Shown here one piece after another: positions 1 through 64,000 of a stretch of 64,000 bases of DNA. The position numbers and the translations under genes were made by a program. The notes under the pieces were generated by a model. It searched no databases, was not told the origin of the DNA, and was given only the letters and a program-made list of their open reading frames with translations. The stretch spans positions 2,914,001-2,978,000 of the forward strand of contig NZ_CP099567.1 in assembly GCF_022530855.2 (NCBI RefSeq), in the 5' to 3' direction. The stretch is from Candidatus Vondammii sp. HM_W22. Lineage in GTDB: Bacteria; Pseudomonadota; Gammaproteobacteria; Chromatiales; Chromatiaceae. Positions within the stretch are counted from its first letter, which is position 1, and every line of letters starts with the position of its first letter.

Positions 1-549
1 CTGCAGCGCAGGCGCTCCTGCATCTCCCGGCACTGGAATAATATCCACTGAAAGTGCATGAAGCATCGTCTCTATGGTTGCCACATCATCCGTAAGCGGG
101 GTAACCACATGAGGCTCACCACCGAACACCACCAGAGCTGTGCGCTCCTCCCGGCTCTGTTCCAATATATCCCCCAGCTTGAAACGGGCTCGTTCCAGGC
201 GGCTGGGAGTAAGATCTTTTGCATTCATTGAAGGAGAGAGATCAAGTACCAGTACCCGTTCCAGATGAGTCTGAAATACCGGTTCCGGCAAGCGCTCCCA
301 AGTGGGCCCGGCAAGCGCAAGAATCGCCAGCAGCCAGGCCAGGCCCAACAGAATAAACGGTAGCCGACGAGCCTTATCATTGCCGCCTTTCAGCAGCAGA
401 TACGGCAACAGCTCAGGGTCACAGATATTGCCCCAGGCTGCCGCTCCCCGCTCTCTCCGCCGCAACATCAGCAGAATCAGAATCACCGGTAACAGCGCCA
501 ACAACCAAGCCGGGCGCAATAGATGAAACTGATTAAGAAATTCGCTCAT
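1..549 (-). CDS. batB: BatB-like von Willebrand factor A (VWA) membrane protein, 3' end cut by window edge
   Basis: Reading the minus strand from an ATG at 549 gives 183 open codons to the window edge. The N-terminus has a membrane segment (about residues 15-27, rich in Leu/Val/Ile), a basic stretch, a second membrane segment (about 63-78), then a VWA domain opening with VLVLDLSPSMNAKD. Its D-x-S-x-S is the metal-binding MIDAS start. In the Bat (Bacteroides aerotolerance) family such proteins often carry a TPR tail, which would lie outside the window. The ATG overlaps the stop of the upstream batA by ATGA, so translation is probably coupled. Last visible gene of the MoxR-DUF58-DUF4381-BatA-BatB operon. 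The exact function is not known; envelope protein folding or stress roles are suggested for the family. Confidence 0.85.
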   Translation of the reverse strand, partial: MSEFLNQFHLLRPAWLLALLPVILILLMLRRRERGAAAWGNICDPELLPYLLLKGGNDKARRLPFILLGLAWLLAILALAGPTWERLPEPVFQTHLERVLVLDLSPSMNAKDLTPSRLERARFKLGDILEQSREERTALVVFGGEPHVVTPLTDDVATIETMLHALSVDIIPVPGDAGAPALQ

Positions 550-1544
550 ACAGCACCTCTTTTCAGAGGTGGAAGGAGGGCTGAGAACCCCCAAATCAAA
601 GTGAGCAACAGCGCGGCACCCAGGGGCCAGGGGTAGAGAGAGGTCACCGGATGCACCACTCTACTCCCCTCTTCAACGGGCTCCAACTGATCCAGTCGCT
701 GATAGATTTCGGTCAGTCCTTCACGATCACGGGCACGAAAATAGCTCCCCCCGGTGGTTTTTGCAATCGCTTTCAGGGTAGCTTCATCCAGACCGGAGAA
801 GGGGTTGACAGTCTGACTTCCAAACAGTCCCTGGACTCGCATCCGCTCCGCCCCCACGCCAATGGTATAAACCCGCAACCCAGCCTGAGCCGCCAACTCA
901 GCAGCTTGTAGTGGCGGCACCTCACCGGCGGTATTGGCACCATCCGTCAGCAAAATAAGGACTGCCCGACCTTCAGGCGCATGACGCAGACGCCTTACCG
1001 CCAGGCCGATGGCATCACCAATCGCCGTTTCACGGCCGGCAATACCGATCATCGCCTCATCCAGCAGGATCTTCACCGTGACCCGGTCAAAACTGAGTGG
1101 GGACTGCAGATAGGCCTGACTGCCAAACAGAATCAATCCAACCCGGTCACCTTTGCGCCGCTCGATGAATTCACCGGCCACCTGCTTGATCACCTCCAGC
1201 CGGCTGGCCTGACTGCCATCCGTGTCCAGGTCAGGGGTCTCCATGCTGCCGGATGCATCCAGCGCAAACATCAGGTTACGGCCCGCCTCCGGGAGTTCAA
1301 TCGGTTCGCCCAGCCATTGAGGTCGGGCGGCTGCCATCAGCAGAAGCAACCAGACAAGAATCGCCAGATACCTGCCGGGATGGCGGGTGACATCAGAATG
1401 TATACTCGCCAATTCACTCAGATCAGCAGTGAACGGAATATAGAGTGTCGCCCCGGCAGAGACGATCGCAGCCGGCAGCAGACGGCCCAATATCCAGGGG
1501 AGGGGGGTCAACAGGAGAATCCAGAGCCAGTCGAAATGGATCAC
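546..1544 (-). CDS. batA: BatA-like VWA-domain membrane protein
   Basis: 332 residues. A membrane helix near the N-terminus and one near residues 60-73 are followed by a VWA domain beginning LMFALDASGSMETPD (MIDAS D-x-S-x-S). The later MIDAS Thr lies in the GRETAIGD region and the Asp in LLTDGANTAG. A last membrane helix lies near residues 307-325 (PLGAALLLTLIWGFSALL). This order (TM, VWA, TM) is the BatA/Aer_N pattern. The start overlaps the DUF4381 gene stop by 4 bp, and the stop overlaps batB by ATGA. The VWA domain is probably periplasmic and a target of the MoxR ATPase encoded at the head of the operon; that partnership is family knowledge, not shown here. Confidence 0.88.
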   Translation of the reverse strand: MIHFDWLWILLLTPLPWILGRLLPAAIVSAGATLYIPFTADLSELASIHSDVTRHPGRYLAILVWLLLLMAAARPQWLGEPIELPEAGRNLMFALDASGSMETPDLDTDGSQASRLEVIKQVAGEFIERRKGDRVGLILFGSQAYLQSPLSFDRVTVKILLDEAMIGIAGRETAIGDAIGLAVRRLRHAPEGRAVLILLTDGANTAGEVPPLQAAELAAQAGLRVYTIGVGAERMRVQGLFGSQTVNPFSGLDEATLKAIAKTTGGSYFRARDREGLTEIYQRLDQLEPVEEGSRVVHPVTSLYPWPLGAALLLTLIWGFSALLPPLKRGAV

Positions 1545-2041
1545 TTTCTCAATCTCTTGTTGCGCTTGATCCAGCGCCGGATGAGCTTCAGCAGCGCCTC
1601 ACGATCTAAACTGCATTTCTCACCAGATTTCGCAGCAAAATCATCCAGAAACGAGCTCTGTTGGTAAGGCCCTTCAAGCAGTGCCCGCCCAAAGCCCTGG
1701 AGAAATTGACCACCACCTCCATGCTCATCGAGAAAAGAGAGCCATCTCTCTCCGGTCAGGGATGCCACCGAAGCAGGAGGGAAACAGACCAGCGCATAGC
1801 GACGAAGCAGCATCGAAAGCCGGGCAAGCATTTCGCTATCATTCATCACACTTCTGAGTAGCGCCAGCTCACGCAACGCCTGCCGACGGGTGACACCGCG
1901 TCGCCACCAAAAAACAGCAAACACAATTAGGGTCAGGGTAGTGAGGGCAAGCAGCCACCAGCCCGGAGCTGGTGGCCACCAGGAGACTGCTGGCGGGAGG
2001 TGCAGGGGGCGCAATGAGCTGAGTAGATCATCAGAATTCAT
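1541..2041 (-). CDS. DUF4381 domain protein
   Basis: 166 residues with one clear membrane helix near residues 27-45 (Trp/Leu rich), preceded by a Pro/Trp-rich stretch (HLPPAVSWWPPAPGWW) and followed by a basic cytoplasmic-type region. This Pro/Trp lead, single helix and C-terminal helical domain are characteristic of DUF4381, a small protein almost always found between DUF58 and BatA in MoxR operons. It overlaps both neighbours by 4 bp, so the operon is translationally coupled. Molecular role unknown. Confidence 0.85.
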   Translation of the reverse strand: MNSDDLLSSLRPLHLPPAVSWWPPAPGWWLLALTTLTLIVFAVFWWRRGVTRRQALRELALLRSVMNDSEMLARLSMLLRRYALVCFPPASVASLTGERWLSFLDEHGGGGQFLQGFGRALLEGPYQQSSFLDDFAAKSGEKCSLDREALLKLIRRWIKRNKRLRK

Positions 2042-2949
2042 GTCACCCTCCCGTGACGGGCCAGGCCGGACCTTAATGACAACAATGGCTCATCGGCAGT
2101 TGAGAACGCTGCCAATGTGATCCTGCTACGCTGGGAAATGCCGGTTAATCGCTCCCGATGATCAAGAAAATTCTTTTTCCAGCCGGAAATCACCGCTTCA
2201 GATGCGGTATCAAGTTCCATCTGCTCTTCTGGCGTACCCATGCGGTAACGCCCAGGCGGAGGAGGCAAACCTTCGACCGGATCGAAAATCAGTCCCATCA
2301 GCAGATCATTGTGCCGGGCAAGCCGTGCTATCAGCAGTTCACCCTTCTCACCCAATTCAAGGAAATCGCTGAGAATAAAAATCAGGCTGCCGGGACGTGT
2401 CAGTCGATCGAGCTGCCCCAGAGAATCTCCGAGGCGCCCCTGCATCAGCACTCCAGGCTGGGTCGGCTGAAGAGACTCAATGCCATGCAGCAGTCGCAAG
2501 GCACCGGTCCGGCGACCCATGGGCGGTAACACCATACTTCCATCCGAACTGCTTACCACGCCCCCAATCCTGTCTCCTGCCTGCACCGTAGCCCATGCAA
2601 TCAGAGCGGAGATTCTGGCCGCAAGCACCGATTTAAACTGATGCCGGGTGCCGAAATACATCCCAGGATGCAGGTCCACCAGAATCAGCACCGACCGTTC
2701 CCGCTCCTCCCTAAACAGCTTGGTGTGGATACGGCCCCGCCGGGCAGATACCCGCCAGTCGATAGTGCGGGCGTCGTCACCCGCCTGATAGGCACGAACC
2801 TCATCAAACTCCAGGCCGCGTCCTCGGTAGATCGATAGATAACCACCCGACTCCGCGGCAAGTTGACTGTGCCGGGCACCCAGTTCCAAGCCACGGGCGG
2901 TAGCCCGTAACCGGATCAATTCATCAAGAGTGGCATGAACTGCAGACAT
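2038..2949 (-). CDS. DUF58 domain protein of MoxR operon
   Basis: 303 residues. The family motif is clear near residues 55-77: VRAYQAGDDARTIDWRVSAR, followed by KLFREERERSVLILVDLHPGM. The second half is VWA-like, with a degenerate MIDAS (D-x-H). DUF58 proteins sit immediately after MoxR ATPases in a conserved operon. They are thought to act as adaptors between the AAA ATPase and the VWA proteins. The gene starts 12 bp after the moxR stop and its stop overlaps the DUF4381 gene by 4 bp. Confidence 0.9.
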   Translation of the reverse strand: MSAVHATLDELIRLRATARGLELGARHSQLAAESGGYLSIYRGRGLEFDEVRAYQAGDDARTIDWRVSARRGRIHTKLFREERERSVLILVDLHPGMYFGTRHQFKSVLAARISALIAWATVQAGDRIGGVVSSSDGSMVLPPMGRRTGALRLLHGIESLQPTQPGVLMQGRLGDSLGQLDRLTRPGSLIFILSDFLELGEKGELLIARLARHNDLLMGLIFDPVEGLPPPPGRYRMGTPEEQMELDTASEAVISGWKKNFLDHRERLTGISQRSRITLAAFSTADEPLLSLRSGLARHGRVT

Positions 2950-2961
2950 AAAAACGGCAGA

Positions 2962-3930
2962 TCAGGGAGCAGGAACACGCTGCAGCAATTCAGCCACACA
3001 CTGTCCGGGAGTAATACCCTCTGCTTCGGCCTCAAAATCAAGCAGCACACGGTGCCGCAGAGCATCCGGGGCAATGTTGATTACATCTTCAGGGGTTACG
3101 AAGTCGCGACCCGCCAGCCAGGCCAAGGCACGGGCACCATGCTCAATAGCAATGGCTCCACGTGGGCTGGCACCCCAACTGATCCAGCCTTCTAGGTCGG
3201 TGCCATAGCGGCCGGGATTTCGTGTTGCCTCTACCAGCTCGACAATATAACTCTCCACCGGCAGTGAGAGATGCAGCGACATCGCTTCGCGGCGGGCGGT
3301 GAAGATCGCCTCCTGAGTTACTGGATTGGAAAGGGGAGCGATTTCAGCTGACTCCTGCAATGCCTCCCGCCGGGCCAACTCAAGAATGCGGTGACTCGAC
3401 TCCCGTGGGGGGTAGCCGACCTCCACATGTAGCATAAAACGGTCGAGTTGCGCCTCCGGAAGTGGATAGGTGCCCTCTTGCTCTATGGGGTTCTGGGTTG
3501 CCATCACCAGGAACAGCTTTGGCAGCGGGTAACTTTTTGCCCCGACGGTAACCTGTCCCTCACCCATCGCTTCAAGCAGGGCAGACTGCACCTTGGCTGG
3601 CGCCCGGTTGATCTCATCAGAGAGCAGAAGGTTGTGAAAAACAGGACCCTGCTGAAAATGAAAGCTGCCATCTTCCGGCCGATAGATATCACTGCCGGTA
3701 ATATCCGCCGGCAACAGATCCGGGGTAAACTGAATTCGATGAAAATCTACTTTCAGCCCTGAGGCCAGCGCCTTCACCGCCCTTGTCTTGGCCAGACCCG
3801 GAGCACCTTCCACTAACAAGTGTCCATTGGCCAACAGCGCTACCAGCAGCCGATCGACCAACGCCTCCTGGCCGATAATCTGCTGTTCGATATGTTGTTT
3901 GAGTTGGTGGATAGAATCTCTGTGTGGCAT
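2962..3930 (-). CDS. MoxR-family AAA+ ATPase
   Basis: 322 residues. Walker A is GAPGLAKTRAVKAL (about residues 40-53). Walker B is LLLSDEINRAPAKVQSALLEAM with the conserved DEINRA, and the sensor-1 region is MATQNPIEQEGTYPLPEAQ. Length and motifs match the MoxR subfamily AAA_3 plus C-terminal lid. Family members act as chaperone-like ATPases that activate VWA partners, and the four genes downstream are just such partners. ATG start at 3930; this is the first gene of the operon. The about 700 bp upstream has no gene on this strand until ilvA, so the promoter should lie just after 3930. Confidence 0.93.
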   Translation of the reverse strand: MPHRDSIHQLKQHIEQQIIGQEALVDRLLVALLANGHLLVEGAPGLAKTRAVKALASGLKVDFHRIQFTPDLLPADITGSDIYRPEDGSFHFQQGPVFHNLLLSDEINRAPAKVQSALLEAMGEGQVTVGAKSYPLPKLFLVMATQNPIEQEGTYPLPEAQLDRFMLHVEVGYPPRESSHRILELARREALQESAEIAPLSNPVTQEAIFTARREAMSLHLSLPVESYIVELVEATRNPGRYGTDLEGWISWGASPRGAIAIEHGARALAWLAGRDFVTPEDVINIAPDALRHRVLLDFEAEAEGITPGQCVAELLQRVPAP

Positions 3931-4423
3931 AAATACTTCTCTATACTGCTTATTGAAAATTCCAGCATGTTTGTCCTACAGATTGAAAAAAAGTTCACTA
4001 GCACCTCTTTTCTGTCTCCCAGTGAATTACACAGACGCAGGATTATTTCTCAAAACACCGCGTAGATTTCTAATCGGAGGCTCTAGCTCAGCTTTCATTC
4101 CGAGTGCTATTTTACATTTACTTCATGCAGGACACTATCAGCATCTCTTTTCCCTTGGAATGGACTGTACAAGGCTAAAATAGCAAACCTTCGCTTCGCT
4201 TATGTGGACTCCCCTCCATCAACAACGAAATGATTAAAATATAGAATAAATGCGTGCTTATGTGCGAGCTCTAATTTGGGCAGCTAACCCAGGCCCAATG
4301 ATTTTTACGCGAACTGTATGGTCAAGTCTCTCCAGCGAGTTTGTTTGCTCTGTGCGAAGCACTGACTCTTACAGTTGATTTGTCATCTACATTAAGAATG
4401 CTTTTTGTTGGTGATTGTTACGC
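3931..4423. other. Intergenic stretch without a recognisable gene
   Basis: About 490 bp between moxR and an IS110 fragment. It must hold the moxR operon promoter. Short open frames exist, but none looks like a known protein or has a convincing ribosome site. The base composition looks more AT-rich than the neighbouring genes. I see no RNA gene in it. Confidence 0.5.
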
Positions 4424-4560
4424 TTAAGCCAATAACGGCTCAGCTTTATATTCTGTACCTTCCGTCAATAGGGCAAATGCCGTCCTGACCGTTTTGTTTG
4501 CTAATGCCACCGCTACACATTTTTTACTTTTGCACTCAAGCAATTGTTTTACCCTCTTTT
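4424..4560 (-). pseudogene. IS110-family transposase, C-terminal fragment
   Basis: On the minus strand a frame ending at the stop at 4424-4426 reads ...KKCVAVALANKTVRTAFALL..., then TEGTEYKAEPLLA and stop. The AVALANK-RIAWALLT-G-x-Y pattern is the usual C-terminus of IS110-family transposases (Transposase_20). Upstream of about 4560 the frame is lost, so only the last 40-45 codons survive. It sits just downstream of the ilvA stop. Confidence 0.6.
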
Positions 4561-4637
4561 CCTTTTTTGTTTGCGGTTCTCGTTTGTCAACATGGTTGAT
4601 AACGGATATCGAGCATTTTTACCCGCCCCTCCCAATT

Positions 4638-6167
4638 TCAATTATACCTCCCACCACAAGCAAACAGACGATAAGCAATATTATCTGTCTCATCCTGCCA
4701 TGGATAACCAAGATCCTTGAGGAACCGACTAAATTCACGTTTCTCGCCCTGATCGATCTGTACCCCCATGAGTACTCGACCATAGGCTGCACCATGATTG
4801 CGATAATGGAACAGACTGATATTCCAGCGCTTGCCCATTTCAGTGAGAAAATTGAGTAGGGCTCCAGGCCGTTCCGGGAATTCAAAACGGAACAGACTTT
4901 CATTTTTCACCCCGGGGGCATGCCCTCCCACCATATAGCGAATATGCAGCTTAGCCGCTTCATTATCAGTTAAATCCACCACGGAATAACCTTTATCACT
5001 AAGCTGATCTAGCAACGCCTCCCGCTGCTGAGGACTATCATTCAACTCAACGCCAACAAACACATGGGCACGCTCTGTATCCGCATAACGATAATTGAAT
5101 TCGGTGACACTCCGCTTGCCAATGGCCCGGCAGAAATGTAAAAAACTGCCGGGTTCCTCCGGTATCTCAACCGCCAGCAGCGCCTCTCGCTGCTCACCCA
5201 ACTCTGCCCGTTCGGCCACATGACGCAGGCGGTCAAAGTTAATATTGGCACCACTCTCAATGGCGATCAAACTCTGATCTCTCAAGCCTTCTCTCGCAAC
5301 ATATTTTTTCATCCCCGCCACTGCCAGAGCACCGGCAGGCTCTGCGATGCTACGGGTATCATCAAACACATCCTTGATCGCCGCACAGATCTCATCCGTG
5401 TTGACCAGAATCACCTCATCAACCACTTTACGGGCAAGCCGGAAAGTCTCTTTACCGATCATTTTGACTGCGACACCATCGGCAAAAATACCCACCTGCT
5501 TCAGACTTGTACGCCTGCCTTTTTCCAGGGAGTGCTGAAGCGTAGGAGCATCTTCAGGCTCTATGCCGATAATTTTCACATCAGGATAGACGTATTTTAC
5601 ATAGGAGCCAATACCACTGATCAACCCACCACCACCCACAGGGACGAAAATAGCATGAGGCGGACCGGCATGCTGACGCAACAACTCCATGCCGATGGTT
5701 CCCTGCCCTGCGATCACCTCGGGATCATCAAACGGGTGAATGAATGTCATACCCTTTTCGTCAGCTAACTGTAACGAGTGCTCATAAGCTTCGTCATATG
5801 AGTCCCCATACAAAACTGTCCTGGCGCCAAGATCATGTACCGACTGAACCTTGATCGGCGGGGTTGTCTTCGGCATAACAATCAATGCCCGAATATTTAA
5901 CCTTCTGGCAGAGAGCGCCACACCCTGAGCATGATTACCGGCAGAAGCGGCTATCACCCCCTGCTTACGCTGAGCATCAGAAAGATTCCGCATACGGTTA
6001 TAGGCACCCCGCAGCTTAAAAGAGAAGACAGGCTGCAGATCCTCACGTTTTAAGAAGACCTGATTCTCCAGGCGACGAGACAGGCGAGGCGCTTCATCGA
6101 GCGGCGTTTCATTGACCACATCATAGATCTGGGCCCGGAGTATTCTTTCAATATAGCTTTGAGGCAT
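4638..6167 (-). CDS. ilvA: Threonine ammonia-lyase, biosynthetic
   Basis: 509 residues from the ATG at 6167 (MPQSYIERILRAQIYDV), close to the 514 of E. coli IlvA. The open frame runs 39 codons further upstream, but that part has no family similarity. The PLP-binding lysine lies in FSFKLRGAYNRM and the phosphate-binding loop is PVGGGGLISGIG. Two ACT-like regulatory domains follow (from about residue 325). The second holds RFEFPERPGALLNFL and ends at the characteristic NIAYRLF. It converts threonine to 2-oxobutyrate, the first committed step to isoleucine, normally inhibited by isoleucine through the ACT region. rpiA, often its divergent neighbour, lies about 3.1 kb to the right beyond an IS block. 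Confidence 0.95.
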   Translation of the reverse strand: MPQSYIERILRAQIYDVVNETPLDEAPRLSRRLENQVFLKREDLQPVFSFKLRGAYNRMRNLSDAQRKQGVIAASAGNHAQGVALSARRLNIRALIVMPKTTPPIKVQSVHDLGARTVLYGDSYDEAYEHSLQLADEKGMTFIHPFDDPEVIAGQGTIGMELLRQHAGPPHAIFVPVGGGGLISGIGSYVKYVYPDVKIIGIEPEDAPTLQHSLEKGRRTSLKQVGIFADGVAVKMIGKETFRLARKVVDEVILVNTDEICAAIKDVFDDTRSIAEPAGALAVAGMKKYVAREGLRDQSLIAIESGANINFDRLRHVAERAELGEQREALLAVEIPEEPGSFLHFCRAIGKRSVTEFNYRYADTERAHVFVGVELNDSPQQREALLDQLSDKGYSVVDLTDNEAAKLHIRYMVGGHAPGVKNESLFRFEFPERPGALLNFLTEMGKRWNISLFHYRNHGAAYGRVLMGVQIDQGEKREFSRFLKDLGYPWQDETDNIAYRLFACGGRYN

Positions 6168-6340
6168 TGCACTAATCCCGAAATTCACATCAACAACAAA
6201 ACCATAATATACCTTAAATATTGTCAAGAACGCAGAGATCGCTAAAAACCACAAAGCGTTAAATTGCACTGAAAACTGACCCACCCGGTCAAGCCAGATT
6301 ATGGCTCATTTCTTGGATTTTTGTTTGGTTTTTCTCCCCT

Positions 6341-7509
6341 TATGACGCCTCTGAAAATCTTCTCAAATCAGCGATAATAGTAACCAACTCAAGCAACCAT
6401 TGATAAAAGCCATGCAACCGAGTTTTTTGATCATCAAGACCGACTTGAGCTCCTTGAGCAACAGGGAGACCCGCTGCCAAAGCTGGAAAGGACCATAGAC
6501 TGGGAGGCTTTTCGAGTATTGTTGGGCTCAGTTTATAAAAACAGTGCTCCCTGTAAAGGCGGGCGTCCACTTTACGATGTGATACTGATGTTCAAGGTGA
6601 ACTACAGCATTTGTTCAATCTGAACGATGATCAAACAGAGTTCCAAATACGGGATCGCTATAGCTTTTGTCGTTTTCTTGGGCTGAGCCCGGAGGATAAG
6701 GTACCCGATGCCAAAATGGTTTGAGTATATCATGAGCGCCTGAAAGAACGGGGCCTTATTGATAAACTCTTTTCAGAGCCGTTGATCCAGATTGATGCAG
6801 CAGGCTTCAGTGCTCGCAAGGGACAGATTGTAGATGCCACTATCATTCCAGTACTCAGGCAACGTAATACACGAGAGGAAAATAGGCAGATCAAAGCGAG
6901 GATAGCCCTGAGGCGTGGAGCGATAACAAACGCCGCTAGAAGAATGTTGAAGCCCGCTGGACCATGAAGCATGGCAAACCCGCTATGGGTACAAAAACCA
7001 CATCAGCATAGACCGGAAGCACAAGGTCATTCGCAAGTATACGCCATCACATCAGCAGAAGTTGACGAGATAGCCGGGTCTTCGAGGAACTGCGGGATGA
7101 GAACAACAGTAATGGCAGCGTCTGGGCCGATTCTGCTTACCGTAGTGTAGAACGGGAAGCCGCTTTACCGGGCGCGCATTACCGCAGTCATATTCATCGC
7201 AAGTCGGCACGCAAACGCCCTTTGAATGAACGGGAGCAAGAGGCAAACCGAAAACGATCAAGAGTTCGGGCTCGAGTTGAGCACGTGTTTGCCCAGCAGG
7301 CCAATCGACTGGTGCGTAGCATCGGGCAAGCCAGGCCGGCGTGAAGATGGATATGATGAATTCGGTGTACAACATGAGTCAATTGGTGTGGCTGGCCGGA
7401 TGAAGCGAGGTATGGATATGGATGTTGCCAGAAAAACGAGTGTGAAGAGACCGGGCTCTCCTGATTCACTAGAGACTATCGGGCTTTGTCCGGTTCTTTA
7501 GGGGTTCCC
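6341..7509 (+). mobile_element. Decayed IS5-family element, copy A
   Basis: The plus strand encodes pieces of an IS5-type DDE transposase in shifting frames. They include a start-proximal part (LPKLERTIDWEAFRVLLG, then KGGRPLYDVILMFK), a middle part (RYGYKNHISIDRKHKVIRKY) and a C-terminal part (VKMDMMNSVYNMSQLVWLAG). Many frameshifts and stops remove any full frame. A related copy occurs at 38903-39094, 41727-41880 and 42164-42900, with close similarity over most of its length. Ends are approximate: CCTCTGAAAA on the left and AGGGGTTCCC on the right resemble degraded IS5 terminal repeats. Confidence 0.8.
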
Positions 7510-7546
7510 TTATTACTGGTTGAGTTTTCAAAAAGATAACGGCCAT

Positions 7547-7690
7547 GGCTCTTCCCCTAACCGAGTGGGTAGACTAACGTACCCCCTATGAGAGATAAAG
7601 ATCTATACGCCAGTATCAAGAGCCTTGGCGGGTTAGCAGTGTAAAGTTGGCTCTTCAGCAGATCAGGGTTACGCGTGGGTCACTGTAATA
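7547..7690 (+). mobile_element. ISL3-family element, left-end remnant
   Basis: It begins with GGCTCTTCCCCTAA, the terminal repeat also seen at 39095. A start codon at 7588 follows, with MRDKDLYA, the N-terminus of the same ISL3 transposase found at 39136. Deletions and a stop follow within about 20 codons, and similarity fades near 7690. The rest of the transposase and the right end are missing. Confidence 0.7.
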
Positions 7691-7771
7691 GGCGCAATTT
7701 AACACGCTGGTGCCTCAGGGAAATTCTGAATCTTACAATATGTAATCTTCGCGTACTTTGCTTCGTCTTTA

Positions 7772-9072
7772 GAGGGTGTCCTGAATTCTGTGTAACTGTC
7801 TATCATTAAACCCAAGCGTGGTTGAGGATAGGCGCTATGAACAAGAAAGAACTACAGGCGATCGCTCATGCGGCCGCTAAAAATATCAAGACGGAAGACG
7901 ACCTCAAAGACTTTTTTGCAGATGCTAACCAAGATTACGACCGAAGCGGCACTGAACGCTGAGTTAGATGATCATCTTGGCTTTGAAAGGCACGAGCAGT
8001 CCGAAGCTGACAATAACCGCAACGGCTATGCCAGTAAGACTAACCGAACGGAAGCTGGCCAGTTCGAGCTCGATACACCACGCGACAGAGCTGGGAGTTT
8101 CGAGCCCAAGCCCGTTAAAAAACACCAGCGTCGATTTACTTCCATGGACGACAAGATTATTTTCTTGAGGGCATGACAACATGAGAAATCGTCACGACCG
8201 TTAAAGAAATGTACGGTGCTGATGTCTCCGCCACCTTGATTCCAAAAGTGACTGACGCTGTTATTGAACAAGTGATTGAATGGCAATCTAGGCCACTGGA
8301 TGCGGTCTATCTCATTATTTACCTGGATTGTATTGTCGTAAAAATCCGGCAAGACAAGAAAGTGATCAATAAGGCAATTTATCTGGCACTGGGCGTGAAC
8401 ATGGAGGGCCACAAGGAATTGTTGGGGCTCTGGCTGTCAGAGAATGAGGGTGCCAAGTTCTGGCTCAATGTACTCACAGAGCTCCAGAATCGCGGCGTGA
8501 AGGATATACTGATAGCCTGTGTTGATGGCCTGAAGGGCTTTCCAGACGCAATCAATACAGCGTTTCCCGAGACTCAGATCCAGCTCTGTATTGTTCACAT
8601 GGTGCGCAACTCGATGAAGTACGTGCCCTGGAAAGACTACAAGGCAGTGACGGCAGACCTGAAGAAAATATATAAGCCTGTCACCGAAGATGAAGCGCTA
8701 CTGGAACTTGATAATTTCTCTAACCGATGGGACGACAAATATCCCCAGCTCAGCCGTTCGTGGCGTAGCCACTGGCACAATCTTAATGCCCTGTTTGGCT
8801 ACCCTGAGGACATCCGCAGGGCAATCTATACAACCAATGCCATCGAGTCAATGAACAGCGTGGTTCGCAAGGCAATTAAAAAACGGAAGCTATTTCCGAC
8901 CGACGACTCGGCAATGAAAGTGGTGTACCTGGCGGTGCAGCAAGCATCAAAAAAATGGACCATGCCGATTTGCAATTGGAAACCAGCACTGAATAGATTT
9001 ATGATTGAGTTCGAAGAACGCTTGGCGGAATACATTTAACCCGGGCAGTTACACGGAAATCGTTACACCCTC
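7772..9072 (+). mobile_element. IS256-family insertion sequence with intact ends and 8-bp target duplication
   Basis: Terminal inverted repeats are GAGGGTGT... at 7772 and ...ACACCCTC at 9072. The sub-terminal motif CTGTGTAACTG (left) pairs with CAGTTACACGG (right). The element is flanked by the exact direct repeat CGTCTTTA (7764-7771 and 9073-9080). Length 1301 bp, typical of IS256. The intact duplication shows that both ends and flanks have been preserved since insertion, although the transposase inside is broken. Confidence 0.92.
7837..9039 (+). pseudogene. IS256-family (mutator-type) transposase, frameshifted
   Basis: The frame starts at ATG 7837 (MNKKELQAIAHAAAKNIK). It is lost at a T6 tract near 7911-7916, continues in another frame (QMLTKITTEAALNAELDDHLG), and is lost again near 8165 with a TGA at 8174-8176. 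From about 8180 to 9039 it is open and shows MYGADVSATLIPKVTD, the DDE-region CVDGLKGFPDAI and YTTNAIESMNSVVRKA. At least two frameshifts and one stop make a functional product unlikely. Outside these lesions it is full length (about 400 codons). Confidence 0.9.
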
Positions 9073-9344
9073 CGTCTTTATGACAAGCACACACATTTCC
9101 ACCCATCACTCTGACCCAAGCCAAAATTCAGGAAAATAAAACGGCAGCTTCTTGGTTCCGGCCTGTGACAGAATGATGAAGGCGGAACAATCTACCCACT
9201 CCTTCTCCTGAAAAAACATCATGTTTTCTGTGAGCTATACGGTTCTCTCCGTTCCAAAACCTGTCTACTTTATAAGAGAATCGCCATACCCAACAACAAC
9301 CGTTATCATGGCGATAAAAGATCCACAGAAATAAGGAACAGTAA

Positions 9345-9995
9345 ATGAATCAAGACGAACTCAAACGGGTGGCGGCAGAAGCGGCCATCGATTATGTGGA
9401 CGGTGGCATTATTGGCGTAGGTACCGGATCAACAATCAATCACTTCATCGACCTGCTTGCCAAAGTCAAACATAAAATAGACGGCGCCGTCTCCAGCTCC
9501 GAGGCCTCAACAGAGCGCATGCGCACCCATGGCATCCCGATAATAGACCTCAACGCTGCGGGCGAACTGGATCTCTATGTTGACGGAGCGGATGAGTCCA
9601 CCAAAAATCTGCACCTGATCAAGGGCGGCGGGGGCGCATTAACGCGAGAGAAAATCGTTGCCGGGGCCAGCAGAAAATTTGTCTGCATTGCAGATGTCAG
9701 CAAGCTGGTGAGTGTGCTCGGCGAGTTCCCACTGCCGATTGAAGTGATTCCAATGGCACGCAGCCATGTGGCACGGCAGCTCGTCAAATTAGGAGGGACC
9801 CCGGTTTGGCGGGAGAACTTCACTACAGATAATGGCAATATCATCCTTGATGCGCATAATATGCGTATCCTGGAACCCAGAAAGATGGAGCAGGAAATCA
9901 ATAATATCGCAGGTGTGGTTACAACAGGGATCTTCGCCATTCGGCCGGCGGATGTACTTATCCTGGGTACAGAGGAAGGTATTAAAACCCTATAG
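9345..9995 (+). CDS. rpiA: Ribose-5-phosphate isomerase A
   Basis: 216 residues, the usual RpiA length. Motifs: [14 protein letters not shown] (substrate phosphate loop, about residues 24-37), [19 protein letters not shown] (catalytic Asp region) and [14 protein letters not shown] (catalytic Glu in TREK). It interconverts ribose 5-phosphate and ribulose 5-phosphate in the pentose phosphate and Calvin cycles. The Shine-Dalgarno-like AAGGAAC lies 6 bp before the ATG. It is separated from ilvA by the IS block at 6341-9072. Confidence 0.96.
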
Positions 9996-10103
9996 ATCAC
10001 CTGATCCCACCACAAAGAACTCGAAAACCGTGGACCCTCTCTCTCCAGAGCACTTAATTAAACTACGATTCGTAATATTTTGCTCCGCACCACTGAACAA
10101 AAA

Positions 10104-10127
10104 GAATGGAGCCAAAAGGCTCCATTC
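10104..10127 (-). terminator. Rho-independent terminator of the porin gene
   Basis: A perfect 10-bp stem GAATGGAGCC/GGCTCCATTC with a 4-nt loop. On the minus strand it is followed by TTTTTGTT. It lies 35 bp past the porin stop. Confidence 0.88.
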
Positions 10128-10161
10128 TCTATCCTGTTACCTCAACTACTCCCAGATAAGA

Positions 10162-11181
10162 TCAGAAGTCGTGACGGAGTCCTACACCAAAGCGATCCGA
10201 ACTATTATCGTCGCCAACCTCTGAATTTTCGTATTCAGCAAAAACACTCGTGCGTTTGGAGAAAGCGTGTTGCAGACCCAAGGCCCAGGTTTCAGCATCT
10301 AAATCTTCACCCAGATACTTGCCATAATCAATCGCGCCATATTTTACACGGAGAGTATTACTGCCAAAGTATGCTTCAGCAGCTAAGCCAAAGGCGTCAA
10401 TATCGTCAGAAATGTCGGCAACCGCACTTTTAATGGTCCTCATAACCATACCAGCTTCCCTAGATGCCGATTCATACTGGCCAATGATAGCGAAGTTGCC
10501 GAAGCTGTACTTGGCACCAACACCCCACATTGCACCATCGAAATTATTGTCGTTACTGTCAAACTGTAGATAGGATGCGCCGACACTCAGCGGACCATTG
10601 TTATAGTCCAGCGAGATGTTAGTGCCATCATTAAAATCAGCCCCTAGATCAAGATCAGCATCGCTGCCTTCCGCCTTCTCGTCAGAGATTATCAATGCAA
10701 TTTTTGCACTAAAGCCACCGAAATTAGGACTGACGTAGGCCAGAGTATTACCTACACGAAAAGGACCAATATACTCATCATTTATGCTATTGATTTGAAA
10801 AATATCGGTCTTATCTACAGAACCGTAGTAGGGTGTCCACTGGTGGCCGATAGCAACCGTACCGAACCCACCGGTCAGACCGACATAGGCCAAACGACCG
10901 GCATCCAAACCAGCGGAATCTTCGGAGTCAACTTTCCACTCATATTGAAAGATCGCCGTCAGGCCATTACCAAGATCCTCAGAGCCCTTCACGCCAAAGC
11001 GTGAACTGTTATCCTCAACATCCCAGGATCCACTCTTAACAATGTCACCGTTCGCATCAAGCTCTTTTTCATCGGCATGAACCAGTGCGTTGTTAATACG
11101 ACCGTAAATAGTAGTGTCTGCACTAACAGCCATAGGAGCAGCGATAGCTGCCGCAACGGCAAGAGTAAGAAGTTTTTTCAT
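10162..11181 (-). CDS. Gram-negative trimeric porin (OmpC-like)
   Basis: 339 residues. The N-terminus MKKLLTLAVAAAIAAPMAVS is a Sec signal peptide with likely cleavage after ASA-type VSA. The mature protein begins DTTIYGRINNALVHAD, the first beta strand typical of Porin_4/OmpC-like porins. The chain is built of alternating strands and ends in FGVGLRHDF, with the terminal Phe needed for outer-membrane insertion. Acidic loops are evident. It should form a diffusion pore. It is a single-gene unit with its own terminator. I see no strong Shine-Dalgarno directly before the ATG. Confidence 0.92.
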   Translation of the reverse strand: MKKLLTLAVAAAIAAPMAVSADTTIYGRINNALVHADEKELDANGDIVKSGSWDVEDNSSRFGVKGSEDLGNGLTAIFQYEWKVDSEDSAGLDAGRLAYVGLTGGFGTVAIGHQWTPYYGSVDKTDIFQINSINDEYIGPFRVGNTLAYVSPNFGGFSAKIALIISDEKAEGSDADLDLGADFNDGTNISLDYNNGPLSVGASYLQFDSNDNNFDGAMWGVGAKYSFGNFAIIGQYESASREAGMVMRTIKSAVADISDDIDAFGLAAEAYFGSNTLRVKYGAIDYGKYLGEDLDAETWALGLQHAFSKRTSVFAEYENSEVGDDNSSDRFGVGLRHDF

Positions 11182-11454
11182 TAGTTTTAAAATACCCGCT
11201 ATATAGTTAAGGAGAAGAAATACTGTGCAGATTGAATACTAAACTCAGATAAGCAGTTTTGCAACACGTTGTTTACAAAAAACCACAAAAACCGATTTGT
11301 TGTAAAAATGATACAGACTTCGATAGGGAATTAACTTGAGATAGAGAAAAAATTATGGGGTTGTCCTATAAATAAATGATTTTAGGATAACAAAGTGAGA
11401 AAGAGCAGATATAAGTAGGTACAAACAAAGTCGATTAATCGAGTTATTTGTAAC
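11182..11454. other. Porin upstream region
   Basis: About 270 bp of AT-rich sequence that must hold the porin promoter and 5' leader. No open frame of note, and no recognisable operator that I would defend. Confidence 0.45.
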
Positions 11455-11665
11455 GGGTGCAACAGCACGAATGGCCGTTTCTTTAAGTTGGCGTCAATAA
11501 AACAACCGCTAGATATTACTTTCATCGACTTAGACAGGTTATCTATGATCACAGTGAGTATTTGGAATTGCTGGATGGAGAAATAGAAGCAGACGCAAGT
11601 TATTTTGGTGGTAGGCGCAAAGGGAAAGGAGGTCGAGGTGCGGTCGGTAGAATTCCTGTATTTGG
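11455..11665 (+). pseudogene. IS1595-family transposase, internal fragment
   Basis: After a frame change near 11508, the plus strand reads KTTARYYFHRLRQVIYDHSE, then YLELLDGEIEADASYFGGRR and KGKGGRGAVGRIPVFG. This is the central part of an ISXO2/IS1595 transposase, including the catalytic EIEADASYFGG segment. Only about 60 codons are in one frame. The similarity breaks off just before the tRNA terminator at 11676. It is not the same IS as the one at 40289-41319, judging by sequence. Confidence 0.75.
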
Positions 11666-11675
11666 CGGCAAAGCA

Positions 11676-11699
11676 AAAGGCCCGCCGAAGCGGGCCTTT
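11676..11699 (-). terminator. Rho-independent terminator downstream of tRNA-Gln
   Basis: Stem AAAGGCCCGC/GCGGGCCTTT with a 4-nt loop. On the minus strand it is followed by a T-rich tract. It lies 5 bp beyond the 3' end of the tRNA gene. Confidence 0.88.
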
Positions 11700-11704
11700 C
11701 AGTT

Positions 11705-11778
11705 TGGCTGGGGATAGAGGACTCGAACCTCTACAAACGGAGTCAGAGTCCGTTGTCCTGCCATTAGACGAATCCCCA
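11705..11778 (-). tRNA. tRNA-Gln (anticodon CUG)
   Basis: Minus strand, 74 nt. The acceptor stem begins UGGGGAU and ends AUCCCCA, then GCCA, so the CCA end is encoded. The anticodon stem-loop is ACGGA-CUCUGAC-UCCGU with CUG at the anticodon position, and the T-loop is GUUCGAGUC. The weak U-A first pair is typical of tRNA-Gln. The gene stands alone with its own terminator. Confidence 0.95.
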
Positions 11779-12100
11779 TTTATTCAGGACCGAGGCACCA
11801 AAACCCGAATCCCGGGCGGGGAGCTCTTTGGTTTTGATTAACGCAAGCAGACCACTACCTGATACCCAGATCTCCGTGCCTCAGACAACAGCAGTTCCAT
11901 CCTAGCTCGGATCTCCAGGCCTGCTTAAGGAAATACATGAGGATCTCTGATCAATTCATGAGTCGGTGTCTGACGGCTGAAACCTCCCGATTTATACGTT
12001 AAAAACACTTGGTAACAGCCAGCTATTACAAGTAATTTTCGCCTTAATCCGGAAAATTTCAACTCGTCATCCATCCAATCTGGAATGAATCCAAAGCTCC
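11779..12100. other. Intergenic region between tRNA-Gln and rpsI
   Basis: About 320 bp. It should hold the tRNA promoter (close to 11779) and the 3' end of the rplM-rpsI transcript. I see no gene, repeat or strong terminator hairpin in it. Confidence 0.45.
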
Positions 12101-12493
12101 TTAACGTTTCGAGAACTGAGGACGCTTGCGCGCTTTATGTAGGCCAACCTTCTTACGCTCTACAGCGCGCGCATCACGGGTCAGGAAGCCTGCCTTACGC
12201 ATGGGCGAATGCAATTCGTCGTTGTACTGCACCAGTGCCCGGGCTATCGCATGACGAATAGCACCTGCCTGACCGGTGGTTCCACCGCCCTTCACTGTGA
12301 CGTTGATATCGACACTCTTCAGGACTTCTGCAACCTCTAGAGGCTGACGAACCACCATACGCGCGGTCTCACGACCGAAATACTGGTCAAGCGTTGCGCT
12401 GTTGATAGTAATGTTGCCGCTTCCGGCACTCAGGAATACCCTCGCAGTGGAACTCTTGCGACGGCCTGTAGCGTAAGTTTTGGATTCTGCCAT
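12101..12493 (-). CDS. rpsI: 30S ribosomal protein S9
   Basis: 130 residues, as in E. coli. N-terminal [15 protein letters not shown] and C-terminal [17 protein letters not shown] are diagnostic; the basic tail reaches the P site. It follows rplM by 29 bp in the usual rplM-rpsI operon. Confidence 0.98.
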
Positions 12494-12522
12494 TATTCTG
12501 TTCCGATACTAGGATCTGCAGT

Positions 12523-12951
12523 TCAGATTTCCAGAGCCTGAGGCTGCTGTGCCTCATGCTGATGCTTGGGCCCTGCATAGACCTTAAGCTTCTTGAACAT
12601 TGCACGCCCAAGAGGGTTTTTGGGCAACATGCCCTTCACTGCACTCTCGATCACACGCTCCGGCGCCTTATCCAGCAGCTTTTCCAAACTGATAGATTTC
12701 AGGTTGCCAATATACCCCGTGTGGTGATAGTACATTTTGTCCTGCATTTTATTACCGGTCACGTGAATCTTTTCGGCATTGACTACAACGATGTAGTCGC
12801 CAGTGTCCACATGAGGGGTATATTCGGACTTATGCTTACCGCGCAAACGACGCGCGATCTCAGTAGAAAGACGGCCCAGGGTCTTTCCTTCAGCGTCAAC
12901 CACGAACCAATCGTGGCGAACCTCAGCGGGTTTTACACTAACAGTCGTCAT
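12523..12951 (-). CDS. rplM: 50S ribosomal protein L13
   Basis: 142 residues from the ATG at 12951, matching the E. coli length; upstream codons of the open frame have no family similarity. Motifs: [46 protein letters not shown] and [20 protein letters not shown]. It binds 23S rRNA early in assembly and heads the rplM-rpsI operon. Its promoter should lie between 12951 and the IS256 remnant that begins near 13100. Confidence 0.98.
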
Positions 12952-13099
12952 TTGACCAGCTCCAACAGAAAGTCCCAAGTTAAGGCACTTGAAATAAAGA
13001 GCGCGAATGTTACAGGACACAGATGCTGCTGACAAGCACTCTACGCTAATTTATTGCTGCTAACAAAAAACGCAGAGCTATAGTCGAATCTGTTGTACG

Positions 13100-14116
13100 G
13101 TCTCATCCGGCGTGCCTGATCGGTTTCTACTCTCTCGCCATCCTTGAATCTCCCTCGACTACATCAGCCAGCAGCCTGTATCCCCTCAGTCGTTGCCACT
13201 TCTTTTCTGCTGTCGTCCTCAGCTTCCAGGCCATAGTCAGTGTTGTCTTCCGGCTGTCGCAGTTCTTGGTTTTTGTCGTCCTCAGACGCACTTAGCGAAC
13301 ACCGACTCTATTGGATTCGTCATCCGTATATGCTGCCAATGTGGTACTGGGAAGTCATAAAATGCCAGCATCGACTCCCTATCCTTCTCCAGGCATTCCA
13401 TAGCACCAGGATACTTGCCCTCAAAGCGCCTGACACAGCTATCGTAAGCCTTCAGGGCGGATGCTCTCGGCCATCCAGATTCATGCAGCACCTCTTTGAT
13501 CTTCGGTTGCATCGGTTTGGGGGTACCTTATTTAGCACGTTCGCCGTCTTGTGTACCCAGCATCGCTGCGTTACCGTCTCTGGCCATTTCTTCGCAGCCG
13601 CCTTCCAGAAAATCCAATGCCCCATCAGCAACGGCTAGCAGAGGCGGAATGCTCAGTCCCTAATTTCCCAGCTGCTCAATCACCTCTAGCCAGAAGGCCT
13701 CCGATTCCCGGTAACCATCAACAACCGTAAGCACTTCCTTCCGCCCTGTCTCATCCGAGCCAACAATAACGAGCAGACACAGCCGACCATCCATCCTGGC
13801 GTTAAACCTAATGCCCTGGCTTGAACGGTCACGCACCTTCGGTATTTTGACTGATATCGCCTAGGCCTGTTTGGGTACTGCGTTCAGGCAGGTAGCCATT
13901 GCGTACAATAGTCTGCTTTCCATCTACTCGTTCTGACCTAAACTGCTCCAGCAATTCAGCTAATTCTGCCTCTACAGCATTCATCAGCAGCTTCTGTGCT
14001 CCAGCCTTGAGGAGCTCATTCAATATATCGCCGGATGGCGTATTCAGCTCAATAACACTACTATCACTCATGCGGTGTATCCCTCTGTTGGTTGTTGATC
14101 CGCTAAGATCAATCAA
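13100..14116 (-). pseudogene. IS256-family transposase remnant
   Basis: The minus strand begins with MSDSSVIELNTPSGDILNEL (ATG at 14071) and QTIVRNGYLPERSTQTGLGD, the N-terminus of an IS256 transposase. Much later it reads WQHIRMTNPIESV (the catalytic Glu region) and EKKWQRLRGYRLLADVVEG near 13140-13210. The stretch between is full of stops and frame changes. It is related to, but not the same as, the intact IS256 transposase at 45365. No clear terminal repeats remain. It lies immediately upstream of rplM on one side and of the glcF-like gene on the other. Confidence 0.82.
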
Positions 14117-14378
14117 CAGGGTACACCGCTTCTCTTATTCAGCCCATACACCAGAAATGAGCATAGCTCGGGGGGCGCTTGAATATTAAAATCGCCAAAG
14201 GGAGGATGGAGGAGTACTAAAATTGCTTCCGCAACTCAGTGTTTAATATATTCTAGCTATTCGCGTTTGCTGATCAATGGTTTTTAACGTATCGCCAACT
14301 ACATTCAATTGGGATATACAGCGATGGGCCGCTAGATGCAATTTCTCAACAATACCGCGCAGATGCTTGCAAGAGGGC

Positions 14379-15722
14379 ATGGCAATGCCGCTTCCGAGCA
14401 TGTTGGTCAAAAAAACTGTTAAATCAGTTGCCGCCGGGTACAATCTCCGGTTTCAGCAAAGACCAGCAAGCTCCTCCGTGAACCGGGACCAGATACTTCA
14501 AGAAGCAGACCGCTGTGTGAAATGCGGAATCTGCCTGCCCCACTGCCCAACCTATAACATGACGCGGGACGAAGGGGACTCCCCAAGGGGCCGCATCGCA
14601 CTGATCCAGGCCCTTGTGGCCGGAAAGGTAACCAGCCAGCGCCTGCACGACCACCTGGACCGCTGTCTGACCTGTGTGGCCTGTGAACCTGCCTGCCCAT
14701 CCGGCGTTAAATACGGCAAGCTGATAGACGCCACACGGGCACTCACACACAAACACCCAGGTTTTTTCGAAAAACTGCAACGCTCGCTGATAACACAGCA
14801 GACCTACAAGGGATGGAGCCGTCCATTGCTCCGGATCTATCAGTCGTCCGGAGCACGCCGGATCATACGCACTGTCGGCAGCAAAAAAATCCGCCGTCTG
14901 GATGCCCTGCTGCCGGAGATAGAGGAATCAACACCTTGGAACTACCCTGCCACCGATATCCATAACACCCCCCAGAGGCGCATCGCCCTGTTTACCGGCT
15001 GTATAGCTCGGATCACCGAACATAGCGCAATAGGTGCTGCCATCCGGGTCATGAGACGACTGAAGATAGAGGTCATCATCCCATCAAATCAGGGCTGCTG
15101 CGGTGCTATGCACGCACACACAGGAGCCCCTGCTACAGCAGATACCCTGGCGGAGGTGAATGTCGCTGCATTCAATGCCCTCGATGTCGATGCCACCCTC
15201 TACCTCGCCAGCGGTTGTGGCGCCCAACTGGCGTCCTATGGCGACGATGGACACAATCTGACCGCACCGGTTATGGAGGTCAGCCAGTACATTCTGAACC
15301 TCCCTGAATTTGACAGCCTGCTCCTTCGCCCACTTGCGAAAAGGGTTGCCCTGCATACACCCTGCTCCCTGAAAAATGTACTGAAAGGCGAAGAAGCCCC
15401 CACACTGCTGTTGCGCAGAATCCCGGGGCTCGTGCTGGTACCGCTGCCTGACAGTGGATGTTGCGGTGCAGCGGGAAGCTACCTGCTGGACCAACCGGAG
15501 ATGTCGGACAGATTGCGCGATATAACGCTCAATCAGCTAATCGAAACCAAGCCGGATATACTTGCCACCAGCAACACCGGTTGCGCACTTCACTTGGACT
15601 CGGGTATCCGGCAGGCACACTTACCCATTGAGGTAGTGCATCCCATTCAGCTCATTGAGCGCCAATCGAGGGATGATGGAATTCAGGAAACCTCTGATCA
15701 AACCGGGGAACAGTCTTGTTAA
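14379..15722 (+). CDS. glcF: Glycolate oxidase iron-sulfur subunit-like protein (GlcF family)
   Basis: About 447 residues from the ATG at 14379; the frame is open from 14277 and the true start is uncertain. Two ferredoxin-type clusters lie near the N-terminus: CVKCGICLPHCPTY and CLTCVACEPACPSG. Two CCG domains follow, with TGC...QGCCGAMHAH...SGCG and HTPC...DSGCCGAAGSY...TGC. This is the GlcF/heterodisulfide-reductase-D plan. It would pass electrons from a flavin dehydrogenase (GlcD/E or lactate/glycolate type) to quinones. No glcD or glcE lies beside it; upstream are about 160 bp without a gene and then the IS256 remnant. Partner and exact substrate are therefore unknown. Confidence 0.85.
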   Translation: MAMPLPSMLVKKTVKSVAAGYNLRFQQRPASSSVNRDQILQEADRCVKCGICLPHCPTYNMTRDEGDSPRGRIALIQALVAGKVTSQRLHDHLDRCLTCVACEPACPSGVKYGKLIDATRALTHKHPGFFEKLQRSLITQQTYKGWSRPLLRIYQSSGARRIIRTVGSKKIRRLDALLPEIEESTPWNYPATDIHNTPQRRIALFTGCIARITEHSAIGAAIRVMRRLKIEVIIPSNQGCCGAMHAHTGAPATADTLAEVNVAAFNALDVDATLYLASGCGAQLASYGDDGHNLTAPVMEVSQYILNLPEFDSLLLRPLAKRVALHTPCSLKNVLKGEEAPTLLLRRIPGLVLVPLPDSGCCGAAGSYLLDQPEMSDRLRDITLNQLIETKPDILATSNTGCALHLDSGIRQAHLPIEVVHPIQLIERQSRDDGIQETSDQTGEQSC

Positions 15723-15973
15723 ATATTCTTTGCAGCACCTCCTAGTGCTATATTTACGCTACTAAGCATCAAATGGAGGGGCCTCTTCAGAGTAACTTCG
15801 CCACAACGTTGCGCAGATGTTTACGAGCGGGTCTGGAGATCTATTTCCAAGAGTATGGTTGACAGGGATGCCAGCCTCAAGCGTACAGGAACGTTTCTGA
15901 AATCGTATCCCCCAGGCCCTCCACAGCAGGCTTTTATTGTGAACTTACAATCCAGACAGGTAATCCAACACCC

Positions 15974-16618
15974 ATGACAACTCGACACTACAATGCCACT
16001 GACCACCTCCTGATGGGTGTGGACCAGGCGCTACGCACCCTGTTTGGACGCCCACTGGTTACGGAACGCACAAATCCATCCGATGGTTTGAGTGAGACAG
16101 AGCTCACCGATGAGCAGCAACACCACACAGCCCGCCTCATGCGTATTAACCACACCGGTGAGGTGTGCGCCCAGGCGCTGTATCAGGGACAGGCCCTCAC
16201 CGCCAAGCTACCCAAGGTAAGAGAGAGCATGGAACGGGCAGCACAGGAGGAGAACGATCATCTTGCCTGGTGCGAAAAAAGAATCCACGAGCTGGGCAAT
16301 CGCACCAGTTTTCTCAACCCTTTATGGTATGCCGGCTCCTTTGCTATTGGCGCCGCTGCCGGCCTGGCCGGCGATAAGTGGAGCCTTGGGTTTGTTGCAG
16401 AGACAGAGCACCAAGTCTGTGCTCATCTGGAGGAACACCTGCAACAGGTTTCTCACGCAGACGAAAAAACCCGTTCTATCCTGGAGCAGATGAAAGAGGA
16501 TGAACTCCAGCATGCCACCCTTGCACTGGAGGGGGGTGGCGCAGAACTCCCGGGACCGATCAAACTCGCAATGAAACTATCAGCCAAGAGCATGACCAAG
16601 TCTGTTTATTGGTTATAA
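15974..16618 (+). CDS. coq7: 3-demethoxyubiquinol 3-hydroxylase
   Basis: 214 residues. The di-iron motifs are present: [15 protein letters not shown] (first Glu), [13 protein letters not shown] (ExxH) and, in the second half, [14 protein letters not shown] and [10 protein letters not shown]. These define the Coq7 ferritin-like four-helix fold. It hydroxylates 2-polyprenyl-3-methyl-6-methoxy-benzoquinol late in ubiquinone synthesis, at the inner membrane. It ends in a convergent 13-bp overlap with the OsmC-like gene on the other strand. Confidence 0.96.
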
Positions 16619-17028
16619 GGCACCAGCTCAAAATCATGGGTGATCTCTGCAACCTTCCCCAGCATCAAAGAGGCAGAGCAGTAGGTTTCGGCACTTAATT
16701 TGACCGCACGCTCAACTGCCTTCTCCGACAAACCGGGGCCGGCAAGAATGAAGTGGATATGTATCCGGGTAAACACTTTTGGATCAGTTTCAGCCCTTTC
16801 CGCCGCCAACTCCACCTCACAACGTGTCACCTGATGGCGCCCTTTACGAAGGATATGTACCACATCAAACTGAGTGCATCCCCCTAGCCCCATTAACAGC
16901 ATCTCCATGGGGCGCGCACCTAGGTTTCGCCCACCGAAGTCCGGTGGGCCATCCATCACCACCGCATGACCGCTGCCGGACTCAGCCACCATAAGGGTGT
17001 CTTCAACCCATTTAATCCTTGCTTTCAT
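16606..17028 (-). CDS. OsmC-family protein
   Basis: 140 residues from the ATG at 17028 ([17 protein letters not shown]); the 23 codons upstream lack similarity. Features: [22 protein letters not shown], with the conserved cysteine of the OsmC fold, then a typical [19 protein letters not shown] segment and a second Cys near residue 118 (TYCSASLML). This is the YhfA-like branch. OsmC/Ohr proteins reduce organic hydroperoxides through two cysteines; for YhfA-like members the substrate is not established. It lies tail-to-tail with coq7. Confidence 0.88.
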
Positions 17029-17218
17029 CGGATCCCCGCATGTTTTATTTATGCACCCAGTGATGGAACAACGCACTTGGAAGCCTGGATATCTCATTTA
17101 AACATAAATAAAATCGATGGAATATGTGATCCAGTACCATAGTTCTGATCGACATCCAATAAGTGCTGGTCTAAAATCCCGGTTGGAGTAGTATGTTCTC
17201 GCTCCTTGAAGGGAAAAT

Positions 17219-17878
17219 ATGTTGATGAGTGTAATAAAACCTCCAGAACAAGAACCAGCTTATCTTAAGCCGCTTCTCTCGTTCTGCCATAGACGACGCT
17301 ATCCACAAAAAATCAACATTATTCACCCCGGTGATAAGGCGGATATTCTTTATTATCTGGTAGAGGGTTCTGTCACCGTCCTGATAGAGGATGACGAAGG
17401 GAAAGAGATCATTCTCACCTACCTGAACAAGGGTGACTTTATTGGTGAGATGGGGTTGTTTATCCCCCAGTCCAATCGCAGTGTACTGGTACGCACCCGT
17501 AGTGAATGTATGCTGGCTGAGATCAGCTATTCACGCCTGGAACAGCTGTTTGATGGCGAGCTGCAGCCTTTCAGAAAAGAGATTCTCTATGCGCTTGGCG
17601 GACAACTGACCCAACGGTTACTGGACACCAGCCGCAAAGTGGGACACCTTGCATTTCTTGACGTGACCGGTCGAATCGCAGGCAGCCTACTGGAACTCTG
17701 CAAACAGCCTGATGCCATAACCCACCCCGACGGCATGCAGATCCGCATTACCCGCCAGGAGATAGGGCGTATCGTTGGCTGTTCGCGTGAGATGGCTGGC
17801 CGAGTGCTTAAAAAGCTGGAAGAGCAGGGCCTGGTATACGTAAAAGGCAAAACTATCGTGGCATTTGGCACCCGCTGA
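17219..17878 (+). CDS. crp: cAMP-binding transcriptional regulator, Crp/Vfr type
   Basis: 219 residues. The N-terminal cyclic-nucleotide domain has the phosphate-binding loop [10 protein letters not shown] followed by [10 protein letters not shown] (Arg-Ser), and LLDTSRKVG keeps the Thr-Ser that contacts the adenine. The HTH recognition region is [20 protein letters not shown], nearly identical to E. coli Crp. So DNA specificity is expected to resemble the Crp/Vfr box TGTGA-N6-TCACA. Not FNR-like: the cysteines of FNR are absent. It is transcribed alone. Confidence 0.93.
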
Positions 17879-17914
17879 TCAGGCTGAGCAAGTTACCAAA
17901 AATCCGAAGATGGG

Positions 17915-18139
17915 TTATTGGAGATGCACTTCTTGCTGAAGATCATCCCCAGTGCCAAACTGCTTGTCCGGACCAGCTGACAACAGCTTATAGCGACCCT
18001 CAGAGGGCTCATAGCGAAACGCCATCCCCCAGCCATCCAACATATCTATCGCTGTAACCCCAAGATCCTGACTCAATCGGTCCAGAGTCACCTGGAATGG
18101 GTCAAAACCGGTGCCAAACTGAATCATCCATACCTTCAC
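17915..18139 (-). CDS. Small hypothetical protein with pseudopilin-like tail
   Basis: 74 residues. The second half, DGWGMAFRYEPSEGRYKLLS then AGPDKQFGTGDDL, resembles the C-terminal calcium-loop end of type II secretion pseudopilins (GspG) and related minor proteins. There is no N-terminal methylation helix here. Its ATG overlaps the stop of the upstream membrane protein by ATGA. This suggests the two were one longer unit or are translated together. Function unknown. Confidence 0.6.
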   Translation of the reverse strand: MKVWMIQFGTGFDPFQVTLDRLSQDLGVTAIDMLDGWGMAFRYEPSEGRYKLLSAGPDKQFGTGDDLQQEVHLQ

Positions 18140-18930
18140 TGATTTTGTGAGGAGATCGAGACGCCGGTGCGTAGAGGAGAGGCCATCTCTGGTTTGATGA
18201 CCGGCGCAACTTTTGCAACAGATATACCTTTATCCACAGAGGCTACCGAATCATCTTCGATCAGTATCGGGACAATAAGCCAAGCACTCACGATAACCAA
18301 CAATACACCAGCCAGAGCCAGCAGTCGGGTACGTTTTGTTGCATCCAGACCACTTATTTTATTTTCTGTACCACTCCCTGCCGAACTTCGTTGTGCATAA
18401 ATCTGTCCAGGGTTTCCGGTATCCTCCACTTTCTGTTCCTGCTTGCTTTCTTCCAATGGCGGCGGCGACTTCAGCACAATAGTCAAATCCGGCGATGCCC
18501 TTACCTCACCATTAGCAGTCACGCCTAGCGATAGAGGTGAGCTGTCATCATCCTCATCCATCTCTGGAAGATCCAGCTCAAGATGTGTAACTTCCTCCGA
18601 TTCCTCTATTGCGTGGTCTGAGGCAGCGAGTTGCTTAGCCAACACCGGCTCAATGGCACATGCCACCCCATGTCTGACAAGTTTCTCCTGCAACTGCTCT
18701 GCCTTTTCCAGCCCCAACTCTTTTCGTATCCGAAAGCGTTCCCCGCCAAGCATACCAAGAGCCTGCTCCAATGGTATCCTAAGCAAACCGCTGAGCGATT
18801 CCGCTACAGTATCCCGGTTAAAACCATCTCTTGGCTTTCCACTGAGTACAATTCCTGAATTTCTGTGCATCCATTGTTCTGCTTTTTCGTTCCGTAAATC
18901 TACTACTAACAGGTTGTTTAGTTCTGCCAA
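18136..18930 (-). CDS. Hypothetical single-pass membrane protein
   Basis: 264 residues, not assigned to a named family. The N-terminal about 105 residues look like a small folded domain (RIPLEQALGMLGGERFRIRK, then QLQEKLVRHGVACAIEP). An acidic, Ser/Pro-rich linker follows (about residues 112-200). A single membrane helix lies near residues 206-226 (LLALAGVLLVIVSAWLIVPI). The tail after it is about 38 residues. The 4-bp overlap with the following pseudopilin-like 74-codon gene suggests a joint envelope role. Topology and function are inference. Confidence 0.72.
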   Translation of the reverse strand: MAELNNLLVVDLRNEKAEQWMHRNSGIVLSGKPRDGFNRDTVAESLSGLLRIPLEQALGMLGGERFRIRKELGLEKAEQLQEKLVRHGVACAIEPVLAKQLAASDHAIEESEEVTHLELDLPEMDEDDDSSPLSLGVTANGEVRASPDLTIVLKSPPPLEESKQEQKVEDTGNPGQIYAQRSSAGSGTENKISGLDATKRTRLLALAGVLLVIVSAWLIVPILIEDDSVASVDKGISVAKVAPVIKPEMASPLRTGVSISSQNQ

Positions 18931-18970
18931 TGGCAGGCAAGTGGCCGGTTTACTCAGCAGCGTTACATGT

Positions 18971-19355
18971 TTAGGTATGAATATCCACCTTCAGCACCAC
19001 GCCATCCACCCCGATAACCTTCACCTGCACACCCGCCGCACAATCCGAACCATGTATTTTCCAGGTGCTGTCATCCACCCGAATGCGGCCCTGACCATTT
19101 ACGATCGGTTCATCCAGTGTAAACACCCGATCGACATACTGTTCGCCCCGCCGGTTGAGCTTGGGCTGATCGCTGACTGTCGGGTGTCGTTTCAGCACCA
19201 AGTGCCAAACCACTATACTGACAACGCTGAAAGCCGCGAACCCCAACAACTGATACTCCCAGGCCAACTCGGGCAACATCAGCAATAACAGCCCGACCAC
19301 ACCGGCGGCGATCCCCATCCAGAGAAAAAAGGCCCCCGGAGAGAAGACTTCAAGA
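18971..19355 (-). pseudogene. NfeD-like membrane protein, N-terminus lost
   Basis: An open frame of 115 codons starts at 19318 with MGIAAGVVGLLLLMLPELAW, two helices and a C-terminal OB-fold (TLDEPIVNGQGRIRVDDSTW). Upstream of the ATG the frame still reads NILEVFSPGAFFLW, the end of the first helix of NfeD. Before that, the sequence switches to the coiled-coil of the neighbouring SPFH gene in another frame. The first helix and start are therefore deleted. A product from the inner ATG is possible but would lack the first helix. Confidence 0.78.
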
Positions 19356-20079
19356 ATATTGCCTGGGAGACCATCAGGGTTGCTTCAGCTTCAGCCAGTC
19401 GTTCCCTTGCCTCGGCCTCCCTGAATGCAGCCTCTTTCTCGCCTTCGGCTTCAAGTATGGCTGCCTGTTTTTTACCCTCTGCCACAAGGATCTCAGACTG
19501 GCGCTGGCCATCCGACTCAAGGATCGCAGCACGTTTCTCACGCTCTGCTTTCATCTGCCGCGCCATGGCGTCAACCAGATCCCGTGGGGAGAAATATCTT
19601 TAATCTCGATCCGGGTCACTTTTACACCCCAGGGAGTGGTGGCATCATCCACTACATCCAGTAACCGTGCGTTGATCTGGTCACGCTTCGAGAGCAGCTC
19701 ATCCAGATCCATGGAACCCATCACCGTACGGATATTGGTCATGGTGAGATTGAGAATGGCGTTGGTCAGGTTATTCACCTCATAGGCTGCCTTTGCTGCA
19801 TCCAGAATCTGGAAAAAAACCACCCCATCCACAGTGACCATGGCATTATCCTTGGTGATCACCTCTTGTGACGGCACATCCATTACCTGTTCCATCATGT
19901 TGAGCTTGGCACCCACAGTATCGATCATCGGCACAAATCAGATTTAGGCCAGGATGCAGGGTCTTGGTATAGCGGCCAAAACGCTCAATAGTGTACTCAC
20001 TTCCCTGGGGCACACGCTTGGCACCCAGCACCACGATAACCACGGCTAATACCACTACAATCAGGGCAAAAATATCCAT
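19356..20079 (-). pseudogene. Stomatin/SPFH (QmcA-like) protein gene, frameshifted and truncated
   Basis: The start at 20079 reads MDIFALIVVVLAVVIVVLGA, a membrane anchor, then VPQGSEYTIERFGRYTKTLH, the SPFH opening. The frame shifts near 19935, continues with [19 protein letters not shown] and RIEIKDISP, then shifts again near 19575. It continues as [20 protein letters not shown] and the Ala/Glu coiled coil. At about 19356 it is joined to the NfeD gene, with the C-terminal domain lost. These proteins normally pair with NfeD in membrane microdomains. Two frameshifts plus a deletion make it a pseudogene. Confidence 0.88.
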
Positions 20080-20289
20080 CAGAATTACTCCAGTTTTTTA
20101 TTCGCCTTGAAGTATACCCCACTCCTTCCGCTTTAAAACCACCAACGTGAACTCACATTCCGAGAGAAATTGGGAGCACGAAACAGTCTCCCCTGGATTG
20201 ATTGCAAAGCTGCGATTCAGAAGTTGTGTAGCAAATATCAAAAATCAGGCTAGAATGCCCTCATTCAAAGCACCTGCCGGAATCCCTGC

Positions 20290-21033
20290 ATGAGCACTTA
20301 TCAAAAACCACCCAAGTCCCTGATGCGCAAGGTGGGCAAAGCCATTGCCGATTTTCAGATGATCCGCGATGGCGACCGAATTCTGCTTGGCGTTTCCGGT
20401 GGCAAGGACTCTTTATCACTGCTGCATACCCTGCTGCATCTGAAAAGCTATGCGCCGGTCAAATTTGAACTGGGTGTAATAACGGTAGACCCTGAAGTGG
20501 AGAGCTTCGAACCAGCTAAACTCAAACCCTATTACGAAGCATTGGGAGTCCCCTACCATTATTGCGAGCAACCGATTATGGAACAGGCAGAAAAACATAT
20601 GGATGGGAATTCATTCTGCGCCTACTGCTCCCGCATGAAACGGGGGATCATGTACTCCACCTGCAGGGAACACCATTACAATGTCCTTGCTCTGGCACAA
20701 CACTTGGATGATTTGGCTGAAAGCCTGTTGATGTCCATGTTCCATGGCGGCCAGCTGCGAACCATGAAAGCCCACTATCTGAATGATACCGGCGAAATCC
20801 GTATTATTCGCCCTCTGGCCTACTGCAGGGAAACCCTGACAACAGATTTCGCTACCGATACCCAACTACCGGTAGTATCGGACAGCTGCCCTGCCTGCTT
20901 CTCAGTCCCCACTCAGCGAGTGCATATGAAACAGTTGCTGGCCAGAGAGGAGGAGACAAACAAACATCTTTTCCCCAACCTGCTGCATGCCATGAAGCCG
21001 CTGATGGATGAGGTTCCGCAGGCTGATGATTGA
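20290..21033 (+). CDS. ttcA: TtcA-family tRNA 2-thiolation ATPase
   Basis: 247 residues. The PP-loop is LGVSGGKDSLSLLHTLLHL (about residues 33-51). Cysteine pairs are FCAYCSRMKRG and SCPACFSVP, plausible Fe-S ligands. The conserved ALAQHLDDLAESLLMSMFHG region follows. This matches the TtcA/TtuA superfamily that thiolates tRNA through an adenylated intermediate. It is shorter than E. coli TtcA (311), so it may be a TtcA-like paralogue with a different target. It is divergent from the broken SPFH gene. Confidence 0.82.
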   Translation: MSTYQKPPKSLMRKVGKAIADFQMIRDGDRILLGVSGGKDSLSLLHTLLHLKSYAPVKFELGVITVDPEVESFEPAKLKPYYEALGVPYHYCEQPIMEQAEKHMDGNSFCAYCSRMKRGIMYSTCREHHYNVLALAQHLDDLAESLLMSMFHGGQLRTMKAHYLNDTGEIRIIRPLAYCRETLTTDFATDTQLPVVSDSCPACFSVPTQRVHMKQLLAREEETNKHLFPNLLHAMKPLMDEVPQADD

Positions 21034-21087
21034 TTCAGATGTAATCCGTACCCAAGTGTATGCAGAAAGTAAGGCTGGCTCAAAACA

Positions 21088-21115
21088 CCGTCATCCCGCG
21101 GCGTAGGCCGGAATC
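21088..21115. repeat. Intergenic GTCATCCCG-type palindromic repeat
   Basis: The stretch GTCATCCCGCGGCGTAGGCC followed by GGAATC resembles the small palindromic intergenic repeats common in proteobacteria. It lies between ttcA and the RND operon. A similar GTCATCCCG motif is at 25540. Confidence 0.45.
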
Positions 21116-21271
21116 AAGAAAGGCGGCCATCATAGGAGATGTTGGATTACTGTCCACGCCGGGATAATAGCTGTCGCATTCAAATAATTTTCTACTAAAA
21201 TGGTGTTGATTTGTGAATAAATCGATATTGATTTAGATTTTAATTATATTCTTATATTTTGAGACCGACTC

Positions 21272-22315
21272 ATGAAATCCCTCTACACTATTACACTAAC
21301 ACTACTGATTTTTTCCGCCACGCTACAGGCGGGATCATCTCTGGAAACCGCTACAGCAGAGTACCGTGACCTACCCAGGGAATACCGTCTTGATGGCATT
21401 GTGGAGGCTATCAACCAATCCACTATGTCCGCCCAGACCGGTGGACAAATTGAAGATATCCTGTTTGATGTAGACGACTATGTGGAGAAAGGCGCACTCA
21501 TTGTCCGCCTCAAAGACACCGAGCAACGCTCCCGTCTGGCCCGCGCGCAGGCCGATCTAAAGGCAGCCAAGGCCCATCTGCAAGATGCGCAACAAGAGTT
21601 TGGCAGGGTAAAAGAGATATTTGCTAGGAAATTGCTGTCACGCTCCGCCATGGACAAGGCCGATACCACGCTGAAAGCGGCAAAAGCAACCCGTGACGCA
21701 GCCAGGGCGGCATCGGACCAGGCCAAAGAGCAACTTGAATACACGCGGGTACGTGCTCCTTACTCAGGCATTGTCATTCAGCGGCACATGGAGGTAGGTG
21801 AAGTCGCCACGCCGGGACAGAAGCTGATCAGTGGCATCTCCCTGGATCAGCTTCGGGTCAATGTGGATGTCCCACAAAGCCTGATTTCCGCTGTTCGCAC
21901 CACCGACAAGGCCAGTGTGCAGCAGCCAGGAAATGGCTATATCCCCGTGGTCAGGCTGGTCATTTTTCCCTTTGCCCAGCATGGCAGCAACACCTTCAAG
22001 GTGCGGCTGGATCTGCCCGAAGGAACCAAGCAGATGTTTCCGGGCATGTTCGTCAAAACCACCTTCGAGGTTGGCACCCGCAAAGCATTGCTGATCCCCG
22101 CCCAGGCGGTAGTCTATCGCAGCGAAGTCATCGGCGTCTACGTGATGCAGGCCAGCGGCAATATTATGCTGCGCCATATCCGTGCCGGGCATAAAGTCGG
22201 CAATGACATGATCAGTGTACTTTCCGGTCTGGATGAAGGGGAAAAAGTGGCACTGGATCCCATCGCGGCAGGCGCCGCACTGAAGGCGTTATTGTCGGAG
22301 AAGCGTCATGACTAG
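21272..22315 (+). CDS. RND efflux periplasmic adaptor subunit (membrane fusion protein)
   Basis: 347 residues. Signal peptide MKSLYTITLTLLIFSATLQA. The biotinyl-lipoyl half-motif is SAQTGGQIEDILFDVDDYVE; a long coiled-coil hairpin follows (about residues 85-155, Ala/Lys rich). The second lipoyl half is TRVRAPYSGIVIQRHMEVGE. The beta-barrel part contains FPGMFVKTTFEVGTRKALLI. It links the inner-membrane pump to an outer-membrane channel. The stop overlaps the pump gene by 8 bp. No outer-membrane TolC-like gene is adjacent. Confidence 0.93.
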   Translation: MKSLYTITLTLLIFSATLQAGSSLETATAEYRDLPREYRLDGIVEAINQSTMSAQTGGQIEDILFDVDDYVEKGALIVRLKDTEQRSRLARAQADLKAAKAHLQDAQQEFGRVKEIFARKLLSRSAMDKADTTLKAAKATRDAARAASDQAKEQLEYTRVRAPYSGIVIQRHMEVGEVATPGQKLISGISLDQLRVNVDVPQSLISAVRTTDKASVQQPGNGYIPVVRLVIFPFAQHGSNTFKVRLDLPEGTKQMFPGMFVKTTFEVGTRKALLIPAQAVVYRSEVIGVYVMQASGNIMLRHIRAGHKVGNDMISVLSGLDEGEKVALDPIAAGAALKALLSEKRHD

Positions 22316-25300
22316 GCTGGGAATTTCCGGGAGCATTGCAAAGCGTTTTCTCACCTCAGAGATTACCCCTTTACTGGCCCTGGTGGGAATGCTGATCGGT
22401 CTGTTTGCCGTGATGGTAACCCCCCGCGAGGAGGAACCGCAGATCAATGTCACCTTTGCCAATGTCTTTATCCCGTTCCCCGGCGCAACTGCGTCGGAGA
22501 TTGAACAGTTGGTGGCAACACCAGCGGAACAGGTACTCTCGGAGATAGAGGGCATCAAGCACATCTACTCCATCTCCCGCCCGGGCATGGCAGTACTGAC
22601 CGTGCAATTTCGGGTGGGGGAGAACAGGACCGACGCCATCGTCAGCCTTTACAGCAAAATCTTCTCCAAGCAGGATTGGTTGCCCCAGAACCTTGGGGTA
22701 GGCCAGCCCATCATCAAGCCCAAGGGAATAGACGATGTCCCCATTGTTACCGTCACGCTCTGGTCGGACAATCCTGAAACGGGGGCATACCAGCTGGGCC
22801 AGGTGGCCCACGCCATCGAATCTGAACTGAAGCGGGTACCCGGCACCCGGGATATCTACACCATTGGCGAACCGACACAGGTGGTGAGTGTTCAGCTCGA
22901 CCCCCAGGCACTGGCGGGCTACCAGATAGATTTGGCTGAACTGCGCCAGGCCCTCCAAGCAGGTAATACCGTCCGGGACGACCTGAGCATCACCCGCGAC
23001 AACCGGGAAATTCTGGTTCAGGCGGGCACTTTTCTCACCCGGGCCGAAGAGATCGGCAACCTAGTGATAAGCAGCCAGAACGGCAGCCCGGTATTTCTTC
23101 GGGATGTCGCTACCATCAAGCATGGCGTAGATCAGCCGCAGCAGTATGTCTGGATCGGTGCAGGCCCTGAGGGCCATACCAAAGGGCTCAACTTTACCGG
23201 CACCCTGCCGGCAGTCACTATCGCCATTGCCAAGAAGCCCGGCAACAACGCGGTGAAGATCGCCGAGGCGGTGATTCACCGTTTTGATCAGCTGCGAGGC
23301 ACCTTCATTCCTGACGGAGTAAATGCCACCATCACCCGTAACTACGGTGAAACCGCCGATGCCAAAGCCAAAAAACTGATCACCAAGCTGGTATTCGCCA
23401 CCGCCTCGGTAGTGCTGCTGGTGTTGATTGCTCTCGGCTGGCGCGAAGCGATCATTGTCGGCGCCGCCGTGGTGGCAACCCTCTCCATCACCCTGTTCGC
23501 CTCCTGGGCTTGGGGCTTCACCCTCAACCGGGTCTCACTGTTCGCCCTGATTTTCTCTATCGGCATCCTGGTGGATGACGCCATTGTCGTAGTGGAGAAT
23601 ATCCATCGCCATCTCGCCCTCGGGACAAAGAATCTGCTGGAAGCCATTCCCCGCGCGGTTGACGAGGTGGGTGGCCCGACTATTCTCGCCACCTTCACGG
23701 TTATTGCCGCCCTGCTGCCGATGGCATTCGTCAGCGGCCTGATGGGACCCTACATGAGTCCGATCCCGATCAACGCCAGTATGGGCATGCTGATATCACT
23801 GATCGTTGCCTTCGTGTTTACTCCCTGGCTTACCTACAAGTTTCTGGCGGGCACCACAATCCATACCGGCAGCGGGGAAGCGGATACCGGCAACGGATGG
23901 CTAGACCGCCTGTTCACTGGCATTCTTAGCCCGTTCCTCGGAACCGGAAAGGCCCGCGGCCTACGCTGGCTGTTGCTGGCCGGCATCATGCTGCTGATTG
24001 CCGGCTCAATTGCATTAGTGGCAACCCAGTCGGTTGTTCTCAAAATGCTGCCGTTCGACAATAAGTCAGAATTCCAGGTAGTACTGGACATGCCCGAAGG
24101 CACCAGTCTGGAGCAGACCGCAAGAGTCTTGAGCGAGTTAGGTTCCTACTTGGGCAGCGTGGCTGAGGTGAGCGACTACCAAGTTTACACCGGCACCTCT
24201 GCCCCAATCAGCTTCAATGGACTGGTGCGTCAATACTATCTGCGTAATGGGGCGAATCTTGGCGACATCCAGGTCAATCTGGTGGACAAGGGAGCACGTG
24301 ATCGTAAGAGCCATGAGATAGCCCAGTCGGTACGCGAACCGATCCAGGCCATTGCACGCCACTATGGCGGTAATACAAAGATTGTGGAAGTCCCTCCCGG
24401 CCCGCCGGTACTCTCACCTTTGGTGGGCGAAATTTACGGCATTGATTACGCAGGCCAGATTGCCGCTGCTAAAGAGTTTCGCCAGCTGCTTGAAACCACC
24501 GAGGATATCGTCGATGTGGATGATTCCGTGGAATTCCCGTCAGAAAAAATTCTGTTGAAAATCGACCGGACAAAAGCGGCGCGTCTGGGAGTCCCCCAAA
24601 GCAGTGTCGTGCAAGCGCTGGGAACCGTTCTCAACGGAGAGGATATGAGCTATCTGCACGACGAGAACAGCAAATATGCCGTGCCGATACGGGTCGGGTA
24701 CAGCGAGGCGGACAAGGTCGACCTGGAGCAGGTTCTTACCCTGCGACTGAAGAGCAAAAACGGCAGTCTGGTGCCACTCTCCGAGATCGTTGAACAGGTT
24801 GAGAGCAGCCGCGAACACTCTATCCAACACAAAGACCTGCTACCGGTAGTCTATGTTACGGCCGACACGGCAGGAAAGACAGACAGCCCCCTCTATGGCT
24901 TGGCCAGTATCTCCTCCAGGCTGGATGAGCAAGGGGGGCTGCCACAGTGGTTCGTCTCCCAGCCGGACAATCCCTATGAATACAGCCTGAAGTGGGATGG
25001 CGAGTGGCAGGTCACCTATGAGACTTTCCGTGATATGGGCATCGCCTACTCAGTGGGCCTGATACTCATCTACCTGCTGGTGGTAGCCCAGTTTCGCTCT
25101 TACTTGATACCTCTGGTGATCATGGCGCCGATTCCGCTGACCATCATTGGAATACTGCCGGGGCATGCACTGCTGGACCGTCAGTTCACCGCCACCTCGA
25201 TGATCGGGATGATCGCCTTGGCAGGTATTATCGTACGCAACTCGATTCTGCTGGTGGAGTTCATCAACCAGCAGGTAACAGAAGGCATGCCGTTTAAACA

Positions 25301-25511
25301 TGCTGTCATTCACTCTGCTGTAGTCAGATCAAAGCCCATTGTTTTGACGGCACTCGCAGCTGTGGCCGGGGCCTTCTTCATCCTGGATGACCCTATTTTC
25401 AGTGGTCTTGCGGTAGCGCTTATCTTCGGGTTACTGGTCTCAACCGCACTGACGCTAATTGTGGTTCCGGTAGTCTATTATGCGGCTATGCATAATAAAC
25501 TCGCAGACTGA
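22308..25511 (+). CDS. RND efflux transporter permease subunit
   Basis: 1067 residues, full RND length with 12 expected membrane helices and two large periplasmic loops. TM4 carries the proton-relay pair in GILVDDAIVVVENIHRHLA. TM10-12 includes MIGMIALAGIIVRNSILLVE and the C-terminal FGLLVSTALTLIVVPVVYY. The N-terminus up to about residue 40 contains the first helix (LLALVGMLIGLFAVMV). It belongs to the AcrB/MexB superfamily, nearer to HAE1-like pumps of environmental gammaproteobacteria than to the CusA metal pumps. Substrate not predictable. Confidence 0.93.
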   Translation: MTRLGISGSIAKRFLTSEITPLLALVGMLIGLFAVMVTPREEEPQINVTFANVFIPFPGATASEIEQLVATPAEQVLSEIEGIKHIYSISRPGMAVLTVQFRVGENRTDAIVSLYSKIFSKQDWLPQNLGVGQPIIKPKGIDDVPIVTVTLWSDNPETGAYQLGQVAHAIESELKRVPGTRDIYTIGEPTQVVSVQLDPQALAGYQIDLAELRQALQAGNTVRDDLSITRDNREILVQAGTFLTRAEEIGNLVISSQNGSPVFLRDVATIKHGVDQPQQYVWIGAGPEGHTKGLNFTGTLPAVTIAIAKKPGNNAVKIAEAVIHRFDQLRGTFIPDGVNATITRNYGETADAKAKKLITKLVFATASVVLLVLIALGWREAIIVGAAVVATLSITLFASWAWGFTLNRVSLFALIFSIGILVDDAIVVVENIHRHLALGTKNLLEAIPRAVDEVGGPTILATFTVIAALLPMAFVSGLMGPYMSPIPINASMGMLISLIVAFVFTPWLTYKFLAGTTIHTGSGEADTGNGWLDRLFTGILSPFLGTGKARGLRWLLLAGIMLLIAGSIALVATQSVVLKMLPFDNKSEFQVVLDMPEGTSLEQTARVLSELGSYLGSVAEVSDYQVYTGTSAPISFNGLVRQYYLRNGANLGDIQVNLVDKGARDRKSHEIAQSVREPIQAIARHYGGNTKIVEVPPGPPVLSPLVGEIYGIDYAGQIAAAKEFRQLLETTEDIVDVDDSVEFPSEKILLKIDRTKAARLGVPQSSVVQALGTVLNGEDMSYLHDENSKYAVPIRVGYSEADKVDLEQVLTLRLKSKNGSLVPLSEIVEQVESSREHSIQHKDLLPVVYVTADTAGKTDSPLYGLASISSRLDEQGGLPQWFVSQPDNPYEYSLKWDGEWQVTYETFRDMGIAYSVGLILIYLLVVAQFRSYLIPLVIMAPIPLTIIGILPGHALLDRQFTATSMIGMIALAGIIVRNSILLVEFINQQVTEGMPFKHAVIHSAVVRSKPIVLTALAAVAGAFFILDDPIFSGLAVALIFGLLVSTALTLIVVPVVYYAAMHNKLAD

Positions 25512-25538
25512 ATAGCACTTTCACAGGGGCGAAACCAT

Positions 25539-25567
25539 CGTCATCCCGGGTCAGGCTGGGGTGACGG
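25539..25567. repeat. Short imperfect palindrome after the RND operon
   Basis: CGTCATCCC and, 10 bases on, GGGGTGACG form an imperfect hairpin of the same GTCATCCCG type as at 21088. It lies between the convergent RND pump and TraB genes. It could act as a terminator-like structure, but there is no strong T tract. Confidence 0.45.
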
Positions 25568-25650
25568 ATGAAGCACTTAAGTGGGAATTTCTGCTTTCTT
25601 GAAAGAGTAAACCCCACCCAATCAAGGCACTTGAAACCTGAAGCCGCCGT

Positions 25651-26850
25651 TCAGCCAACCAGCCGTTCAACAATCCTGAACCCTGCCAGATAAGTACCAA
25701 TTGCAGAACCCAGGGTACTGAACAGGAATACCAGCAGAGTGCGGGAGACGCGGTTACGCCACCACCCTTTGAGTGACGTCGTGTCATGGCGCAGTTCGCC
25801 AAAGTCACCCACTCGCGGTTTGTGCAGATAGATCTCCACAGCGGCAGTAACCATGCCCGCCCCAATCGTGGGGTTAAGGGAGGTGATGGGCGCAGCGATA
25901 AATGCCGTGGTCACTGTCAGTGGATGCCCCGCTGCAATGAGCGCCCCCAGAGCAGAAAGTGTACCGTTGATCAGCACCCACTCCATCACCAGTTGCCAAC
26001 CAAGTTCCGGACTGCGGGCAAAACCAAGCCCAAAGCCGAGAAAGACCAGGGCAGCGATCAGCCAGGGGATTAGCCTGGGCCAGCGCTTAGGCGTAGGCAG
26101 GTGATCTAGTTCACTGATCACCTCTTCCGGTTTATCCGTACTGTCGGAGAGGTAGCGCGCTATACCCTTCATGTGACCAGCGCCAATCACTGCCAGGACA
26201 TTTTCGTGGGAATGGGCGCTCACCTCTTGAACTAGTCGAGCGGCCATATAGCGGTCGCGCTCATCAATCAACGGTAAAAACAAATCCTGCCGCTCTTCCG
26301 CAAATTCAGAGAAAGTGCTTTCCAGCAGATCACCCTTTTTGAGACTCTCGATCTCCTCCTCACTCACTTCATCTTTTGAGATCACGCTGGCCAGCAGTCC
26401 GGCGAACAGCCCAAAACGCCGCCACCAGGGGACACTGTGCAAAACCCGCTTCAAGGTAACACCAATTTCACGGTCGATAAGTAACACAGGACTATGGTGC
26501 TCCTGAGCATGCTTGATGGCGATCCGCTGCTCAGCACCTGGTTCAATATCAAATTGATCGGCCAAACGTTGCTGGTAAGCACCCAAGGCAAGATTAGCTG
26601 CCACCATGCTGGCCTTACCTTGCTTGATCACATTGAACAGGTCCATCCGTGCCAGGGCATCCGGATCCAGAATTGCATTATAGCGGCTCGGGCAGAGTTC
26701 AACTGCCACTGCATCATAATCACCCGTAGACAGCAGCTCCTCCACCTTGTCGGCGCTCACCTTTGAAACATGGGCGGTACCCAGCAGGGTAATCCGGCTA
26801 TCACCAACACGAATCTCAAGCTGCGGTTCTTGTTCAGGGCTGTCAGTCAT
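25651..26850 (-). CDS. TraB/PrgY-family membrane protein
   Basis: 399 residues from the ATG at 26850 (MTDSPEQEPQLEIRVGD); the frame is open 29 codons further, without similarity. The N-terminal TraB motif is ITLLGTAHVSKVSADKVEEL. Conserved VAVELCPSRYNAIL and VIGAGHMKGI follow, the HAEXE-like metal-site pattern of the erythromycin-esterase/TIKI superfamily. The C-terminal third holds about 4-5 membrane helices (from WLIAALVFLGFGLGFA). Family members are implicated in peptide or pheromone shut-down in Gram-positives. In proteobacteria the function is unknown. Confidence 0.88.
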   Translation of the reverse strand: MTDSPEQEPQLEIRVGDSRITLLGTAHVSKVSADKVEELLSTGDYDAVAVELCPSRYNAILDPDALARMDLFNVIKQGKASMVAANLALGAYQQRLADQFDIEPGAEQRIAIKHAQEHHSPVLLIDREIGVTLKRVLHSVPWWRRFGLFAGLLASVISKDEVSEEEIESLKKGDLLESTFSEFAEERQDLFLPLIDERDRYMAARLVQEVSAHSHENVLAVIGAGHMKGIARYLSDSTDKPEEVISELDHLPTPKRWPRLIPWLIAALVFLGFGLGFARSPELGWQLVMEWVLINGTLSALGALIAAGHPLTVTTAFIAAPITSLNPTIGAGMVTAAVEIYLHKPRVGDFGELRHDTTSLKGWWRNRVSRTLLVFLFSTLGSAIGTYLAGFRIVERLVG

Positions 26851-27135
26851 CAATAGGCTCCATATATTGGTGGCGCATAATAACCCGCCGATAACGGCTT
26901 GTCGCCGCAGGAAGCGCTGAAAGCCAAAAGAGCACACAGCGTTTACTGTTTTCAGCAGGTAATTATTGCGGTATGAGAGTTATATCGACACGTTATGTGT
27001 GAAAAAAATAGTCAACACCCAAGAACCTCTGGTATTTAATTCCGGACGGCTTCTGATCCGTGACGCATTTAGTTACTATTTCCAGAATATCCGGGTTAAC
27101 ATGAGAAGATGGTCCCGATTCACAGGATGACCGAG

Positions 27136-27540
27136 ATGCTGAAGCGTTCATTTCTTCTGATTATCGCCCTGTTCATGCTGAGCGGTTGCAAAACCCTGCT
27201 GACCCAAAAGGAGAGTGAAACATCCTTATTGGAAACCCTCAAAGCCTACGAAGCGACCATGCGCTGGGGATACCCCGGGCAAGCTTATAACTTTCTGCGC
27301 AAAGATTTAGCGGAGAAAACTGAAATACCAGCCACTCTGGAAAACATCAGGGTCACCGGCTATAAAGTCATCAGATCACCCATCAGGTCAGACGAAACCC
27401 TCGCCTCACAAGTTGCCGTGATCGGTTATGTCTTCGATGACCGACAGGTGGAAATCAGCCTCACCGACAGACAGCTCTGGGAATACGACAAAGAGAAAAA
27501 AACCTGGCTGCGGATTAATCCAATACCAGAATTAAAATAA
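27136..27540 (+). CDS. Hypothetical lipoprotein
   Basis: About 134 residues from the ATG at 27136, which has an AGGA 8 bp upstream; upstream in-frame starts at 27109 and 27127 have poorer sites. Lipobox: LFMLSGC, so Cys becomes the lipidated N-terminus. The rest is a small alpha/beta protein (TMRWGYPGQAYNFLRKDLAE; RQVEISLTDRQLWEYDKEKK). It overlaps the downstream permease gene by 1 bp (TAATG), so the two are co-translated. Similar small lipoproteins occur in Chromatiales-type genomes; function unknown. Confidence 0.8.
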   Translation: MLKRSFLLIIALFMLSGCKTLLTQKESETSLLETLKAYEATMRWGYPGQAYNFLRKDLAEKTEIPATLENIRVTGYKVIRSPIRSDETLASQVAVIGYVFDDRQVEISLTDRQLWEYDKEKKTWLRINPIPELK

Positions 27541-28592
27541 TGATCAATACCGTCTCCGGGCGACAGAGGCAGATCCTACTGACAATAGCCGCGTTCGTTA
27601 TTGTAGTGGCCGGTATGCGTGAAGCTCAGCCGCTGTTAGTTCCGTTCCTGCTCTCTGGCTTTATCGCCATCATTGCCGCCCCCGCACTGTTTTTCCTGAA
27701 ACAGCACCGCATACCAACGGGTGTTGCCTTACTGCTGGTCATCTTGACCATCATCGGCACCGGGATGCTGTTGGGAGTTTTGGTGGGCAGTTCTATTGAT
27801 GACTTCTCTGCCCAACTACCTCTATATCAGGAGAAACTGCGCGGACAGACTTCATCTCTGCTGCAGTGGATCACCTCACTTGGCATACCTCTGCCTGAGC
27901 AGGCCTTCAGTAAATTCCTGGACCCTGGCAAGGCAATAAAAATGGCTGCACAGGGCCTCAACAGCCTGGGCAATCTGGTGACCAACACATTACTGATTCT
28001 GCTGACTGTGATCTTTATCCTACTGGAAGCATCCGGCTTTCCGGCCAAACTGCGGCGGATTCTCGGCAACCCAGAAGAGTCCCTCGTCCATTTCGAACAG
28101 TTCACCAAAAACATTAAATACTACATGGTAATCAAAACAGCCACCAGTCTGCTGACAGGTGTGGCGGTGGCGCTCTGGCTGACGGTGATCGGCGTCGATT
28201 ATCCCGTGCTTTGGGGGGTACTGGCCTTCCTTCTCAACTACATACCGAATATCGGTTCTGTTATCGCCGCAGTCCCTGCGGTTCTTCTGGCCCTGATTCA
28301 GATCGGCACCGGTGCTGCCTTGTGGACGGGCGTTGGCTATCTCATCATCAACAGCTTGGTAGGCAATGTCATAGAGCCCCGCTTCATGGGCCGGGGGCTT
28401 GGACTCTCCAGCCTGGTGGTGTTCATCTCACTGGTCTTCTGGGGCTGGGTACTGGGTACCGTGGGCATGTTTCTCTCAGTCCCCCTCACCATGACAATAA
28501 AAATCGCGCTGGACAGTCGCGAAGAAACCCGCTGGATCGCCATCCTTCTGGGGCCGGAAGTCGATAAAGAGAAGCCAAAACCCACTGAATAG
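27540..28592 (+). CDS. AI-2E family transporter (UPF0118)
   Basis: 350 residues with about eight membrane helices. The family hallmark is the C-terminal region LNYIPNIGSVIAAVPAVLLA and NSLVGNVIEPRFMGRGLGLS, followed by VVFISLVFWGWVLGTVGMFL. The family name comes from TqsA (autoinducer-2 export). Other members are Na+(Li+)/H+ antiporters, so the substrate is not defined here. It is coupled to the upstream lipoprotein gene. Confidence 0.92.
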   Translation: MINTVSGRQRQILLTIAAFVIVVAGMREAQPLLVPFLLSGFIAIIAAPALFFLKQHRIPTGVALLLVILTIIGTGMLLGVLVGSSIDDFSAQLPLYQEKLRGQTSSLLQWITSLGIPLPEQAFSKFLDPGKAIKMAAQGLNSLGNLVTNTLLILLTVIFILLEASGFPAKLRRILGNPEESLVHFEQFTKNIKYYMVIKTATSLLTGVAVALWLTVIGVDYPVLWGVLAFLLNYIPNIGSVIAAVPAVLLALIQIGTGAALWTGVGYLIINSLVGNVIEPRFMGRGLGLSSLVVFISLVFWGWVLGTVGMFLSVPLTMTIKIALDSREETRWIAILLGPEVDKEKPKPTE

Positions 28593-28713
28593 CGCTCTTT
28601 TCAGATCTCCTAAAAAAACGATGCAAAGTAGGCGCAGAGTCCGCAGAGAAAGGTTATGCTAAGCTGAACATCCTAGGTACACACTACACACTCTGCTCTG
28701 AGCAATTAAATTC

Positions 28714-29370
28714 ATGCCATTAATATTCAGTCAAATTCCTGGTCGCCGAGAGCGACACTTGATGCGTAAACACAACAATCCACTTTTTCCTGAAGCGGAG
28801 AGAGAGGTCACCGAGCAGGGCCTGCTGGAAGCTCAGCGATTGGATCATGAAGAGCTGTCAGACTTTATTACCGGGTTTCGTACCCTCGTGCATAAGGCAG
28901 TAAAACTTCAGCCCAACGAGCAGAGCGAAGTAATACTGGAAATGAAAGAGAACCTGGATAAGGCCTACGAGCAGGCAGCCGGGCTGGCCGATGATCAGTC
29001 TGAAACCAAAGAGGCGATCAAAAAACTGTCGGCATTGATAATGAATGCCGTGCGTACAGGGGCAGGTACTGACCAGACAGCTCTCCAGGAACTGGACCAG
29101 GAAGAGCAGGCCCGCAGCGCGCATTTTGAACTCCTGGAACACCCTCTGGTCGCCGATCTTCTTAGCCCGGATTCCCCGGTCGCCGAGGCTAATTTAATGC
29201 CAACTTTACTCTCCGCATCGGATGAAGAGCTGACGGCGGCGCTGGCGCTGTTCGACAATGACCAGCTGATATTACTTTGCCAACAAGGTGAAGCGCTGTT
29301 TGAACTGACAGAAGATATACCGGAACAAGCAAAGAAACAGATCAAGCTGATCCAGAGCTTGCTGGCGTAG
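28714..29370 (+). CDS. Conserved hypothetical protein, acidic and helical
   Basis: 218 residues from 28714, or 202 from the ATG at 28762 (MRKHNNPLFPEAEREVTEQG), which I find equally likely. Acidic, Gln/Leu rich, no signal or membrane helix, mostly predicted helical by eye. I do not recognise a domain. Its 3' end meets the tail of the broken GCS2 gene on the other strand. Confidence 0.65.
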   Translation: MPLIFSQIPGRRERHLMRKHNNPLFPEAEREVTEQGLLEAQRLDHEELSDFITGFRTLVHKAVKLQPNEQSEVILEMKENLDKAYEQAAGLADDQSETKEAIKKLSALIMNAVRTGAGTDQTALQELDQEEQARSAHFELLEHPLVADLLSPDSPVAEANLMPTLLSASDEELTAALALFDNDQLILLCQQGEALFELTEDIPEQAKKQIKLIQSLLA

Positions 29371-29389
29371 CGAGTGTTCTTCCAAAGCA

Positions 29390-30557
29390 GCTACACGACT
29401 CCCGCCTCTCCAGGTAAGCCTCTGTCAGGCCCCACATATCTCTCCCGTACCGGGCACACGCCATTTTGCCCATTGGCAAGGCACCCGTTAATAGTTCCAG
29501 ACCAATAGTCAATCTCTTCAGGGGCAATTCCCATTATTGAGAAGCCCTGCTTTGCAACTGGCAGCAACATCTGGCAAAGCGTCCTGACATCTAGCCTACT
29601 CCCATCCAGCCAGATAAAAATTCTCCTTTGCCTGAGCAAAAGCCAGATGCTGTTCCGGGGTCAGCCATCTCGCCCATGGCACAAACAGTGCCGAAGAAAA
29701 AAGTCGAACTGGCAATGGCATCTTTCACTGTAGGCCTTGCCGGCACCACTCGGTGCTCAAGACGAAGATGTTGGGGGCTCCCCCTGCCTCATTAAAACCC
29801 ACCAGAGGGCGATTCCAGCGCCAGACTGTACCGTTTTTATGCAGGCGCAGGTGAGATAGCTGCTCTATTGGCTCATCCATCAACCGCGGCAATAAAACCG
29901 GGTATCGCCGCAAATTCGCCCGGAAACACTCCATCACCATATCCTGTACATAAACCCGCTTGGTAGCGTCGGTATCCCCTACCGAAACAGCCTGTTCGAA
30001 CAGTGGAATACGCGTCTCATCCCAAAGGTCTGCCCCAAACAGATAGGGCAAGTTGGCAGAGAGCGCCACCATGGGTGCGGAGATAATCTTAGCTGCATCA
30101 TAAAAGCGTCCTGAACGTGCAGGATCAATTTTCAGATGTATCTGGAAAGAGGTCGTTGCCGATTCAAGCATCATATCATCATGCCGGAAATGCAGTTGGT
30201 CCCGACCGGCAACATCCACCTTCAGAGGGGCGCCATTTCGAAGACGACTCAGCTGCTCATCCATCGCCATGGAGACGCCTTGAGTCCATTTAGCTCAATA
30301 TTAAAATGGGAAAGCTCAGGAACCACCAATCGATTGTCCAGCTTTTTCAGGAGTTCGGCATTAACCGAAACCGACCGTGCCTGATCATCCACCAGACAAG
30401 CCTTAAGCTCAAAACCGCCCACAACATCACATTCCGGGAAAACGGCTTCAGCAAACCAGCACTCGAGCGGGACGGTCTCTTGCGCCAGCTTCTCTGCAAA
30501 TGCGGCAAAACCTTCTTGGGAAGAAGTGACTGTTCCCGATCTCCTATCCCACGCCAA
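29390..30557 (-). pseudogene. Glutamate-cysteine ligase family 2 (GCS2) gene, multiply broken
   Basis: The minus strand opens at 30557 and shows CDVVGGFELKACLVDDQARS then NRLVVPELSHFNIELNG, the GCS2 N-terminal signature. The frame breaks at about 30260, with an apparent loss of roughly 60 codons. It resumes with MLESATTSFQIHLKI, SANLPYLFGADLWDETRIPL and NGTVWRWNRPLVGFNEAGGA, then breaks near 29755 and again before 29640. The C-terminal part (LTEAYLERRES) ends near 29395. The intact enzyme would make gamma-glutamylcysteine, the first step of glutathione. Loss here implies glutathione synthesis elsewhere or loss of the paralogue. Confidence 0.85.
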
Positions 30558-30635
30558 CCCCCTTGGCTAAAACAGCATCACCAAGTGCCGGCAGGCACCT
30601 AGATAGTCGTAGCGAAGAAGAGTCATCACTAAAAC

Positions 30636-31376
<741 letters not shown>

Positions 31377-31435
31377 TCATTTACCTAAGGGTATGGAGGT
31401 ATCCCCAATCGCACATAAGAGCTTAGATCTATGTT

Positions 31436-31478
31436 AAAAAAAGGCCACCCCATATCTGCATGTGCCGGCGGCCTTTTT
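31436..31478 (-). terminator. Terminator of the rho gene
   Basis: On the minus strand AAAAAGGCCGCC pairs with GGTGGCCTTTTTTT around a 15-20 nt loop, and the T tract follows the stem. It lies 24 bp beyond the rho stop. A Rho-independent hairpin after rho itself. Confidence 0.75.
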
Positions 31479-31501
31479 CTAGGCTATGTTCAACGAAGAG
31501 A

Positions 31502-32758
31502 TCAACGCCTCATTGCGCTAAAGAACTCATCGTTAGTCTTTGTGACCTTAAGCTTCTCGAACAGGAATTCCATTGCAGCCAGTTCATCCATCGGGTGCAG
31601 GATTTTCCTTAGAATCCACATCTTCTGAAGCTCACCAGGCTTCATCAACAGGTCTTCGCGCCGGGTGCCAGAACGGTTGATATTGATAGCCGGAAAAATA
31701 CGCTTCTCTGCGATACGGCGGTCGAGATGGATCTCCATGTTGCCAGTGCCCTTGAACTCTTCATAGATCACATCGTCCATACGTGAACCTGTCTCCACCA
31801 ATGCCGTCGCGATGATGGTCAAACTACCACCCTCTTCCACATTCCGGGCGGCACCGAAAAAGCGTTTCGGGCGATGCAGTGCATTGGCATCCACACCACC
31901 GGTCAACACTTTCCCTGAAGAGGGGATCACGGTATTGTAGGCACGAGCTAGTCGGGTGATGGAATCAAGCAAAATAACTACATCCTTATTATGCTCAACC
32001 AACCGTTTGGCCTTCTCAATCACCATTTCTGCCACTTGGACATGGCGCGAGGCCGGTTCATCGAAGGTGGATGAAATTACTTCACCGCGTACCGAGCGAG
32101 CCATTTCCGTCACCTCTTCAGGCCGCTCATCGATCAACAGCACCATCAGATAGCACTCGGGATGATTATTCCCGATTGACTGTGCAATATTCTGCATTAG
32201 CGTGGTCTTACCCGCTTTTGGCGGGGAGACGATCAGGCCTCGCTGTCCTTTGCCGATGGGCGCGCACAATTCAATAGTACGCGCAGTAATATCCTCGGTG
32301 CTGCCATTACCCTGCTCCAGAGTGAACTTCTCATTGGCAAATAGCGGCGTGAAGTTCTCGAACAGTATCTTGTGCTTGGCATTCTCAGGCTCGTCGTAGT
32401 TGATCTCGCTAACCTTGAGCAGAGCAAAGTATCGCTCACTATCCTTCGGTGGCCGTATCTTACCGGAGATGGTATCGCCGGTGCGGAGGCTAAAGCGGCG
32501 AATCTGGCTTGGAGAGACGTATATATCGTCAGGTCCGGCTAGGTAAGAGGCATCTGCTGAGCGCAAAAAACCAAAGCCGTCCTGGAGTATCTCCAGGACG
32601 CCATCGCCATAAATGGCTTCGCCCTTCTTAGCGTGAGATTTGAGGATAGCGAAGATCAGATCCTGTTTACGCGATCGTGCCATGCCCTCCAGCTTCATGG
32701 ATTGGGCCAGTTCATTCAGTTCAGCGACTGGCATCTTCTTGAGTTCGGTAAGATTCAT
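31502..32758 (-). CDS. rho: Transcription termination factor Rho
   Basis: 418 residues (419 in E. coli). The N-terminal RNA-binding domain has [20 protein letters not shown] and [20 protein letters not shown]. The P-loop is [19 protein letters not shown], Walker B is [16 protein letters not shown], and the Q/R-loop region is [20 protein letters not shown]. It is a hexameric RNA-dependent ATPase helicase that ends transcripts. It follows trxA by about 190 bp, as in E. coli; attenuation control in that leader is possible but I do not see it clearly. Confidence 0.98.
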
Positions 32759-32952
32759 AGTGTTTTATTAAGTGTGTTTTAGATATGGAATGGAACAGGC
32801 AGGAGATCCCGTGTGAATCAAAGATTCAGGATTATTCTTAAAAACTCTGGAGTGGCTGTTTATCAGAGGCTGGGCGCTACAGGAAACGCTTGATATCTAT
32901 TAAGGAGTAATAGTAGCAGTTTCCTGGAGCGCGTCCAGATCTTTTGCAAAAT

Positions 32953-33279
32953 TCAGAGATTGCTGTCGATAAAAGCAATCAACTGAGACTTTGAGACAGC
33001 ACCAACTTTGGTTGCCTCAACCTCGCCATCCTTGAACAGCATCAACGTGGGAATTCCACGAATGCCATAACGCGGCGGCGTATTGGGGTTGTCATCGATA
33101 TTCAGTTTGGCGATCTTGAGCTTACCGCCGTATTCGCTGGCAATTTCATCCAGCACTGGCGCAATCATTTTGCAGGGACCACACCACTCGGCCCAATAGT
33201 CAACCAGCACAGGCAGGTCGGATTTAAGCACATCGGCCTCAAAAGAATCATCGGTCAGATGAACAATCTGCTCTCTCAC
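32953..33279 (-). CDS. trxA: Thioredoxin 1
   Basis: 108 residues. Active site [19 protein letters not shown], cis-Pro in [14 protein letters not shown]. It starts with GTG at 33279, preceded by a strong GGAGGAG five bases upstream, which decides the start. Cytoplasmic disulfide reductase. The arrangement trxA-rho with divergent rhlB is the same as in E. coli. Confidence 0.97.
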
Positions 33280-33481
33280 GTGGCTCCTCCAAATGGATTA
33301 GGTGATTATAGACACCGGGATGTGCGGAATCGCACCGGCGCTCCTCAATTCAGCTTCGGGGCCGACCAGCTAACTATACAAGATTTCAAGCCCAACCCCA
33401 ACGCTTGGGTACGTATTTGATATTAATCTTTCATCCATTTCAAGTCCAAACTGCCTAGAAATTGCTGTATTCTAGCAGGCC

Positions 33482-34801
33482 ATGACTGAAAAACACTTGA
33501 CAGATGTCCGCTTCGATAGCTTTGGCCTGCGCGATGAATTAATGCAAGGCATTGATGATACAGGCTTTTCTTTTTGCACACCGATCCAGGCCGAAACAAT
33601 TCCGCTTGCCCTTGAAGGCAAGGATGTTGCGGGACAGGCACAGACAGGTACAGGTAAAACCGCCGCATTTCTTCTGGCCACTTTCCAGAATCTGCTGATA
33701 AAACCTGCCAGCGAGCATCGTAAACAGAGCCAACCACGCGCACTTATCCTGGCTCCGACCAGGGAACTGGCGATACAGATCCATAAGGATGCCGAGGTGC
33801 TCGGAAAATACACAGGCCTTGAATTGGGGCTGGTATTTGGCGGTACCGATTACGAACAGCAGCGTCGCCAGCTGGAACAAGGCATGGACGTTCTAATCGG
33901 CACGCCAGGCCGCCTGATCGACTATCTTAAACAGCGTGTCTACGATCTCAAGGCAATCCAGGTTGTAGTGATGGACGAAGCCGATCGCATGTTCGACCTC
34001 GGTTTTATAAAAGATATCCGCTTCATGCTGCGCCGCTGCCCCGACCCGGAGAAGAGACAGGGCATGTTGTTTTCGGCCACGCTCTCCTGCCGCGTCACTG
34101 AGCTGGCCTACGAACACATGAACCAGCCGGAGGAGGTAAAAATAGAGACCGGCAAAGTCACCGCCGATAATGTCGTGCAGACCTGTTATATGACAGCAAA
34201 CAACGAAAAAGTCTCCCTACTCATCGGCCTCCTCCGGCAGATGGATGCACACCGCACCATTGTCTTTGTCAACACCAAACGCGGGGTTGATATGGTGTGG
34301 GGCTTTCTGCAGGGTAATGGATTCCAAGCTGCCGCACTCTCCGGGGATGTGCCCCAGAAAAAGCGCATGAGCCTGCTGAGCCAATTCCAGAAAGGTGAAC
34401 TCTCCATCCTGGTGGCAACCGACGTTGCCGCCCGTGGGCTGCACATTGAAAATGTCAGCCATGTTTTCAACTTCGATCTGCCGGACGATGCAGAGGATTA
34501 TGTCCATCGCATCGGCCGTACTGCGAGAGCCGGCGCCAGTGGCGATGCCATCAGCTTTGCCTGCGAAACACACGCCTTCGCACTACCAGATATTGAGGCT
34601 TTTATTGGCCACCGTCTGCCAATGGAAGCAGTAACCGATGAACTGCTGGCCGATATAGACCCCAGAAGCCGCATCATCCCTGACCGGCCTGCGAGGGATA
34701 ACCGGCACGGCAGCAAACCGGGACAGAGCGGCAAACACAGGCGATCAAGCTCTGGCGAAAATCGTCACCGCAACAGACACAGATCGAAACCAAAAACCTG
34801 A
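33482..34801 (+). CDS. rhlB: ATP-dependent RNA helicase RhlB
   Basis: 439 residues. DEAD-box motifs in order: Q motif [11 protein letters not shown], Walker [38 protein letters not shown], then [17 protein letters not shown] and [10 protein letters not shown]. The C-terminal about 40 residues are a basic Arg/Ser/His-rich tail, as in RhlB, where it binds RNA and RNase E. It is likely a degradosome component. Divergent from trxA-rho. Confidence 0.95.
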
Positions 34802-34823
34802 GAAAACAGCCTCTCCATCGTAA

Positions 34824-35198
34824 ATGGACATATTTGCAGAAAACAAGTGCAGCCGCTGCCCCGGCACCAAGTGTTGCACCTATATGACCGAGGCACTTGG
34901 CGCTGCACCCCGCGCCAAAAGTGATTTTCAACATCTGCTCTGGCAGATATCCCATAAGGGCGTGGAGATCTACAAGGATGAAGAGGGGTGGTATCTGATG
35001 TTCCAAGGCAACTGCGAGCACCTGCGCCCCAGCGGTGCCTGCAATATCTATGATGAGCGACCACAGATCTGCCGTGATTACGAGAACGACTGGTGCGAGA
35101 CGGACGCCCCTGCGGAAGAGGGATTTGAACTCTATTTCCGTAACTACCAGGAACTTCTGGACTACTGCAAAAAACGTTTCAAGACATGGGGTCAATGA
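34824..35198 (+). CDS. YkgJ-family cysteine-cluster protein
   Basis: 124 residues. N-terminal cluster C-x2-C-x4-CC (CSRCPGTKCC) and later Cys in GNCEHLRPSGACNIY and ERPQICRDYENDWCE. This is the CxxCxxxxCC Zn/Fe-chelating family. It starts 22 bp after rhlB in the same direction. Function unknown. Confidence 0.85.
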   Translation: MDIFAENKCSRCPGTKCCTYMTEALGAAPRAKSDFQHLLWQISHKGVEIYKDEEGWYLMFQGNCEHLRPSGACNIYDERPQICRDYENDWCETDAPAEEGFELYFRNYQELLDYCKKRFKTWGQ

Positions 35199-35275
35199 TA
35201 ACCAGCCAGCACTAAATCCCATCTGCTCCACGCAAACCCGGCGCAAGACCGTGAGTTATCAATAAATAGAACCGG

Positions 35276-35926
35276 TTAGAAGCCGATTTCAGAAAAATCA
35301 CGGATGGCATCAAACTCCCCTGCCTCCCGCAACGGCCCTTTAGTATCCGGCTTGAGTACCGCTAGCAACCAGCGAATGCCGTGGTTTTTTGCCGACAAAA
35401 GAACCGACTGACTATCGTCGACAAACAGTGTCCTCTCTTTTTCAAATGGCTCGATCTGCTGCAGTTTCTCCCAGAATAGCGGGTTCTCCTTCGGCAATCC
35501 CAGGTCATGGGAGCAGATAACCGCGTCGAAATAGCCACCCAGACGGGTACGCTCCAGCTTCAATGCCAGCGATTTCTGGTGGGCATTGGTCACCAGCACA
35601 AGACGCTTACCGGCACTGTGCACCTTATTAAGAAAGCCGACTACGTGGGGATGCACCGCAATCAGATGCTCCACCTCTTCCTTCAGCAGGGCGATATCCA
35701 ACCCCAGTTCCCGGCTCCAGTGATCAATGCAGTACCACTCCAATGTTCCCATCACACCTTCATAACGCATCATCAATTCGGCTTTTACCACGCCCAGTGA
35801 CAAGTCACGCGCTTGTGCATATCGCTGAGGCACATGTTCCAGCCAGAAGTAGTTATCAAAATGCAGGTCGAGGAGAGTGCCATCCATATCCAGGAAGACA
35901 GTATCGATTTGGTTCCAGTCAATCAT
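35276..35926 (-). CDS. yrfG: GMP/IMP nucleotidase (HAD family)
   Basis: 216 residues. HAD motif I FLDMDGTLLDLHFDN, motif II LVLVTNAHQKS, motif III Lys in GLPKENPLFW, motif IV LFVDDSQSVL. These match YrfG, which dephosphorylates purine nucleotides. It is divergent from nudE, as in the E. coli yrfG/nudE neighbourhood. Confidence 0.9.
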   Translation of the reverse strand: MIDWNQIDTVFLDMDGTLLDLHFDNYFWLEHVPQRYAQARDLSLGVVKAELMMRYEGVMGTLEWYCIDHWSRELGLDIALLKEEVEHLIAVHPHVVGFLNKVHSAGKRLVLVTNAHQKSLALKLERTRLGGYFDAVICSHDLGLPKENPLFWEKLQQIEPFEKERTLFVDDSQSVLLSAKNHGIRWLLAVLKPDTKGPLREAGEFDAIRDFSEIGF

Positions 35927-35946
35927 AAGGTTAAAGTTACCGTTTA

Positions 35947-36531
35947 ATGAATGATGATGCTAACACTATGCAGAAAAAACCGATCATAAATGCCAGACGC
36001 CCTATCGCCAATACAGGGGTCTTCAGAATTGAAGAGATGGATCTGGAATTCTCCAATGGCCAGACAAGAACCTTCCAGCGTATCGTCGGCACCGCCCAGG
36101 GAGCAGTCATGATCATACCCATGCTGGACGATGAGACACTGCTGCTTACCAAAGAGTATGCAGCCGGTATGGAGCGCTATGAACTGGCCTTCCCGAAGGG
36201 ACATATCGAGAAAGGTGAAGAGGTGCTGACCGCCGCAAACAGGGAGATCCAGGAGGAAGTGGGCTACGCCGCCCATCATCTTGAACTGCTGACTTCTGTC
36301 AGTGTTGCTCCCGGCTACCTATTGCATACCACCCATATCGTTCTGGCCCAGGATCTCTACCCCCAGCGACGGCCAGGTGATGAGCCTGAGACCATTGAGG
36401 TAATTCCCTGGAAGCTCCGGGATATGGACGAATTGCTGACAAGGGAGGATTTTACCGAGGCGAGATCCATCGCGGCTCTCTACCTAGTACGTGACCGAAT
36501 CAACCGCCTTACAGATCAGGACGGCTCATGA
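35947..36531 (+). CDS. nudE: ADP compounds hydrolase NudE
   Basis: 194 residues. Nudix box GHIEKGEEVLTAANREIQEE then VGY fits Gx5Ex7REUxEExGU. The flanking EYAAGMERYELAFPKGHIEK is typical of NudE (ADP-ribose, AP3A, NADH). ATGA overlap with cysQ at 36528-36531. Confidence 0.93.
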   Translation: MNDDANTMQKKPIINARRPIANTGVFRIEEMDLEFSNGQTRTFQRIVGTAQGAVMIIPMLDDETLLLTKEYAAGMERYELAFPKGHIEKGEEVLTAANREIQEEVGYAAHHLELLTSVSVAPGYLLHTTHIVLAQDLYPQRRPGDEPETIEVIPWKLRDMDELLTREDFTEARSIAALYLVRDRINRLTDQDGS

Positions 36532-37340
36532 GAGCGGCGCCCACCAGAATAGAAGATCTGATTAACCTTTCCCGCCAAGCCGGAGAAGCGATTCTTGCCA
36601 TCTACGACACCGACTTTCCCGTCCAGAAAAAAGCGGACAGTTCACCGCTGACCGAAGCAGACATGGCAGCCCACAATATTATCGTCAATGAACTGGCATC
36701 TCTCACCCCTGATATTCCGGTCTTGTCAGAGGAGTCGGCTGCCATTCCATTTGAGGTCCGTAAATCATGGAACCGCTATTGGCTCATCGACCCACTGGAC
36801 GGCACCAAACAATTTATCATGAGAAATGGTGAGTTCACCGTTAATATCGCGTTGATCGACAACCATGAACCGGTACTCGGTATTATCTATGTTCCTGTCA
36901 CAGGAGTCACCTACTACGGCCAAAAAGAGCAAGGGGCTTTCAAACTCGCCCCTAACAAAAAAGTCGAACAGATACATGCAAAGCAAGATCGACAACAACC
37001 ACTCCAGATAGCCAGGAGTCGCTCCCATGCCAGTGATCATTTGCTAAGCTATCTTGACGAGCTCGGGGATCACAAAGTCACCCGAATGGGAAGCTCACTG
37101 AAATCCTGTCTGGTAGCCGAAGGACGTGCCGATCTCTACCCCCGCCTTGGACCGACTTCAGAGTGGGATACCGCTGCAGCCCAGGCAATCGTTGAGGCAG
37201 CCGGCGGACAGATCACCGACACCAACATGCAACCTTTGCGCTATAACACAAAGGCATCACTACTCAATCCCCACTTTTTTGTTTTTGGCGACAGCAGCAT
37301 AAAATGGTCAAACTATTTGGATGCGAATCAGGCACTGTGA
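36528..37340 (+). CDS. cysQ: 3'(2'),5'-bisphosphate nucleotidase
   Basis: 270 residues. Motifs of the lithium-sensitive phosphatase family: SPLTEADMAAHN, LSEESAA, WLIDPLDGTKQFI and SEWDTAAAQAIVEAAGG. CysQ removes PAP, the by-product of sulfate activation, protecting the cell from its build-up. It is coupled to nudE by a 4-bp overlap and followed 3 bp later by the thioredoxin-like protein gene. Confidence 0.95.
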   Translation: MRAAPTRIEDLINLSRQAGEAILAIYDTDFPVQKKADSSPLTEADMAAHNIIVNELASLTPDIPVLSEESAAIPFEVRKSWNRYWLIDPLDGTKQFIMRNGEFTVNIALIDNHEPVLGIIYVPVTGVTYYGQKEQGAFKLAPNKKVEQIHAKQDRQQPLQIARSRSHASDHLLSYLDELGDHKVTRMGSSLKSCLVAEGRADLYPRLGPTSEWDTAAAQAIVEAAGGQITDTNMQPLRYNTKASLLNPHFFVFGDSSIKWSNYLDANQAL

Positions 37341-37342
37341 TT

Positions 37343-38383
37343 ATGAACTTTAGAAAAAACGGCAAGACCGCGGTGAAAACAGTGCTGCTACTCGCCCTCA
37401 CTTTTTCCCATTACCTGTATGCCGCCACGCCTGAGCCGGAAGAGGCTTTCAATTTTAACGACACCCCTCTGGCAAATCCACTGGAACATCCCGGCTGGTT
37501 CAAGGAGAGCTTTCTTGATCTGCGCGATGATCTGAAAGAGGCCCTGGCAGCGGATAAAAAAGGCATCATTGTCTATTTTTGGCAGCAACGATGTCCCTAC
37601 TGCCAGAAGTTAATGAAGGTAAACTTCAGTCTTGCAGATATCGTCACCTATACACGGCGTAATTTCGACCTGATACCGATCAATATCTGGGGCATAGACG
37701 AAGTCACCGATTTCCAGGGAAACACCCTGACTGAGCGTGAATTATCATTACGGGAAGATACCAACTTCACACCTTCGTTAATATTTTATGATGCGGAAGG
37801 CGCTGAAGCGCTGCGACTCAGAGGCTACTACCCACCCTATAAGTTCCGTGCCGCACTGGAGTACGTGGCCGACGGCCATCACAAAAATGAAACCTTCGCC
37901 CGATACCTGGAACGGGCCGAAGGCACCCTTGCCTTTGAGCCTGGAGAGCTGAATGATGAGCCATTCTTCAGCCCTCCCCCCTACGCCCTTGATCGCAGCC
38001 GCATGTCAGCTGAACAACCTCTGGCCATTTTCTTTGAACGTGGGGAGTGTCACGCCTGCGATATACTCCACGCCCAGCCACTGCAGCAGCCCGCTATCAA
38101 CAACCTGCTACAACAGTTTGAATCGATCCAGCTTGATATCAGATCGGACACACCGATACTAACCCCGGGTGGACAACGTACCACGGCCAAAGCATGGGCA
38201 AGGGAGCTGGAACTTTTCTACACACCCTCGATTATCTTCTTTGATAAGTCTGGCCACGAGATCATCCGTGTTGATTCTGTTGTCCAGTTTTTTCGTTTGC
38301 GCAATGTACTCAACTACATCAGCAGCCGCGGCTATCAAAACGAGCCGAATTACCAAAGCTGGCGAAGCAACAACCGCTTTTAA
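37343..38383 (+). CDS. Exported protein with two thioredoxin-like domains (SoxW-like)
   Basis: 346 residues from the ATG at 37343, 3 bp after the cysQ stop. Signal peptide: basic start then TVLLLALTFSHYLYAATP. The first thioredoxin fold has FWQQRCPYCQKLMKVNF (CPYC, about residues 79-82), and the second has FFERGECHACDILHAQP (CHAC, about residues 233-236). Cis-Pro regions are TNFTPSLIFYDAEG and LFYTPSIIFFDKSG. SoxW-like thioredoxins serve periplasmic thiol exchange, sometimes linked to sulfur oxidation. A duplicated fold with two different active sites is uncommon. Partner unknown. Confidence 0.88.
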   Translation: MNFRKNGKTAVKTVLLLALTFSHYLYAATPEPEEAFNFNDTPLANPLEHPGWFKESFLDLRDDLKEALAADKKGIIVYFWQQRCPYCQKLMKVNFSLADIVTYTRRNFDLIPINIWGIDEVTDFQGNTLTERELSLREDTNFTPSLIFYDAEGAEALRLRGYYPPYKFRAALEYVADGHHKNETFARYLERAEGTLAFEPGELNDEPFFSPPPYALDRSRMSAEQPLAIFFERGECHACDILHAQPLQQPAINNLLQQFESIQLDIRSDTPILTPGGQRTTAKAWARELELFYTPSIIFFDKSGHEIIRVDSVVQFFRLRNVLNYISSRGYQNEPNYQSWRSNNRF

Positions 38384-38394
38384 GAGAAAACCGG

Positions 38395-38865
38395 CTATCG
38401 ACAGAATTTACGGAGGTACGCCGTCTTCTCACGACGCTGCCGTCGCAACCGTTCGCCTTGAACCGGCTTATAGCCTTTGCGCAACTGCCACTCGATCCGC
38501 TCAATTTGGCTTTTGACGCGCCAGCACTCCTTTGACAAACGATCATCATCCAGCACTACAGAAGCCGGCTTTTTCGATTGGCGTTTTTGCTTTTTTCTGT
38601 TGCCCGCAGATGCTGGGCGAGATACCCGATGCTTGTTTAAATCGACCCATTCCGTTGCTCTGACATTAACCTCAACCGCCTCTCCTCCTCCCTCTTCACA
38701 CAGCATCTGCCTGAATTCAACCTCTCCGGCCTCTCCTTTGCAGCGGTATATTGCGGCTTCAACCGTAGTACATAGGGCCAGTGATAATAAAATCGTGACT
38801 GATGCCACAAATAACTTTTTATTATTCAAATAAACGGTTTGAAACTGCATCCAATCGATCATCAT
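38395..38865 (-). CDS. DUF4124-like exported or membrane-anchored protein
   Basis: 156 residues. A hydrophobic segment near residues 19-37 (LFVASVTILLSLALCTTVEA) serves as signal or anchor. Just after it, AIYRCKGEAGEVEFRQMLCE resembles the short DUF4124 domain (tyr-Lys-Gly-Cys pattern). The C-terminal half is strongly basic (KKQKRQSKKPAS; RLRRQRREKTAYLRKFCR). Convergent with the thioredoxin-like gene. Function unknown. Confidence 0.75.
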   Translation of the reverse strand: MMIDWMQFQTVYLNNKKLFVASVTILLSLALCTTVEAAIYRCKGEAGEVEFRQMLCEEGGGEAVEVNVRATEWVDLNKHRVSRPASAGNRKKQKRQSKKPASVVLDDDRLSKECWRVKSQIERIEWQLRKGYKPVQGERLRRQRREKTAYLRKFCR

Positions 38866-38902
38866 CCTTGATTCTCCTTCTATAATCCTTCAAAAATACT
38901 GT

Positions 38903-39094
38903 AGGGAATCTCTAAAAACCTTCCCAAATTAGCTACATATAGCAACCAACTATTGATAAAAGCCATGCTGCCGAATTTTTTTATCATCAAAACCGACTTC
39001 AACTCCTTGAGCAACTGGGAGACCCGCTGCCAAAGCTGGAAAGGGCCGTAGGCTGGGAGGCTTTTCGGGCATTGTTGGGCTCAGTTTATAAAAA
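38903..39094 (+). mobile_element. IS5-family element copy B, left part
   Basis: It begins GGGAATCTCTAAAAACC, a terminal repeat whose inverse lies near 42888-42905 (GGTTTTTAGAGGTTCTC). The sequence closely follows copy A (6395-6536): GAGACCCGCTGCCAAAGCTG and the cognate reading LPKLERAVGWEAFRALLG. It is interrupted at 39095 by the ISL3 element; the rest of copy B continues at 41727. Confidence 0.82.
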
Positions 39095-40255
39095 GGCTCT
39101 TCCCCTAATACAGTGGATAAATTAACGTACCCCCTATGAGAGATAAAGACCTATACGCCCGGATCCTGGGTATCAAAAGCCCTTGGCAGGTTAGCAGTGT
39201 AGAGTTGGCTCTGCCAGAGAGAGAGGTAACGGTACAGGTTGAGCAGGAGGCAGGTGCCAAGCAGTGCTGTTCAACCTGTGGGCAGATCTCACAGGGCTAT
39301 GACTCACGCAAGCGCCGCTGGCAGCACCTGTGATACCTGCCAGCACAAAGCTATTCTGGTAGCAGACGTGCCCAGAATGAAGTGTGAAGAACATGGAGTG
39401 GCCACCGTGTCAGTTTCCTGGGCGAAACCGGGCTCTGGATTTACTGCAATGTTTGAGGCGCTGGTGATCGACTGGTTGAAAGAGGCGTCCATCTCGGCAG
39501 TCTCCCGATTGATGGGGCTGAGTTGGAATGCCATTGATTATGCAGCGAGCGGTTAAGCGAGGATTGGCACGTAGAACAGAGATTAGCCCAACCGTATCGG
39601 TGTTGATGAGACGGCCTTCAAGAAACGTCATGATTATGCAGCAGTCTTATCAGACCAGGATGCAGGTACAGTGCTACACATGGGTAGTGACCGCAAAAAG
39701 GCCATGCTCAAAGCACATGGTACGAAAGTCTGGCAGAGGAGCAGCGAGAAGCGATAGAGAGTGTCTCCATGGATATGTGGCCAAGCCTTTATCAATGCCA
39801 CACTGAAAAGCCTGCTTAGGGCTGAAGAGAAGATTGCCTTCGATAAATTCCATGTCGCCAAGAGCACAAAGTGCTGAAGGCTATGAGGACCTTAAAGGCC
39901 GCCAGTATGGCTGGCTCTACAACCCGGAGAACATGACGCGCAGACAGAGATTGCGGTTCAAGGCGCTACGTGACAGCACACTGAAGACTGCCCGTGCCTG
40001 GGCGATCAAAGAGTTTGCCATGTCACTCTGGCACTGTGCCAGCAAGACATGGGCAAGGAAAGGTTGGGAACGGTGGCTGTCATAGGCAGTGCGCAGTGGC
40101 CTGGAGCCAGTCAAGAAAGTGGTGGAAACAATCAAGGATCACCTGTGGGGAATATTGAACGCTGTTGTTTTGGAAGTAAGTAATGGTCCGGCAGAAGGTC
40201 TCAACAGCCGAATCAAGATAATCAAGGTGCATAGCAGAGACTTCCGTGAACCTGT
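39095..40255 (+). pseudogene. ISL3-family element with decayed transposase
   Basis: Left end GGCTCTTCCCCTAA at 39095. ATG at 39136 opens MRDKDLYARILGIKSPWQVS, then a zinc-ribbon CCSTCGQ...C pattern; frame changes follow near 39325, 39560, 39710-39860 and 40085. Recognisable later parts are AKPGSGFTAMFEALVIDWLK and GPAEGLNSRIKIIKV (C-terminal ISL3 signature). The right terminal repeat is not found; similarity ends near 40255. It is inserted in IS5 copy B. Confidence 0.82.
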
Positions 40256-40288
40256 AAAATTTTCTGTGTAACAGACAAGGTTAAATAT

Positions 40289-41319
40289 ACCTGATTACCT
40301 GCTAGGCTCAGCTATTGAGCCAGTGGTCATTGCATAATAGAAGCCACTGAACACAGAGGGGTTTCTATCATGCCGAAAAATACAGTGCAGTTTCAAAAAG
40401 GTCTTGGTTTGCACGAATTTATTGAAAAACATGGTTCTGAAGAGCAATGCCAACAAGCATTGTACCAACTGCGTTGGCCTACCGGATATATATGTCATGA
40501 GTGTGGCAACACAACAGGTTGTGAACTCAAAAGCCGTAAGATATATCAGTGCCATAAATGCCACCACCAAAGCTCCCTGATTGCTGGCACCATCTTTCAC
40601 GGCACCAAGCTGCCGTTGAAGAAGTGGTTTCTGGCCATCTATTTGTTGACTCAGCGTAAAAAGAGTACTTCTGCCTTGCAACTGTCCCGTGAAATTGGTG
40701 TGAACTACAATACAGCCTGGAAGCTCAAGCACAAACTGATGCAGGTGATGATGGAACGTCAGAGTCAAAAAAACTGGCTGGTCGCATCGAGATGGATGAT
40801 GCCTGTATTGGTGGTGAGAAACTGGGAAAGCGTGGGCGAGGGTCTCGTAATAAAATTCCTTTCGTGGCAGCTGTTGAGACGACGCAGGACGGCAGGCCAA
40901 TGAAGATCCAACTGCGTTGGCTCCGCGGTTTTCAGAGTGCGGAGATCGCTCGATATGCCAGATCCAGTCTGTGTGCTGGCAGCACAGTTCTTTCTGATGG
41001 GCTCTACTGCTTCAGAGCAGTTACAGATGCTGGATGTGATCATATGCCTATCGTCACTGGCGGTGGGCGAAAGTATACCCAGCTCTCCACCTTTAAATAA
41101 CTGAATACCATGCTTGGTAATATCAAGAATGCTTTGCAGGGAACCTTTCATGCTATTCGTAAAAAACACGTACCTTGTTATCTCGCCGAGTTTGAATATC
41201 GCTTTAATCGCCGGTTTAATCTTCCGGCTATGATTGAACGATTGCTCTGCGTCGCGTTACGTACACCACCGATGCCTTATCCCCTCCTGAGGATGGCTGA
41301 GGTTTATGGGTAATCAGGT
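40289..41319 (+). mobile_element. IS1595-family insertion sequence
   Basis: Ends carry the inverted repeat ACCTGATTACC (40289-40299) and GGTAATCAGGT (41309-41319). Total 1031 bp, normal for IS1595. I see no convincing target duplication, so flanks have changed. It lies between the ISL3 remnant and the istB fragment. Confidence 0.85.
40370..41313 (+). pseudogene. IS1595-family (ISXO2-like) transposase, frameshifted
   Basis: It opens at ATG 40370 (MPKNTVQFQKGLGLHEFIEK) with a zinc ribbon YICHECGNTTGC...YQCHKCH and the region LPLKKWFLAIYLLTQRKKST. At an A7 run (about 40769-40776) the frame must slip -1 to continue with LAGRIEMDDACIGGEKLGKR (catalytic Asp) and KIPFVAAVETTQ. A TAA at 41098-41100 interrupts again. 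After it, NTMLGNIKNALQGTFHAIRK and FEYRFNRRFNLPAMIERLL form the C-terminus. The A7 site resembles a slippery sequence, but the later stop makes the gene non-functional. Confidence 0.87.
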
Positions 41320-41320
41320 A

Positions 41321-41676
41321 AACTTATTCGCTTTTTATCGACTATTGAGCTGGTTAACCTGCTGGGGCAGGAGAAACAACCCGGTAAGCAGGGGCCAATG
41401 GCTAACAGGTTGATGCATGCGGATCTCGTGACCCTTGGTGAACTGGGCTATCTCCCTTTTAGCCAGGCAGGTGGTGCTTTATTATTCCATCTTCTCAGCA
41501 AGCTGTATGGACGCACCCGCGTTATTATTACCACCAATGTCAGCTTCATTGAATGGTCGAATGTCTTTGGTGATGAAAAGATGACGACTGCGCTGCTTGA
41601 TCGACTGACCCATCACTGCCATATCATCGAAACCCGCAATACGGAGAGAAAAACCAAACGAGAATCCAAGAAATAA
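41321..41676 (+). pseudogene. IS21-family IstB-like ATPase, C-terminal fragment
   Basis: The plus strand reads [20 protein letters not shown], then [56 protein letters not shown] and [13 protein letters not shown]. This is the second half of IstB, the AAA+ helper of IS21 transposition. The N-terminal half and Walker A region are missing, and IstA is absent. A terminal-like GGTGGGGCAC tract follows near 41698. Confidence 0.87.
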
Positions 41677-41726
41677 GTCATAATCCGGCTTGATTAGGTG
41701 GGGCACTTTTAGATGCAATTTAACAC

Positions 41727-41880
41727 GATGATCAAACAGAGTTCCAAGTACGGGATCGCTATAGCTTTTGTCGTTTTCTTGGGCTGAGCCAGGAGGGTAA
41801 GGTACCCGATGCCAAAACGGTTTTGGTGTATCGTGAGCGCCTGAAAGAATGGGGCCTTGTTGATAAACTCTTTTCAGAGT
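41727..41880 (+). mobile_element. IS5-family element copy B, middle part
   Basis: Close match to copy A at 6625-6778: GATCAAACAGAGTTCCAAGT, TTTTGTCGTTTTCTTGGGCT and TTGATAAACTCTTTTCAGAG. About 85 bp present in copy A (6540-6624) are missing between this and the left part. Confidence 0.82.
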
Positions 41881-42163
41881 AGCTCTTCCCCTCATCGAGT
41901 GGGTAGAAAAGGTAAATCACCGCGTAGCAGCTACATCCCTGACAGACGGTATGTGCGCCAAAGGCTGTCGGCGTGAGGGTTTGGAGCCTCTTTTGGGATG
42001 CAGGAAATCATCAACAACCCACGCAAGCAGCTGATATACGATGGATTCTAGCCATGCTTACCCAATTCCTCGTGGCTGCCGATTATGTGGCGTAGATACC
42101 GTACGTCAAGGATAATTTGACTCAATATTAGCTCTTGCAATCCACTCGATCAGGCGAAGAGCG
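41881..42163 (+). mobile_element. Miniature ISL3-type element (MITE-like)
   Basis: A 283-bp segment absent from IS5 copy A. The left end AGCTCTTCCCCTCATCGAGT (41881-41900) and the inverse of the right end CGCTCTTCGCCTGATCGAGT (42144-42163) match at 17 of 20 positions. It is flanked by TTCAGAGT (41873-41880) and TTCAGATC (42164-42171), an imperfect 8-bp duplication of TTCAGAGC in copy A. It has no transposase frame. The ends resemble those at 39095 and 7547, so an ISL3 transposase could have moved it. Confidence 0.82.
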
Positions 42164-42905
42164 TTCAGATCTGTTGATCCAGATTGATGCAGCAAGCTCC
42201 AGTGTTCCCAAGGGACAGATTGTAGATGCCGCTATCGTTCCAGTGCCCAAGCAACGCAATACGCGAGAGGAAAATAGGCAGATCAAAGCCGGGGATAGCC
42301 CTGAGGCATGGAGTGATAACAAGCACCGTCAGAAAGATGTTGAAGCCACTGGACCATGAAGCATGGCAAAATCCACTATGGGTACAAAAACCACATCAGC
42401 ATAGACCGGAAGCACAAGGTCATTCGCAAGTACGCCATCACATCAGCTGAAGTTCATGATAGCTAGATCTTCGAGGAACTGCAGGATGAGAACAACAGTG
42501 ATGGCAGTGTCTGGGCCGATTCTGCTTACCGCAGTGTAGAACGGGAAGCCGCTTTACCGGGTGCGCATTGCCGCAGTCATATTCATCGCAAGTCGGCACG
42601 CAAACGCCCTTTGAATGAACGGGAGCAAGAGGCAAACCGAAAACAATCAAGAGTTCGGGCTCGAGTTGAGCACGTGTTTGTCCAGCAGGCCAATCGACTG
42701 GTGCGTAGCATCGGGCAAGTCAGGCCCGGCGTGAAGATGAGTATGATGAATTTGGTGTACAACATGCGTCGATTAGTGTGGCTGGCCAGATGAAACGAGG
42801 TATGGAGATGGATGTTGCCAGAAAAATGAGCGTGAAAATACCGGGCTCTCCCGGTTTGCTAAAGGCTATTGGCCTTTGTCGGGTTTTTAGAGGTTCTCTT
42901 TAGTA
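42164..42905 (+). mobile_element. IS5-family element copy B, right part
   Basis: It parallels copy A from 6777 on: GTTGATCCAGATTGATGCAG, then YGYKNHISIDRKHKVIRKYA, DSAYRSVEREAALPGA, RARVEHVFVQQANRLVRS and MNLVYNMRRLVWLAR. Short frames are broken by stops and frameshifts. The right terminal repeat GGTTTTTAGAGGTTCTC is near 42888-42905. Confidence 0.82.
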
Positions 42906-43337
42906 TTCAGCGTTAGTTCGATGGTTTGCTTTAACAGCGCGTCAAGCTTACTACCGGCTCGGTTGCGCCAACGAATTACACTGGAGGAGTGCAAGGGAGT
43001 TCGTGTTGCAGGTATTGAAATTCACAAAAGTACGGCCAAGATGAGTTTTCAACCCAGCGCTTCACAAAGCTTTCACCGCTCTCATTAAAAGTGTACTTGA
43101 GGTAGTGTAGGCCCGCCAGTAAACGAGTGGGTAACGGAGGCTGACCTGCACCTTCGTTGTAAATAATATCAATGTCAGCTTCAAGTTTTTCCCCGTTCAT
43201 CTTCTCGGATAACCGCACCAATGGGTGCGAGAGGTTTAAGATCTGAGAAAGTTGCTAACGGAATAAATCAGCACTGTTATCCGGGCTTTGTGGTTTCATA
43301 TTTGCTGGGTAGTTATAAATAATTCAGGGGCGACTGA
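42906..43337 (-). pseudogene. IS5-type element copy C, 5' fragment
   Basis: The minus strand encodes a transposase N-terminus: HPLVRLSEKMNGEKLEADID, NEGAGQPPLPTRLLAGLHYL and KYTFNESGESFVKRWVENSS. After a frameshift near 42995, SVIRWRNRAGSKLDALLKQT follows. The 5' end of the element is TTCAGGGGCGACT at about 43325-43337, the same kind of terminal repeat as elements 43457-44903 and 50150-50936. The rest is cut off by IS5 copy B. Confidence 0.8.
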
Positions 43338-43456
43338 TTAACACCAGAAAGCCAATAGCGCTACTTGGCAGGGTGGCCAGCAGATCTTCCTCCCAGAGAT
43401 CACCAAACAGCCCGCGGAACACCAGCGAAAAGAGTTGGGAACAGACCGTGATAAGT
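43338..43456 (-). pseudogene. TRAP transporter large permease (dctM), C-terminal fragment
   Basis: Minus strand: QLFSLVFRGLFGDLWEEDLL then ATLPSSAIGFLVLIS, which continues the DctM chain broken at 44904 by the IS. The end is cut by IS5 copy C at 43337. Confidence 0.75.
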
Positions 43457-44903
43457 AGTCGATCCTGAAATATTCATTCCAGGCACTTAATAATACTGTT
43501 GTTTCTGTTTTGCAAACAGGAACAACAGTATGGACATGATATTTTTCAGCACAAAAAGAACCTCCTTCATCCATTTTCTGAAGTTGAAGGCAGCCGCCGC
43601 CATAAGCAAGTTAATCTGATCCCCGGCAAAGCCTTTAGGAAAGTTCCTTTTTAGCCTGTGGTCACTCTTTAAGTGACCACAGGCTCAATGCCAGCTCGTC
43701 TTCTGAAACGTTTTCTGGCTAATGCCATGGCTTCTTCTGAGGTATTCTTCCTGGCAGGCTTTGGCGTTACTATCTGTGTGTCATTAACCTTTGATTTGCC
43801 CCGGTAACCTCGATCAGCAATACCCACTTTGGGTACTCGATTGATGAGACGTTTCACCTGTGCCAAGACCTCAGGTACGGTGTGACCATCAAATACATTC
43901 TTCTCAAAAGCCAGGGCACCAATCACAATGCCCGCGTCCCTTGTGGTGGTGATTGATGTCTTGGTGCCAAACTCATAACGCTGCTGGGCCTTGCCTTTGC
44001 TCATACAGTAAATATGAGGTTCATGTAGGCTGTACAACTTATTTTTATCAGCACGCTTCTGATTCAGCATGCGCTGGTACAGGGCGAACTTTTCTGCATA
44101 GAATTTCTGTTGTTCTCCGGTCATCTTACGCTGTATTTCACGCAGTAATCGGCCGCTGATGGTCTTTAATCGCTTGACGGCCTTACGTGCCTTTTTACGA
44201 TTCCTCGGATGTGTGGCAAATCGGGTGGGGAGCTTGAGAATTTTTACTTCCTTCTCATGGCTTCGACTGAGCACGATACCTTCTGCTCGGGCCATCTTGA
44301 GTAACTGCCCGTGTATCTTTCGGTACTGCTTTGCATCAGTTGGAAAGGTAATGTTTTTCTCTTGTACGGTAGTGTCGATACACATTTCATCTTCGATCGC
44401 CTTTTCTTGATGTAAGGCGATAGAGGCAGCCAGGACCTTTTCAAAACCTTCGTTGCCAATACGCTTTCTGAAGTAAGTCAGGTCGGAGGGGTCACAAGGA
44501 AGTTGCCATTGGAATTCGATCTCACCCGTAAAACTCTGGTAGCAGGGATTTTGTATCCAGCGTTGAATCAGAACCTCGTCACTGAGGTCTTTCAGATGCT
44601 TGAGTATCGAGAGATCCACCATTAGGCGGATGGGTTTTGAGGGCTTTCCAAGATGAGAATAAAGCGGGCAAATTTAGCATCAAAATATGACCAGTCTATC
44701 TGTCTGGCCAGTAGAAAAAGTGGATTCTTGGGGTTCAGCTGATCCAGTAAGTTTTGGTGCAGGAAACTTTGCTGGTTGGGATTGGCTGTCTTGGATTTGC
44801 TCAATTATCCACCTCCGTTTCGTCCAGTTTTTCTCTGCTTTTACCCCTTTCCGGACGCTTATTTTATATAAATTATTGCGTTATGAATATTTCAGGGTCG
44901 ACT
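43457..44903 (-). mobile_element. IS5-type insertion sequence splitting dctM, complete ends
   Basis: Terminal inverted repeats: AGTCGATCCTGAAATATTCA at 43457 and TGAATATTTCAGGGTCGACT ending at 44903 (one mismatch). Exact 4-bp target duplication AAGT (43453-43456 and 44904-44907). Length 1447 bp. The dctM reading frame resumes on either side (SMVL on one, LITVCSQLFSLVFRG on the other). The transposase inside carries two frameshifts. Confidence 0.93.
43560..44804 (-). pseudogene. IS5-type transposase, two frameshifts
   Basis: Opens at 44804 with MSKSKTANPNQQSFLHQNLL and ARQIDWSYFDAKFA. A frameshift near 44665 leads into PLYSHLGKPSKPIRLMVDLS. The long frame to 43669 holds MCIDTTVQEKNITFPTDAKQ (first Asp), VGIADRGYRGKSKVNDTQIV and RKRFRRRAGIEPVVT. 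A small deletion at about 43665 brings a stop; the next frame finishes LKSDHRLKRNFPKGFAGDQI then NLLMAAAAFNFRKWM. Full length otherwise (DDE_Tnp_1 type). Confidence 0.9.
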
Positions 44904-45260
44904 AAGTAGCACCATACTGGTCAGATTGGTCGTATAATTCGTGCTCTCCATCACCGCGGCAAGGGTAAGCCTCTTATTTACAAACGCCAGCAGCATAGCG
45001 CTAACCGTATCAAAATCACCTGCCTCCGTGGGTGTCGTCAAGCCGCCAAAAATATTGCCCAGCACAATCACAATCAGCCCCGGCGGCGGGAGCATCACCA
45101 GGACAATTTGCCGGAACAGTTTTGCCCCACTCATGGTACAGGATGCCTTAGGCATGGCCGGCGCAGCATAGGTTATTAGCAGTGCGACCACTACAATGCA
45201 GAGGATGTAACTACTCGACAGCACTAGGCTCGGTATCAATGACCAGCCAGAATAATCAAC
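44904..45260 (-). pseudogene. TRAP transporter large permease (dctM), middle fragment
   Basis: Minus strand: SLIPSLVLSSSYILCIVVVA, then AAPAMPKASCTMSGAKLFRQ, IVLVMLPPPGLIVIVLG, FGGLTTPTEAGDFDTVSAML and TTNLTSMVL. These match the central DctM helices, including the TPTEAG motif. Left and right ends are the IS5-type and IS256 insertions. About 15 codons seem deleted beside the IS256. Confidence 0.88.
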
Positions 45261-46647
45261 GAGTTATAACTGAAAGTGTTGTTTGAAAGGAATTGAAAAA
45301 GAGCGGGGTATCTGGTTGATTTATTGTTGCGAGACATCAAAACAACCATTGGAGATACGCCACCATGAGTAAGAATAACGTTGTTAAGCTGGCAGTTCGA
45401 GATACGATTATCGATCCGCTGACAGAGTTGCTGAGAAGCGGTGCAGAGCAGTTGATCTACCAGGTGGTGGAGGCCGAGCTGCTGGAGCTGTTGGCGGAGC
45501 ACGTCGAGCGACGGACAGAGGATGGCAAGGTGGGTGTGGTGCGTAATGGTCACCTGCCAGCTCGTAAACTGCAGACAGGATTAGGGCCGGTCACGGTCAA
45601 GATCCCCAAAGTACGAGCGAAGACCGGCGAGCCGGTGACGTTCCGATCAGCTCTGGTGCCGCCGTATGTACGCAAGACGAAGTCACTGGAAGCGGCACTG
45701 CCGTGGCTCTACCTGAAGAGGATTTCCAGTGGAGAGATGGGTGAAGCCCTGAAAGTGCTGGTGGTTCCGGATGCAACAGGCTTGTCGGCGGGCAGGGTAT
45801 CGCGTCTGAAGCAGGTCTGGGCAGAAGAATATCGGAGCGGGTGCGAGGAGCGCCTGGATAAGGGCCATTGGGTGTATGTGTGGGCAGACGGTGTCTACAG
45901 CGGACAGAGAGCAGAGCAGACGAAGCTGTGTGCCCTGGTGGTGATCGGCGTGAATGAGCGTGGTGAGAAGCATTTTCTGGCAATTGAGGATGGTGTACGG
46001 GAGTCCACACAGAGCTGGCGGGAGGTGCTGTTAAAACTGAAGTCACGCGGACTGACCCCGCCAAAATTGGCGATCGGTGACGGTGCCATGGGATTCTGGG
46101 CTGCGCTGGAGGAAGTGTATCCGGAGACGCGCCAGCAGCGCTGCTGGATGCACAAGACCATGAACGTGCTGAACTGCCTGCCAAGGTCAGCTCAGCCGAA
46201 AGCGAAGCAGGCACGGCACAACATCTGGCAATCGGAGACCCAGGCCGATGCGGAAAAGGCCTTTGATCTGTTTATCAAAACGTATGAGCCAAAGTATCCG
46301 AAGGCTGCCATCTGTCTGCACAAAGACCGAGAGGAACTGATGGCTTTCTATCAATTTCCTGCGCAGCATTGGCAGAGTATTCGGACCAGCAATCCGATTG
46401 AATCCACCTTCGGGACAATCCGCCATCGAACCAAGCGTTCCAAGGGCTGCCTATCGCGTGACGGCATGCTACACATGATGTTCAAACTCGGCCGGTGTGC
46501 CGAGAAGAAGTGGAGGCGATTACGGGGTTTCGATTATCTGGCGAAGGTGATAACCGGAATCAAATTTAAAGAGGGTGTTGAGGTAGCAGGAGTCGATCAG
46601 GTCGCCGCTTGATTCAACTGGCTAAACACCAGATTTGACTATAACTC
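45261..46647 (+). mobile_element. IS256-family insertion sequence in dctM
   Basis: Ends GAGTTATAACTG (45261) and the inverse of ACTATAACTC (46647). Flanks are ATAATCAAC (45252-45260) and ACAATCAAC (46648-46656), 8 of 9 identical, a plausible target duplication with one change. Length 1387 bp. It carries an open transposase gene. Confidence 0.88.
45365..46612 (+). CDS. IS256-family transposase, open
   Basis: 415 residues, full length. It opens MSKNNVVKLAVRDTIIDPLT; the DDE residues are seen in VYVWADGVYSGQR (Asp), LAIGDGAMGFWAALEEV (Asp) and SIRTSNPIESTFGTIRHRTK (Glu). The C-terminal CAEKKWRRLRGFDYLAKVI is typical of the family. No stop or frameshift, the only transposase in the window that still looks functional. 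It disrupts dctM in the opposite orientation. Confidence 0.95.
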   Translation: MSKNNVVKLAVRDTIIDPLTELLRSGAEQLIYQVVEAELLELLAEHVERRTEDGKVGVVRNGHLPARKLQTGLGPVTVKIPKVRAKTGEPVTFRSALVPPYVRKTKSLEAALPWLYLKRISSGEMGEALKVLVVPDATGLSAGRVSRLKQVWAEEYRSGCEERLDKGHWVYVWADGVYSGQRAEQTKLCALVVIGVNERGEKHFLAIEDGVRESTQSWREVLLKLKSRGLTPPKLAIGDGAMGFWAALEEVYPETRQQRCWMHKTMNVLNCLPRSAQPKAKQARHNIWQSETQADAEKAFDLFIKTYEPKYPKAAICLHKDREELMAFYQFPAQHWQSIRTSNPIESTFGTIRHRTKRSKGCLSRDGMLHMMFKLGRCAEKKWRRLRGFDYLAKVITGIKFKEGVEVAGVDQVAA

Positions 46648-47102
46648 ACAATCAACACCATACCGGGAGGGATCACCTACCCCAATGCCCCTGACGTGGC
46701 GATGATACCGGTCGTCAGGGACTTCGAATACTTCGCTTCCATCATGACTAGCAATGCGATCAAGCCCATTACCCCTACCACACCCGGTTGCTGCCGCCAG
46801 TAATGTACCTACAATCACCCCAGAGAAACCAAGGCCGCCACGGACACATGACCAAAGGCGATACTCATGGTTTTGAGCAGAATCTTCCGCCAACAGCGTT
46901 TAGTTCTGTATTATGTCAAAAAATCGCTGGGACACGGCTTGGAGCAGCGCGAAATCCAACAACTCCATATTAATGCCGATAATGCCGAAGGCCAGCGCAG
47001 CGCTGTCCAGAAAAAATGCCAGCGGGTAGTCGATGAAGATCATAAGCAGCGCCCCCACGAATATCAGTGAGTCCAGCAGATCCAGGTCGAACTCCATCAC
47101 GC
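46648..47102 (-). pseudogene. TRAP transporter large permease (dctM), N-terminal fragment
   Basis: From the start near 47100-47097: EFDLDLLDSLIFVGALLMIF then IDYPLAFFLDSAALAFGI and LLQAVSQRFFDIIQN, the first DctM helices. A stop follows at the QNYTLL position, with a deletion. It resumes as GFSGVIVGTLLAAATG. After another frame change it reads AKYSKSLTTGIIATSGALG, then an in-frame TAG where glutamine is expected, then VIPPGMVLIV up to the IS256. The gene is dead independently of the insertions. Confidence 0.88.
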
Positions 47103-47104
47103 GC

Positions 47105-47690
47105 TTTTCTCCAGGTGGTCATCGGGATGTGGAATGACACCACGTAAAAAGGCAGCCAGCTTGATCAATTCACTGGGGCCCTGGACGATCAGCAAAATAG
47201 CCGTGAGGGGGAATAACTGACTTGATCAAATAGCGGGGCAGGCCACTGGGATCAGGCAACATCTCCAGAATCTGCGAGGAAGCTCCTACTAGCCCAGAGA
47301 ATCAGCAAGGTGGCAGGCATCAGGAAAGTGACCGTATCAAAGATATTGGTCCAGGTTTGGGCACGACGACTGACGCGGGAGTAGATGATATCCACACGCA
47401 CATGGCCCTTGTTTCTCAGTGTGTATCCCGCTCCCAGGAGAAAGATCAGGCTAAACATATACCATTGAGCTTCAATATAGCTGTTGGAGCTGAAATCTAG
47501 GCCAATGGTCTGACTCATTACGGGTCACAACGTTGTACGCGCCGAGCAACACCATTGCCAGAACCAGAACCAGAACCAGAACCAGCCATGAGATGGGGCG
47601 TCCGATCTTTTCGTTCAAGGCATCGATCAGGCCGGATAGACGCAGGCAGTGCCTGCATGGGAAATTTGCCTCCCAGGTCAGTTTACACAA
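47105..47690 (-). pseudogene. TRAP transporter small permease (dctQ), frameshifted
   Basis: Minus strand: LSGLIDALNEKIGRPISWLV then LAMVLLGAYNVVTR; after a 1-nt loss MSQTIGLDFSSNSYIEAQWY, MFSLIFLLGAGYTLRNKGHV and RVDIIYSRVSRRAQTWTNIF follow. Another frameshift near 47280 leads to ILEMLPDPSGLPRYLIK, and a third to LIVQGPSELIKLAAFLRGV. This is the DctQ four-helix protein, upstream of dctM as usual. The substrate-binding dctP gene is absent; beyond is the uvrD 3' end. Confidence 0.9.
47559..47585. repeat. CCAGAA hexamer repeat in dctQ
   Basis: About four copies of the hexamer CCAGAA in a row. On the minus strand they encode an alternating Val-Leu run within the first dctQ helix. Expansion or contraction would keep frame. 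Confidence 0.7.
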
Positions 47691-47736
47691 AGCGGTGACG
47701 ATACTCGAATTGGTGGCGTACCGGCGGGTGATAGAT

Positions 47737-49899
47737 TTACAAAGGCTCAAGATTAGCGTAAGCGACCACCAGCCATTTTGCACCCACCGTTTCAAAATTG
47801 ACATGGACCCGGGCACTGCCACCCTGACCTTCGGCGTTGAGCACCACCCCTTCGCCAAACTTTGGATGGCTAACTCGTTGCCCCAATCGGTAACCACTCT
47901 CCGATTCTGTAAGGCCAACGGGGGAGGGAGAGTATATGGGTCTGCTGATCTGAGGCTGGGCACGTATCTCCTGGATCAGCTCAGGCGGAATCTCCCGCAG
48001 AAAACGGGAAGGCGAGGGGTAAGTTTCACTGCCGTGCAACCGACGATTCTCGGCATAGGTGAGATAGAGCTGCTCCATGGCGCGGGTCATCCCCACATAA
48101 CAGAGGCGCCTCTCCTCTTCCAGGCGCTCAGGATCTTCGCTGGACATGCTGTGAGGGAACAGCCCCTCTTCCAATCCAGCAATGAAGACCAGCGAAAACT
48201 CCAGCCCTTTAGCCGAGTGGAGTGTCATCAACTGCACGCACTCTTCATAGGCACCTCCCTGAGCCTCTCCCGCCTCCAGTGACGCATGGGAGAGAAAAGC
48301 GGTCAGGTCATCCATCTCCGCCTCTCCATCCGACTCGTATTGGAACTGACGCGTGGCATTCACCAACTCTTCCAGGTTCTCAATCCGGTCCAGCCCCTTG
48401 CCATCCCGGCTCTTCTTGAATTGGGCCTCCAGCCCAGTGGCTGAGATCACCTGATCCGTCATCTCATGCAGTGCCAGGTCCCGTGTATCGGCTCGCTGTT
48501 CATCGATCAGATCGAGAAATCCGCCCAGTGCGTTGGAGGCCCGTTTGGTCATGCCACTGCCGCTTACCAGCGCCCTTGCGGCCTGCCACATAGAACAGCC
48601 GAAATCACGTGCATGGGCACGAACCGCATCCAGGGTGCGGGGGCCTAAGCCCCGGGGGGGCATATTGACCGCGCGTTCGAAAGAGAGATCATCTTCCGGG
48701 TTGGCTATCAAGCGCAGATAGGCGAGGGCATCTTTGATCTCAGCCCGCTCGAAAAATCGCTGGCCGCCATAGACACGATAGGGGATCTGTGCCTGAACCA
48801 GGGACTCCTCAAACAGTCGCGACTGGGCATTGGAGCGGTAGAGAATGGCAATCTCCGAACGCGTGTGGCCCTCATCGATGAAGTTGCGCAGACGCTCCAC
48901 GACAAAACGCGCCTCATCCACCTCATTAAAGGCGGCATAAAGATTGATCGGCTCACCGTCGAGGCCATCAGTCCAGAGCTCTTTGCCCAGTCGTGAAGGA
49001 TTATTTGCGATCACGGCATTGGCCGCTTTCAGGATGCTCCCGGTAGAGCGGTAATTCTGCTCCAGCTTTATCAACGGGGCAGTGGGGTAATCTTTCTGGA
49101 AGTCGCGAATATTCTCCACCCGGGCACCACGCCAGCCGTAGATTGATTGATCATCGTCTCCCACGACAAACAGGTTGTTGCTGCCTCCGGACAACAACCT
49201 CAGCCAGGCATACTGGATGGTGTTGGTGTCCTGAAACTCATCCACCAGAATATGCTGGAACCGCTCCTGGTAGTGCTGAAGGATATCCGGCCGGTCCCGC
49301 AGTAGTTCATGGGCTCTTAGCAGCAGCTCAGCAAAATCCACCGCGCCGCTTCGGTCGCAGGCCTCCTGATATTCACGATAAAGCCGGATCATCTGACGTT
49401 GAAACGGGTCGCCACCATCATCCAGATGCTGGGGGCGCCTCCCTTCATCTTTCTGCCCATTAATAAACCACTGCACCTGCCGTGGCGGCCAGCGTGTATC
49501 ATCAAGATCAAGGGCCTTTAACAGGCGTTTAATCGTGCGAAACTGATCGTCTGAGTCGAGAATCTGGAAACTTTGAGGCAACTTGGCCTCCTTCCAGTGC
49601 GCCCTTAACAGCCTGTGGGCAAGTCCATGGAAGGTCCCGACCCACATGCCACCCACCGGGTGACCCAGCAGATCCTCAATGCGACCCTTCATCTCCCTGG
49701 CCGCCTTATTGGTGAAGGTGACGGAAAGGATATTCCAGGGCGAAGCACCGACGACCTGAATCATCCAAGCAATGCGATGCACCAGCACCCGAGTCTTGCC
49801 ACTGCCCGCACCTGCCAATATCAGCATGCCCCCAATGGGCGCTGAAACAGCTTCACGCTGGGCATCGTTCAAACTATCCAATATATGTGAAACATCCAT
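47737..49899 (-). CDS. uvrD: DNA helicase II
   Basis: 720 residues (E. coli UvrD 720). Motifs: Q-motif LNDAQREAV, Walker A LILAGAGSGKTRVLVHRIAW, TFTNKAAREMK, LVDEFQDTNTIQYAWLRLL, GDDDQSIYGWRGA, LEQNYRSTGSIL, LMTLHSAKGLEFSLVFIAGL and EEERRLCYVGMTRAMEQLYL. The C-terminal Tudor-like end is VSHPKFGEGVVLNAEG. Superfamily 1 3'-5' helicase of nucleotide-excision and mismatch repair. Intact, in contrast to its IS-ridden downstream side. Confidence 0.97.
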   Translation of the reverse strand: MDVSHILDSLNDAQREAVSAPIGGMLILAGAGSGKTRVLVHRIAWMIQVVGASPWNILSVTFTNKAAREMKGRIEDLLGHPVGGMWVGTFHGLAHRLLRAHWKEAKLPQSFQILDSDDQFRTIKRLLKALDLDDTRWPPRQVQWFINGQKDEGRRPQHLDDGGDPFQRQMIRLYREYQEACDRSGAVDFAELLLRAHELLRDRPDILQHYQERFQHILVDEFQDTNTIQYAWLRLLSGGSNNLFVVGDDDQSIYGWRGARVENIRDFQKDYPTAPLIKLEQNYRSTGSILKAANAVIANNPSRLGKELWTDGLDGEPINLYAAFNEVDEARFVVERLRNFIDEGHTRSEIAILYRSNAQSRLFEESLVQAQIPYRVYGGQRFFERAEIKDALAYLRLIANPEDDLSFERAVNMPPRGLGPRTLDAVRAHARDFGCSMWQAARALVSGSGMTKRASNALGGFLDLIDEQRADTRDLALHEMTDQVISATGLEAQFKKSRDGKGLDRIENLEELVNATRQFQYESDGEAEMDDLTAFLSHASLEAGEAQGGAYEECVQLMTLHSAKGLEFSLVFIAGLEEGLFPHSMSSEDPERLEEERRLCYVGMTRAMEQLYLTYAENRRLHGSETYPSPSRFLREIPPELIQEIRAQPQISRPIYSPSPVGLTESESGYRLGQRVSHPKFGEGVVLNAEGQGGSARVHVNFETVGAKWLVVAYANLEPL

Positions 49900-50140
49900 C
49901 CGGGCATTCTAGCAGTCACAGCCAACCTTCACGACCCGCACACTTTTTCAGCAGAGACTATTTTATGCATTTTTTCAGAGAACGTTTAAAAAAGAACGCA
50001 GAGTACACAGAGGTTTCTCTTGCTTTTCGATACGTAGTCGTCGCCCCATGAATTACTTATAACAAAATGATAAATATGAATTAATAAGCTAATTATAATA
50101 GAATGGTTTGCGAGGAAGGTCCTCCTTCAACATCAAAACC
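49900..50140. other. uvrD upstream region
   Basis: About 240 bp, AT-rich, with the short motif AAGAACGCAGAGTACACAGA (49993-50012), one of four similar CGCAGAG-type bits in the window's intergenic regions. No gene seen. The uvrD promoter should lie close to 49900. Confidence 0.45.
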
Positions 50141-50149
50141 CCGCAAATT

Positions 50150-50936
50150 ATGAAACCACAAAGCCCGGATAACAGTGCTGATTTATTCCGTTAACAACTT
50201 TCTCAGATCTTAAATCTCTCGCACCCATTGGTGCGGTTATCCGAGAAAATGAACAGGGAAAAACTTGAAGCTGACATTGATATCATTTACAACAAAGGTG
50301 CTGGCCAGCCCCGTTAGCCACTCGTTTACTGGCACAACAACGACAAGACAAAAACAAGCTTTACAGCGTGCATGCAGCAGAAGAGGAATGCATTACCAAG
50401 GGTAAAGCGCACAAGCATTACGCGTTTGGCAATAAAGCCTCATTCGTGACCAGATCCAGAGGCAACTGGTTAGTTGGCACACGGAGTTTGACGGGTAATC
50501 CTTATGATGGGATACACTCTATGGCGGCCACTTGAACAAGCGGAGAGTTTGAGCAGCCGAAAGTTCAAGAATGCATATTGTGATCAGGGTTACTCTGGGT
50601 GCCGCGCAGGCGATGAAATTGATGTTAAAACCTATGGCAGGCTCCCTAAGAGGGCGACTCGGTCAACCCGAAAATGGATGAAGCGCCGAGCCGGTTATTG
50701 GGCACCTTAAATCAGACAATAGGCTAAGTCGAAACTACCTTAAAGCTGAGTATGGTAATGAAGCTAATATGGTTTTGGCTGCAGCGGGATACAATTTAGC
50801 CAAGTTGTTAGCTTGGCTAAATTGTGCTTGGATGAGGTTAGTGGGAAATCGTATGATTATTCCAACAATGGGCGGAGAGTCAGACTTAAAAGGTCCAGGA
50901 ACCAGACTCTCAGCCTGATACTTCAGGGACGACTAA
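50150..50936 (+). pseudogene. IS5-type transposase remnant, copy E
   Basis: Plus strand: HPLVRLSEKMNREKLEADID and NKGAGQPR match copy C (42906-43337). After a large deletion come KTKTSFTACMQQKRNALPRV, KFKNAYCDQGYSGCRAGDEI and NNGRRVRLKRS in different frames. The right end is TTCAGGGACGACT near 50924-50936, the same terminal repeat family. Heavily decayed. Confidence 0.8.
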
Positions 50937-51068
50937 ATAAGATTTCGCAGCCTCATTTTATCAGACATTCAAATCATCTCTTTTTAGTCACCCAGTGATG
51001 CACTTTGGAGTTGAATTCACCAAATTTATACGGTGGTGGGCTTGAAACTAGAGGGGGCGGGTGAGTCC

Positions 51069-51677
51069 CTAATCTACGGCCAGTTCAAACCATCGGTCCA
51101 ACTGGGCATGCGCTTCATCGATTCCCTGATTTTTAAGTGCAGAAAAAAGCTGGATGCTGATATTGGGGTTTTTCATGCTTTTCAGTGTTTTTTTCATCTG
51201 TAGCAGGCTGCTGGCGGCTGCGCCACGCCTTAATTTGTCGGCCTTCGTCAGAAGAATATGGACGGGCAGTTTTATTTCGTTACTCCACTCCAGCATCTGT
51301 AGATCAAATGCCTTCATTGGATGGCGGATATCAATCAGCAGGACCACCCCTTTCAGGGATTCTCGTTGCTCAAGGTAGTGGGCCAGTTCTGTTTGCCACT
51401 CCCGCTTTACCGCTTCTGAGACTTTGGCGTAGCCGTAACCCGGCAGGTCCACTAGGCGGTGGGTATCGTCCAGGCTGAAGAAGTTGAGCAGTTGGGTACG
51501 TCCTGGCGTTTTACTGGTTCGGGCCAGACTTTTCTGTTGGCAGAGGGTGTTGATGGCGCTGGATTTCCCTGCATTGGAACGTCCGGCAAAGGCCACTTCG
51601 TAGCCACTGTCCTCTGGTGTCTGGTTCAGTTTGGCTCCACTGGTGAGGAAACAGGCCCGGTGATAGAAGGGATTCAT
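51069..51677 (-). CDS. engB: Ribosome biogenesis GTPase EngB (YihA/YsxC)
   Basis: 202 residues. G1 [21 protein letters not shown]2/G3 [15 protein letters not shown] and [20 protein letters not shown]4 [12 protein letters not shown]5 SALKNQG. A large-subunit assembly GTPase. It overlaps moaC by 4 bp (ATGA). Confidence 0.96.
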
Positions 51678-52153
51678 GTCTCGCGTAGCCAGTGCCCAGA
51701 TTTACCACCCTTTTTTTCCAGTAGCTGAACCTGATTGATGGTCATGCCTCTGTCAATCGCTTTGCACATGTCGTAAATGGTAAGGAGTGCGACCTGGGTG
51801 GCGCAGAGCGCTTCCATCTCGACGCCTGTCTGGCCCCGGGTTTCTACGGTGGCTTGGCAGTATATGCTCGATGTCTCGGGGTCGGGTGTCAGGTCGATAT
51901 TGACATGGGTGAGGGCCAGTGGGTGACAGAGGGGTACCAAGTCGGCGGTTTTTTTGGCGGCCATAATGCCGGCAATCCGCGCAATACCCAGGACATCCCC
52001 CTTCTTGTGTCCACCTTGCTGAATCAGTTCCAGGGTTGCAGATTCCATTTGGATCCGCCCCTCGGTGACAGCAACTCTGAGGGTGCTCTCTTTTGCACCC
52101 ACATCGACCATATGGGCTTCACCGGATTGATTGAAATGGGTTAGTTTACTCAT
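51674..52153 (-). CDS. moaC: Cyclic pyranopterin monophosphate synthase
   Basis: 159 residues. [20 protein letters not shown] then [10 protein letters not shown] (catalytic Lys and His region), [20 protein letters not shown] then [13 protein letters not shown] (second active site Lys). It makes cPMP in molybdenum cofactor synthesis. Other moa genes are not near; it is coupled to engB by ATGA overlap. Confidence 0.97.
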
Positions 52154-52200
52154 AGCTTCTGGCGTTAAAATTTGTTGGGAAATGTTCAGTATGGATCCGG

Positions 52201-52776
52201 CTACTGGCCGGCATCCGTGGTGGTGGCAGTTGAATAGGGAGCTTCACTGATACGTTCGATGCTTTTGGGTATTTCGTGAATATCAAACTCCATGGTTTCC
52301 AGATCCAGCATGATATAGGTTGCCGGGTCGTTGCCCACGCCGCCCACCGTGCCTGGATTCATCAGAGGGGTTTTACCCCCTTTTATGTTGCTCAGATAAT
52401 CCACTGACGCCTTGTGGCTGTGCCCGCAGCATACCAAGTCCCAGTCTCCAGTGGAGGCCAGGGCTCGGGCGTAGTGTGGATAGTGGACCAGGAAGATTTT
52501 TTTACCGCCCAGGGTCAGCCCTGCATCCATTCCGTAGTATTGGATGACGTTGTTTTCTTTGTTGGCAAGCTGCCCCAAGGTATACAGGTCGCCCGTATTG
52601 TTGCCGTGGATCACATGCACCGGCATCTGGTACTTATTGAGGCACTTCAGGGTGCTGGGTGCAACCACGTCTCCGCAGTGCATAACTGCTTCAGCACCCC
52701 GCTTTTTTGCCTCGGCGACCGCTGCATCCAGCAGTGGAATGTGGTCATGGCTGTCGGATAATATGCATATTTTCAT
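52201..52776 (-). CDS. YfcE-like metallophosphoesterase
   Basis: 191 residues. [16 protein letters not shown] (motif I), [12 protein letters not shown] (II), [10 protein letters not shown] (III), [11 protein letters not shown] and [14 protein letters not shown] (metal His), NPGTVGG. MJ0936/YfcE-type phosphodiesterase fold. Substrate unknown. It starts about 50 bp after ppa. Confidence 0.88.
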
Positions 52777-52829
52777 AATTAACTGTCCAGTATTCAGGTT
52801 CGCTGCTTCCTGGTTTTAGGTTATTAATA

Positions 52830-53378
52830 TTAGAAATTGGGCTTTTCAGGAGCGTCTTGGAACATCTTGACACTCTCCATAATCTCCTTTTTTGCCTCAT
52901 CCACACCACCCCAGCCACCGACACGCACCCACTTGCCCTCATCCAGATCTTTGTAGTGTTCGAAGAAGTGGGAGATACGGTCTAGGTTGTCCTGGGGTAG
53001 GTCTCTAAAATCCCCCACACTACGGTAGCTTTTGCAGAGCTTGTCGATGGGGACGGAAAGGATTTTGGCATCATCACCCGATTCATCGGTCATTTTTAAA
53101 ACGCCCACGGGGCGGCAACTAATGACAGATCCTGGGATCAGCGGGTAAGGTGTCATTACCAGAACATCCACCGGATCGCCATCAGGCGAGAGGGTATGAG
53201 GGACGTAGCCATAATTGCAAGGGTAGTGCATGGCGGTTGACATGAAGCGGTCGACGAACATCGCGCCGGTATCCTTGTCCAGTTCGTACTTTACCGGGTC
53301 GGAGTGGGCCGGAATTTCGATGATCACATTAACCTCGTTGGGTACATTACTGCCGGTGCTGACTCTATCCAGATTCAT
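52830..53378 (-). CDS. ppa: Inorganic pyrophosphatase (family I)
   Basis: 182 residues from the ATG at 53378 ([20 protein letters not shown]); the upstream 18 codons have no family match. Signatures: [38 protein letters not shown] with the D-x-D-P-x-D-V metal motif, and [20 protein letters not shown]. Hydrolyses PPi in the cytoplasm, competing for PPi with the membrane H+-PPase encoded just upstream. The hppA-ppa gap contains a strong hairpin. Confidence 0.96.
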
Positions 53379-53403
53379 CTGTTTTTTCGCCGTGCAAAAG
53401 AAA

Positions 53404-53430
53404 GGAGGTCGGTTATTAGAACCGACCTCC
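53404..53430 (-). terminator. Hairpin/terminator between hppA and ppa
   Basis: On the minus strand GGAGGTCGGTT pairs with AACCGACCTCC (11 bp, perfect) and is followed by TTTCTTTTG. It lies 107 bp past the hppA stop and 26 bp before the ppa ATG, so it probably terminates hppA and could also limit read-through into ppa. Confidence 0.82.
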
Positions 53431-53537
53431 ATCTTTTTATCAAAACTTCCGGTAAAACCATAAGAGTTATACCGGATTTGTCAGGAGCAAGGATCAAATC
53501 ATAGTGCTTCTGATGCCTGCTCCCGGGTCCCTATCTC

Positions 53538-55565
53538 TTAGATAAGAGGCACGATCAAGAGAGCAACAATGTTGATGATCTTGATCAACGGGTTGATCGC
53601 AGGACCGGCGGTGTCTTTGTAGGGATCGCCTACGGTGTCACCAGTAACGGCCGCTTTGTGGGCATCAGAGCCTTTGCCGCCAAAGTTACCATCCTCGATG
53701 TACTTTTTGGCGTTATCCCAGGCACCACCACCGGTGGTCATTGAGATAGCGACAAACAGGCCGGTTACGATGGTGCCGATCAGCAAACCACCCAACGCCT
53801 GAGCGCCAAGTGTCAGACCGACAATCACGGGTACTGCGATCGGCAGCAGGGAGGGAATGATCATCTCCTTGATGGCTGAGCGGGTCAGCATGTCCACAGC
53901 TTTTGAGTAATCAGGCTTCTGGCTGTAATCCATGATACCGGGCATCTCTTTGAACTGACGACGCACTTCGTTGACGATACCGCCGGCAGCACGACCGACA
54001 GCTTCCATCGCCATGGCACCGAACAGGTAGGGTACCAGTCCGCCAATGAACAGACCGATGATCACCATATGGTTCGAGAGATCAAAGGTCACGCTCTTGC
54101 CTGCAGCATCGAGGCTGTGGGTGAAGTCAGCAAACAGTACCAGCGCAGCCAGACCGGCAGAACCGATGGCATAACCTTTAGTTACTGCTTTGGTGGTATT
54201 ACCCACGGCGTCCAGAGGGTCGGTGATGTTGCGGATCTTCTCATCCAGTTCGGCCATCTCGGCAATACCACCGGCGTTGTCGGTGATCGGGCCGTAGGCG
54301 TCCAGTGCGACGATGATGCCGGTCATGGAGAGCATGGAGGTAGCGGCAATGGCGATGCCGTATAGTCCCGCCAGATCATAGGCGCCCCAGATTGAGGCAC
54401 AAATGGCCAGAACCGGTGCAGCTGTGGATTTCATCGAGACACCCAAACCGGCGATGACGTTGGTGCCGTCACCCGTGGTGGAGGCTTCGGCGATGTGCCT
54501 GACCGGGCTGTATTCTGTCGCTGTGTAGTACTCGGTAATCACAACCATGGCTCCCGTCAGCACCAAGCCGATCATAGCAGAACCAAATAACGCCATGGTT
54601 GGATTGGTTACTCCCTCAATCACTACGTCGCTCATCATGTAATCAGTAACAAAGTAGAAAGAGACCGCCGCGATAGCACCGGCTACACCCAGGCCCTTGT
54701 AGAGGGCGATCATGATCTTGGTATCGCCCTCTTTCGCCTTGACGAAGTAGGAACCGATGATGGAAGCGATAATAGAGACGCCACCCAATACCAGAGGATA
54801 AGTGATGGCGGTGCCGCCGGAGACCAGCAGGCTGCCCAACAGCATGGTGGCTACCACGGTTACCGCGTAGGTCTCGAACAGATCCGCTGCCATGCCGGCG
54901 CAGTCGCCCACGTTATCGCCTACGTTGTCAGCGATAACTGCCGGGTTGCGTGGGTCATCCTCAGGAATGCCAGCTTCCACTTTACCGACGATGTCGGCAC
55001 CGACATCGGCACCCTTGGTGAAGATACCACCGCCAAGCCGTGCGAAAATGGAGATCAGGGAGCCACCGAAGGCCAAGCCGACCAATGCATGCAGCGTGTC
55101 AGATTCACTGACACCCATCATGGTGAGAATACCATAGTAACCGGCAACACCTAGAAGACCCAGGCCAACCACCAGCATGCCGGTGATGGCACCGCCGCGA
55201 AAGGCGATCTGCAGAGCGGCGTTGAGGCCGTCGTTAGCGGCTTGAGCGGTGCGTGAATTGGCACGTACCGAGATGTTCATGCCGATGTAGCCGGCAGCAC
55301 CGGAGAGTATAGCGCCTATGGTAAAGCCGATAGCAGTGGTTGAGCCCAGTGCTACCCAGAGAATGGCCAGCATGATCACACCAACAATACTGATAGCGGT
55401 GTATTGGCGGTTCAGGTAGGCGCTTGCGCCTTCCCGTACCGCGGCAGAGATCTCTTTCATCCGGTCGTTGCCTTCCGGTTGCGCCAGGATCCATTTTACG
55501 GATACGAAGCCGTAAGCCAGTGCAGCGACTGCACAGGCCAGGGCGAAAATTAGCTCATTGCTCAC
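53538..55565 (-). CDS. hppA: Proton-translocating inorganic pyrophosphatase, K+-independent type
   Basis: 675 residues, about 16 membrane helices. Catalytic loops: [20 protein letters not shown], then [20 protein letters not shown] and [18 protein letters not shown]; later [12 protein letters not shown] and [20 protein letters not shown] then [20 protein letters not shown]. The segment [16 protein letters not shown] has Lys where K+-dependent enzymes have Ala (GNTTAA), so it should be of the K+-independent H+-pumping class. Start GTG at 55565 with GAGGAG 8 bp upstream. It couples PPi hydrolysis (or synthesis) to proton movement. Confidence 0.96.
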
Positions 55566-55741
55566 GTTGGGCTCTCCTCGAGTAAGTGAATATATCTGTT
55601 ATTTCTGACCCGGTAACAGCTGTTTATTATTATCTGTTGCCGAACCATGTTTTTACACTCTCCATTATTCCCTTAGATAAACCAAGAAAATACCTCCCTT
55701 TTCATACCGCTTGTGCATTGATTAGGGTCAATCGGTATAAA

Positions 55742-55773
55742 AAATAAAGGGGCATTATGCCCCTTTATTTTTT
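55742..55773 (-). terminator. Terminator of the pfp gene
   Basis: AAATAAAGGGGC/GCCCCTTTATTT, a long perfect stem with a 4-8 nt loop, flanked by A/T tracts on both sides so it may work in both directions. It begins 4 bp past the pfp stop. It separates pfp from the hppA promoter region (55566-55740). Confidence 0.85.
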
Positions 55774-55776
55774 TGA

Positions 55777-57030
55777 TTACAGCTCAAAGCTTTCCAATTT
55801 CTTCTCAACCGCTGCACCTTTCAGCGTGACATACACCGGCATGCCATTCTCATAGGGAGGGTATGCCTCGCCCTCGATCAGCGGGTAGAGATACTCCTTG
55901 CAGGCTTGAGTGATGCCAAAACTATCTTCGGTAATGAACTCCATGGGCATCATCTTCTCGACGTTGGCCACCTCGGAGAGGTTGGCTCTGCCAATCTCCC
56001 ATTGATAAGGGCTACTGGATTTCCGCACCACGGTTGGCATAATGGAGTTGTCGCCTTCCAACGCCATCTCAACTGCGGCCTTGCCCAGTGCATAGGCTTG
56101 CTCCACATCCGAGGTGGAGGAGAGGTGGCGTGCTGCACGTTGCAGGTAGTCGGCCACAGCCCAGTGGAATTTATGACCCAGAGCATCTTTAATCAGATTG
56201 GCAACCACCGGCGCGGCACCGCCCAATTGGGCATGGCCAAATGAATCGCGGGTACCCTGTTCAGCCAGGAACTTGCCATCCGGCCAGTGGGTGCCTTCAG
56301 AGACCACGATGGTGCAAAAGCCGTGTTCTTTGACCTTTCCATCGACCTTCGCCAGAAACTTCTCCTGGTTGAACTCGATTTCAGGGAAGAGAATGACCAC
56401 CGGGATATCGTTGTCTTCCACCAAACCACCCGCAGCAGCAATCCAGCCGGCGTGGCGGCCCATTACCTCAATAACAAAAATTTTGGTAGATGTTTTGGCC
56501 ATGGAGCGCACATCGTAGGAGGCTTCCAAGGTGGAGACGGCAATATATTTGGCTACTGAACCGAAACCAGGGCAGTTATCAGTGATTGGCAGATCGTTGT
56601 CCACGGTTTTTGGTACATGGATCGCCTGGACCGGATAGCCCATCTTTTCAGAGAGCTGGGACACCTTATAGCAAGTGTCGGCGGAGTCGCCGCCGCCATT
56701 GTAGAAGAAGTAACCGATGTTATGGGCTTTGAATACCTCAATCAGGCGCTCATATTCGCGTTTGTTCTCTTCAAGACTCTTGAGTTTGAATCGGCAGGAG
56801 CCGAAAGCACCGGATGGCGTGTGGCGCAGGCAGGCAATATCTTCAGCACTCTCCTGATTGGTGTCGATCAGGTCTTCGGTGAGTGCACCGATGATGCCGT
56901 TACGACCGGCATAGACGTTACCGATCTTGTCGCTGTGCTTGCGGGCGGTTTCGATAACGCCGCAGGCTGATGCATTGATCACAGCGGTTACACCGCCGGA
57001 TTGTGCGTAGAAAGCGTTTTTCTTGCTCAT
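55777..57030 (-). CDS. pfp: Pyrophosphate-dependent 6-phosphofructokinase
   Basis: 417 residues from the ATG at 57030 (MSKKNAFYAQSGGVTAVINA); upstream codons are unrelated. Motifs: YNGGGDSADTCYKVSQL (the nucleotide/PPi site; ATP-PFKs have GGDGS here) and HVPKTVDNDLPITDNCPGFG (catalytic PKTxDND), then VIEVMGRHAGWIAAAGGLVE. It belongs to the group-II long PFK clade that uses PPi. It works reversibly on fructose bisphosphate and, in autotrophs, on sedoheptulose bisphosphate, producing PPi. Its neighbour hppA can recover that PPi as a proton gradient. PPi use is inferred from sequence class. Confidence 0.9.
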   Translation of the reverse strand: MSKKNAFYAQSGGVTAVINASACGVIETARKHSDKIGNVYAGRNGIIGALTEDLIDTNQESAEDIACLRHTPSGAFGSCRFKLKSLEENKREYERLIEVFKAHNIGYFFYNGGGDSADTCYKVSQLSEKMGYPVQAIHVPKTVDNDLPITDNCPGFGSVAKYIAVSTLEASYDVRSMAKTSTKIFVIEVMGRHAGWIAAAGGLVEDNDIPVVILFPEIEFNQEKFLAKVDGKVKEHGFCTIVVSEGTHWPDGKFLAEQGTRDSFGHAQLGGAAPVVANLIKDALGHKFHWAVADYLQRAARHLSSTSDVEQAYALGKAAVEMALEGDNSIMPTVVRKSSSPYQWEIGRANLSEVANVEKMMPMEFITEDSFGITQACKEYLYPLIEGEAYPPYENGMPVYVTLKGAAVEKKLESFEL

Positions 57031-57108
57031 GCTTCCCTTCCTCTCTGTAAAGGGTTGTCTTAAAAAATAGTGGGAATTGGTCGGAGGGCCATCCCCGGTC
57101 ACGTCAAT

Positions 57109-57453
57109 TCAGAGGTCGCCCTGTTCTTTCGCCTCGAAGTCGGCTTGTGCCTGAAGCAGAGAGACAACGCATTCAGCTACATCTGTGTATTCGTAAACCC
57201 CGGTGCTGTATTGGCGATAAGATTTATAAAAGAACTGGCAGCGGTATTTGTGTTCACCCGACTTGAAAATGACAAAGTTGCAGCCACCGTGCTTCCAGAC
57301 CCAGACAGGGCAGTTGCTGAGTTCGCGGTCTGAAGCCTGAAGGCGGATTTCTGCATCGGCAATCTGCAACTCAACATCGTTCTTATACCGCTCCTTAAGG
57401 GTGGTACGAATTGTCCAGTTTTCGCTGTCGGTTATATCCGGTATCTGGTTCAT
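57109..57453 (-). CDS. Conserved small hypothetical protein
   Basis: 114 residues, no signal or membrane helix. Three cysteines (NCPVWVWKHGGCNFV; YRCQFFYKSYRQYSTG); C-terminal acidic Gln-rich helix. I do not recognise a domain. It lies 78 bp upstream of pfp on the same strand and could be co-transcribed with it. Confidence 0.65.
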   Translation of the reverse strand: MNQIPDITDSENWTIRTTLKERYKNDVELQIADAEIRLQASDRELSNCPVWVWKHGGCNFVIFKSGEHKYRCQFFYKSYRQYSTGVYEYTDVAECVVSLLQAQADFEAKEQGDL

Positions 57454-57790
57454 TTTTTGTCCTGCTTTCTGTGAAAGCCCGGAAGAACAGTCTGACTCGC
57501 TAACCTTTCATTTTACATTGACTTTACGGGAATTCTGCGATTACTGTATCGGACCGGTTTTTCAGCGGCCAATGCAATTGTTGGATGCCGCCATGGATTT
57601 TCCTAATTCACTGCATTATCAGTGTGTTAGATTGTATATAAGTAAGCTCTCAATAACTTCGTGCGATGCAGGGTATCTCCATATTCTCCTATATGCAACT
57701 GCACGGAGTTTCTGAGATGTTCCGAATATGTCGATTGGTTCTGGGTCATGCCCGATAATCGAACAGGCTGAAGCAGAGAAAGGAGTTATC
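57454..57790. other. Divergent intergenic region between the 114-codon gene and adk
   Basis: About 340 bp. It should hold promoters for both directions. A TTGACT hexamer at 57518 on the plus strand could be a -35 box, but the matching -10 at 57541-57547 is weak (TACTGT), so I do not claim a promoter. The adk ribosome site AAAGGAG is at 57779-57785. Confidence 0.4.
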
Positions 57791-58711
57791 ATGCGGATCA
57801 TATTGCTGGGTGCGCCAGGTTCCGGCAAAGGGACCCAGGCAAAAAAATTGACCAGCTATTACGGTATTCCCCGTATCTCTACGGCGGAGATGGTCCGAGA
57901 GGCTGCGGCAGAGAGGAGCGAGGCCGGGAAACTGGCTAAACCCTATCTCGATCAGGGGCGGCATGTGCCTGACGAGATTGTTTGTGCCGTGTTCAAAGAG
58001 CGCTTCACCGAACCCGATGTGCGTAATGGCTTTTTGCTGGTCGGTTTCCCTAAAACGGCTTCCCAGTCCGATGCACTGGATGGGATTCTTGATGAGATGA
58101 ACCTCCCGCTAGATCTGGTGTTGTTGCTGGAGGGTGAATCTGATGATTTCATGGAGCGGCTGGAGGGGCGGCAGATTTGCCGGGCTTGTGGTCATACCTA
58201 TAATATTTTTAGTGCTCCCCTCCGGGTGGAGGGTATCTGTGATAAGTGTGGTGGACGGGTAAGGCGTCCAGCGGGCGATAATGATGAGGCTATCGCTAAC
58301 CGGATGCGAATCTATGAGGCTCAATCCGCCACCATGATTCAATACTACATACTCCATGGAAAACTGCGCCAGATCGATGCGGGAAGGGATTCTGAAGCCA
58401 CCTATGCTGCGATACGCAGGGTGATTGATGCGCACCCTCCGACAATTATAGAGACTGAACCCATTGTAGAGGCCGCTGAAGCGGTGAGCTTTGATCTGGC
58501 TCCAGAAGATGCTGAACCTTTGGTGGAGGCCGAGCCCGCTCCAGAGCGGATTGGAGCTGAGAAGATAAAGAGCAAGCCAGTAAAGACTGCTGGCGCCAAG
58601 AAAAAAGCGGTGCCAGTGAAAAAAGCAGTAACTAAGAAGAGGGCTACCCCGGCGAAGAAGGCCGCTGCCAGGAAAAAGACCGTTACAAAGAAAAAAGGCT
58701 CAAGGCGATAG
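57791..58711 (+). CDS. adk: Adenylate kinase with Lys/Ala-rich C-terminal tail
   Basis: 306 residues from the ATG at 57791, which follows AAAGGAG by 5 bp. P-loop LLGAPGSGKGTQAKKL. The LID is of the zinc type: CRACGHTY...CDKCGG. Catalytic ERLEGRQI and NRMRIYEAQSATMIQYY are kept. Unusual: STAEMVR replaces the normal STGDMLR, and GFPKT replaces GFPRT, an Arg to Lys change at a nucleotide-binding position. After about residue 220 an acidic linker (APEDAEPLVEAEPAPE) leads to a tail of about 45 residues of Lys-Lys-Ala repeats (VKKAVTKKRATPAKKAAARK), like histone-H1-type bacterial proteins. Normal Adk is 214-217. The tail may bind nucleic acid or phospholipid; inference only. Confidence 0.93.
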   Translation: MRIILLGAPGSGKGTQAKKLTSYYGIPRISTAEMVREAAAERSEAGKLAKPYLDQGRHVPDEIVCAVFKERFTEPDVRNGFLLVGFPKTASQSDALDGILDEMNLPLDLVLLLEGESDDFMERLEGRQICRACGHTYNIFSAPLRVEGICDKCGGRVRRPAGDNDEAIANRMRIYEAQSATMIQYYILHGKLRQIDAGRDSEATYAAIRRVIDAHPPTIIETEPIVEAAEAVSFDLAPEDAEPLVEAEPAPERIGAEKIKSKPVKTAGAKKKAVPVKKAVTKKRATPAKKAAARKKTVTKKKGSRR

Positions 58712-58866
58712 CAAGTCGTGTTGCCGCCTTAGCCTCTCGTTTCTAGGCGATGGGTATAGCATTGGTACTGTTGGGCTACCAGGTTCAGCCAAACTGCTTC
58801 AATCGGCCGGAATGGCCGGTTAGAGCAGGCTTTCAGCCGATAGTGTTTTCATTTGCTCGAAAAAAC

Positions 58867-60225
58867 TTACTCCCCGGCAATCATCATGGATTCAATAAGC
58901 CATGACCCGGTTCGAATGCTGCCTCTAAGCTCTTCGTCGTTACCGACGGCGATTAGCTGGGAGAACATCTGTTTCATGTTCCCGGCAATGGTGATCTCTT
59001 CCACCGGGTATTGGATCTCTCCATTTTCAACCCAGAAACCGGCAGCTCCACGGGAGTAGTCGCCGGTGACCATATTTGTTCCCTGGCCCATCATCTCGGT
59101 GACCAGCAAACCGGAATCCATCTCTTTGATGAGACTGTTCAGGTCCCGTTCTCCGGGGTCAATGGCCAGATTGCGGACGCCGCCGGCATTACCGGTAGTC
59201 TGCATGCCCAGTTTTCGTGCTGAGTAGCTGCCCAGGATATAGCTCTGGAGCATGCCGTTCTCGACGATGTTTTTGGCGGCGGTAGCGACACCCTCACCAT
59301 CGAAAGGGGAGCTGGAAAGGCCGCCCTGGAGCAAGGGGTTTTCGTGAATATGGACAAAATCGGGGAAAACCTGTTTGCCCAGATGATCCAGCAGAAAGCT
59401 TGCCTGGCGATAGAGCGATGTGCCGCTGATGGCGCCGAGCAATACCCGCAGCAGGCTGACAGCAACATCGGACTGGAAAATGACAGGTGCTTCCCGGGTG
59501 GAGATTTTACGGGCGCCCAGTCGGGCGAGTGTCCGCTCGCCCGCTTTTTGTCCGACAGAGACGGAGGACTCCATGTTTTCTGCTTTGCGTGCAACGGTAT
59601 ACCAGTAGTCGCGCTGCATGGAGTCACCTTGTTGCCCGATGACGGAACAGCTGAGGCTGTGTCGGCTGCTTGGAAAACCGCCGATAAATCCGTGGCTGTT
59701 AGCATAAACCTGCAGCCCGTTGTGGCTATTGATTCCCGCTCCCTCGGAGTTTGTAATCTGTGCATCCAGATCAAGGGCGGCAGCTTCACACTCTTTGCCC
59801 AAATCGACAGCACTCTCCACATCGAGATTCCACGGGTGGTAGAGATCCAGGTCAGGGGTATCCTTGGCCATCAGCTCTTTATCCGCCAATCCGGCGCAAT
59901 CGTCTTCTGATGTGTAATGTGCAATATTGCACGCCGCTTTCACGGTATCCTTGATCGCCTCGTGGCTGAAATCAGAGGTGCTGGCAGAACCTTTGCGCTG
60001 ACCGAGATAGACGGTAATTCCAAGTCCCTGGTCGCGGGTGTGTTCGATAGTCTCCACCTCACCCATGCGAACATTGACACAAAGTCCAGCATCAATGGAA
60101 ACGGCTGCTTCCGAGGCGCTGGCACCCTGTTTTTCGGCTTCAGTCAGCAGATCCATAACCATCTGCTGCAATTGGGCCTGACGCTGTTTCATATTATCAA
60201 TTTCTCTCATTATTTTTACGGCCAT
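58867..60225 (-). CDS. pmbA: Metalloprotease subunit PmbA/TldE
   Basis: 452 codons from 60225; inner ATGs at 60210 and 60192 (the latter with GAGAGA 9 bp upstream) are possible starts, giving 447 or 441. Motifs: EVETIEHTRDQGLGITVYLG, QRKGSASTSDFSHEAI, ITNSEGAGINS, SSPFDGEGVATAAKNIVENG, GDYSRGAAGFWVENGEIQYP. TldE is the partner of TldD in a heterodimeric protease that degrades or trims peptides (microcin B17 maturation, CcdA turnover). tldD lies just upstream. Confidence 0.96.
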   Translation of the reverse strand: MAVKIMREIDNMKQRQAQLQQMVMDLLTEAEKQGASASEAAVSIDAGLCVNVRMGEVETIEHTRDQGLGITVYLGQRKGSASTSDFSHEAIKDTVKAACNIAHYTSEDDCAGLADKELMAKDTPDLDLYHPWNLDVESAVDLGKECEAAALDLDAQITNSEGAGINSHNGLQVYANSHGFIGGFPSSRHSLSCSVIGQQGDSMQRDYWYTVARKAENMESSVSVGQKAGERTLARLGARKISTREAPVIFQSDVAVSLLRVLLGAISGTSLYRQASFLLDHLGKQVFPDFVHIHENPLLQGGLSSSPFDGEGVATAAKNIVENGMLQSYILGSYSARKLGMQTTGNAGGVRNLAIDPGERDLNSLIKEMDSGLLVTEMMGQGTNMVTGDYSRGAAGFWVENGEIQYPVEEITIAGNMKQMFSQLIAVGNDEELRGSIRTGSWLIESMMIAGE

Positions 60226-60262
60226 TTTTTCTGCTAACTTGAATAAGCGCCTTTACGGAAGC

Positions 60263-61708
60263 TCATTTTCTAGTTGTCCCACCTACTGTGAGCTGATCAA
60301 TTTTCAGCGTCGGCTGACCCACGCCCACAGGCACGCTCTGGCCCTCTTTTCCACAGGTGCCAACACCTGCATCCAGTTCAAGGTTGTTGCCAATCATGCT
60401 GACTCTGGTCAGTACATCGGGACCGTTGCCAATCAGGGTGGCCCCTTTTACCGGGTGGGTCACTTTGCCATTTTTGATCAGGTAGGCCTCGCTGGCGGAA
60501 AAGACAAACTTCCCGGAGGTGATATCCACCTGCCCGCCAGCAAAGTTGACGGCGTATAACCCGTTCTCCACCGAGGCGATGATCTCTTCAGGATCCATTT
60601 CTCCCGGCAGCATGTAGGTATTGGTCATGCGTGGCATTGGCAGGTGGGCGTAGGACTCTCTACGCCCGTTTCCTGTTGATGAAACACCCGTCAGCCGGGC
60701 ATTGAGTTTGTCCTGCAGGTAGCCTTTGAGAATGCCATTCTCGATCAGTATTGTCTGTTGCGAGGTGGTGCCTTCATCGTCCATGTTGAGTGAACCGCGC
60801 CGTCCAGGCAGCGTTCCATCATCAACGATGGTGCAGCCGGTTGCCGCCACTTTCTCTCCAATGCGGCCGGAAAAAGCCGATGTCCCTTTGCGGTTGAAGT
60901 CGCCTTCAAGTCCATGGCCAATCGCTTCGTGCAGCAATATGCCAGGCCAGCCGGCACCCAGAACAACCGTCATACTGCCGGCGGGGGAGGGGATTGCCTC
61001 CAGGTTGACCAGGGCTTGCCGCACGGCTTCTCCAGCGTACCACAGAGCGCGATCTTCATCAATGAAAAACTGGAAGCTCTCTCTTGCGCCACCGCCGCTG
61101 GAGCCCTGTTCACGCTGGCCCTTGGATTCGACAATGACATTGACGTTGCAACGTACCAGTGGGCGTACATCGCCGCAAAGTGTCCCATCGCTGGCGACGA
61201 CCAGCACCACATCATGGGCTGATACCAGGCTGGCGGTCACCTGTTTGACCCGTGGGTCCTGTTTGCGCGCTTCGGCATCCAGCCGCTGCAGCAGGTCCAC
61301 TTTCTCCTGCTCACTCATGGTTGTCAGAGGGTTGATCGGTTCATATAGCGTGTGGCTGACAGCAGTGGCCTGGATTTTAATATGGTTTTGTTGTCCGCTT
61401 TGGGCGATGGCCCTGGCTGTCCTCCCTGCTTCGAGCAGGCTGGGAAGTTGAATTTCATCGGTGTAGGCGAAGCCGGTTTTTTCGCCGCTGATTGCGCGAA
61501 CGCCAACACCCTGTTCGATGTTGTAGTTGCCTTCTTTGATGATGCCGTCTTCCAATACCCATGACTCCAGGCGGCTTGCCTGAAAGTAGAGATCGGCCAT
61601 ATCAACTTGGTTGGAGAGCAGCTGCTCCATAACCCTGTCCAGGTCACTCTCTTTGAGTTCGGCAGGGGCGAGTAGTGTATTGCGGGCTATAGCGATGGGA
61701 TCGGGCAT
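60263..61708 (-). CDS. tldD: Metalloprotease TldD
   Basis: 481 residues from the ATG at 61708 ([20 protein letters not shown]), the length of E. coli TldD. The frame is open 22 codons further. Zinc motif [20 protein letters not shown] (HExxxH) and the conserved [40 protein letters not shown]. It acts with PmbA/TldE. The order yhdP-nit-tldD-pmbA is common in gammaproteobacteria. No nearby precursor peptide gene suggests a housekeeping, not a microcin, role. Confidence 0.97.
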
Positions 61709-61812
61709 CAGTTTCCAGGGTTTGTCTGTTAGGTTATCTTCAGCATTGGGCTGTTGCGGTTGTTTTTCAACCACATATGCTGCCTGGTATTTGCAGGGGT
61801 TGCCCCTCGCAT

Positions 61813-62643
61813 TCAGTCACATTTCAGCGTTCGATGATCTATCGTCGGGAAGTTACGGCGGGTGCTGGAGAGATATTCTAAATCCATGTCACAGCTGACG
61901 GAACCAGTACCGCGAGGCACCTGTGCCAGTACGCTGCCCCAGGGGTCGACAATCATACTGTGGCCATGGGTCTCCCGCCCGTTCATATGGAACCCGCCTT
62001 GTGCCGCGGCAATAACATAGCTGAGATTTTCGATGGCTCTTGCACGTACCAGGGTTTCCCAATGGGTTTTGCCGGTGATGGCGGTGAAAGAGGAGGGTAT
62101 GCAGGCCACCTCCATCCCCTGGTCCAGCAGTTTGCGAAAGATTTCAGGGAAGCGCAGATCGTAGCAGATGGCGATGCCGAGCTTGCCGAAAGGGGAGTCA
62201 ACAACAACCACCTCATCCCCTGCTTCGATAGTTTCGGATTCTTTGTAGCGTTCATTCGCCTCGATCAAATTGACATCGAACAGATGGATCTTGTCATAGC
62301 GGGCGACCAGTTTACCTTCGCTGTTATAGACCATGCAGGCAGCACGCACTTTGCTGTTGTCGTGGGCCTCAAGGGGGATGGTTCCACCCACCAGCCAGAT
62401 GCCGTAACGTTTTGCCAGTTGGCTGAGGAAATCCTGTAGGGGACCATTACCCTCCGTCTCCCTGATGGCGCACATGTCACGGTCATGCTTACCCATAAAG
62501 GCGAAGTTTTCAGGTAGTACCACCAGGCCTGCGCCATTCTCTACCGCTTCCGCAGCCAAGCGCTCGGCCTCCAGTAGGTTGGCGCTGACATCGGAGCTGC
62601 TGGCCATCAGAATAGCGGCAATTTTTTGATTCTTAGTAATCAT
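61813..62643 (-). CDS. Nitrilase-superfamily amidase (Nit1/YbeM-like)
   Basis: 276 residues. Catalytic triad: Glu in [11 protein letters not shown], Lys in [12 protein letters not shown], Cys in [36 protein letters not shown] and [15 protein letters not shown] are typical. Matches deaminated-glutathione amidase Nit1 more than nitrilases proper. That it hydrolyses dGSH is inference from family. It lies between tldD and yhdP. Confidence 0.92.
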
Positions 62644-62798
62644 TATTTATGACTATCGCTGTCTGAAAATTTATTACTAAATTACCGGGCATGCATAGTC
62701 TGCCGCGATAAATCTGCCTGCAGAATAGCATTAACCCCCATCCCTCACCAGAGTTGGGGCGTATAGATAGCGTGATCGGTTTCCTGTAACAGGCAGTG

Positions 62799-64000
62799 TC
62801 AGTTGCTGGGCAGCGTACCTTTGTCGTCCGGCTCCTGATAGGTTTGTCCGGTGGGTTTCATCGCTTTGAATAAGCGGGAAAAGAACCCCTTCTGCTGCTC
62901 CTGATCTTCAGTGATTTGATCTGCGGAAGCTCCAGCGTCTGCATCTGGATTCACCTCCTGACGATTGAATTCGTTATCAGTAAGGGAAAATTGGCGTTGG
63001 CCATGAGGTGACAGAAGCTGCCAAGTTTTTGTCTCACCCTGTTTCGGGGAGTAGATAGAGCTTATGTCTGTAGCTTCGTCTGTGGCGTTCGGGCGTTCAA
63101 TGGTTTTTGGCGTGAGGATGGGTTCAAACCAGGGGCCAGCGGCCGTATATTGGATCTGTGTCACTTTATCCAGCTCTTTTCCGATAATCTGTTGTGCCAG
63201 AAAAAGTGCTGCCCCGACTGCCGGTCCGGCGGCAATAGCACCCGCCATCGTCAGACTGGAAGAGAGGCGGGGAGTGATGGTGACCAGTTGATCGAAATCT
63301 TCGCTGCTCAGACCGATTCTTCCCGCAATTTCGATGGTTGCAGATGGGCCGGACATGACGAAGTTATTGGTATAGGCATCACCACTGTCGAGCAGAAAAT
63401 CGCCTTCTATGCTGTCGAATGCGAAGCCTTTTTTGAATATATCGCTGAAATCTAGGGTAAGACGGCGCTGCAGTGCGCCGATATTAAGTAGTCCAAAGAT
63501 TCTGCCGATGCCCAGGTCCACCTCTAAAAAGCGGCCTTTGCCGATCTGTATGCCAACCTGGCCGTTGAGCCTCTCTTTTTGGAAACCCAGGAGTGATCCC
63601 TGCCAATTCAACCGGCTATTTATCTCTGCAGGAGCGTTGTCGATATTTTGGGTAAAACCAAGGTCCCTCAGAAGTTCTCCCAGATTATTGCTTTCCAGAG
63701 AGAGGGTTGTGTTGGTGGCTTGTGTGCCGTTGGTGGCTTGTGACCATTGCAATGCAGCCGACAGCTGGAGTCTTTTTGACTTAAGCGTGAGGGTCTGAAT
63801 CTCCCAGCCTTCAGGGCGTTTACGCGAGATTAACTGCAGTGCTCCAAACGGATGAGAGTTGATGGTTACCTGGTCTATGGTTGCTTCAATAGCCGGCAAT
63901 TCTGCCGGGTTGTAATCGACCGCTGTATCTTCCTGTGAGGATGGAATATTATCCGGGTCAAGAGTGATATCAAGCTTTTTCAGGATGGCCCGGATTGGTG
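62799..64000 (-). CDS. yhdP: YhdP-like AsmA-family envelope protein, N-terminus outside window
   Basis: The minus-strand frame is open from the window edge to 62799, 400 codons, so an inner start is not needed. The AsmA-2 C-terminal region is present: NGQVGIQIGKGRFLEVDLGI, GRIFGLLNIGALQRRLTLDF, FAFDSIEGDFLLDSGDAYTN and TMAGAIAAGPAVGAALFLAQ then QIIGKELDKVTQIQYTAAGP. YhdP moves phospholipid to the outer membrane, with TamB and YdbH. An extra acidic/Gln tail of about 85 residues (TSIYSPKQ... to PDDKGTLPSN) follows the family end. Confidence 0.88.
   Translation of the reverse strand, partial: PIRAILKKLDITLDPDNIPSSQEDTAVDYNPAELPAIEATIDQVTINSHPFGALQLISRKRPEGWEIQTLTLKSKRLQLSAALQWSQATNGTQATNTTLSLESNNLGELLRDLGFTQNIDNAPAEINSRLNWQGSLLGFQKERLNGQVGIQIGKGRFLEVDLGIGRIFGLLNIGALQRRLTLDFSDIFKKGFAFDSIEGDFLLDSGDAYTNNFVMSGPSATIEIAGRIGLSSEDFDQLVTITPRLSSSLTMAGAIAAGPAVGAALFLAQQIIGKELDKVTQIQYTAAGPWFEPILTPKTIERPNATDEATDISSIYSPKQGETKTWQLLSPHGQRQFSLTDNEFNRQEVNPDADAGASADQITEDQEQQKGFFSRLFKAMKPTGQTYQEPDDKGTLPSN

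Follow-up and report, generated by a model that had tools for sequence, protein, structure and literature searches.

The adkT locus

The window, by which we mean the whole stretch of 64,000 nucleotides analysed here, carries a gene for an adenylate kinase (Adk)-family protein with a long basic extension, named adkT below, together with genes for several enzymes of pyrophosphate (PPi) metabolism. The features used in the analysis are the following:

52830..53432, minus strand: ppa, soluble inorganic pyrophosphatase (PF00719)
53538..55565, minus strand: hppA, membrane ion-translocating pyrophosphatase (PF03030)
55777..57030, minus strand: pfp, PPi-dependent phosphofructokinase, divergent from adkT (NF010675, 643.5 bits)
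57109..57453, minus strand: orf114, conserved 114-aa protein between pfp and adkT (no Pfam match at E 0.1)
57791..58711, plus strand: adkT, 306-aa adenylate kinase with a zinc-type lid, extended by an acidic linker and a Lys/Ala tail
57791..58429, plus strand: kinase core, residues 1-213
57884..57889, plus strand: STGD changed to STAE (G32A, D33E), with T31 and R36 retained (sequence comparison)
58040..58054, plus strand: DGFPR changed to VGFPK (D84V, R88K; sequence comparison)
58169..58261, plus strand: lid domain with C130, C133, C150 and C153, predicted zinc type (ADK_lid, residues 127-157)
58430..58561, plus strand: acidic linker, residues 214-257 (44 residues, net charge -11; pLDDT drops to low values at about residue 221)
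58562..58708, plus strand: Lys/Ala tail, residues 258-306 (49 residues, net charge +22; low pLDDT)
58867..61774, minus strand: pmbA and tldD, the other flank of adkT, common to part of the relatives

The ATG at 57791 is preceded by AAGGAG at 57780-57785 and is also backed by an N-terminus common to relatives, while an in-frame ATG upstream, at 57728, is a less likely alternative start. The stop ends at 58711, and the frame, codon pattern and stop are clean, just as had been claimed from the window alone. Transposase-like ORFs, recognised by eye, lie about 11-14 kb from adkT at 43669-44622 (minus strand) and 45365-46612 (plus strand).

Domain architecture and active site of AdkT

Profile searches placed the product of adkT in the adenylate kinase sequence family, with 140.9 bits against PF00406 (Pfam ADK; gathering score 26.8), 40.9 bits against ADK_lid and 186.4 bits against TIGR01351 (cut-off 168). 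The closest solved structures by sequence, 5g3y, 5g3z, 5g40 and 1zin, are all named adenylate kinase. The four lid cysteines occupy invariant columns of a 32-row alignment and mark the lid as zinc type, for which zinc binding is predicted. In the AlphaFold model the block means of pLDDT are 87-96 for residues 1-220 and 45-60 for residues 221-306; taking low pLDDT as a proxy for disorder, the protein probably consists of a folded core followed by a disordered linker and tail.

At 306 residues AdkT exceeds the 214 of a standard Adk by about 90, as originally predicted, and the acidic linker and histone H1-like tail reported there are both real. The last 49 residues include 18 Lys and no Asp or Glu, giving a disordered (by the pLDDT proxy), Lys/Ala-rich and strongly basic C-terminus of the H1-like (AlgP/PhaF) type. 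The best 45-residue stretch of the adkT ORF holds 18 Lys, compared with 9 in the runner-up among the 54 window ORFs of at least 150 aa in six frames. Lysine in the tail is encoded by AAG (11) and AAA (7) and alanine by all four of its codons, and this mixture argues against fresh DNA slippage.

We assigned E. coli numbering via the genome's standard Adk and scored nine catalytic residues, namely K13, T31, R36, D84, R88, R119, R123, R156 and R167; the numbering and the catalytic roles are those that we take to hold for E. coli Adk. The changes in AdkT are G32A, D33E, D84V, R88K, R156P and D158G, of which R156P is alignment-dependent, with Arg residues standing directly before the position. The replacements of STGD by STAE and FPRT by FPKT had been read correctly from the window, and D84V and R156P had been missed. 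AdkT thus lacks three of the nine residues that we expect in an active adenylate kinase (D84V, R88K, R156P). Judged from these substitutions, its core is probably crippled and not that of an ordinary kinase. It retains K13, T15, T31, R36, R119, R123 and R167, and so may still be active.

A second, standard adk, whose product is 214 aa long, is present in the genome (3.35 Mb, one contig) at C1:1103236, downstream of an ORF recognised by eye as the final portion of HtpG; AdkT is 38% identical to it over residues 1-187. Such a gene, along with absence of kinase activity in AdkT, had been named as what would change the original reading, and the gene half of that pair is present. AdkT keeps its place in the family; the additional loss of D84 and R156 and the standard adk elsewhere make an ordinary kinase improbable.

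A clade of tailed adenylate kinases

At least 38 genomes in a set of 112 from related gammaproteobacteria, the present one included, encode a tailed Adk, defined as one with at least 60 residues beyond position 213; the 38 are a lower bound, and one of them (G050) is split over two contigs. A species-level collection, which overlaps these genomes in part (the duplicates L116, L117 and L125 were excluded from the tree), yielded further examples from a Lamellibrachia symbiont and Sedimenticola sp. HyVt-446, and others occur in Chromatiales, Ectothiorhodospiraceae and Acidiferrobacteraceae MAGs. Given this recurrence in relatives, and the 18 against 9 Lys noted above, we reject chance or an assembly artefact as the source of the tail: absence from all relatives had been proposed as the mark of a chance extension, and the tail is present in them.

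Complete tails range from 71 to 329 residues among the 38, and reach 440 in another genome (L198), so that the 93-residue extension of AdkT is among the short ones of the family. Lys/Arg-rich ends are found in 34 of 36 scored tails; among the 34 scored tails with a stop codon the number is 32. The extension in G065 (L134) is basic and has no Lys-rich stretch by our scoring rule. In L114, L132 and L044 the tail changes reading frame within the repeat, passing from Lys-rich to Arg-rich or Glu/Gly-rich sequence, through either slippage or assembly error.

In a tree built from 218 alignment columns of 81 cores, 47 rows unite in one clade with support 99/93, all of them tailed except L173, a truncated tailed-type Adk in which residue loss was judged on the first part only. 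L057, with a tail of 124 residues, falls outside this clade on an unresolved fork, and the fewest tail changes required on the tree are two. The bootstrap of this tree had yet to converge completely, numerous forks lack resolution, and long branches are formed by several rows with catalytic losses. The same lineages also contain a separate clade of seven tail-less Adks (L142, L149, L155-L159; support 100/100) with no pfp or ppa in the fetched stretch.

A 69-residue tail of L113, used as a query against the genome of the window, gave no matches and missed even adkT itself, so that this negative carries no weight. Lys-rich ORFs elsewhere in the 1.33 Mb of fetched loci are tail pieces in other frames and several ORFs unrelated to tails. 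A free-standing one, very rich in Lys and some 156 aa long (L034, the same as L117, 1636-2106, plus strand; no Pfam match at 1e-5), lies about 4 kb from the tailed adk.

Association with genes of pyrophosphate metabolism

The expectation that tailed Adks would cluster beside hppA and pfp was borne out. In all 36 tailed loci that hold pfp the two genes are divergent neighbours, with 241-1087 bases from start to start, and the remaining two of the 38 have ppa and no pfp in the fetched stretch. Across the 38 loci ppa was seen in 24, hppA in 21 and orf114 in 24, counts that are affected by the many stretches ended by contig ends. The association extends to tail-less Adks, four of which (L145, L162, L163, L164) are divergent from pfp and three (L052, L058, L077) adjoin ppa; thirteen other tail-less loci have neither gene adjoining, although in L133 ppa is 2.4 kb off.

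The fact that pfp is present in 101 of the 112 genomes indicates that it does not require adkT. In two genomes of genus g4 (L174, L175) the order engB-moaC-phosphoesterase-ppa-pfp-orf114-pmbA-tldD is retained with adkT missing, and no recognisable trace of it was detected in the gap in these two genomes; its absence from this conserved synteny indicates that adkT is dispensable.

We also considered orf114 as an adkT-specific partner and rejected it, as it stays by pfp where adkT is missing: it was found in 13 of 20 fetched pfp regions, one of which (L173) also has part of an adkT. Its AF2 model, built from two sequences, is poor (pLDDT 61.7), and a match to TIGR04198 (17.3 bits, cut-off 185) is attributed to chance, being not repeated in three relatives. 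A link to APS reductase, through the use of AMP and PPi in sulfite oxidation, was likewise set aside as a requirement, with aprA in 28 of 38 tailed and 40 of 74 other genomes; the excess in tailed genomes is suggestive at most.

The common theme of the locus is AMP and PPi, both made by ATP-splitting reactions, and published schemes of metabolism based on PPi assign the handling of AMP to adenylate kinase (PMC7657619). In G074 a single 634-aa ORF (L161, 5133-7037) fuses Pfp to a standard-type Adk, which suggests a functional link between both enzymes. In L057 (Acidiferrobacteraceae) the Pfp adjoining the tailed Adk (4019-5359, minus strand) has a Lys-rich N-terminal extension; this single case would fit a shared anchor. 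A tubeworm symbiont has been described in which pfp is co-encoded with hppA, as at the adkT locus, and the passage seen names no neighbouring Adk (PMC6908572). The Lamellibrachia symbiont record L033 contains both the pfp/hppA cluster and a tailed Adk.

These associations bear on a rival account of the locus, in which AdkT remains an active kinase that the tail tethers and that serves the AMP side of PPi metabolism. ATP-splitting reactions would yield AMP and PPi, of which PPi would pass to Pfp, HppA and Ppa and AMP to AdkT, or alternatively AdkT would supply AMP to enzymes that use AMP and PPi. The linkage of intact tail-less Adks to pfp and ppa or hppA, the fusion ORF of G074 and the coupling of AMP, PPi and adenylate kinase described for PPi-dependent glycolysis (PMC7657619) all favour it, as does the occurrence of the tailed Adk as the sole, intact Adk in seven genomes. 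Against it stand D84V, R88K and R156P in AdkT itself and the loss of D84 in 18 and of R36 in 16 of the 38 tailed Adks, and we regard it as unlikely, at about one chance in four.

Recurrent loss of catalytic residues

At least one of the nine catalytic residues is lost in 26 of the 38 tailed Adks (hereafter decayed), and 12 are intact; by comparison, 30 of 32 tail-less rows are intact at all nine. T31 is lost in 19 of the 38, D84 in 18 and R36 in 16, with rarer losses of R123 (6), R88 (5), R156 (4), R119 (2), R167 (2) and K13 (1), so that, as read from the alignment, most losses fall at T31, D84 and R36, on the AMP/Mg side of the predicted active site. Of the 25 decayed rows shown, 13 have an altered P-loop T15, two of them with Ser in its place, which makes it unsure that ATP binding is retained. 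At least four lid cysteines are present in all 37 untruncated tailed Adks. The fewest changes that account for catalytic-residue loss on the whole tree are seven, of which the tail-less L168 and L161 give two and the tailed set about five. An enzyme part that has repeatedly lost catalytic residues while its tail was retained hints at a new, non-enzymatic job.

Where another Adk is present in the genome, 5 tailed Adks are intact and 24 decayed, whereas among the 9 of 38 genomes in which the tailed Adk is the sole Adk found (by PF00406 matches per genome) 7 are intact and 2 decayed (Fisher p 0.0017), an association that shared ancestry inflates. Supported branches supplied only two pairs for an independent-pairs test, which was not significant (sign test p 1). 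The two genomes with a sole and decayed Adk are 72% (G040) and 90% (G051) complete. G250 (L207), which lies outside the 38 and is 94% complete, has a sole Adk match with K13E in an open-ended row, possibly a counter-example to this pattern or a sequence error. The count of other Adks in G050 is probably one too high, the halves of its adkT having been counted apart, and its class is unaffected.

AdkT could alternatively be a relic on its way out, with selection relaxed once the standard Adk arrived and the tail carried along as a neutral low-complexity passenger. Decayed rows do have longer end branches (median 0.53, n=25, vs 0.15, n=22; p 6.5e-6), adkT has gone without trace from the two g4 genomes, a frame change takes the tails of L114 and L132 out of the Lys-coding frame, and the L134 tail has lost its Lys-rich character. 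However, dN/dS, computed by a simple counting method and hence rough, is well under 1 in nearly all measurable decayed pairs. In genus g42, with five rows that are all decayed, core dN/dS is 0.036-0.115 (9 of 10 pairs, the tenth with saturated dS), and the corresponding values are 0.030-0.082 in g45 (14 of 15 pairs; six rows, five intact) and 0.017-0.147 in g21 (15 pairs; six rows, all intact). The single pair of g51, both decayed, gives 0.21, and other decayed pairs give 0.09-0.17 where dS was computable, three being saturated. The rows of these four genera come from a 210-genome family set and cover 5 of 9 g42, 2 of 2 g51, 6 of 6 g45 and 6 of 6 g21 genomes. The decayed pair L131-L122 has a core dN/dS of 0.60, against 0.19 for pfp, and the matching pfp value is lower than that of the decayed core in every comparable case. 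Decayed cores evolve faster than pfp, yet are mostly constrained, and this clear constraint (dN/dS about 0.04-0.2 within genera) indicates that they are not pseudogenes. The retention of Lys/Arg-rich sequence to the end in 32 of 34 complete scored tails and of at least four lid cysteines in 37 untruncated rows likewise argues against a relic, which we consider improbable.

Relationship to known tailed proteins

In its core (residues 1-213), four lid cysteines and P-loop AdkT resembles the zinc-lid bacterial Adks (PDB 1zin; TIGR01351, NF001380), from which it differs by 93 extra C-terminal residues and by D84V, R88K and R156P; it falls below the NF001380 cut-off (231.8 vs 251 bits). A Lys-rich tail of about 100 residues on an Adk is also seen in PRK13808/NF010381, whose hosts we take to be alphaproteobacteria such as Bradyrhizobium. 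AdkT scores far below the cut-off of that family (145.2 vs 426 bits), and PRK13808 Adks have a short lid without the cysteines of AdkT and, in two loci inspected by eye, the P-loop, Thr31, Arg36 and DGFPRT. NF010381 exceeded its cut-off in 10 of 398 Pseudomonadota genomes, all with one family code, and all ten proteins (L218-L227) have Lys-rich tails. In two loci examined by eye (L219, L225) the gene stands in the order secY-adk-rpsM within a ribosomal-protein operon. We infer that the two kinds of tail are convergent, apparently with two independent origins. Such a tail is thus not tied to PPi genes, and tailed Adks in themselves were known before.

By composition only, the AdkT tail resembles the Lys/Ala/Pro-rich, predicted disordered C-terminal tails of Pseudomonas AlgP and PhaF, proteins with KPAA-repeat H1-like tails whose N-terminal domains differ from AdkT. 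AlgP of Pseudomonas aeruginosa, whose C-terminal region consists of 154 residues with KPAA repeats, is found on polyphosphate (polyP) granules, and its tail region is reported to serve in DNA binding and polyP-granule spacing (PMC9239181). This precedent raises the alternative that the tail binds polyP and places AdkT on polyP granules, perhaps for exchange between polyP and AMP. The pyrophosphate neighbours and two ppk2 genes in the genome of the window, the one in which ppk2 was sought, are consistent with it. On the other hand, ppk1 was not found in this genome and shows no association with the tail across genomes (25 of 38 tailed vs 46 of 74 others), AlgP-type tails are reported to bind DNA too (PMC9239181), and the convergent tails occur in a ribosomal-protein operon (two loci). 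Given the ppk1 results we lowered polyP as a general explanation, and see only a slim chance for it. The original suggestion of a tie to PPi or polyP thus survives as far as the gene neighbours pfp, hppA and ppa are concerned; that the tail itself is the link is not supported, in view of the tail-less Adks at loci of the same kind, of PRK13808 and of the failure to find ppk1 in this genome, which does have two ppk2 genes.

A possible pseudo-adenylate-kinase on a polyanion

The reading that we tentatively prefer, with a probability just short of even and argued from sequence comparison, is that AdkT has become a tethered pseudo-kinase or low-activity kinase on a polyanion in genomes where a standard Adk is present. 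Its ancestor would have been an ordinary, active zinc-lid Adk in an AMP/PPi gene cluster, with ppa next to it and pfp in divergent orientation. The Lys/Ala tail would have been gained early in this gammaproteobacterial lineage; the linkage and the tail clade are observed, and the direction of change is inferred from them. With a standard Adk present, phosphotransfer would be covered, and the core has, as the sequences show, often lost residues of the AMP and Mg sites. Purifying selection still acts on the protein, in which the lid Cys, the P-loop Lys and most lid Arg are preserved. In its present form AdkT would chiefly bind nucleotides while tethered, and would catalyse phosphotransfer weakly if at all. 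The tail would fix it to a polyanion of the cell, with nucleic acid (DNA of the nucleoid, or RNA) the likeliest candidate, and the core, close to the enzymes that handle PPi, may bind adenine nucleotide in a sensing or scaffolding role.

The broader proposal, that these proteins form a new class of pseudo-adenylate-kinases in which the AMP and Mg sites were lost several times once a standard Adk had taken over catalysis, and which were kept as nucleotide sensors or scaffolds, bound to nucleic acid or another polyanion and tied to pfp-hppA-ppa, is possible, and we hold it with less confidence. Among the matches listed in a search of the open-licence literature (titles and starts of abstracts), none dealt with an Adk beside pfp that is tailed or a pseudoenzyme. 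While Adk and tailed Adks are already known, we found no earlier description of a sizeable clade of tailed Adks with repeated catalytic decay.

Adenylate kinase is a textbook housekeeping enzyme whose catalytic residues are strongly conserved. The loci described here provide a natural series, at one place in the genome and in the company of PPi enzymes, that runs from a sole, intact tailed Adk to proteins in which several catalytic residues are gone. With this series one can test directly by what route an essential enzyme becomes a pseudoenzyme, and which function an H1-like tail has when attached to a metabolic enzyme. The adkT locus likewise allows a test of the physical coupling of adenylate and PPi handling, and the natural Pfp-Adk fusion points the same way.
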